Assembly: GCA_947388185.1 (NCBI GenBank)
Contig: CANDQP010000022.1
Location: forward strand, 1 to 35,563
DNA from: an uncultured Dorea sp.
Lineage (GTDB): Bacteria; Bacillota; Clostridia; Lachnospirales; Lachnospiraceae
Direction of reading: 5' to 3'
DNA length: 35,563 nt
Part shown: in pieces, positions 1 to 35,563 of the stretch
Numbering within the stretch: the stretch's first letter is position 1
Layout: each line of letters begins with the position of its first letter
The notes under the pieces: model-generated
The model's input: the letters and a program-made list of their open reading frames with translations, nothing else
Database searches by the model: none
What the model was told of the DNA's origin: nothing
Made by a program: the position numbers and the translations under genes

Positions 1-804
1 TTTATTGTTGAAGGAGAGGTTAGAGAGCCTCAGATTATTTGCAACTTATGTAAGATTCATTTCAAACATTCCAATTTTAAAATTCTTACACTGCCAGCAG
101 GGCAGAACATATATATGATCTGGCAGACATTGAAAGCAGACGATTTTGAAACAGATATTATAGAGATATTGAGAGAAAAATGCCCGGAACTTGAAAGTCA
201 TTTGAGAGGATTGACACGAGATGACTTTTCGGAAGTATATTTATTTTTTGATTATGATGGACATCAGAATAATTTATCGTTTGAAAATAGTGAAACAGAT
301 GTAATCAATGAGATGCTGTCGAATTTTGATAATGAGACAGAAAATGGCAAACTATATATTAGCTATCCAATGGTTGAGGCATTGAGAGATTTTACCCCTG
401 GGATTTGTGGTCATGGGGAAGAATGTTATTGTCAGTTAAATGAATTTGATAATTATAAAAGAAGATCTGTACAAAAGAGCAAGTATAGGGATTTTAGAAA
501 ATATGATTTTGAAGTATGGCGTGAGATTTTAAATGTGTTTGTAATGCGGATATCGTGTCTGTTAGGTGAGGAAGAAATTATAAAACATGATACATATAAG
601 GATTTGGTGAGTCCGGCTTATATCTATAATCTACAGCAAGATTATATAGTTGAAGGAAAGATATTTATCCTCAGTGCATTTCCAGAATTTTTGTTTGATT
701 ATTTCCCGAACAGCTTTTGGAATTCTTGCATAAAATGTTCAAAGAAGTTTGCGAAAAATTGTTCTATTTCCGGCAGATTTGGGGAAAATAACATTGAAAT
801 GTAA
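1..804 (+). CDS. TOPRIM/RloB-like hypothetical protein, 5' end truncated by window edge
   Basis: Frame 1 is open from base 1 (FIVEGEVREPQIICNLCKIHF...), upstream of the listed ATG at 115. 'FIVEGEVREP' followed later by 'VYLFFDYDGHQ' resembles the Glu motif and DxD motif of TOPRIM domains. Confidence 0.55.
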   Translation, partial: FIVEGEVREPQIICNLCKIHFKHSNFKILTLPAGQNIYMIWQTLKADDFETDIIEILREKCPELESHLRGLTRDDFSEVYLFFDYDGHQNNLSFENSETDVINEMLSNFDNETENGKLYISYPMVEALRDFTPGICGHGEECYCQLNEFDNYKRRSVQKSKYRDFRKYDFEVWREILNVFVMRISCLLGEEEIIKHDTYKDLVSPAYIYNLQQDYIVEGKIFILSAFPEFLFDYFPNSFWNSCIKCSKKFAKNCSISGRFGENNIEM

Positions 805-826
805 TCATAGCTGAAAGGAGCAGGCA

Positions 827-2914
827 ATGTCAAACAGATTAAAATCCGAAAAGTCCCCCTATCTATTACAGCACAAAGACAATCCGGTCAACTGGTACCC
901 CTGGTGTGAGGAAGCATTCCACAGAGCGAAGGAAGAGGACAAGCCGATCTTCCTGAGTATCGGGTATTCCACCTGTCACTGGTGTCATGTGATGGCGCAC
1001 GAATCCTTCGAGGATGAGACGGCAGCACAGATCTTGAATCAGGGATATATATGTATCAAAGTAGACCGGGAGGAACGGCCGGATATTGATGCAGTATATA
1101 TGTCGGTATGTCAGGCTGTTACAGGTTCCGGCGGCTGGCCGCTCACGATCGTCATGACGCCGGAGCAGAAGCCCTTTTTCGCCGGGACATATTTCCCCAA
1201 AGAACGGTATTACGGGCGCCCCGGGCTTGTGGATATCCTGAGAGAGCTGCTGAGCCTGTGGAAGGATCGGCGGGAAGAACTGGTTCGGGCGGGAGAGGAG
1301 ATCACGGCGGCAATCAACAGAACAGGGAGCGCCGCTAATCCAGGAGACAGCAGAATTTCCCGCAAGGATAATGCAATTCTAAAGAAAGCGTATCAGATCT
1401 TTGCACAGCAGTTTGATCCGGTCTGGGGAGGCTTCGGCAGCGCGCCGAAGTTTCCGGCGCCTCACAATCTTCTCTTCCTGATGCGGTACGCGGAGGAAGA
1501 AGAGGGGTGTAGGGCAGACAGGGAAGGATCAGAAGCGCTCCGTATGGCAGAGAAGACGCTGGATGCAATGGCGGAGGGCGGAATCCATGACCATATCGGC
1601 GGTGGCTTCTCACGGTATTCTACAGACGAGAGGTGGCTTGTGCCTCATTTTGAGAAAATGCTGTATGACAATGCGCTGTTGATACTGGCGTATCTGGAAA
1701 TCTACCGTCTCACCGGGAAGGAGAAATACGCGGACACAGTAAGGCATACGGCGGATTATATCCTCCGGGAGCTGACAGATGTGAGGGGAGGCTTCTACTG
1801 CGGTCAGGATGCGGACAGTGACGGTGTGGAAGGAAAATACTATGTATTTACGCCGGAAGAGGCAGAGTCTGTGCTTGGCAAGGATGATGGACAGGCATTC
1901 TGCCGTCTATATGGAATCACAGAAGAGGGGAACTTTGAAGGGAAGAGCATCCCCAACCGGATCGGGCAGGCAGAGAGTGAGAGGGAGCGAGAGCGAGAGA
2001 CAAGGCTGGCGGGCTGCAAGGAGGGTACGGAGAAGAACGGATTGGTACTGTCAGCCTGGATACAAGCCATGTATGAGTACCGGCTTAGAAGGACGAAGCT
2101 TCATAAAGACGATAAGATCCTGCTCTCCTGGAATGCCTGGACGATCCTTGCATTTGCACGGGCAGGCGCGGTGCTTAAGGAGGACGGTTATCTGGAGGCG
2201 GCGAAGAGAGCGCAGCGTTTTATCGAAACACATATGACCGGAGAGGACAACCGTCTCTATCTGCGTTACCGTGACGGGGAGATGGCTCACAAGGGGCAGT
2301 TGGAGGATTATGCGGTCTATACGCTTGCATTGCTGGAATTGTACGGCGCAACCTTCCAGAGAGAATATCTGGGAAATGCAATTCTCCGTGCACAGCAGAT
2401 GGCCGAATTCTTCGAGGACAGTGAGGCGGGCGGTTACTATATCAGCGCATCGGATGCCGGCCGGTTGATCGCCCGTCCCAAGGAAATATACGACGGGGCT
2501 ATTCCGTCCGGCAATTCGGCGGCGGCAATGGCGCTCCAACGCCTGGCGCTGCTGACGGGAGAGAACAGATGGCAGGAAGCGGCGGGAAGACAGCTTGGTT
2601 TCTGTGCCGGGGAGATACAGGAGTATCCGGCGGGATACAGTTATGCACTGCTTGCCATGGCCGATGCGGTCTATCCGCATAAGGAGCTGGTATGCGCGGT
2701 GAGCGGCAGGATGTCAGAGGGACTGAGGATGCAATTGGCGGAGCTGGCAGCAGGGGGAATGAGCATTCTGGTCAAGACAGAAGACAATAAAGAAGAGTTG
2801 GCAGAATGTGTGCCGTTTACCGCAGAATACCCGATACCGCAGGAAGGGGAAATGTATTATCTGTGTGAGGACGGCGCATGCAGGGCCCCGGTGAAGACCC
2901 TGCAGCAGTTATGA
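827..2914 (+). CDS. yyaL: Thioredoxin domain-containing protein (DUF255 / YyaL / SSP411 family)
   Basis: N-terminus [24 protein letters not shown]...[16 protein letters not shown] is characteristic; AAGGAG-type RBS just upstream. Confidence 0.95.
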
Positions 2915-2929
2915 CTTGGCCTATAATAT

Positions 2930-4180
2930 TTATATTCTAAAGTTGAAATCTGCATAAGCAGAGGATCCATGTTCATGGACATCCAGTCCGTCAACTTCCT
3001 CTTCCCTTGTAACGCGAAGCCCGATCGTCTTATTGATGACCGTGAATACGATGACAGCCATTACCAGCACGTAGGCAGCAGCTGCGCCGACTCCGATCAA
3101 CTGAGTGACAAGGCTGCAGCCGTCTCCGAATACACCGGTCATGATCGTACCTGCGGCGCCGCAGACACCGTGAACACTGATCGCACCGACAGGATCGTCG
3201 ATCTTGACAACCTGGTCGAAGAATTCAACGGAGAATACCACTAAGATACCTGCAACAGCGCCGATCATGATGGCTTCCCATTCATTTACCACATCACATC
3301 CGGCGGTGACCGCAACGAGCCCTGCGAGAGATCCGTTAAATGTCATGGATACATCCGGCTTGCCGTAACGAATCCAGGTGACGATCATGGCCAGAAGTGT
3401 AGCGGCAGCGGCGGCAAGATTGGTTGTCATGGCAATGTGCCCAAGGCCGGTAGCAGCGGCGGTAGTAGAACCGCAGTTGAAACCGAACCAGCAGAACCAC
3501 AGGATAAATACGCCAAGCGCAGCAATCGGAAGGTTGTGTCCGGGGATGGCTCTTGCCTTGCCGTCTTTGCCGTATTTCCCGATACGAGGTCCAAGGATCT
3601 TCGCGCCGACCAGAGCGCAGAGACCGCCGACCATATGTACTGCTGTGGAACCTGCGAAATCATGGAAACCAAGTTCGGACAGGAAGCCTCCGCCCCAGAT
3701 CCAGTGTCCGGATACCGGGTAAATGAAGATACTGATCGCCGCGCTGTAGGCGAGATAGGCGATGAATTTCGTCCGCTCCGCCATAGAGCCTGACACGATG
3801 GTCGCCGCGGTTGCACAGAATACGGTGTGGAAGATCATGAAGACTCCGATCGGAAGTCCGTTAAACATCCCGTCCGCGTCCGCCAGTGAAGAAGGACGGA
3901 AGAATCCTTCGATGCCGATGATCCCGTTCCAGTCTGTTCCGTGCATGACAGCGAAGCCAAATACGAAGAAGAACAGGCTCCCAAGAACGAAGTCCATCAT
4001 GTTCTTCATCAGGATATTACCCGTGTTCTTGGCCCGGGTGAATCCCGCTTCACACATTGCGAATCCTGCCTGCATAAAATATACGAGAAATGCGCCGATC
4101 ATGGTCCACATGATATTCATTAGCAGCCCGGCTGCTTCGGCGGTATCCATACCGTTTGTGATCAAAGTTGTCAAATCCAT
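2930..4180 (-). CDS. amtB: Ammonium transporter (Amt family)
   Basis: Multi-TM protein with FMQAGFAMCEAGF, GHWIWGGGFL, DFAGSTAVHMVGG, HGVCGAAGTI. Start trimmed to MDLTTLITNG, which follows a GGGAGGAATTAAC RBS. Confidence 0.94.
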   Translation of the reverse strand: MDLTTLITNGMDTAEAAGLLMNIMWTMIGAFLVYFMQAGFAMCEAGFTRAKNTGNILMKNMMDFVLGSLFFFVFGFAVMHGTDWNGIIGIEGFFRPSSLADADGMFNGLPIGVFMIFHTVFCATAATIVSGSMAERTKFIAYLAYSAAISIFIYPVSGHWIWGGGFLSELGFHDFAGSTAVHMVGGLCALVGAKILGPRIGKYGKDGKARAIPGHNLPIAALGVFILWFCWFGFNCGSTTAAATGLGHIAMTTNLAAAAATLLAMIVTWIRYGKPDVSMTFNGSLAGLVAVTAGCDVVNEWEAIMIGAVAGILVVFSVEFFDQVVKIDDPVGAISVHGVCGAAGTIMTGVFGDGCSLVTQLIGVGAAAAYVLVMAVIVFTVINKTIGLRVTREEEVDGLDVHEHGSSAYADFNFRI

Positions 4181-4273
4181 GTTAATTCCTCCCAAATAAA
4201 AGGAGATAATGACGGCTGTTGTTCCCGTAATTATCTCCATTGATAAGTATGTTGAATATGTTCAGTTATGTTC

Positions 4274-4612
4274 TTACAGTGCATCGGATCCGCGTTCGCC
4301 TGTTCGGATACGAACAGCATCCTCCACTTCATATACGAAGATCTTGCCGTCCCCGTACTTGCCGGTCCGGATCTCAGAGACGATCGTCTCGATCAGCTTC
4401 TCGGCGACCTCCGGTTCGATGACAGTCTCTACCTTAACCTTTGGCAGAAGATTGACATTATATTCCGCACCGCGGTATACTTTTTTATGGCCTTTCTGGT
4501 TACCGTATCCCATGACATTGCTGATCATGAGGCCGGACACTTCACTCTCGTCGAGTATGGATTTTAAATCCTCCAGCTTCTCAGGCTGAATAATGATTTC
4601 CAGTTTTTTCAT
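4274..4612 (-). CDS. glnK: Nitrogen regulatory protein P-II (GlnK/GlnB)
   Basis: MKKLEIIIQPEKLEDLKSIL..., T-loop with KVYRGAEY, C-terminal GKYGDGKIFVYEVEDAVRIRTGERG. Start trimmed to the ATG after AGGAGGAAGGCAA. Confidence 0.95.
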   Translation of the reverse strand: MKKLEIIIQPEKLEDLKSILDESEVSGLMISNVMGYGNQKGHKKVYRGAEYNVNLLPKVKVETVIEPEVAEKLIETIVSEIRTGKYGDGKIFVYEVEDAVRIRTGERGSDAL

Positions 4613-4646
4613 TTGCCTTCCTCCTGTAATCAATAATACACAAAAG

Positions 4647-4678
4647 AAGAGCGCTTTCTCCGTAAAGAAAACGCCCTT
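4647..4678 (-). promoter_or_regulatory. 5'-leader hairpin upstream of glnK
   Basis: Minus strand AAGGGCGTTTTCTT-TACG-GAGAAAGCGCTCTT forms a long stem (including G.U pairs) with a UACG tetraloop between the promoter and the glnK RBS. Confidence 0.65.
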
Positions 4679-4694
4679 GTTTTTGATGGTATTC

Positions 4695-4722
4695 ATTATA
4701 CACGTATGAGACGATTTGTAAA
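4695..4722 (-). promoter_or_regulatory. Predicted sigma-A promoter for glnK-amtB
   Basis: Minus strand TTTACA - 16 bp - TATAAT. Confidence 0.7.
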
Positions 4723-4813
4723 TAGTATTTTAACAAAAAAATCATATTTTATGAAATGTGTACACAAATCCGATGGAATCTGATGAAAATTCGGCGGTTT
4801 TTGAATATAGAGT

Positions 4814-5293
4814 TTAACGAATATCAGGATCCCACGCTGCAATCTCGCCGCACGCGATCATTTCACCTGCGTCGCCGGACGGCTGAGTATGGAAATCATC
4901 CGCCCTTTCATGGATAATGACCGTATGTCCAACGATGTCTTCCGGATAAAAGCGATCCGTATAAACAGCCGACCAGGCGTTCCCGGAATTCGCCAGTAAC
5001 GGCGGAAGGTCGCCGGCGTGGGCCGGGTGTACAGTATTCTTCGGGTTATAATGGCCGCCGGCAGAAGAGAATTCTCCCTGTGCATTCTCTGTACATGCAT
5101 CGCCGGCATGAATGTGGAATCCATGGAAGCCATAGCTGTTCTCTGCGGCTTCTGCCGGAAGCCCCCGGACGGATGCCACTGCCACTGTTCCTCCATATGT
5201 ATCGTAAAAATCGACTCTTCCTTCGATATCCGGATGGTTCTGGTTCCCTTTGATTATTGCATAAGCAGAAGGATTCACTTTGATATCTATCAT
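4814..5293 (-). CDS. sodC: Superoxide dismutase family protein (Cu/Zn type)
   Basis: GFHGFHIHAGDAC, AGGHYNP, HPAHAGDLPPL, HTVIIHERADDFHTQPSGDAGEMIACG match Cu/Zn SOD ligand and Cys motifs. No obvious signal peptide. Confidence 0.88.
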   Translation of the reverse strand: MIDIKVNPSAYAIIKGNQNHPDIEGRVDFYDTYGGTVAVASVRGLPAEAAENSYGFHGFHIHAGDACTENAQGEFSSAGGHYNPKNTVHPAHAGDLPPLLANSGNAWSAVYTDRFYPEDIVGHTVIIHERADDFHTQPSGDAGEMIACGEIAAWDPDIR

Positions 5294-5475
5294 GTCTGAT
5301 CACACTCCCTTGCATCATCATATGCATGGAAGAGAGGAGTTATGAGCCTGTGGAGGAATATTCATGCAGTGATAATTATAAATGGCAGAATGTCATCTGA
5401 ACGTATCCATGTGTAATAGAGTGAAATTGCTATCACTATAGATGTTATTCCAAAGATTATGAGAGTGCAAAAAGA

Positions 5476-6591
5476 TTAAAGGGCTTTCTTTTCATACAAG
5501 TTAAAAAATTCCAAAGCCTGTTGTAAGGTAATATCTAACTTAGTCTGTAAGCGCAGTAAAATATCCCTTTTGGACATGGAGAATTCAAAACCGGTATCAA
5601 TAATTTCTTGTGCTCTGCCTTCAATTTTGCCCTCGGTTCTACCTTCAATCTTGCCCTCGGTTCTACCTTCAATCTTGCCCTCGGTTCTACCTTCAATCCA
5701 GCCTTCTGTCCTGATTTCATCAAATAAAGTACACATTGCAGAATCCCCTTTCTTGAAAGAATTATAATTAATTTTGGTATCAGTAGCACCTGCGATTGCC
5801 ATAATAACGGATTTATCAGTCTGATGCTCATTACTGTATAGAATGGCTTCTTGTCTGGCTTCCTTGAGGGATAAATTCTTATTAAGAATGATTCCCATGA
5901 GGTGAAAGAAATCTATGTTGTCAGAGTTGTGAAAAACCAAATCAGGATTGCGGGCTTCAATCAGCAGAATCTTGTAGTCATTCACATATTTCTTAAATTC
6001 GTATGGAATATTCAACATCTCGTGAAGAGACCGTGCACCGTCCCAAGGTTCCTCGCCATAATAGATAACAATGGTTATAACCGGAGAGAATTTATCAGTA
6101 CGCTTCATTCTGGAAAGAAATTCATTTGGATCCAGTTTAGTGGGAGTATCGGCAGGCAGCACTTCATTAGAGATGTTGTCTGGTGTATTAATATGGTCAG
6201 CCTGCTTTGCTGAACCTTTGGCTCTGTATTTAGAAGCATTAATGTCGTATTGCCGCTTATAAGAGCTGTAGTCATATCCCATAACGCGCAAGGGCGTAGC
6301 ATAATGGATATGGGATTGATTTTCGATGCCAAGTATTGTAAATTCCAGATCAAGTACAGAAGAATTTTTCCGGATTTTGAGAAGGTCTCTGGCACCATTA
6401 TAGGATTCAGAATGATTGTTATGCTCCAAGATAAAAGAAGCTTCGGTGTCTTGCTCTTCCAACTCATCGGGTTTGATGATCTGTCTGCCGTGAAAAAGAG
6501 AGGCGTTGAAGAGATCAGCAAATCGATTGTTATTGCGCCAGAAATCTTTTAAAGGGATATCGGCATTATGGTTATGATTATTTTTAGACAT
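5476..6591 (-). CDS. Rpn-family (PD-(D/E)XK nuclease/putative transposase) protein, copy A
   Basis: Rpn-like protein with VITIVIYYGEEPWDG and the C-terminal GRTEGKIE repeat tail typical of this family. Confidence 0.75.
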   Translation of the reverse strand: MSKNNHNHNADIPLKDFWRNNNRFADLFNASLFHGRQIIKPDELEEQDTEASFILEHNNHSESYNGARDLLKIRKNSSVLDLEFTILGIENQSHIHYATPLRVMGYDYSSYKRQYDINASKYRAKGSAKQADHINTPDNISNEVLPADTPTKLDPNEFLSRMKRTDKFSPVITIVIYYGEEPWDGARSLHEMLNIPYEFKKYVNDYKILLIEARNPDLVFHNSDNIDFFHLMGIILNKNLSLKEARQEAILYSNEHQTDKSVIMAIAGATDTKINYNSFKKGDSAMCTLFDEIRTEGWIEGRTEGKIEGRTEGKIEGRTEGKIEGRAQEIIDTGFEFSMSKRDILLRLQTKLDITLQQALEFFNLYEKKAL

Positions 6592-6816
6592 AAAATTTCT
6601 TCTTTCTTTACTATACTATTTGGAGATATGAATTTCAATATAATTGCAGAAAATAATTTGAATGTAAAATTCAATAAATCGTGGTAAAATATTTTGAATA
6701 TGAAATATGTGACACAATATTTATGTGATGATTAATTGTAAATGACAGAATGTCATCTATGTGATGGATATAGCTTAACAAATATTAGAGGCATATGCAA
6801 TAGGGGCATTCTTAAA
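5489..6816. repeat. Direct repeat copy A (1328 bp)
   Basis: Aligns at a fixed offset of 1522 bp with 7011..8338. Mismatches seen only near the two ends; the encoded proteins are identical up to the C-terminal residues. Confidence 0.95.
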
Positions 6817-7010
6817 CGCATAAAGAAACGGATTTCCGTGATTGAAGAGCAGGGAAAAAGTAGAATGAAAAAGGAATGGTGTGCTATGCATGGCATTAAC
6901 CGCACGTCTTTCTTTCGGTGGCAGAAACGGGTCAGGGAGTACCTACTCGATCACTGTGAGACCCAACCCTCACAGTGCCCATCATCTATCCCATCTAATA
7001 ATGAAGTGGG
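6817..7010 (+). pseudogene. IS66-type TnpA-like fragment between the two repeats
   Basis: The unique spacer encodes RISVIEEQGKSRMKKEWCAMHGINRTSFFRWQKRVREYLLDH, resembling the small HTH TnpA protein of IS66-type elements. Both ends are fused to repeat sequence. Confidence 0.55.
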
Positions 7011-8113
7011 TTTTCATACAAGTTAAAATATTCCAAAGCCTGTTGTAAGGTAATATCTAACTTAGTCTGTAAGCGCAGTAAAATATCCCTTTTGGACATG
7101 GAGAATTCAAAACCGGTATCAATAATTTCTTGTGCTCTGCCTTCAATTTTGCCCTCGGTTCTACCTTCAATCTTGCCCTCGGTTCTACCTTCAATCTTGC
7201 CCTCGGTTCTACCTTCAATCCAGCCTTCTGTCCTGATTTCATCAAATAAAGTACACATTGCAGAATCCCCTTTCTTGAAAGAATTATAATTAATTTTGGT
7301 ATCAGTAGCACCTGCGATTGCCATAATAACGGATTTATCAGTCTGATGCTCATTACTGTATAGAATGGCTTCTTGTCTGGCTTCCTTGAGGGATAAATTC
7401 TTATTAAGAATGATTCCCATGAGGTGAAAGAAATCTATGTTGTCAGAGTTGTGAAAAACCAAATCAGGATTGCGGGCTTCAATCAGCAGAATCTTGTAGT
7501 CATTCACATATTTCTTAAATTCGTATGGAATATTCAACATCTCGTGAAGAGACCGTGCACCGTCCCAAGGTTCCTCGCCATAATAGATAACAATGGTTAT
7601 AACCGGAGAGAATTTATCAGTACGCTTCATTCTGGAAAGAAATTCATTTGGATCCAGTTTAGTGGGAGTATCGGCAGGCAGCACTTCATTAGAGATGTTG
7701 TCTGGTGTATTAATATGGTCAGCCTGCTTTGCTGAACCTTTGGCTCTGTATTTAGAAGCATTAATGTCGTATTGCCGCTTATAAGAGCTGTAGTCATATC
7801 CCATAACGCGCAAGGGCGTAGCATAATGGATATGGGATTGATTTTCGATGCCAAGTATTGTAAATTCCAGATCAAGTACAGAAGAATTTTTCCGGATTTT
7901 GAGAAGGTCTCTGGCACCATTATAGGATTCAGAATGATTGTTATGCTCCAAGATAAAAGAAGCTTCGGTGTCTTGCTCTTCCAACTCATCGGGTTTGATG
8001 ATCTGTCTGCCGTGAAAAAGAGAGGCGTTGAAGAGATCAGCAAATCGATTGTTATTGCGCCAGAAATCTTTTAAAGGGATATCGGCATTATGGTTATGAT
8101 TATTTTTAGACAT
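6995..8113 (-). CDS. Rpn-family (PD-(D/E)XK nuclease/putative transposase) protein, copy B
   Basis: Same protein as copy A apart from the C-terminal end (LEYFNLYENPLHY versus LEFFNLYEKKAL). Confidence 0.75.
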   Translation of the reverse strand: MSKNNHNHNADIPLKDFWRNNNRFADLFNASLFHGRQIIKPDELEEQDTEASFILEHNNHSESYNGARDLLKIRKNSSVLDLEFTILGIENQSHIHYATPLRVMGYDYSSYKRQYDINASKYRAKGSAKQADHINTPDNISNEVLPADTPTKLDPNEFLSRMKRTDKFSPVITIVIYYGEEPWDGARSLHEMLNIPYEFKKYVNDYKILLIEARNPDLVFHNSDNIDFFHLMGIILNKNLSLKEARQEAILYSNEHQTDKSVIMAIAGATDTKINYNSFKKGDSAMCTLFDEIRTEGWIEGRTEGKIEGRTEGKIEGRTEGKIEGRAQEIIDTGFEFSMSKRDILLRLQTKLDITLQQALEYFNLYENPLHY

Positions 8114-8338
8114 AAAATTTCTTCTTTCTTTACTATACTATTTGGAGATATGAATTTCAATATAATTGCAGAAAATAATTTGAATGTAAAATTCAATAAA
8201 TCGTGGTAAAATATTTTGAATATGAAATATGTGACACAATATTTATGTGATGATTAATTGTAAATGACAGAATGTCATCTATGTGATGGATATAGCTTAA
8301 CAAATATTAGAGGCATATGCAATAGGGATATTCTTAAA
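7011..8338. repeat. Direct repeat copy B (1328 bp)
   Basis: See copy A. Confidence 0.95.
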
Positions 8339-8384
8339 TTAAACTTAAGGAAAGGAGAACAGTAACAGAGAGCGCTGCAGTTAA

Positions 8385-8417
8385 AAAGACTCCGGAAGAT
8401 TCACTTCCGAAGTCTTT
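8385..8417 (-). terminator. Rho-independent terminator of the surface protein gene
   Basis: Minus strand AAAGACTTCGGAAG-TGAAT-CTTCCGGAGTCTTTTT, 25 bp after the stop codon. Confidence 0.85.
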
Positions 8418-8441
8418 ATTATAGTTCTGTAAATACCTTAT

Positions 8442-11400
8442 TTAACGGCCTTTCTTTGTTGTCGTTGTCTTCTTGGCTGTGCCAGAAGCAGGTTTCTTGG
8501 TTGTTGTCTTCTTTGCCGTTGTTGAGGCAGGCTTTTTAGCCGTTGTCGCAGCAGGTTTTTTCGCTGTTGCAGAGGTCTTCGCGGATGAAGAAGACTTCGC
8601 TTTCTTACCCTTCTTAGCCTTGCTGCGGATAACCGCTATTACTGCGATACATGCTGCTACAGCTGCTATAACCCACATAATGATCTTACTGGTATCTCCT
8701 GTCTTTGGAAGGAGAGAAGCAGCGGCAGCTTTCAATGCGTCTGCTGCGGACTGGGCGGCAGATTTGGTATCCTCACCGTTCCCGTCGGTTCCATTACCAT
8801 TTGCAGCATTAGGATCAGCGGCATTGTTGGCATTAGGATCGGAAGCGTTGCCGTCACCGTCGTTGCCATCCGGATTATTCGGATCATTACCATCCGGGTT
8901 GTTTGGATCGTTACCATCCGGATTATTAGGATCGTCCGGGTTATTCGGATCATCTCCATCCGGATTATTAGGATCGTCCGGGTTATTAGGATCGTCCGGA
9001 TTCTCCGGCGCTGTTGACCATGCAATTCCGACTGGTGATGTACCGTTTACTACAAATGTTACGCCTTTGCCTGTTCCCTGGAATACCTCTGAGCCTTCAC
9101 TGCTCATACAGGTCTCAATCTCTCCTGCCGAATATTCTGCAAAGTCTTCTGATTCAAACATATGTGCGGCTGAGAACTGATTCTCTGTTGCCACAACTCC
9201 CTGTGGAAGGGATTTGGCAGGTAATGTAACCGGAATACCGCCGTTCTCGAAATCACCTGGCTCAGCGTCTCTGGTTTCAGGTTCGCCAGCATCATTGCGG
9301 GTAATAACCTGCACTTTCACATCGTAGAATGCGGTATGTTCCTGATCCTGATATGCTCCCAAACCTGCAAGATGTCTTGTCAGATCAGTCGTAATTTCCT
9401 GCATACTTGTGTATCCTGCATCCTGTAATGCCTGGGTAAGCTCCATGTTATCCGATTGATTCGGAATAATGCGTTTCCATGTAGTCTTATACTTCGGACC
9501 GGAGTCGGCTAACGGAGACTTCGGAGTCGTCAGTTCTGGAGAAGATACGGGTTCGCTTGGCTTGTAAACCAGAGTCTCTTTGTACCTAATCTGACCAATA
9601 TATTTTGTACCAGGTTTACAATCTGTTTTATCCACTACAGTCGGACTATACGGAACATCTTCGTCACTTCCTACGGTGATGATACGATATTCTACATCTG
9701 GATCATCTACCTTAGGTATTGTTACGGTATATGTCTTCTTATCTGCATTTCCTTCATTAATTGATAATTCAAATGCCGGAACATCTGCTTTCGGATTTTT
9801 CAGTTTCTCAAAGACAAGTTCATATGGCAGCATCATCTCTTGTACAACGTCACCTGTTCCTACAGACCGTGCATAGAAAATATGTTTATCTGTAGCATCC
9901 TTTGCTGCATTGATACCTGTAAATACTGCTGAACTCTTAGTCTTATCTTCACTGTTAGTGCCGTTAACCCAACCATCTTCCACGGCCGGATCTCCATCCA
10001 TCTTGAACTGGTAGTCTACACCGGCTTGCTTCTGAATCTGTATTGTACAGTCAAAGGTTGTTCCGTTCGCTCCAACAACGTAAGGATCTACGTGATTCGG
10101 CTGACGTTTTTCAGGTGTTACTTTGTTGATGGTTACTTCTTTTGATAAAGTTAATTCTCCACCGTCGTAATCAACGATATAATTTCCGCAAGGAGATCCA
10201 TCTTCATATACAAGTTCAATTTTCTCTTTATCAAGATGAACACTCTTATAAGTACCCGCGTGTCCTTCGTTCTTCTCATCAACAATACCTTTGGACTTCA
10301 GTTTAACCTTTCCCTTATCAGCAGATACGAGACCATCAAATTCTACACCTTCTAAAGTCACTTCTCCATTACCATTATAATCTTTATCTATAGCAGTTAT
10401 CTTATCAGCTATAATTGAAATTTCCTTCGGAATTATCTCATATATCCCTGTTATAGTTCCCTGGTAATTACCTTTTTCGGTTCCCGTAGCAGTGCAAGTA
10501 ATCTTACCTGCATTAGTAAAGTTGGTTGAATCACCACCAGAGTATGTCAAATTATAATCATCATCTGGTTTCAGAGCTTTTCCAGTTTCTTTCAAAGTAA
10601 CTGTGACAGTAGGTTCTTGTTTTGTTCCTTTATAATCGCTTGATAATGGATTGACAGTCATCTCTGCTATATCTGCAAGAGAAGCTTGCTCAATAGTATA
10701 TTCAATATCTACTGTACCTGTAAAATTACTACCTGAAGTTGGCGTGATGGTTGCTTTATGCTTGCCTGCATTAAAATCATTCCCCCAGTCTACATCAAAT
10801 TCAAGTTTGGGTTTTTCCATAATATGATTATTAAATTCTACAGATAATTCAGGTTTAAGCTCCGCTCCAGTATAAGTTAATGGTTCAACTTTGAATGTAC
10901 ATTCTTTTGTATCGGCCTTTTTTATCTGTATGCTTTGCGCTATGTCTATGTCATCATCATACATCGCACTATAATCATCAGCTGGACCAGTATAATTGTA
11001 TTTTTTGTGTCGAAATTGTATTTTGTAAGTTCCATAATCAATTATCTTAAGATCTGGGTATGGTAGATAACTATTTGCATCATCCTTTTTAATAAAAAGA
11101 TCCCATTGTTCTCGATCAACCTTATAATACTCTTCTTCATCAGGGTCATCCGTTTTCGGAACTTTATCTTTAACTTTAATAAGGTCGTCTGTTAAATCTT
11201 CACCTGTGTATTTTTGCTCAGCTATTATGTCTACAGCCTTATCTGATACTCCCACATATTCTGTTATATCTTTTGGAAGAACAGGATCCCCCTTTAAATA
11301 ATCGATATTATAAATGGCATTAGTTTTAACATCCCCCTCACAACGAATAGTACAATTGGTAAATTGTGTTGGTTTTTTTGTAATAGTTAATGAACTTCCT

Positions 11401-12494
11401 TCACGAAGTGTCAAAAATGTTTCACTCAACTCATGACCAATTGAAGCATGCCCCCATACCACACCTTCTGTCTCATCATACTTTTCAATATCATTTTCAT
11501 CCATCGCCTTCCATACAATAGCATTAAGATTTTTTCGACCAGGTCTTCCGTTTTTATCAGTAACTCCACTTAAAGAAGTGTCGTTAGTAAAAATATTTCC
11601 GCTTCCATTAACAGATTCTATGGAATTACATAAAAAGCCACTCGTTAATTCATTACTATTTTCTTGTTTTTTTCCACCAATAGCAGCCACTGTACCGCCA
11701 GATATAAAAACATTACCTCCATTAGACGATGAATCTTGAGCATGACCTATTCCAGGGCCACCTTCTTGAACTTTTGTAACAATACCATTCGTTGTAAAAG
11801 TTTTGCAATCGCCACCTAACGCAGTTACTTTGGCATTATTATTAATTGTAATGTTTCCACAGTTACCTCTTTGACCAGATCCGATACCCGCAGCTGTTAA
11901 GCCACCTTCTGCACGTACGATCCCGCCAGATATCGTAATATCACCAACAGATTCAGAATGTCCGCCAATACCCGCAGCACAGTCTCCACCATAAGCATTA
12001 AGTGTTCCCGTACCTAAAATAGTCAATGTTCCATCTTTTCTAACCTGTAATCCTGCACCACTACCTTTATCGTTTGCATTATTCTGATCACCACGACTGT
12101 CCAATGTGGCACTAGACCCTGCATCTAAATATAGGTTAATTGTGCCAGCTTTAATTTCAAAAGGCGGGGCATCTGTTTTCCCTTTTATATTTATCGAACC
12201 AGAAAAATGAACTTCATGCGTACCACCAGTTACAGATATAGTATGATTTGCAGTTGGTCCGGTTTGCGTAATTATGTGTTTACAGCCAGAGGGGCAGTCG
12301 TTGGTCAATATTACTGGGTTATTTATTAGAGATAAATTATAATTCGGTCCCTTATCATAATCTATTGGCGGGGGCGGAGTCCCTTGAGAGGAAGATGAAA
12401 AGGAGGTTGCCATTGCCGATAATGACATGGAAAATAATGTCGTAGATGCGGCCAAGGACGCCAACAATAATTTTAGTTTCTTTCTTTGCATCAT
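8442..12494 (-). CDS. LPXTG-type cell-surface protein with N-terminal beta-helix/carbohydrate-binding-like region, MBG/YDG-like repeats, DPNNPD(G/D) spacer and Lys-rich C-terminal tail
   Basis: Signal peptide (KKLKLLLASLAASTTLFSMSLSAMA), GNITINNNAKVTALGG-type repeats, YTGAELKPELSV / KDYNGNGEVTL modules, DPNNPD repeats, LLPKTGD + TM helix + 60-aa K/A/T/P tail. Confidence 0.85.
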   Translation of the reverse strand: MMQRKKLKLLLASLAASTTLFSMSLSAMATSFSSSSQGTPPPPIDYDKGPNYNLSLINNPVILTNDCPSGCKHIITQTGPTANHTISVTGGTHEVHFSGSINIKGKTDAPPFEIKAGTINLYLDAGSSATLDSRGDQNNANDKGSGAGLQVRKDGTLTILGTGTLNAYGGDCAAGIGGHSESVGDITISGGIVRAEGGLTAAGIGSGQRGNCGNITINNNAKVTALGGDCKTFTTNGIVTKVQEGGPGIGHAQDSSSNGGNVFISGGTVAAIGGKKQENSNELTSGFLCNSIESVNGSGNIFTNDTSLSGVTDKNGRPGRKNLNAIVWKAMDENDIEKYDETEGVVWGHASIGHELSETFLTLREGSSLTITKKPTQFTNCTIRCEGDVKTNAIYNIDYLKGDPVLPKDITEYVGVSDKAVDIIAEQKYTGEDLTDDLIKVKDKVPKTDDPDEEEYYKVDREQWDLFIKKDDANSYLPYPDLKIIDYGTYKIQFRHKKYNYTGPADDYSAMYDDDIDIAQSIQIKKADTKECTFKVEPLTYTGAELKPELSVEFNNHIMEKPKLEFDVDWGNDFNAGKHKATITPTSGSNFTGTVDIEYTIEQASLADIAEMTVNPLSSDYKGTKQEPTVTVTLKETGKALKPDDDYNLTYSGGDSTNFTNAGKITCTATGTEKGNYQGTITGIYEIIPKEISIIADKITAIDKDYNGNGEVTLEGVEFDGLVSADKGKVKLKSKGIVDEKNEGHAGTYKSVHLDKEKIELVYEDGSPCGNYIVDYDGGELTLSKEVTINKVTPEKRQPNHVDPYVVGANGTTFDCTIQIQKQAGVDYQFKMDGDPAVEDGWVNGTNSEDKTKSSAVFTGINAAKDATDKHIFYARSVGTGDVVQEMMLPYELVFEKLKNPKADVPAFELSINEGNADKKTYTVTIPKVDDPDVEYRIITVGSDEDVPYSPTVVDKTDCKPGTKYIGQIRYKETLVYKPSEPVSSPELTTPKSPLADSGPKYKTTWKRIIPNQSDNMELTQALQDAGYTSMQEITTDLTRHLAGLGAYQDQEHTAFYDVKVQVITRNDAGEPETRDAEPGDFENGGIPVTLPAKSLPQGVVATENQFSAAHMFESEDFAEYSAGEIETCMSSEGSEVFQGTGKGVTFVVNGTSPVGIAWSTAPENPDDPNNPDDPNNPDGDDPNNPDDPNNPDGNDPNNPDGNDPNNPDGNDGDGNASDPNANNAADPNAANGNGTDGNGEDTKSAAQSAADALKAAAASLLPKTGDTSKIIMWVIAAVAACIAVIAVIRSKAKKGKKAKSSSSAKTSATAKKPAATTAKKPASTTAKKTTTKKPASGTAKKTTTTKKGR

Positions 12495-13099
12495 AGTAGT
12501 CCTTTCTTCATTAATATTTCTTGGATATCTACCCTATCTATGTAAACAGAGTATCATTCTGTCTCTAAGATTCCATTATATATAAGTATACCGCATAATT
12601 TGTCGAAGTTCAACGACTTTGTCCCTGAAATGAAACTGCACAGTTACCATTTACTGACAAAACCGCAACTAATAAAGATATGCCTATATATAGAAATTTC
12701 TGAATATACGCTATTATATTCAGAGAATCAGCCCAAGAATCCGGTTTTTCCAAAATCTTTCCATAAAATTTGTCTCAACCCCGGAAACAAGGCATGACAT
12801 TCCGTTTCCTTAATATCCACTATAATAATATATCGTCACAAAAGGAATTTTGATTATAAGAGTTTTAGTGATAAAAACAAGAAAGTTGTTCCAATTGAGA
12901 ATTCAGGAAATGAAATAGCAGCGTTATGCCTTTTCCTGGAATATTTTCCCCGGTACCACCACGGCTGCGATTGCCAGAACAAGTCAATGTAATGGATCAA
13001 AAATACAGGAAATTGCAGCTTGACAAAACGAGATTCTTGTGGTAGATTAATCATAAATCAAAACTGATGTTCTGTCAGTGGATTTCAAAGTTTCATTTC

Positions 13100-13114
13100 T
13101 TGCAGGATCTGCAA
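13100..13114. promoter_or_regulatory. Palindrome TTGCAGGATCTGCAA, copy 1 (possible operator)
   Basis: 6-bp perfect inverted repeat with a 3-bp centre, inside a ~40-bp conserved block (13088-13127) upstream of the 13239 gene. Confidence 0.5.
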
Positions 13115-13238
13115 AGAATTCAGACAATCAATTTTTATCATTATATTGAGAGGAAAGCGGTGATGCCTATGGATGTATTTGCCTGAGGGAAGGACTATTT
13201 TTTAACTGTGAATTGTGCTAAGATGAAGGAGTAATAGT

Positions 13239-14312
13239 ATGAAAAACAGAATAGTGTCGAAGATAGCAGAGGCAGCCAGGAGATATCGTGTGAATCAGAA
13301 GTACAAGGACAGGATATTCCGTATGATTTTCCATAAGAAGAAGGATTTGCTGTCCCTGTATAATGCCATTAATGGAACCAATTATACGAATCCGGATGAT
13401 CTGGAGATCCGGACGTTGGATGACGCGGTGTATCTGGGATATAAGAACGACCTGTCATTTTTGATCAGTGATACCTTGAACCTGTATGAACACCAGAGTA
13501 CGGTGAATCCCAATATGCCGTTAAGGGGGATGCTGTATTTTGCCAATATGCTGAAAGCATATGTTGAGGAGAAGAAGTGCAATATCTATGGATCGAAGCT
13601 GGTACAGCTTCCCGTGCCGCGGTATCTGGTTTTCTATAATGGTTCAGACAGCATGCCGGATGTATCGGTGCTGAGCCTGTCGGATGCATATATGAGGACG
13701 GCTGATGTGTCTGCGGGAAAGGGCGGTATGGATGGAACGGAGTGTGTATCTGAGGATAGAGAAGATGCAGGGGCGGCAGATTATACGCCGGGAACCATAC
13801 AGGATGCAATAAAGGCGGCAGACCCGGCGCTGGAGTGCAGAGCGGTGATACTGAACATCAATAAAGGACACAATATAGAACTGATGGCAAAATGCGATCG
13901 CCTGGAGGCATATGCGTTTTTTGTATCGAGAGTCCGCGCGTATCTGGCGGCAGGTTGTACTTTGGAAGCTGCTGTAGATCGGGCGATAGATGATTGTGTA
14001 ACGAATGATAAATTGACGGATATACTGGAGAAGAAAAGAGCGGAGGTAAAGGATTTGTTATCGTAGGATTTTAGTGAGAAGAAGTATCGGAAGATGTTGG
14101 TAGAAGAAGCAATAGCGGAAGGAAGAGAAGAAGGAAGAGAAGAGGGAAGAGAAGAGGGAAGAAAAGAAGGAAGAGTAGAAGGAAGACTCTTAACTGTCAG
14201 GATTTTACGGGAAACGAAAGAAAATCCGGAAATTACATTTGAGCAGATAGCAGAAAAGGTGGGCTGCACGGCGCAAGAAGTGGAAGATACCCTAAAGATG
14301 ATTGGAATGTAG
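13239..14312 (+). pseudogene. Rpn-family nuclease-like gene interrupted by an in-frame TAG
   Basis: ORFs 13239-14066 and 14094-14312 are in the same frame with one TAG at 14064-14066; reading through gives ...EVKDLLS*DFSEKKYRKMLVEEAIAEGREEGREEG..., a normal family C-terminus. Confidence 0.7.
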
Positions 14313-14403
14313 GGGAAATGCAGGTAGGATTGAATTTTGAATTCAATGACAACATTTTATAAAAGGTGTATTATGGACAAAACGATTCTTAGGAGGAAAA
14401 TAT

Positions 14404-14775
14404 ATGAAGATAAGGACAGATTTTGTATCCAACAGTTCATCATCATCTTTTATATTGGCAAGAAAAGGAGAGCTGACTGAGGAACAAAAAGAAGCGATCA
14501 TTGAATACGTCGAAGAGAAGATGTTAGGCACGCCGTTACCGCCGATTGAAGAAGGGGAAGACAGGGAGACATATTTTGAACGGGCTGATTGCTGGAGCAG
14601 TTGCAGCCTGGAAAAGTTGTTGAAAGCTCAGGAAAAAGGCATGACATTATATAGCGGGTGGGTGAATTTTGAGATCAGTGATGATTCAGAGATGTATCGG
14701 GAGATTTGGAGTCTGATCGAGCAGGCTGGAGATGGGTCTAATTTTAAACAGATTGATACAGATCTGTACTATTGA
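14404..14775 (+). CDS. Hypothetical protein with N-terminal RTDFVSNSSSSSF motif (possible substrate or partner of the radical SAM enzyme)
   Basis: MKIRTDFVSNSSSSSFILARKG...; RBS TAGGAGGAAAATAT; 12 bp from the radical SAM gene. Confidence 0.8.
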   Translation: MKIRTDFVSNSSSSSFILARKGELTEEQKEAIIEYVEEKMLGTPLPPIEEGEDRETYFERADCWSSCSLEKLLKAQEKGMTLYSGWVNFEISDDSEMYREIWSLIEQAGDGSNFKQIDTDLYY

Positions 14776-14787
14776 TCGGGAGGAGCA

Positions 14788-15852
14788 ATGCGAAGAATAG
14801 TTGATGAGAAGTATCGATACATCTCTCTTTTTGATGACCGATCGGGATTTTATATACGCAGCGGAGTATTTAAGGATGGCAGAGAGACAGAAGAAGATCC
14901 GTTCATGTCTAGTTTCCCGGAGTTGCTGGATGTAGGGATTATGGGGCATTGTGTACACGGGCTCTCGGGATTGTGCAAGGGAACAGGTGTTGAGTGTTAT
15001 CAAGATGGGTGGAATGTGACACAGCCGAATATGAGTATCAGTGATTTCCTGTCGGTTGCGAAGCAATGTGAAGGGCGGACTTATCAGTTTGCACTTGGCG
15101 GCAGAGGCGATCCTGATCAACATGAAGAATTTGAATCTATCTTGCGGATATGCAGGGAGCATCATATCGTACCGAATTTTACTTCGTCCGGTCTATGTTT
15201 TAATGATGATATTGTAGAGCTATGCAGGCAGTATTGCGGTGCTGTAGCAGTCAGTTGGTATGGACAGCCGTATACGGCCAGAGCTATTAAGATGCTAGTT
15301 AAGGCAGGTGTCAAGACTAATATACATTTTGTATTAGACAGAGTATCTATTAAGAGGGTAGAATATTTCTTGAATTATGAAGTTCCGGACGGAGTGAATG
15401 CAGTTGTATTCCTTTTACATAAGCCGATTGGGGCAGGAAGAAGAGAAAAGGTGCTTTTATGGAATGATGCGGATCTGCAAAGGTTGTTTCAGAGCATTGA
15501 TAATCGGATTTTCTCATATAAGATAGGTTTTGACAGTTGCTCCGTTCCCGGACTGCTTTATAATATGAAGAATATCAATTTTGATTCATTAGATACATGT
15601 GAAGCGGCACGCTGGTCGGCATATGTGACACCGGATATGAAGCTTTTGCCGTGCAGCTTTGATAATCAGGATGAAAGATGGGCAGTTGATCTCAGAGAAC
15701 ATACGATTGTTGAGGCTTGGAATAGCGTCGAATTTGACAGATTTCGCGATAATTTTCATACATCATGCCCAACGTGCAGCAGACAGAGACAGTGTATGGG
15801 AGGGTGTCCGATCTGTCCGGATATCGTCCTATGCAAAGATAGGGTTTCCTGA
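14788..15852 (+). CDS. Radical SAM/SPASM-domain protein with non-canonical cluster motif
   Basis: GHCVHGLSGLCKGTGVECYQ near the N-terminus, ALGGRGDPDQHEEF (GGE-like motif), SPASM-like C-terminus (DTCEAAR...LLPCSF...SCPTCSRQRQCMGGCPICPD). Confidence 0.8.
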   Translation: MRRIVDEKYRYISLFDDRSGFYIRSGVFKDGRETEEDPFMSSFPELLDVGIMGHCVHGLSGLCKGTGVECYQDGWNVTQPNMSISDFLSVAKQCEGRTYQFALGGRGDPDQHEEFESILRICREHHIVPNFTSSGLCFNDDIVELCRQYCGAVAVSWYGQPYTARAIKMLVKAGVKTNIHFVLDRVSIKRVEYFLNYEVPDGVNAVVFLLHKPIGAGRREKVLLWNDADLQRLFQSIDNRIFSYKIGFDSCSVPGLLYNMKNINFDSLDTCEAARWSAYVTPDMKLLPCSFDNQDERWAVDLREHTIVEAWNSVEFDRFRDNFHTSCPTCSRQRQCMGGCPICPDIVLCKDRVS

Positions 15853-15863
15853 ATGGAGAGATT

Positions 15864-16190
15864 ATGTATCCAACGATCAATAAAGCAAAGACCGGAGAGA
15901 GAATAGAAAAGCTTATGAAGTCCAGTGGGAAGACACCCCGGGATATTCAGAAATATTTGGGATTGACGTGTGTCCAGTCGGTTTACAGATGGCTGGAGGG
16001 AATCAATATTCCGAGTATTGATAATTTCTATGCATTAAGCCAGTTATTTCAGATAACGATTGATGAGATGATTGTGGGTAATAGAGAGAGGTATATATGT
16101 GATATGCAATATATCAGTGTTCAGAAAGCTGTTATGCGGAAGAGAATACAGTTATATTGCGACCATATGGTGGCACAAGCAATATTGTGA
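15864..16190 (+). CDS. XRE-family helix-turn-helix regulator
   Basis: GERIEKLMKSSGKTPRDIQKYLGLTCVQSVYRWLEGINIPSIDNFYALSQLFQITIDEMIV is a typical HTH_3 domain. Confidence 0.88.
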   Translation: MYPTINKAKTGERIEKLMKSSGKTPRDIQKYLGLTCVQSVYRWLEGINIPSIDNFYALSQLFQITIDEMIVGNRERYICDMQYISVQKAVMRKRIQLYCDHMVAQAIL

Positions 16191-16278
16191 TGGGAAGATC
16201 ATGTGTTGATATGTTTGTCAATACATGATCTTAGGAATCATCAAGAATCTATAAAACATATTTTCTAAGTTTCATATC

Positions 16279-16293
16279 TTGCAGGATCTGCAA
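16279..16293. promoter_or_regulatory. Palindrome TTGCAGGATCTGCAA, copy 2 (possible operator)
   Basis: Identical 15-mer within a conserved ~40-bp block (16267-16306) upstream of jetD. Confidence 0.5.
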
Positions 16294-16467
16294 AAAATTC
16301 AGAAAAATACAGAAGATTATAAAGTTGATTGAGTATATTAGAGAAGCATGATAAAATAGCAGGGAAGAAGGATGCTGATGGGGAATTTTAGTGAAGAATT
16401 ATGAAGCGATTGGAAAAGGAGTAAAAGATATTATGGGTAGAAAAGTGTTAGAGTATGAGGCGAAGAG

Positions 16468-17460
16468 ATGAAGCGGATCACTCTGGAATCTCTGATCCGA
16501 TCACATCAAGATACTCCATACGATCGACAATATGAATATATACTGACACTCATATCGGAGGGGAAGATCAAGCCTCTGAAAGCATCCGGGACGAATGGTA
16601 AGCATCCTGCGCTATACCGGGAATATTGGCTGATCGAGCAGGAGAAGGATTACCTTGCACTTGAAGAAGAGTTAAAATACCGGCTGCATCCCCTGATCTC
16701 CGTGGATTATTATCTGTCCCATCTGAGTAATTATGAGAAGGACAGAGTATGGGTCTTGAGGCTGAGTGAATATCTCAAACAGAGCAGGGAATACTTGGGA
16801 TACGCGGAATCTGTGAATGAGCGCAGCTTTGAGATATGGGGCAGAGAGAAGTTCCTGGGGCGCGAACAGGGGAAGAGGATCTTGAAGAATTGCGGACTGA
16901 CGGAGGAGTTTCTTCATATCTATCAGACTACGGAACCGCTGGCATATTATTCGCATACGCGGGACGTGCCGCAGAATCTCCTTATCCTGGAGAATAAGGA
17001 TACCTTCTATAGCATGCGGCGGCATTTGATGGAGGGAGGCGGCAGAATCCTGGGGATGGAGTTCGGAACGCTGATCTATGGTGCTGGGAAGGGCATTTTG
17101 CGTTCATTCCTGGATTTTGATCTGTGTGTAGAGCCATATATGAGGGATGGCAGGAATGGGATCTATTATTTCGGAGATCTGGACTACGAGGGCATCGGTA
17201 TCTATGAGAGTCTTGCGAAGATGAACGCCGGGGAGCGGAAGGTGTTGCCGCTTGCGGCGGCATATGAGACGATGATCGAGAAGGCAGAGAGGACTTGCGG
17301 GACGGAGAATCTTCCGGATACGAAGGAGCAGCAGAACCGGAATATCCGGGAGGAGTTTTTCTCATATTTTGATACGGTGTGTGAAGACAAGATGAGGAAG
17401 CTGTTGGAGTCCGGGAAATATATCCCGCAGGAGATATTGAATATTACAGATTTTAGGTAG
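16468..17460 (+). CDS. jetD: Wadjet anti-plasmid system JetD (TOPRIM/DUF2220-like)
   Basis: ILENKDTFYSMRR and YYFGDLDYEGIGIYESL (TOPRIM/topoVI-A-like); first gene of a four-gene MukBEF-like operon. Confidence 0.88.
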   Translation: MKRITLESLIRSHQDTPYDRQYEYILTLISEGKIKPLKASGTNGKHPALYREYWLIEQEKDYLALEEELKYRLHPLISVDYYLSHLSNYEKDRVWVLRLSEYLKQSREYLGYAESVNERSFEIWGREKFLGREQGKRILKNCGLTEEFLHIYQTTEPLAYYSHTRDVPQNLLILENKDTFYSMRRHLMEGGGRILGMEFGTLIYGAGKGILRSFLDFDLCVEPYMRDGRNGIYYFGDLDYEGIGIYESLAKMNAGERKVLPLAAAYETMIEKAERTCGTENLPDTKEQQNRNIREEFFSYFDTVCEDKMRKLLESGKYIPQEILNITDFR

Positions 17461-17471
17461 AGAGGAACAAG

Positions 17472-19082
17472 ATGCAGTATGAATTTTTGAAACATTTTCC
17501 AAGAAGGATGAAGAATGTGGGCCTGTATGCGCTGCTGATCCAGAACAGCGCTCAGAAGACGACTTGGAAGCAGTATGGGTTCCTGACGCTTGGGGAGCAG
17601 CTGAATCTGATCTTTGCTGTGATGCTCTACGTTATGGAGCAGTCTTTGAAGGAAGAGCATTGTACGATGGATGATATCGGGGCCTATATCGACACTGTCA
17701 ATACACAGCATTTCGGGAAGGATATGACATATGATGACTGCAGGCAGCTTGGAGACTTTGTGGTCAATGTTGTGTTGTCCAACGAGGGCAAGGCGATGTA
17801 TTTTGACGGGTTTGATTTCGAACAGAATGCGTATCAGACCTTGCATATCAGTTATATAGCGAACAGGATCATCTACATAGATCAGGAATTCAGACGCACT
17901 TCTTATTATTTGACAGACGACGGATATAATCTTCTTCTTGCAACCCTTGAGATTGAGAACAATATGAAACTGACCATCCATGAGATGATATTTCAGATGC
18001 ATCTTGAGAAGCAGAGCTATGACAAGGCTGTGGACGAGATCAAGAATGTGTTTAACCTGTTGAGGATCCAGCTTCAGAAGATCCAGGAGGCTATGGGGAA
18101 GATCCGGAGAAATGCATTGAATTACTCTGTGAAGGATTATGAGGAGATCCTGGTGGGGAATCTGGATACGATCAGTGATACGAAGCAGAAGTTCCAGAAC
18201 TACAGGGAGATGGTGAAGAGCCGTGCGCGTGCGTTGGAGGAGGAGAATATCAATGTGAAGCGGCTCAGCGGGAAGGATGAGGAGAAGCTTGGCAATCTCC
18301 GGGTGATCGAGACATATCTGAACCGGACGATCGATGAGCATCAGAAGATATTGAACAGCCATTTCGATCTTAAGGCTTTATATACGAAGGAGTTGGAGAC
18401 GCTGTCGCAGATGTCTCTGATCCGGCGGTTTCCTATGCGGACAGAACTGTATGATAAGATCCTGGAGGATCCTAAGGGCCTGGAGAATCTGGATTATTTT
18501 CTTCGGCCGCTGTTCAATCAGGAGATAGAGAAGGTATATAACCTGAATAAGGCATTTCAGCTGCAGCGTCCGGTGCGCAGGCGGGAAGAAGAGGATGCCG
18601 CGGAAGAGCTGGATTTTGATGAGGAGGAGTGGATAAGGGAGCAGGAGCGGCTGCGCAAGGAGAAGCTTAAGCGTTATGAAGTGAGTCTTGGCAGGATTCT
18701 TGGGTATGCGGCAAGAACGGGAGAGATCTCTCTTATGGAGATCGCGGCGCTTACGCAGGAGAAGGAAGAGGAACGCCGGGAGCTGATTCCCAATGTCGAG
18801 ATATTCAAGGAGATCATGGTGGAACTGATCAGGAACCAGGAGATCGATATTGCTGCGCTTTTAAGGGAACGCAGTGAATTCATCCAGGATCGGCCGGGAG
18901 AGTTCCAGCTAAATGAGATGCTGCTGCGCCTGGTGGAGGAATATCCCAGGTTCCGTCACGTCAGTAAGGTGGAGACGTATCGGATCGAGGACGGGAGCAC
19001 GGTGACATTTGAAGGGATATTGAATGAGGAGCAGGAGCGAAAGACGATCCGGTGTTCGAATGTGCGGATTCGGGTTATGTGA
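17472..19082 (+). CDS. jetA: Wadjet JetA (MukF/kleisin-like)
   Basis: Position and size; MQYEFLKHFPRRMKNVGLYALLIQNS..., long helical middle, acidic region DAAEELDFDEEEW. Confidence 0.85.
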   Translation: MQYEFLKHFPRRMKNVGLYALLIQNSAQKTTWKQYGFLTLGEQLNLIFAVMLYVMEQSLKEEHCTMDDIGAYIDTVNTQHFGKDMTYDDCRQLGDFVVNVVLSNEGKAMYFDGFDFEQNAYQTLHISYIANRIIYIDQEFRRTSYYLTDDGYNLLLATLEIENNMKLTIHEMIFQMHLEKQSYDKAVDEIKNVFNLLRIQLQKIQEAMGKIRRNALNYSVKDYEEILVGNLDTISDTKQKFQNYREMVKSRARALEEENINVKRLSGKDEEKLGNLRVIETYLNRTIDEHQKILNSHFDLKALYTKELETLSQMSLIRRFPMRTELYDKILEDPKGLENLDYFLRPLFNQEIEKVYNLNKAFQLQRPVRRREEEDAAEELDFDEEEWIREQERLRKEKLKRYEVSLGRILGYAARTGEISLMEIAALTQEKEEERRELIPNVEIFKEIMVELIRNQEIDIAALLRERSEFIQDRPGEFQLNEMLLRLVEEYPRFRHVSKVETYRIEDGSTVTFEGILNEEQERKTIRCSNVRIRVM

Positions 19083-19102
19083 GGAAAGCGGGGAGAGCAG
19101 AT

Positions 19103-19819
19103 ATGGCATATGAATTAGAGGAAGTCAGGATCAGCCAGGAGATCTTCTATTATCTTCTGGAGCATCACGAGCTTCGGGAAGAAGAGGAGATACAGCTATA
19201 TAAGGCATACACGGAGCAGGAAGAGGTCCAGAACCTGGTCAAATCCCAGGGAGAGATTGCCCAGAGCCGGATCGAGCGGTATGGGAATGTGATCTACCTG
19301 ATCCCCAGAGAGGAGAATCATTTCCTGGGGTTCTCCAAAGCTCAGCTTAAGGCGGCGCTATGCAAATCGTCAGGTACGGATAAGGATTACTATCTGTCCC
19401 AATTCGTGGTGCTGACTCTTCTGGTGGAATTCTTTGACGGTCAGGGGAGCAGCAGTAAGGCGAGAGAATACATCCGGGTGGGAGAGCTTCAGAACTGTAT
19501 CTCTGCGCGGCTCAGGGAGGGCGCCCAGAGTATGGATGAGGAGGAAGAAGAGCAGGGAGGAATCGCATTCTCCAATATGTTGGAGGCGTATGAGGCGCTG
19601 CGCTCGGATGATAAGGGATCCAGAGCGAAGACTACGAAGGAAGGTTTTCTGCATCACATACTGTTATTCCTGCAGAAGCAGGGATTGATCGAGTATGTAG
19701 AGCCGGATGTGATGATCAAGACTACGAAGAAGCTGGATAATTTCATGGACTGGAATCTGCTGAACCAGAATAATTATCACAGAGTGCTGCGAGTGCTGGG
19801 GGTGACGGAGGATGAGTAA
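19103..19819 (+). CDS. jetB: Wadjet JetB (MukE/KITE-like)
   Basis: Located between JetA and JetC; winged-helix-like content. Start moved to MAYELEEVRISQEIF, after the jetA stop and a GGGGAGAG RBS. Confidence 0.82.
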   Translation: MAYELEEVRISQEIFYYLLEHHELREEEEIQLYKAYTEQEEVQNLVKSQGEIAQSRIERYGNVIYLIPREENHFLGFSKAQLKAALCKSSGTDKDYYLSQFVVLTLLVEFFDGQGSSSKAREYIRVGELQNCISARLREGAQSMDEEEEEQGGIAFSNMLEAYEALRSDDKGSRAKTTKEGFLHHILLFLQKQGLIEYVEPDVMIKTTKKLDNFMDWNLLNQNNYHRVLRVLGVTEDE

Positions 19820-22800
19820 GATACAGGCTGTCAGGCTGATCAATGTGAATTACAACAATAATGCGATCCGTGTCAGTGATGAATGTCTCCATCTGAATGG
19901 GGAGAGTACGCTGCTCTCTCTCAGGAACGGCGGCGGCAAGTCGGTGCTGGTCCAGATGATGCTCGCTCCGTTTGTGCATAAGAGATACCGAGATGCGAAG
20001 GACCGTCCTTTCGAGAGCTACTTTACATCGAGCAAGCCGTCATTTATCCTGGTGGAGTGGGTGCTGGACGGCAAAGCAGGGTATGTCCTTACGGGGATGA
20101 TGGTGCGAAGGAGCCAGGAGAGCGGTGAAGGCAGCGGCGAGAATCTGGAGATGATCAATATCATCAGTGAATATAAGGAACCGTGTATCCAGGATATCCA
20201 CCATCTGCCGGTAGTGGAGAAGGGGAAGAAGGAGATGATCCTCAAGAATTTTGCGGCATGCAGGCAGATATTTGAGACGTATAAGAAGGATCGCTCGATG
20301 AATTTCTTCTATTATGATATGACGAATGCTGCGCAGTCCAGGCAGTATTTTGACAAGCTTACGGAGTACCAGATCCATTATAAGGAATGGGAGACGATCA
20401 TTAAGAAGGTGAACCTCAAGGAATCGGGACTTTCGGAGCTGTTCGCGGACTGCCGGGACGAGAAAGGCCTGGTGGAGAAATGGTTTCTTGACGCGGTAGA
20501 GAGCAAGCTGAATAAGGAGCGGAACCGCATGAAGGAATTCCAGACCATTCTGGAGAAATATGTGGGGCAGTACAAGGATAACCAGACCAAGATCAAGCGG
20601 CGCGACATCATATGCGCTTTCAAGGGAGAGGCGGAAGGAATCCGGGAGAGAGCGGAAGACTATTTTGCGAAGACGGAAGAGGTGAAGAGGCAGGAGAATC
20701 TTGTGGCACATTTTATTGCAGAACTGAACCGGCTGCATGGTGTGACAGAGGAAGAATACAATGATATCCTTGCGAGGATCGAGGAACTCCGGGAACAGAT
20801 AGCCAGGGTTGAATATGAGAAGCTGTCCAGCGAGATCCACAGACTCAATGAGGAGCAGTATTATCACATCAGTAACCGGGATATGATTGAGATCGAGAAG
20901 GAGGATCTGGAAGGGGAGGCCGGGAAGATCGAGAGGATGCTGCATCTGCTCAGATGTGCCAGACAACAGAAGGCGGCAGAGCAGGAGCGGGAGGAATTGG
21001 AGCTGATCCGTCAGAAGCTTCTTGTGTCACGTCAGAAGGAAGAGGATCTGGAGCCGGAGAGGAATGCGTTAGGATCTGCGCTGAGACGGTATTACGGGGA
21101 ACTTGTTGAGGAGAATGAGAAGAAGAGGCAGGAGAATGAAGAAGAGGCCAGGGTGACCGCAGAGGAGCTTAGCGAGGCGGAAGGGAAGCTTACAGCTCTG
21201 GGAGAGGAGCTGATAGAGAATGCTGCCAGAGAAGGCGGGCTAAGGAATGCGGCAGCGTCCTATGACAGGACAGAGGACAACTTCAACCGTTGTTATGAGG
21301 AAGCCCTGGTCCGTAATATTCTTGGAGTATATGAGCCGGGAATGCTGGAGATCCGCCGGGAGGCTTATGAGAAGGAGCTTGAGAAGCTCTCACGGGCAAG
21401 ACAGGGGCTTAAGAGACAGCAGGAACAGGCGCAGGAGAGAAGCAGGAGCCGGGAGCGTGCGCTTCAGGACCTGCAGGCCGGGCAGCTTCGCGGGAAGCTT
21501 ATGCTGACGCAGAAGGAGGATATTCGGAAGGGGTATGAGCAGGAGCTTGATGATCGAAGAACGGTACTTAGTTATCTGAATCTGGAAGAAGCGGTATTGT
21601 TCGATACAGAGAAGATCCTGCATGCTTCCGGGAGAAAATTGCTGGAGATTGCGGGAATCAGGCGGAAGCTTGAGAAGGAAGAGGATATCCTGCAGAAGGA
21701 ATACCACAGGCTGACGCAGGGGAAGGTACTGGAGCTGCCAGAGGAACTGGAGCAGGAGCTTATCGATCTGGGAATCCATGTGGTCTATGGAATGGAGTGG
21801 TTAGGGAAGAACGGGTACTCGGAGCAGCAGAATCTGGAGCTGGTACGCCGTCATCCATTCCTGCCCTATGCGCTGATCCTGTCAGAGGCAGAGCTTAAGA
21901 AGCTGTCCGGGCACACAGAAGGGATCTATACCTCGTTTCCTGTTCCGATCGTGCCAAGAGAATTATTGGAGAGAAGTGAAAGCGAGCGGGAGAGCGGGAT
22001 CATACGGCTTGACGGGGTCAGCTTCTATGTGCTGTTCAATGAGAATCTGCTGAATGAAGAGAAGCTGCGCCTTCTGGTCGAAGAGAAGGAGAGGCAGATC
22101 CAGAGAAAGAAGGAAGCGATTGCCATCCGCCAGGCGGAGTACAAGGAGTATTTTGAACGGCAGGAGATGGTTCGGAACCAGGAGGTCAGCAAAGAGAAGT
22201 GGGATGCCAACGACAAGAGCATCAAGGAGCTTACGGAGAAGCTCGGGAAGCTGTGCGGGGAGATCCGGGAATGTACAGACGAGCTTAGCGCGCTTAAGGA
22301 AGAGACCTTGCGGTTGGAACAGGATATCCGTAAGAACGGGAAGGAGACAGAACATAAGCAGAGAAGATTTGAAGACTTTATCCGTCTGTGCAGGGACTAT
22401 GAGCTGTATGAGCAGAACCTGAACGATCTTGAGCGCTGCAAGAAGGAGGCCGAGAAGCTTACCCAGAAACAGAAGCTTTTGAAGGATCGGCAGGAGAAAC
22501 TCAGAGAACGTCAGAAGTCCGAAGAGATCGAGAGAAATCATCTGCTGCATACGGGGGAGGAGCTTAAGAGGGAGGCGCGGAAGTACCAGAAGTATGCCGA
22601 TCATTCGGATATGACGGATGAGCCTGGGAGGGACAGTCAGGAAGATATCCGAGAATTGGAGGCCAGATATGCCGCGATCACATCCAGTATGTCCCAGGAG
22701 ATCCAGGAGTTGGAGGATCAGGAGCAGAGGGCTGGGAGCCGTTGCCAGGAAGCAGCGGACGAGCTTGGACATCTGCAGAGAAAATACGGCCTTACCGCGG

Positions 22801-24230
22801 ACGAATGGGCAGACATATCCTATAGCCGGGAGGAGGAAACACACCAGGAGATCATGTTTGAGGACCGCAGGCAGAAGATTGCGGTAAAACAAAGACTCTG
22901 GAATGAAGAAGACAAGCAGATCGCTGTGATCGGTCAGCAGAAGAGCGAGCGTCTGAAGAGGATGCAAAGCGAGTGCGGGGAAGATGAACCGCTTCCTAAG
23001 GCGAAGATCCAGGATCAGGATTTCGATGCAAGGAAGAATCAGTTCCGTTATCAGGAGAAGGAGGCTGAGAAGCAGGCGGAGAATCGGAAGGAGCGGCTCA
23101 GGATCTATGATGAGAATCTGACGGCGCTGGCTGAATTCAGTGATCTCCCGCTGGGAGAGGAGATTGTGTGGGAACAGGACTTCCAGGAGATGGACGGACA
23201 GAATCTCAGGAACTATAAGGGAATCCTGATCAGGGATCATAAGCAGAAGGAGCGGGACAGCCGGGATGCAAGAGAACGGCTTACAAGGCTGCTGAACCGG
23301 GTTGTGCGCATGGAGCAGTTTCAGGAGGATTTCTACAGGAAGCCGCTTGAGTCTATGCTGGAGCTGACGGGGGATGCGTCTGCCGTGCTTCGGCAGCTAT
23401 CAACGACTCTCCAGTCTTATGACAGCCTGATGGAGAAGCTTATGGTTGATATCTCTCTGGTGGAGAAGGAGAAGAAGAAGATCGTGGAGCTGATGGAGGA
23501 TTATATTCGTGAGGTGCACCAGAACCTGGGCAGGATCGACCATAATTCTACCATCACGATCCGGGAACGTCCGGTCAAGATGTTGAAGCTCCAGATCCCG
23601 GAATGGGAGGAGAACGAGAATCTGTATCTGATCCGTCTGCAGGATATGATCGACGAGATCACTCAGAAAGGGTTAAGACTGTTCGAACAGAATGAGAACG
23701 CGCAGGAATATTTCGGTACGCAGATCACAACGAGGAATCTCTATGATACGGTGGTCGGGATCGGCAATGTGCAGATACGCCTGTATAAGATCGAGGCTCA
23801 GAGAGAATACCCGATCACCTGGGCGGAGGTGGCCAGGAATTCCGGCGGAGAAGGATTCTTATCGGCATTCGTTATTCTCTCAAGCCTTCTGTACTATATG
23901 AGGAAGGACGATACGGATATATTTGCGGACAGGAACGAGGGTAAGGTTCTGGTGATGGATAATCCTTTTGCACAGACGAATGCATCACATCTGCTGAAGC
24001 CGTTGATGGATGTGGCGAAGAAGTCGAATACGCAGCTGGTCTGCCTTACCGGTCTTGGTGGAGAGTCAATCTACAACCGTTTCGACAATATTTATGTGCT
24101 GAATCTGATCGCGGCAAGCCTGAGGAACGGCATGCAATACCTGAAAGCAGATCATCTGCGGGGGAATGAGCCGGAGACGATGATCGTGTCTCAGATCGAA
24201 GTGATGGAACAGCAGGAGCTGGTGTTTTAA
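19812..24230 (+). CDS. jetC: Wadjet JetC (MukB/SMC-like ATPase)
   Basis: Walker A LRNGGGKSVLVQMM, ~1100 aa coiled coil, signature NSGGEGFLSAFVILSSLLYYMR, Walker B GKVLVMDNPFAQTNASHLLKP; overlaps jetB by 8 nt. Confidence 0.95.
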   Translation: MSKIQAVRLINVNYNNNAIRVSDECLHLNGESTLLSLRNGGGKSVLVQMMLAPFVHKRYRDAKDRPFESYFTSSKPSFILVEWVLDGKAGYVLTGMMVRRSQESGEGSGENLEMINIISEYKEPCIQDIHHLPVVEKGKKEMILKNFAACRQIFETYKKDRSMNFFYYDMTNAAQSRQYFDKLTEYQIHYKEWETIIKKVNLKESGLSELFADCRDEKGLVEKWFLDAVESKLNKERNRMKEFQTILEKYVGQYKDNQTKIKRRDIICAFKGEAEGIRERAEDYFAKTEEVKRQENLVAHFIAELNRLHGVTEEEYNDILARIEELREQIARVEYEKLSSEIHRLNEEQYYHISNRDMIEIEKEDLEGEAGKIERMLHLLRCARQQKAAEQEREELELIRQKLLVSRQKEEDLEPERNALGSALRRYYGELVEENEKKRQENEEEARVTAEELSEAEGKLTALGEELIENAAREGGLRNAAASYDRTEDNFNRCYEEALVRNILGVYEPGMLEIRREAYEKELEKLSRARQGLKRQQEQAQERSRSRERALQDLQAGQLRGKLMLTQKEDIRKGYEQELDDRRTVLSYLNLEEAVLFDTEKILHASGRKLLEIAGIRRKLEKEEDILQKEYHRLTQGKVLELPEELEQELIDLGIHVVYGMEWLGKNGYSEQQNLELVRRHPFLPYALILSEAELKKLSGHTEGIYTSFPVPIVPRELLERSESERESGIIRLDGVSFYVLFNENLLNEEKLRLLVEEKERQIQRKKEAIAIRQAEYKEYFERQEMVRNQEVSKEKWDANDKSIKELTEKLGKLCGEIRECTDELSALKEETLRLEQDIRKNGKETEHKQRRFEDFIRLCRDYELYEQNLNDLERCKKEAEKLTQKQKLLKDRQEKLRERQKSEEIERNHLLHTGEELKREARKYQKYADHSDMTDEPGRDSQEDIRELEARYAAITSSMSQEIQELEDQEQRAGSRCQEAADELGHLQRKYGLTADEWADISYSREEETHQEIMFEDRRQKIAVKQRLWNEEDKQIAVIGQQKSERLKRMQSECGEDEPLPKAKIQDQDFDARKNQFRYQEKEAEKQAENRKERLRIYDENLTALAEFSDLPLGEEIVWEQDFQEMDGQNLRNYKGILIRDHKQKERDSRDARERLTRLLNRVVRMEQFQEDFYRKPLESMLELTGDASAVLRQLSTTLQSYDSLMEKLMVDISLVEKEKKKIVELMEDYIREVHQNLGRIDHNSTITIRERPVKMLKLQIPEWEENENLYLIRLQDMIDEITQKGLRLFEQNENAQEYFGTQITTRNLYDTVVGIGNVQIRLYKIEAQREYPITWAEVARNSGGEGFLSAFVILSSLLYYMRKDDTDIFADRNEGKVLVMDNPFAQTNASHLLKPLMDVAKKSNTQLVCLTGLGGESIYNRFDNIYVLNLIAASLRNGMQYLKADHLRGNEPETMIVSQIEVMEQQELVF

Positions 24231-24344
24231 AAGGCAGAGAATGGAATGTTGTAATTTTATGAGTTTTGCGTTAATATATTATCAGGGTTATACAGTTTGC
24301 AGCCCGCAAAATATGAAATTACAAGAAGCAAGGAGTGGGAAGAG

Positions 24345-24983
24345 ATGGCCAGATATGTGAGAGACCTGGTATTGAACAAGCCGGACGATTTCGTGCAGTT
24401 CATGATGAATGATTTTCTGCGGAAGAACAGCTTTGTGATGTCCGACTGGAAGGGAGAGCCGGCGTACCGTACCGGAGACGCTATGATGGAAGGGTACAAG
24501 TATCTGAAGTGGAACTATTCAGGGGGAATATTCCATCTGGAAGCGTGGATGAAGGGGACCTTTGGGGGCGAATGGAATCTTGACGGGTTCGTAGGGACAC
24601 TGCAGAAGAAGCCTTATAAGGCAAGCCTGGAGCAACTGTTTGCTGCCCTTAACCAGCCGATTCCGATGAATCAGGCGGGTGCGCCGGAGCAGGTGAATCC
24701 GATGCCGAATGTGGTGCCGGTACAGACGGTGGATAATTCCAGCGCGGCAACGATGGGGCTGGTATTTGGAATATTCAGCTTGATATTTGCATTTCTGATT
24801 CCGCTTGTGAGCATTCTACTTGCGTGTCTTGGATTCTCGAGAGCGAGGATGGGCGCGGGCTCCAGTAAGGCAGGGCTGGCGAAGGCAGGGAAGATTCTCT
24901 GCATTATAGGAATCATTGCTGCAATCGTAATGTGGGGGCTGAATATATTGACGCTCTCGGCGTCGTTTGCGGGATTCTATTAG
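24345..24983 (+). CDS. Hypothetical protein with soluble N-terminal domain and DUF4190-like C-terminal two-TM region
   Basis: ATG at 24345 has AGGAG 9 bp upstream (the listed TTG start at 24297 is weaker); C-term ATMGLVFGIFSLIFAFLIPLVSILLACLGFSRAR...AGKILCIIGIIAAIVMWGL. Confidence 0.7.
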   Translation: MARYVRDLVLNKPDDFVQFMMNDFLRKNSFVMSDWKGEPAYRTGDAMMEGYKYLKWNYSGGIFHLEAWMKGTFGGEWNLDGFVGTLQKKPYKASLEQLFAALNQPIPMNQAGAPEQVNPMPNVVPVQTVDNSSAATMGLVFGIFSLIFAFLIPLVSILLACLGFSRARMGAGSSKAGLAKAGKILCIIGIIAAIVMWGLNILTLSASFAGFY

Positions 24984-25007
24984 AAGGATTTTATATACGA
25001 TCAGATA

Positions 25008-25057
25008 AAGGGCTGTCAGGAGATGCCGCTGCATTCGCGAATCTCCTGACAGCCCTT
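25008..25057. terminator. Terminator hairpin between convergent genes
   Basis: Perfect 17-bp inverted repeat AAGGGCTGTCAGGAGAT / ATCTCCTGACAGCCCTT with a 16-nt loop. Confidence 0.8.
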
Positions 25058-25063
25058 GCTGTA

Positions 25064-27250
25064 TTATTGCCGTTTCAGATAGAACTGGAAGGAACTGTAT
25101 TCTTCCACCTCGCGGTTGATCGGAAGTCCGGCATTCATAAGAGCAGAACCGGAATATACTTCTGTACCGCCGTTGATGCTGTACATGGCTTTGGGGTCAA
25201 GCCCTTTGGCGCGGATATATTCCTGGGGACCGTTGCAGGTCAGGTTGGTGACAACCACGCTCAAGAGGGATTCGGACCGATCCTTAGATACATGCTGCCA
25301 TGCGGTCATGTTGCCGGGTTCAAAGGGATTGGTAAGCCTGTAATAATCTCCTTTGATGATGAGCGGATAATATTGGCGGAACAGATTGCTCTGTTCGCGG
25401 CAGATCTCCTGTTCTTCGGCATTGAGATGGGTTGCGTCCAACTCATATCCGAAGGTTCCGCACATGGCAACCACAGCCTTAGTCTTGATGGGTACGAATC
25501 TGCCGCTGTCTGAGATATGCGCACCCATGGTACATACCGGATAGACGAAAGAGGTTCCGTAATGGAGCTTTAAGCGGTCGATCGGGTGATTGTTGTCGCT
25601 GACCCAGTATTGCGGATAATAATGCAGCATTGCAGCATCATAGCGTCCGCCGCCGCCGGAGCATCCCTCGAATAATATATCCGGGTGTGTCTTGATGATC
25701 TGATCCATCACGCGGTACAGACCAAGGATATAGCGGTGGTATACCTCGCCCTGTCTCTCGGCGGGCAGTTTGTTGGACCATATATCGGCAAGGGACCGGT
25801 TGATATCCCACTTGACGTAGAAGATGTTGGCATCGTCAAGAATCGCGTTGATGTTCTTGATCAGATAATCCTGTACATCCTGTCTGCTCATATCCAGAGC
25901 CATCTGGTTCCGGCTCCGGACGGCATGGCGGCCCGGGATCTGCATGGCCCAGTCCGGATGTGCCCGGTACAGGTCGCTGTCTTCGGAGACCATCTCTGGT
26001 TCAAACCAGATACCGAATTTCATATCCAGGTCGTTGATCTGTTCCACGAGCTTATGGAGCCCGCATTTGATCTTGTCTGTATTCACATACCAGTCGCCGA
26101 GTCCGCTGTTGTCGTCGTCACGTTTGCCGAACCACCCGTCGTCCATAACAAGCAGATCAACGCCCATATTCTTGGCGGCTTTGGCGATCTCGACCAGTTT
26201 CACATCGTCGAAATCCATGAATGCGGCTTCCCAGCTATTGATAAGGACCGGACGCTGGACTCTCTGTACAAACTTACTGTGACACAGGTTTGTCCGATAG
26301 AAATCATGGTACAGGTGAGAAAGGCCGGTAAATCCGTGTTCGGTAAATGCCATCACGACTTCCGGAGCTTCGAAGACCTCCTGCGGCTTCAATTCGTATA
26401 CGAACTGCTTCGGATGGATACCCATCACAAGGCGAAGCTGGTCATACTGGTCAAGTTCGATCTCCGTCAGGAAATTACCGCTGTACATCAGGGAGAATCC
26501 GTAGCATTTGCCGTAATCTTCCGTGGCATCCCTGTCACATAAGATGACAAACGGATTCTGCTGATGGCTGGAAGAGCCGCGCACGCTTCCGATCGTATGG
26601 ATGTGGTGTGTCATATGCTGGCGCTCCACCTGCCGTTCCTGTCCGTAGCGTCCCGGGAGGCTTACCAGATCGAAGCCCGCACCGTTCAAGAAGTCAAGGC
26701 AGACAGACATGATCTTCTTAAGATGAATGGGCGCGGTGCCGGAATTGACGACTTTCACGGATCTTGTGATGATATCGGCTTCCTCGAATACGCTGTAGAG
26801 CAGTATTACCTGGACATTGCTGACTTCATCGGTCAAAGTAACCTCCAGTGTATCAACTGTGTCTTCGGCAGCTGCAAATACACAGGGAAGAGTATCTAAT
26901 TGGTATTTGCCGTCCTTGATCTTGAAATTAACCGTCTTGCCGTGGAAGGAGTAGCTTCCGTCGGAGTTGACCACTTCAATACTGGCGGTACGGAAATCCC
27001 CCTGCTGCTGTGTGCTGAATTCCTGAGGCTGTGCATCCAGCGAGAAGGTACGTGCGTTCCTGGATTCATAAGGGTTGCCGGAGAATCCCCGGTCATATTG
27101 CATGATCTGGTAGGACATATCCGTATCGCGGATAGACGGTCCATAGTAGAGATGAAGCAGATAATCCAGATTGCCAATCTTCATCTGATAAGATGTATGT
27201 CTCGTGTGTAAGGTGATGGTTTCTGATGATTCATTAAAAATAATTCCCAT
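25064..27250 (-). CDS. Alpha-galactosidase (GH36)
   Basis: NSWEAAFMDFDD, LLVMDDGWFGKRDDDNSGLGDW, FGIWFEPEMVSEDSDLYRAHPDW, FYVKWDINRS, LFEGCSGGGGRYD. Start trimmed to MGIIFNESSE after an AGGAGG RBS. Confidence 0.94.
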   Translation of the reverse strand: MGIIFNESSETITLHTRHTSYQMKIGNLDYLLHLYYGPSIRDTDMSYQIMQYDRGFSGNPYESRNARTFSLDAQPQEFSTQQQGDFRTASIEVVNSDGSYSFHGKTVNFKIKDGKYQLDTLPCVFAAAEDTVDTLEVTLTDEVSNVQVILLYSVFEEADIITRSVKVVNSGTAPIHLKKIMSVCLDFLNGAGFDLVSLPGRYGQERQVERQHMTHHIHTIGSVRGSSSHQQNPFVILCDRDATEDYGKCYGFSLMYSGNFLTEIELDQYDQLRLVMGIHPKQFVYELKPQEVFEAPEVVMAFTEHGFTGLSHLYHDFYRTNLCHSKFVQRVQRPVLINSWEAAFMDFDDVKLVEIAKAAKNMGVDLLVMDDGWFGKRDDDNSGLGDWYVNTDKIKCGLHKLVEQINDLDMKFGIWFEPEMVSEDSDLYRAHPDWAMQIPGRHAVRSRNQMALDMSRQDVQDYLIKNINAILDDANIFYVKWDINRSLADIWSNKLPAERQGEVYHRYILGLYRVMDQIIKTHPDILFEGCSGGGGRYDAAMLHYYPQYWVSDNNHPIDRLKLHYGTSFVYPVCTMGAHISDSGRFVPIKTKAVVAMCGTFGYELDATHLNAEEQEICREQSNLFRQYYPLIIKGDYYRLTNPFEPGNMTAWQHVSKDRSESLLSVVVTNLTCNGPQEYIRAKGLDPKAMYSINGGTEVYSGSALMNAGLPINREVEEYSSFQFYLKRQ

Positions 27251-27424
27251 AGATCCTACTGTCCTCCTAAAAATTTCCATTTACCAAAAGTATAGCACGA
27301 TTGGTCGGAATTTCATTTGGCATATTGGCAGAAAAAATCGGGAAATTTTAGTGTAGTTGGTATACTTTTGGGCGGATTGTTCAAAACTAGGGAGTGATAT
27401 ATTTTCCGGACGGAGGGGATAAAA

Positions 27425-28729
27425 GTGGTAGAGATGAGATCTATTTGGACTGAAAATACAGAGATGCCGCGATTCGAAAAGCTTACCGGGAACAGGAAGA
27501 CGGACGTGCTGATCGTTGGCGGAGGGATGGCGGGGATTCTGTGCGCTTATTTTCTGGAGAAGGCGGGGGTGGATTATCTGCTGGCAGAGGGCAGGAGGAT
27601 CGGTTCGGGGATTACAGGGAATACCACGGCGAAGATCACCTCGCAGCATGGGCTGATCTATCACAGACTGCTGGAAAAGGCAGGGGCGGAGCGGGCAAGG
27701 ATGTATCTTGACGCCAACCAGGATGCCGTTCACAAGTTTGCCGGACTGTGCCGGAGAGTGGACTGCGACTATGAAGTCAAGCCGTCTTTCGTCTATTCCA
27801 GGAAGGATCGGAAGATATTAGAGAAAGAAGCGGAAGCATTGGCGCGGCTTGGATATCAGCCGCTTTTGACAGATCTGTGCGAGCTTCCCATCCATACGGC
27901 GGGGGCGGTCGGGTTCGTGGAACAGGCGCAGTTCCATCCGCTGAAATTCATAAGCGGGATTGCGCAGGGACTGCGTATATTCGAAGATACATTTATCAGA
28001 GAATTTACAGAGAATACGGCGCTTACGGAGGAGGGCAGCATCACCTTTGACCGGCTGATCTTCGCGACACATTTCCCCATAGATAATAAGCATGGAATGT
28101 ATTACCTCAAGATGTACCAACATCGTTCGTATGTGATCGCGCTGAAGGACGCGCCCAAGCTTAAGGGAATGTATGTGGATGAGGCGAAGACGGGGCTGTC
28201 CTTAAGGAATTATAAGGATTATCTTCTGCTTGGCGGAGGCGCCCACAGAACCGGCAAGATCGGGGGAAACTGGGAAGAACTGAGGAATTATGCCAGGCTA
28301 TATTATCCGAACCTGGATGAGAAATATTATTGGTCGGCGCAGGATTGTATGACGTTAGACGGGATACCTTATATCGGACAATATTCCAGAAGCATGCCGG
28401 ACTGTTACACGGCGACAGGCTTCAACAAATGGGGCATGACATCCTCTATGGTATCGGCTTCGATCCTGACAGACCTGATCCTTGGGAAGGAGAATCCGTA
28501 TGCCCCGGTTTTCTCTCCTTCGAGAAATATGATAAAGCCTCAGCTTTTTGTCAATGGGTATTCTGCGATCGTGAACTTGCTCACCATATCCGAGAAGCGC
28601 TGTCCGCATCTTGGCTGCGCCTTACAGTGGAACCGGGCTGAGCATTCCTGGGACTGTCCCTGCCATGGTTCGCGGTTCGACGGCTTCGGGAGGCTGCTGG
28701 ATAATCCGGCGAACGGGGATCTGCGGTGA
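27425..28729 (+). CDS. FAD-dependent oxidoreductase with C-terminal Rieske [2Fe-2S] domain
   Basis: DVLIVGGGMAGILCAYFLEKAGVD (FAD-binding GxGxxG) and CPHLGCALQWNRAEHSWDCPCHGSRFDGFGRLLDNPA (Rieske). GTG start after GGAGGGG. Confidence 0.92.
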   Translation: MVEMRSIWTENTEMPRFEKLTGNRKTDVLIVGGGMAGILCAYFLEKAGVDYLLAEGRRIGSGITGNTTAKITSQHGLIYHRLLEKAGAERARMYLDANQDAVHKFAGLCRRVDCDYEVKPSFVYSRKDRKILEKEAEALARLGYQPLLTDLCELPIHTAGAVGFVEQAQFHPLKFISGIAQGLRIFEDTFIREFTENTALTEEGSITFDRLIFATHFPIDNKHGMYYLKMYQHRSYVIALKDAPKLKGMYVDEAKTGLSLRNYKDYLLLGGGAHRTGKIGGNWEELRNYARLYYPNLDEKYYWSAQDCMTLDGIPYIGQYSRSMPDCYTATGFNKWGMTSSMVSASILTDLILGKENPYAPVFSPSRNMIKPQLFVNGYSAIVNLLTISEKRCPHLGCALQWNRAEHSWDCPCHGSRFDGFGRLLDNPANGDLR

Positions 28730-28764
28730 CTATTTGCGGTGTACCAGGCCGGAACAATAGAAAA

Positions 28765-28818
28765 GACAGGCGCAGACAACGCCCAGATCTGTAATTGGGC
28801 CGCTGTCTGTTACCTGTC
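28765..28818 (-). terminator. Terminator of the flavodiiron gene
   Basis: Nested inverted repeats GACAGG/CCTGTC, CAGACA/TGTCTG, GCCCA/TGGGC; T-rich CTTTTCTATT follows on the minus strand. Confidence 0.7.
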
Positions 28819-28832
28819 CGGGTATTGCGGTA

Positions 28833-30623
28833 TTAACCAATCTTCTCGAAATCAGAAACTCCATGCTTGCAAAGCGGGCATACGAAATCGTCAGGAAGCT
28901 CGTCGCCTTCGTAGACGTAACCGCATACCACGCATACATAACCCTTCTTGCCTTCGGTGTCCGGCTTCGGCTTCACGTTGCTCTGGTAATAATTGTAGGT
29001 CATAGTCTCTACGTTGGAGATCACACGTGCTTCTGTGACGGTACAGATGAACATACCGTGTGTATCCAGGTCAACGTACTGTTCTACTTTCAGAGACATG
29101 AAGGAGTTGATATATCTTGGAAGGAATACCAATCCGTTGTCAGAGCGGAGCGGTGAGCAGCCGGCGAACTTATCCACAGTTCTTCCGCTCTGGAAACCGA
29201 AATTCTCAAATACTTTGAACGGTGCATCTGTAGACAGGCAGTTGATATTCATGATTCCGGTCTGCTTGATAATATGGTGCGAATAGTTATCCTTGTTGAT
29301 GGTAACTGCAATCCGGTTCGGAGTGTTCGTAACCTGTGTCACGGTGTTGACGATCAGCCCGTTATCCTTCTTCCCGTCGTTGGAAGTGACAACATAGAGT
29401 CCGTATCCGATCTTGAACAGTGCGGTAAGGTCGTTCTTGTCAGCGGTCTCGTCATGCTGCGCCAGATAATTCTTACAGAATTCATCGGCCAGGGCATCTA
29501 ACTGAGCGCTGCTCTCTTCGTTGAGCGCGGAGTGGATATGGACGGTGGTATCGGCGAAAGTCAGCTTCTTGCAGCCTTCTAACATCTGTTTCATGGTCTT
29601 GGCGGCAAGCGGCGCCCAGGATCCGTTCTCGATCAGACCTACGAAACGGTTCTGATAATTGCGCTCGGTCAGGTGCTCAATGAATTCCCTCATGAATGGG
29701 AAGATGTCGGCGTTGTAGGTCGTGGTGGCAAGGATCAGTTTGCCGTAGCGGAACGCGTCGGCCACTGCGCTTGACATATCGCATCGCGCCAGATCATATA
29801 CTACAACCTGCGGGCAGCCTTTCACCCGGAGCTTGTCTGCCAGGGCTTCGACAGCTTTCCTGGTATTGCCGTATATGGAGGTGTAGGCAATGACGATTCC
29901 GGCCTCCTCCACATTATAAGAAGACCAGGTGTTATAGAGTCCAAGGTAATAACCTAAGTTCTCCTTCAATACCGGTCCGTGCAGCGGGCAGATGGTCTGG
30001 ATGTCCAGGGTGGAGGCTTTCTTAAGGAGTCTCTGAACCTGTGCTCCGTATTTGCCTACGATCCCGATATAATAACGACGTGCTTCGTCCGCCCAGTCTT
30101 CGCTTACATCCAGGGCGCCGAATTTGCCGAATCCGTCAGCGGAGAACAGGACCTTCTCATAGCTGTCGTAAGTGACGATAACCTCCGGCCAGTGTACCAT
30201 AGGAGCGGTGACAAAAGCCAGCTCGTGTCTGCCAAGATTGAGTGTGTCGCCTTCGGCAACAATGATCCGGCGATCCTCGAAATCTGTGCCGAAGAACTGC
30301 TTCATCATTACAAATGCCTTGGCGGAGGATACGATCTTGGTGTCCTTGTATACATTCATGAAGTTGGCTATGTTGGCAGAATGGTCAGGCTCCATGTGCT
30401 GTATGATCAGATAGTCAGGCTTGCGGGAACCGGTCGCGGCTTCAATGTTATCCAGCCATTCGTGAGTAAACCGGGCGTCGACCGTGTCCATTACAGCAAT
30501 CTTCTCATCCATGATCACGTAAGAATTATAGGACATGCCGTTCTTGACTGCATATTGGCCTTCGAACAGATCTACTTCGTGGTCGTTCACGCCGGCGTAT
30601 CTAATATCGTTTGAAATATCCAT
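28833..30623 (-). CDS. Flavodiiron protein (FprA-like) fused to flavin reductase-like and rubredoxin domains
   Basis: Metallo-beta-lactamase HMEPDHSAN, flavodoxin VIAYTSIYGNTRKAVE, flavin-reductase region GYGLYVVTSNDGKKDNGLIVNTVTQVTN, C-terminal rubredoxin YVCVVCGYVYEGDELPDDFVCPLCKHG. Confidence 0.93.
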   Translation of the reverse strand: MDISNDIRYAGVNDHEVDLFEGQYAVKNGMSYNSYVIMDEKIAVMDTVDARFTHEWLDNIEAATGSRKPDYLIIQHMEPDHSANIANFMNVYKDTKIVSSAKAFVMMKQFFGTDFEDRRIIVAEGDTLNLGRHELAFVTAPMVHWPEVIVTYDSYEKVLFSADGFGKFGALDVSEDWADEARRYYIGIVGKYGAQVQRLLKKASTLDIQTICPLHGPVLKENLGYYLGLYNTWSSYNVEEAGIVIAYTSIYGNTRKAVEALADKLRVKGCPQVVVYDLARCDMSSAVADAFRYGKLILATTTYNADIFPFMREFIEHLTERNYQNRFVGLIENGSWAPLAAKTMKQMLEGCKKLTFADTTVHIHSALNEESSAQLDALADEFCKNYLAQHDETADKNDLTALFKIGYGLYVVTSNDGKKDNGLIVNTVTQVTNTPNRIAVTINKDNYSHHIIKQTGIMNINCLSTDAPFKVFENFGFQSGRTVDKFAGCSPLRSDNGLVFLPRYINSFMSLKVEQYVDLDTHGMFICTVTEARVISNVETMTYNYYQSNVKPKPDTEGKKGYVCVVCGYVYEGDELPDDFVCPLCKHGVSDFEKIG

Positions 30624-30764
30624 TGGTAATCACTCCTGTTCTTTTTGATTTCAGCTAATTATATCATATCAAAAAGCAAAATGCAAAAATACACGCGCAT
30701 AGTGAAAAAAAAATCTATCTATGCTATAATAATTGAATTATAGTTGCAGAAAGGGGCATTTCCG

Positions 30765-33458
30765 ATGGGGGATCATAGAAGATATATCTGTGCAGGTATG
30801 CTGGCACATGTCGATGCGGGGAAGACGACACTGTCCGAGGCGATCCTCTACCTTAGCGGAAGAATCCGCAAGCTTGGCCGGGTAGACCATAAGGACGCAT
30901 ATCTGGACACGAATGAACTGGAACGCAGCCGAGGAATTACCATCTTCTCAAAACAGGCGGTATGTGAGCTTGGCGATAGGCAGGTGACGCTTCTTGATAC
31001 GCCGGGGCATGTGGATTTCTCTGCGGAGATGGAACGGACGCTCCAGGTACTTGATTATGGGATCCTCGTGATCAACGGTATGGACGGAGTACAGGGGCAT
31101 ACCCGGACGCTTTGGAATCTGCTTGAACGATATCAGATTCCTGTTTTTCTGTTTATCAATAAGATGGACCAGGAGGGAACGGACAAAGAGACGCTTCTTC
31201 AGACGCTGAAGAGCGAACTCAGCGGGGCATGTATTGATTTTGGCGGGGAGGACGGCGAGTTCTTTGAAGAATTGGCCATGTGTGAGGAGGCCGCGTTGGA
31301 CGAGTATCTGGAGAGCGGCGGCTTGAAGGAAGAGACGATCATCCGTCTGATCGGGGAGAGGAAGGCGTATCCGTGTTATTTCGGATCGGCATTGAAGCTT
31401 AGCGGAGTGAAGGAATTCCTGGAAGGCTTCGGGTGTTATGCGAGGGAATGGAGAGGCGGACAGGGAGACTTTGGGGCGAAGGTATATAAGATAACCAGGG
31501 ATGTGCAGGGGAATCGTCTGACCCATCTTAGAGTAACCCGCGGATGCCTTAAGGTGAAGGATATCTTATGTTCCGGCCCGGAAGCAGCCGAACAGTGGGA
31601 AGAGAAGGTCAACCAGATACGAATCTATTCCGGAGATAGATATGAGACGGTTCCGGAGGCGGAAGCTGGATGTATCTGCGCCGTGACAGGGCTTAGCCGT
31701 ACATATCCGGGAGAGGGATTGGGTGCGGAGAAGGAATCGGGGACTCCGGTCTTAGAGCCTGTGCTGAATTACCGTATTCATCTGCCGGAAGGGTGTGATG
31801 CGCCGGTCATGCTTCGGAATCTCAGGCAATTGGAGGAGGAGGATCCGATGCTTAGGATCGTATGGAATGAAGAATTGGGCGAGATCTATGCACAGCTTAT
31901 GGGCGCGGTGCAGACCGAAGTCCTGCAGAGCCTTATCCGGGAACGTTTCCACATAGAAGTATCCTTTGACGCGGGAAATATCGTATACAAGGAGACCATA
32001 TCGAATACGGCAGAAGGCGTGGGGCATTATGAACCGCTTCGTCACTATGCGGAGGTACATCTGTTGTTAGAGCCGGGGGAGGCAGGCAGCGGAATCGTGC
32101 TGGATACGGATTGCAGCGAGGATGTACTGGACCGGAACTGGCAGCGTCTGGTGCTGACGCATCTTGCGGAGAAGGAACACCGCGGCGTACTGACCGGAGC
32201 GGCGGTCACGGATATGAAGATTACCCTGCTTGCAGGTCGGGCGCACCCAAAGCATACAGAAGGCGGGGACTTCCGGCAGGCGACGTACCGTGCCGTCAGA
32301 CAAGGGCTGATGCAGGCGGGGAGCGTCCTGTTGGAGCCGTATTATGCATATCGTCTGGAGCTGCCGTCGGAGATGGTGGGACGCGCTATGACGGATATCC
32401 AGAAGATGTCCGGAGAATGTAAGGCGCCGGAGATCTTCGCAGACCGGTCGGTATTGACAGGGAAAGCGCCTGCAGCGGCTATGCGTGATTATCAGATGGA
32501 GGTCAACAGCTATACAAGAGGACAGGGGAAGCTTACCTGTACGTTCAAGGGATATGAACCGTGTCACAATGCAGAAGAGATCATAGAGGCGAAAGGGTAT
32601 GACCCGGAACGGGACCTTGAGAACCCGGCAGGGTCTGTCTTCTGCGCTCATGGAGCCGGGTTTGCCGTGCCGTGGGATCAGGTGCCGGAGTATATGCATA
32701 TCGAGAGCCAGCTTGAGAAGCGGATGAGGCAGCAGAAGACAGAAGCAGAGATACGCAGGGACGGAAGCGGTGCGGACAGACTGGGCAGGAGCCGTCAGAC
32801 GAATCTTAGCCGGGAAGAGGAAAAAGAACTGGAAGAGATATTTATCCGGACCTATGGGAAGGTGGAGAGAAAGCTTCCGCCGTCTTCTAAGACGGTTGCC
32901 GGCGTCCCTAAGAAGACGCGGCACAGGAAGGAAGAAGAAGCAGTTATGGATTTCCTTCTGGTGGACGGTTATAATGTGATCTTTGCATGGGAAGACTTAA
33001 AGGAGCTGGCGAAGGTGAATATCGAGGCGGCGAGAAATAAGCTGACGGATATCCTGTGCAACTATCAGGGCTTCCGCAAATGCACGGTGATCCTGGTGTT
33101 TGACGCTTACAAGGTGGACGGTTATGCGTTGGAGATCCAGAAGTACCACAACATTCATATCGTGTATACGAAGGAGGCGGAGACGGCGGACCAGTATATC
33201 GAGAAGGTGGTCCACCACATCGGCAGAAAATATCACGTGACGGTGGTGACCTCCGACGGGGTGGAGCAGGTCGTTACCCTGGGACAGGGCGGCACGCTGA
33301 TCTCTTCACGGGAATTCCGGGAAGAAGTGGAGCTTGTGAGACGGCAGATCCGGGAGGAATATGAGAGCAGGAGAGACAGAGGGAAGAACTATCTGTTTGA
33401 CCATATGGATGAGAAAATGCAGGAAGATATGGAAAATATACGGCTTGGGAGAAAATAA
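30765..33458 (+). CDS. TetM/EF-G-like translational GTPase fused to a C-terminal Rae1/YacP-like NYN endonuclease domain
   Basis: G motifs AHVDAGKTTL, ERSRGITI, DTPGHVDF, NKMD; EF-G/TetM-type domains III-V; C-terminal MDFLLVDGYNVIFAWEDLKEL...VFDAYK...ETADQYIE...VVTSDGVEQ. ATG 30765 has AAGGGG upstream. Confidence 0.88.
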   Translation: MGDHRRYICAGMLAHVDAGKTTLSEAILYLSGRIRKLGRVDHKDAYLDTNELERSRGITIFSKQAVCELGDRQVTLLDTPGHVDFSAEMERTLQVLDYGILVINGMDGVQGHTRTLWNLLERYQIPVFLFINKMDQEGTDKETLLQTLKSELSGACIDFGGEDGEFFEELAMCEEAALDEYLESGGLKEETIIRLIGERKAYPCYFGSALKLSGVKEFLEGFGCYAREWRGGQGDFGAKVYKITRDVQGNRLTHLRVTRGCLKVKDILCSGPEAAEQWEEKVNQIRIYSGDRYETVPEAEAGCICAVTGLSRTYPGEGLGAEKESGTPVLEPVLNYRIHLPEGCDAPVMLRNLRQLEEEDPMLRIVWNEELGEIYAQLMGAVQTEVLQSLIRERFHIEVSFDAGNIVYKETISNTAEGVGHYEPLRHYAEVHLLLEPGEAGSGIVLDTDCSEDVLDRNWQRLVLTHLAEKEHRGVLTGAAVTDMKITLLAGRAHPKHTEGGDFRQATYRAVRQGLMQAGSVLLEPYYAYRLELPSEMVGRAMTDIQKMSGECKAPEIFADRSVLTGKAPAAAMRDYQMEVNSYTRGQGKLTCTFKGYEPCHNAEEIIEAKGYDPERDLENPAGSVFCAHGAGFAVPWDQVPEYMHIESQLEKRMRQQKTEAEIRRDGSGADRLGRSRQTNLSREEEKELEEIFIRTYGKVERKLPPSSKTVAGVPKKTRHRKEEEAVMDFLLVDGYNVIFAWEDLKELAKVNIEAARNKLTDILCNYQGFRKCTVILVFDAYKVDGYALEIQKYHNIHIVYTKEAETADQYIEKVVHHIGRKYHVTVVTSDGVEQVVTLGQGGTLISSREFREEVELVRRQIREEYESRRDRGKNYLFDHMDEKMQEDMENIRLGRK

Positions 33459-33460
33459 AC

Positions 33461-33489
33461 TTGACAATTCTTGCGGATTGGTCTAATAT
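33461..33489 (+). promoter_or_regulatory. Predicted sigma-A promoter for the met leader
   Basis: TTGACA - 17 bp - TAATAT. Confidence 0.8.
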
Positions 33490-33530
33490 ACTAACATATT
33501 TGTAGGATCATTCGAGAAAGGGAAGCAGAT

Positions 33531-33626
33531 ATGAGGACAACATTTCATCAGAATATGAATCAGAATATGATGATGACAGGCTGTGACAGCATGTGCATGA
33601 TGTGCATGATGGACATGGCTTATTAG
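33531..33626 (+). CDS. 31-codon Met/Cys-rich leader peptide MRTTFHQNMNQNMMMTGCDSMCMMCMMDMAY
   Basis: ATG after AAAGGGAAGCAGAT RBS, ends at TAG 33624-33626. 11 of 31 residues are Met and 3 are Cys; lies between a promoter and an intrinsic terminator upstream of metN. Confidence 0.75.
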   Translation: MRTTFHQNMNQNMMMTGCDSMCMMCMMDMAY

Positions 33627-33681
33627 TGTATGCGTCTGATTATCTGATTTTTGACATACTATTGATCTTGGATAGAATGCG

Positions 33682-33716
33682 GGGAGCAGGTGCGGCGTGT
33701 ACTTGTTCCCTTTTTT
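33682..33716 (+). terminator. Intrinsic terminator/attenuator between leader ORF and metN
   Basis: GGGAGCAGGT (33682-33691) pairs with ACTTGTTCCC (33701-33710), 10 bp including two G.U, immediately followed by TTTTTT. Confidence 0.82.
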
Positions 33717-33770
33717 GTGGTTTCAAAGAATTAAGGAACTGAAAGTTCCTGAGGAGAGAGGAGAAGGGTC

Positions 33771-34802
33771 ATGGCACAGATTGAAGTAAGACATCTGACG
33801 AAAATATTTACTTCAAAGGATGCGAAGGTTGATGCGTTGAAGGACATCAGCCTGGAGATTGAACAGGGAGATATCTATGGGATCATAGGTATGTCCGGTG
33901 CGGGTAAGAGTACGCTGGTACGGTGTCTGAATTACCTGGAGAAGCCGACCAAAGGAGCGGTTCTGGTAGACGGCAAGGAATTGGGGGCGATGTCAGAGAA
34001 GGAGCTTCTGAAGCAGCGTAAGGATATCGCGATGATTTTCCAGCATTTCAATCTGCTGATGCAGAAGAATGTGGTAGATAATGTAAGCTTTCCGCTTCTG
34101 ATCCAGGGCGTTAAGAAGAAAGAAGCGCGCAGGAAGGCCAAAGAACTGCTTGGAATCGTAGGGCTTGAGGAGAAGGAACAGTCCTATCCGGCACAGCTTT
34201 CCGGAGGACAGAAGCAGAGAGTCGCCATAGCAAGGGCGCTGGCGTCTGATCCGAGGATCCTCCTGTGCGACGAGGCGACCAGTGCGCTGGACCCACAGAC
34301 AACGGCGTCCATCCTGGATCTTTTGAAGGATATCAATCAGCGTTTTGGGATCACGATCGTGATCATCACCCATCAGATGTCTGTGATCCGCAAGATCTGC
34401 AGCCATGTGGCGATCATGGCTCAGGGAGAGATCAAGGAGCATGGCCTGGTAGAAGAGATCTTCAGTCATCCCAAGACCAGGGAGGCGAGAGAGCTGATCT
34501 TGAAGGATTCGGACGGGGAGCATGGGGATCATGCCGGCAGGACGCAGGACAGACTGATGGAGTCGAAGAAGATCCGGATCGTGTTCTCGGAGAATTCTTC
34601 GTTTGAACCGGTGATCGCCAATATGGTGCTGAAGACGGGCAGACCGGTCAATATCCTGCGGGCAGATACCAAGAACGTAGGAGGGATCGCCAAGGGTGAG
34701 ATGATCCTTGGGCTTCCGGATGATGAGAAGCTTCAGAGAGAGATTGAGGATTATATAACAGAAAGAGGACTGGAGATCGAGGAGGTGACGGGAGATGTTT
34801 AG
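33771..34802 (+). CDS. metN: Methionine ABC transporter ATP-binding protein
   Basis: Walker A GMSGAGKSTL, signature LSGGQKQRVAIARAL, C-terminal NIL-like domain. Confidence 0.94.
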   Translation: MAQIEVRHLTKIFTSKDAKVDALKDISLEIEQGDIYGIIGMSGAGKSTLVRCLNYLEKPTKGAVLVDGKELGAMSEKELLKQRKDIAMIFQHFNLLMQKNVVDNVSFPLLIQGVKKKEARRKAKELLGIVGLEEKEQSYPAQLSGGQKQRVAIARALASDPRILLCDEATSALDPQTTASILDLLKDINQRFGITIVIITHQMSVIRKICSHVAIMAQGEIKEHGLVEEIFSHPKTREARELILKDSDGEHGDHAGRTQDRLMESKKIRIVFSENSSFEPVIANMVLKTGRPVNILRADTKNVGGIAKGEMILGLPDDEKLQREIEDYITERGLEIEEVTGDV

Positions 34803-35454
34803 CAGTGAGGTAATACAGATGTTGATACAGGGAATCGGGGAGACGTTATATATGACGCTTGCGTCGACCCTGTTTGGATATCTGTTTGGTCTTCCTATGG
34901 GAATCCTGCTGACCATATCAGATAAGGAAGGGATCAAGCCCAATTGGGTGCTCTATAAGGTACTGGACGTGATCGCGAACATTGTAAGAAGCGTGCCGTT
35001 CCTGATCCTGCTGATCGTGCTGATCCCATTTACGAGAATGATCGTGGGGAAGAGCTACGGTTCGACGGCGACGATCGTGCCCCTTGTGGCTGCTGCGGTT
35101 CCGTACATAGCCCGTATGGTGGAATCTTCCCTCAGGGAGGTGGACGCGGGAGTGATCGAGGCGGCAAGGTCCATGGGCGCTTCCACATTTACCATAGTGA
35201 CGAAGGTACTGTTGGTGGAGGCAAGGACCTCCCTGATCGTGGGAGTGACCATCACGCTTGGGACGATACTAGGATATTCGGCAATGGCAGGGACCGTGGG
35301 CGGAGGCGGACTTGGAGATATTGCGATCCGTTACGGATACCATCGGTATGAGGCTGACATCATGGTAGTTACGGTGGTGCTCCTGATCCTTCTGGTGCAA
35401 ATATTCCAGACAATTGGTATGAAATTGTCTGTTCATCTTGATAAAAGGAAATAA
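34795..35454 (+). CDS. metI: Methionine ABC transporter permease
   Basis: GETLYMTLASTLFGYLFGLPMGILL..., EAARSMGASTFTIVTKVLLVEA motif; overlaps the metN end. Confidence 0.94.
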   Translation: MFSSEVIQMLIQGIGETLYMTLASTLFGYLFGLPMGILLTISDKEGIKPNWVLYKVLDVIANIVRSVPFLILLIVLIPFTRMIVGKSYGSTATIVPLVAAAVPYIARMVESSLREVDAGVIEAARSMGASTFTIVTKVLLVEARTSLIVGVTITLGTILGYSAMAGTVGGGGLGDIAIRYGYHRYEADIMVVTVVLLILLVQIFQTIGMKLSVHLDKRK

Positions 35455-35483
35455 AAACATAACGAAAAAGGAGGAAATGTATT

Positions 35484-35563
35484 ATGAAGAGAAGATTATT
35501 GACAGTATTGCTGGCGGGAGTATTGGCAGCGGCGCTTACAGGCTGCGGCGGTTCGGATAAGGG
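35484..35563 (+). CDS. metQ: Substrate-binding lipoprotein (MetQ-like), truncated by window end
   Basis: AAAGGAGGAA RBS; MKRRLLTVLLAGVLAAALTGCGGSDKG signal peptide with lipobox LTGC; follows metNI. Confidence 0.8.
   Translation, partial: MKRRLLTVLLAGVLAAALTGCGGSDK

Follow-up and report, generated by a model that had tools for sequence, protein, structure and literature searches.

The three-cysteine motif of the radical-SAM superfamily typically has the spacing CX3CX2C, and the members SuiB, PqqE, anSMEcpe, SkfB and CteB all modify peptides or proteins. SkfB, SuiB and CteB are SPASM RiPP maturases, and anSME is the enzyme for Ser/Cys-type sulfatases, which carry the motif [CS]-x-[PA]-x-R. The locus described here resembles the SPASM RiPP maturases in its fold, in the combination of a radical-SAM and a SPASM domain and in a neighbouring small protein whose N-terminal segment is conserved. 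It is located in a stretch of 35,563 nucleotides from an uncultured Dorea sp. of the Lachnospiraceae (contig CANDQP010000022.1, assembly GCA_947388185.1), which is called the window in the following. The locus comprises these features:

14391-14396, plus strand: AGGAGG ribosome-binding site of the tag gene, 7 bases upstream of the ATG, read directly from the sequence
14404-14451, plus strand: tag, codons 1-16 (MKIRTDFVSNSSSSSF), a conserved motif with residues 1-14 predicted to be disordered in the structure model of the 123-aa protein
14404-14775, plus strand: tag-bearing protein of 123 aa, the presumed substrate or partner of the enzyme, matching phrog_7397 through its tag only
14788-15852, plus strand: radical-SAM/SPASM enzyme of 354 aa, assigned by family profiles, structure model and closest solved folds
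14950-14997, plus strand: radical-SAM cluster loop C55-X7-C63-X6-C70 (enzyme codons 55-70), assigned by conservation among relatives
15598-15834, plus strand: SPASM region (enzyme codons 271-349) with C271, C289, C327, C330, C336, C340 and C349, assigned by PF13186 and TIGR04085
15864-16190, plus strand: XRE/HTH_3 regulator of 108 aa, weakly RstR/DicA-like and accessory, assigned by the HTH_3 profile

The original prediction of three co-directional genes with gaps of 12 and 11 bases was confirmed by these ORFs. The 123-aa protein (MKIRTDFVSNSSSSSFILARKG) contains both the serine-rich start and the DCWSSCS segment that had been ascribed to it, and it matches no Pfam or NCBIfam family above cut-off. 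In the same profile search the 108-aa protein passed the HTH_3 cut-off (28.7 versus 23), in agreement with its prediction as an XRE/HTH regulator. GAGGAG is located immediately upstream of the start of the enzyme gene, and the scan for promoters and terminators gave results at chance level. Just 3' of the HTH gene there is a 15-base inverted repeat (93%, 8-base loop; 16195-16232), which was not scored as a terminator and is possibly an operator.

For the second gene, the assignment as a SPASM radical-SAM enzyme held, as its product passed the cut-offs of both Pfam SPASM (PF13186; 26.1 versus 21.5) and TIGR04085 (28.1 versus 27). By its sequence, it has the three-cysteine [4Fe-4S] motif as well as a C-terminal seven-cysteine auxiliary-cluster domain. 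The AF2 model (pLDDT 91.9) displays a partial TIM-barrel fold, and Foldseek placed it closest to SuiB, PqqE, anSME (anSMEcpe), SkfB and CteB, with E values of 1e-12 to 1e-8 for the first four. The best PDB profile match is SkfB (E 7.6e-9), and the best NCBIfam match is TIGR04317, the tungsten-cofactor oxidoreductase radical-SAM maturase (E 8.6e-9); membership in the latter family was ruled out, as the alignment is only partial and reaches 34.9 bits versus a cut-off of 380. With regard to the N-terminal cysteines a correction is needed, since the window enzyme has the spacing CX7CX6C (C55, C63, C70) and not CX3CX2C. Among 94 relatives, C55 and C70 are invariant and C63 is conserved to 90%, whereby the CX7CX6C spacing is found in the window clade and CX3CX2C in many relatives. 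Because the homologues have both spacings and near-invariant cysteines, the window enzyme is a genuine radical-SAM protein whose cluster loop has expanded, and not a dead enzyme. Besides the cluster loop, C251, C271, C289 and C330 are invariant across all enzyme clades. The full SPASM cysteine set occurs only in the window-type clade, and the phage clades keep part of it, without the last SPASM cysteines. The phage version of the enzyme is phrog_7293, which is matched by the window enzyme with an E value of 1.1e-18. In the Lachnospiraceae, two homologues lack a tag gene, namely L042 (828-1835) and L043 (7211-8221). Either the cluster loop or the SPASM end is missing from them, the loop being lost in L042, and these chromosomal copies are decayed or repurposed. 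In a phage locus (L139, 3795-6131), the radical-SAM gene is interrupted in the conserved barrel region by an intein (Intein_splicing 3.5e-10, LAGLIDADG).

The serine-rich start of the 123-aa protein belongs to a 16-residue tag, MKIRxDFVTNSSSSSF, which opens many unrelated small proteins of bacteria and of many large phages and has the consensus M-K-x-[RK]-x-[DG]-[FY]-V-[TS]-N-S-S-S-[STA]-[SNC]-[FY]. The tag is located at the extreme N-terminus, with F at residue 7 in 538 of 562 distinct ORFs, and N10 and the first three serines (S11-S13) are conserved to 98-100%. In loci that were selected by the enzyme, where the tag ORFs were anchored on MK....[FY]VxN alone, positions 11-13 are serine in 98%, followed by S/T/A at position 14, S/N/C at position 15 and F/Y at position 16. 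In the 562 ORFs, the tag serines are encoded by TCN and AGY codons in a ratio of about 50:50 at every position. As both codon classes are used equally, selection acts on the amino acid, and a nucleotide-level signal was ruled out. An SD-like site precedes 148 of 181 tag ORFs elsewhere. It had been suggested that either the serine-rich N-terminus or the CWSSC segment is a recognition or modification site; the former is conserved and linked to the enzyme and was retained, whereas CWSSC was discarded, as it is not conserved among the seven closest relatives.

The bodies behind the tag form 130 BLAST groups, 87 of which are singletons, and since these groups are unrelated the tag is portable; the earlier statement that the serine-rich block recurs in divergent proteins thus proved right. 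In an alignment of 66 representative tag proteins the tag alone is conserved and the mean column identity of the bodies is 9%. The tag proteins have a median length of 133 aa and reach 310 aa in the survey, typically with 100-300 aa after the tag, and the bodies are acidic (median net charge -9). The body of the window protein was modelled with confidence; a PDB fold search with this model revealed nothing significant, nor did PDB sequence searches with the tag-protein alignments. Pfam yielded four isolated matches for the 66 body representatives, with no sulfatase family among them, and 16 of the 66 match phrog_7397, whereby the one inspected in detail aligned via residues 1-25. Some body groups end with HH, SHH or CxHMG, e.g., KP15_102 (L438, 6871-7386), L038 (7254-8027) and L045 (5841-7604), and another group has a zinc-finger-like CDICG directly after the tag. 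The C-terminal HH/HMG endings were ruled out as a second universal tag because they are present in some body groups only.

That tag and enzyme would co-occur in other genomes was borne out by a motif search combined with a tabulation of neighbours. In 397 genomes of the family Lachnospiraceae, the enzyme was found in nine (strong matches, E below 1e-60) and the tag (pattern [FY]V[ST]NSSSSS[FY], true serine readings) in seven; all seven tag genomes are among the nine enzyme genomes (hypergeometric p about 1e-13), and in each of them the tag gene adjoins the enzyme gene. At class level, all three tag genomes in a set of 196 belong to the five enzyme genomes (p about 8e-6), and four further genomes with the enzyme each have a nearby tag gene. 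Both other carriers within the genus have the tag-enzyme pair. On Agrobacterium and Rhodobacter plasmids, the tag gene is directly followed by a gene for a 35%-identical enzyme. The pairing is beyond chance. A similar small HTH gene adjoins the pair in the loci L036, L039, L046 and L047, and L042 has one next to its tagless homologue; it is a frequent but not universal companion, seen only in Lachnospiraceae and not in the phage and plasmid loci inspected.

Viral contigs of IMG/VR were searched with a DNA pattern for the tag only, MKxxxxFV[T/S]NSSSSSF, the enzyme being excluded from the query. This search led to at least 120 and 102 stretches, at least 220 together, versus none for a reversed tag of the same letters. 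The analysis covered 200 stretches (the last 22 fetched were left out), of which 108 contain the enzyme (E down to 1e-199), many stretches being only 2-5 kb long. In about half of the 108, the tag gene lies within about 40 bases of the enzyme gene on the same strand. For 49 tag contigs without a local enzyme, it was found elsewhere on the contig in 29, including nearly all contigs above 150 kb; the other 20 have none, and most of these are fragments, yet one has 250 kb and one 152 kb. In the enzyme-only search, for which a narrower alignment was used since the wide one is too weakly conserved for scanning, tag genes on the same strand were found in 64 of 80 loci, with a maximum of eight per locus, and some of the remaining loci carry variant tags. 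Up to 12 tag genes occur per contig, with zero control hits. Among annotated phages, 167 records with the enzyme were identified, nearly all from T4-like enterobacterial phages (Slopekvirus and relatives), as well as 175 records with a tag protein of the KP15_102 family. Phage KP15 itself has two tag genes 20 kb away from the enzyme gene, so that the linkage there is only genomic, and Vibrio phage D479 has five. In phages, the tag genes belong to the variable accessory genes; they are frequently arranged in tandem and lie at scattered sites of the genome, and in one clade they are located near tail genes, e.g., a tail-sheath-like gene.

The variable tag residues, which read DFVT or GFVS, follow the enzyme clade and not the body. 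In enzyme clade 2 (94 loci) D is present at -1 in 91% and T at +2 in 97%, and in clade 1 (27 loci) G is present at -1 in 89% and S at +2 in 100%. Ten body groups were found with both enzyme clades. When the body is the same and the enzyme clade differs, tag residue 9 (T/S) agrees in 0 of 936 pairs, whereas it agrees in 95.7% of 20,968 pairs with different bodies and the same clade; these sequence pairs are not independent events, and shared phage ancestry contributes to the covariation. The loci were drawn from separate T and S scans, and the selection ignored the enzyme clade. If the tag is read by the enzyme, a residue that tracks the enzyme and not the body is to be expected. Co-inheritance within lineages may add to the covariation, but ancestry alone would require a parallel tag change in ten families.

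Since the tag is portable, is tied to a SPASM enzyme in bacteria, plasmids and phages, and has variable residues that track the enzyme clade, a tag-directed protein modification is the best reading of these data. Thus, the enzyme probably recognises the tag and modifies the N-S-S-S-x-S segment of the neighbouring protein. We infer that the SPASM enzyme would directly recognise the tag MK-x-[RK]-x-[DG]-F-V-[TS]-N-S-S-S-x-S-F, a disordered segment at the N-terminus of the adjacently encoded protein, and would use a 5'-deoxyadenosyl radical together with its auxiliary Fe-S cluster(s) for the covalent modification of one or more residues within the N-S-S-S-x-S segment, on whole folded proteins, whereby the modified protein would be the active form. 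In phages, the proteins served by one enzyme would number from several to a dozen, with scattered genes and unrelated bodies; the cassette of this bacterium is small, with one tag protein and the regulator, and lies next to a Wadjet operon. Against this reading stand the 20 searched tag contigs that lack the enzyme, the 20-kb distance in KP15 and the missing last SPASM cysteines of the phage clades; the loss of the cluster loop or the SPASM end in the two tagless homologues speaks for it. Given that a modification takes place, a tentative candidate for the chemistry is a ring or crosslink that joins the Ser/Asn segment to F7 or F16; an oxidation of serine (formylglycine- or dehydro-like) seems doubtful, and epimerisation is rather improbable, as is any other reaction.

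It might also be that the tag serves for docking only and brings proteins to the enzyme or its complex, while the reaction takes place elsewhere, on the bodies or on another molecule. Portability and clade covariation require recognition alone; docking without modification would leave the same traces in the sequences, and disorder, as modelled for the tag, is common in recognition sequences. However, the bodies with their mean column identity of 9% offer no common target residues, and the fixation of N10 and S11-S13, encoded by both serine codon classes, exceeds what docking usually needs; we therefore consider this explanation unlikely. A signal for localisation or assembly in the phage, with an enzyme that is merely co-inherited, would fit the phage-borne, often tandem and scattered tag genes and the clade in which they lie near tail genes. 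Such a signal has hardly any probability in our view, as bacterial chromosomal and plasmid cassettes keep the tag gene next to the enzyme gene and the tag type tracks the enzyme clade over ten body groups.

The original prediction had left a choice between a RiPP-like and a protein-modification system. In a RiPP-like system the tag or the body would be a leader, and a short modified peptide would be released as the active product. A small protein beside a SPASM enzyme whose best PDB sequence match is the sactipeptide maturase SkfB would agree with this. Against it, the tag precedes an unrelated protein that is much longer than a short leader-core precursor and, in the window, is confidently modelled; the conserved part is the extreme N-terminus including the serine run; and no recurrent protease, exporter or transporter was detected in 121 enzyme loci, whose recurrent neighbour groups were read through. 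A RiPP-like pathway is thus very improbable, and a classical RiPP system was ruled out on precursor length, unrelated bodies and the lack of a protease or exporter, so that of the two options protein modification was retained.

Directly downstream of the cassette, PADLOC identified a complete Wadjet type III operon (JetD3, JetA3, JetB3, JetC3; 16468-24230; E from 1e-126 to 0). The cassette is not part of Wadjet, since its nearest relative, L036, has the cassette and no Wadjet within its 9.6 kb. Compatible with tag-directed modification, tag protein and enzyme might constitute a bacterial defence module and serve as a decoy, a sensor or an effector when phages that use the tag attack. Such a module would fit the neighbours, which are Wadjet type III in the window, an operon of the Avs1a/Avs1b-like/STAND kind in L443 and, in Agrobacterium, a SMEK_N-NACHT protein, but L036 and L046 have no obvious defence neighbours, and we regard the module as doubtful. 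It is a reasonable guess, and no more, that the system plays a role in phage-host conflict, with the tag proteins as accessory proteins of this conflict.

Several further observations concern these neighbourhoods. The L443 operon (G602:C32; 5736-11729) encodes an Avs1a-like metallo-beta-lactamase, an Avs1b-like trypsin protease, an Avs2-like STAND protein, a 142-aa protein, a tag protein and a radical-SAM enzyme, and it is possibly a new Avs variant with tag and enzyme. On two alphaproteobacterial plasmids (L301, 1574-6026; L303, 1547-6002), a SMEK_N-NACHT protein, a 121-aa protein, a tag protein (KMDFVSNSSSTSF) and a radical-SAM enzyme are encoded in one operon. In the window, a 45-base direct repeat with 91% identity (13083-13127 and 16262-16306), with weaker similarity beyond, precedes the gene at 13239 and the Wadjet operon, so that the cassette-bearing block lies between its copies; the repeat resembles a duplicated leader or an insertion scar. 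The ORFs 13239-14066 and 14094-14312 seem to be two parts of a single Rpn/PD-(D/E)XK transposase-like gene that is interrupted by a stop, and the C-terminal part weakly matches TIGR01784. The ORFs 5476-6591 and 6995-8113 (371 and 372 aa) show the same nested-ORF pattern and no Pfam match, which suggests a tandem gene duplication.

In the literature covered, outside which lay subscription journals and preprints, no paper with NSSSSSF or RTDFVTNSSSSSF was found, and within the same coverage the literature on radical SAM with phages, Avs or SMEK revealed nothing on a tag-enzyme system. phrog_7293 for the enzyme and phrog_7397 for the tag match are phage families without an assigned function. The enzyme superfamily is known, and neither the literature searched nor the family databases contained a portable N-terminal tag on more than 100 unrelated proteins with a dedicated radical-SAM enzyme matched to it. 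It may be, and we put this forward with caution, that a new post-translational system is present here, in which a dedicated radical-SAM enzyme, encoded by phage or host, would modify a portable N-terminal tag on more than 100 unrelated phage and bacterial proteins; radical chemistry on whole folded proteins, with matched DFVT/GFVS dialects of tag and enzyme, would thereby enter phage-host conflict. This system would be categorically new. The tag unites hundreds of function-less phage proteins and links them to one enzyme family. If the reading is true, cultured Klebsiella, Citrobacter and Vibrio phages would harbour a new protein modification, and a large set of unannotated phage accessory genes would become accessible to study; the two dialects would provide a natural orthogonal enzyme-tag pair for protein labelling.

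With regard to the known systems, no RRE-like domain is apparent in the enzyme model here, unlike in SkfB, SuiB and CteB. The locus further differs from these maturases in having N-terminally tagged folded proteins, many unrelated bodies per enzyme and no protease or exporter, and in being phage-borne. anSME is a close structural match, and there, too, one SPASM enzyme is combined with a short motif in several whole proteins; its substrates, however, are homologous sulfatases, whereas here unrelated proteins carry the motif N-S-S-S-x-S-F at their N-terminus. On account of this tag consensus and the lack of sulfatases among the 66 representatives, sulfatase maturation was ruled out. Overall, the proposed system would work like RiPP maturases and anSME in that a SPASM enzyme reads a short motif.
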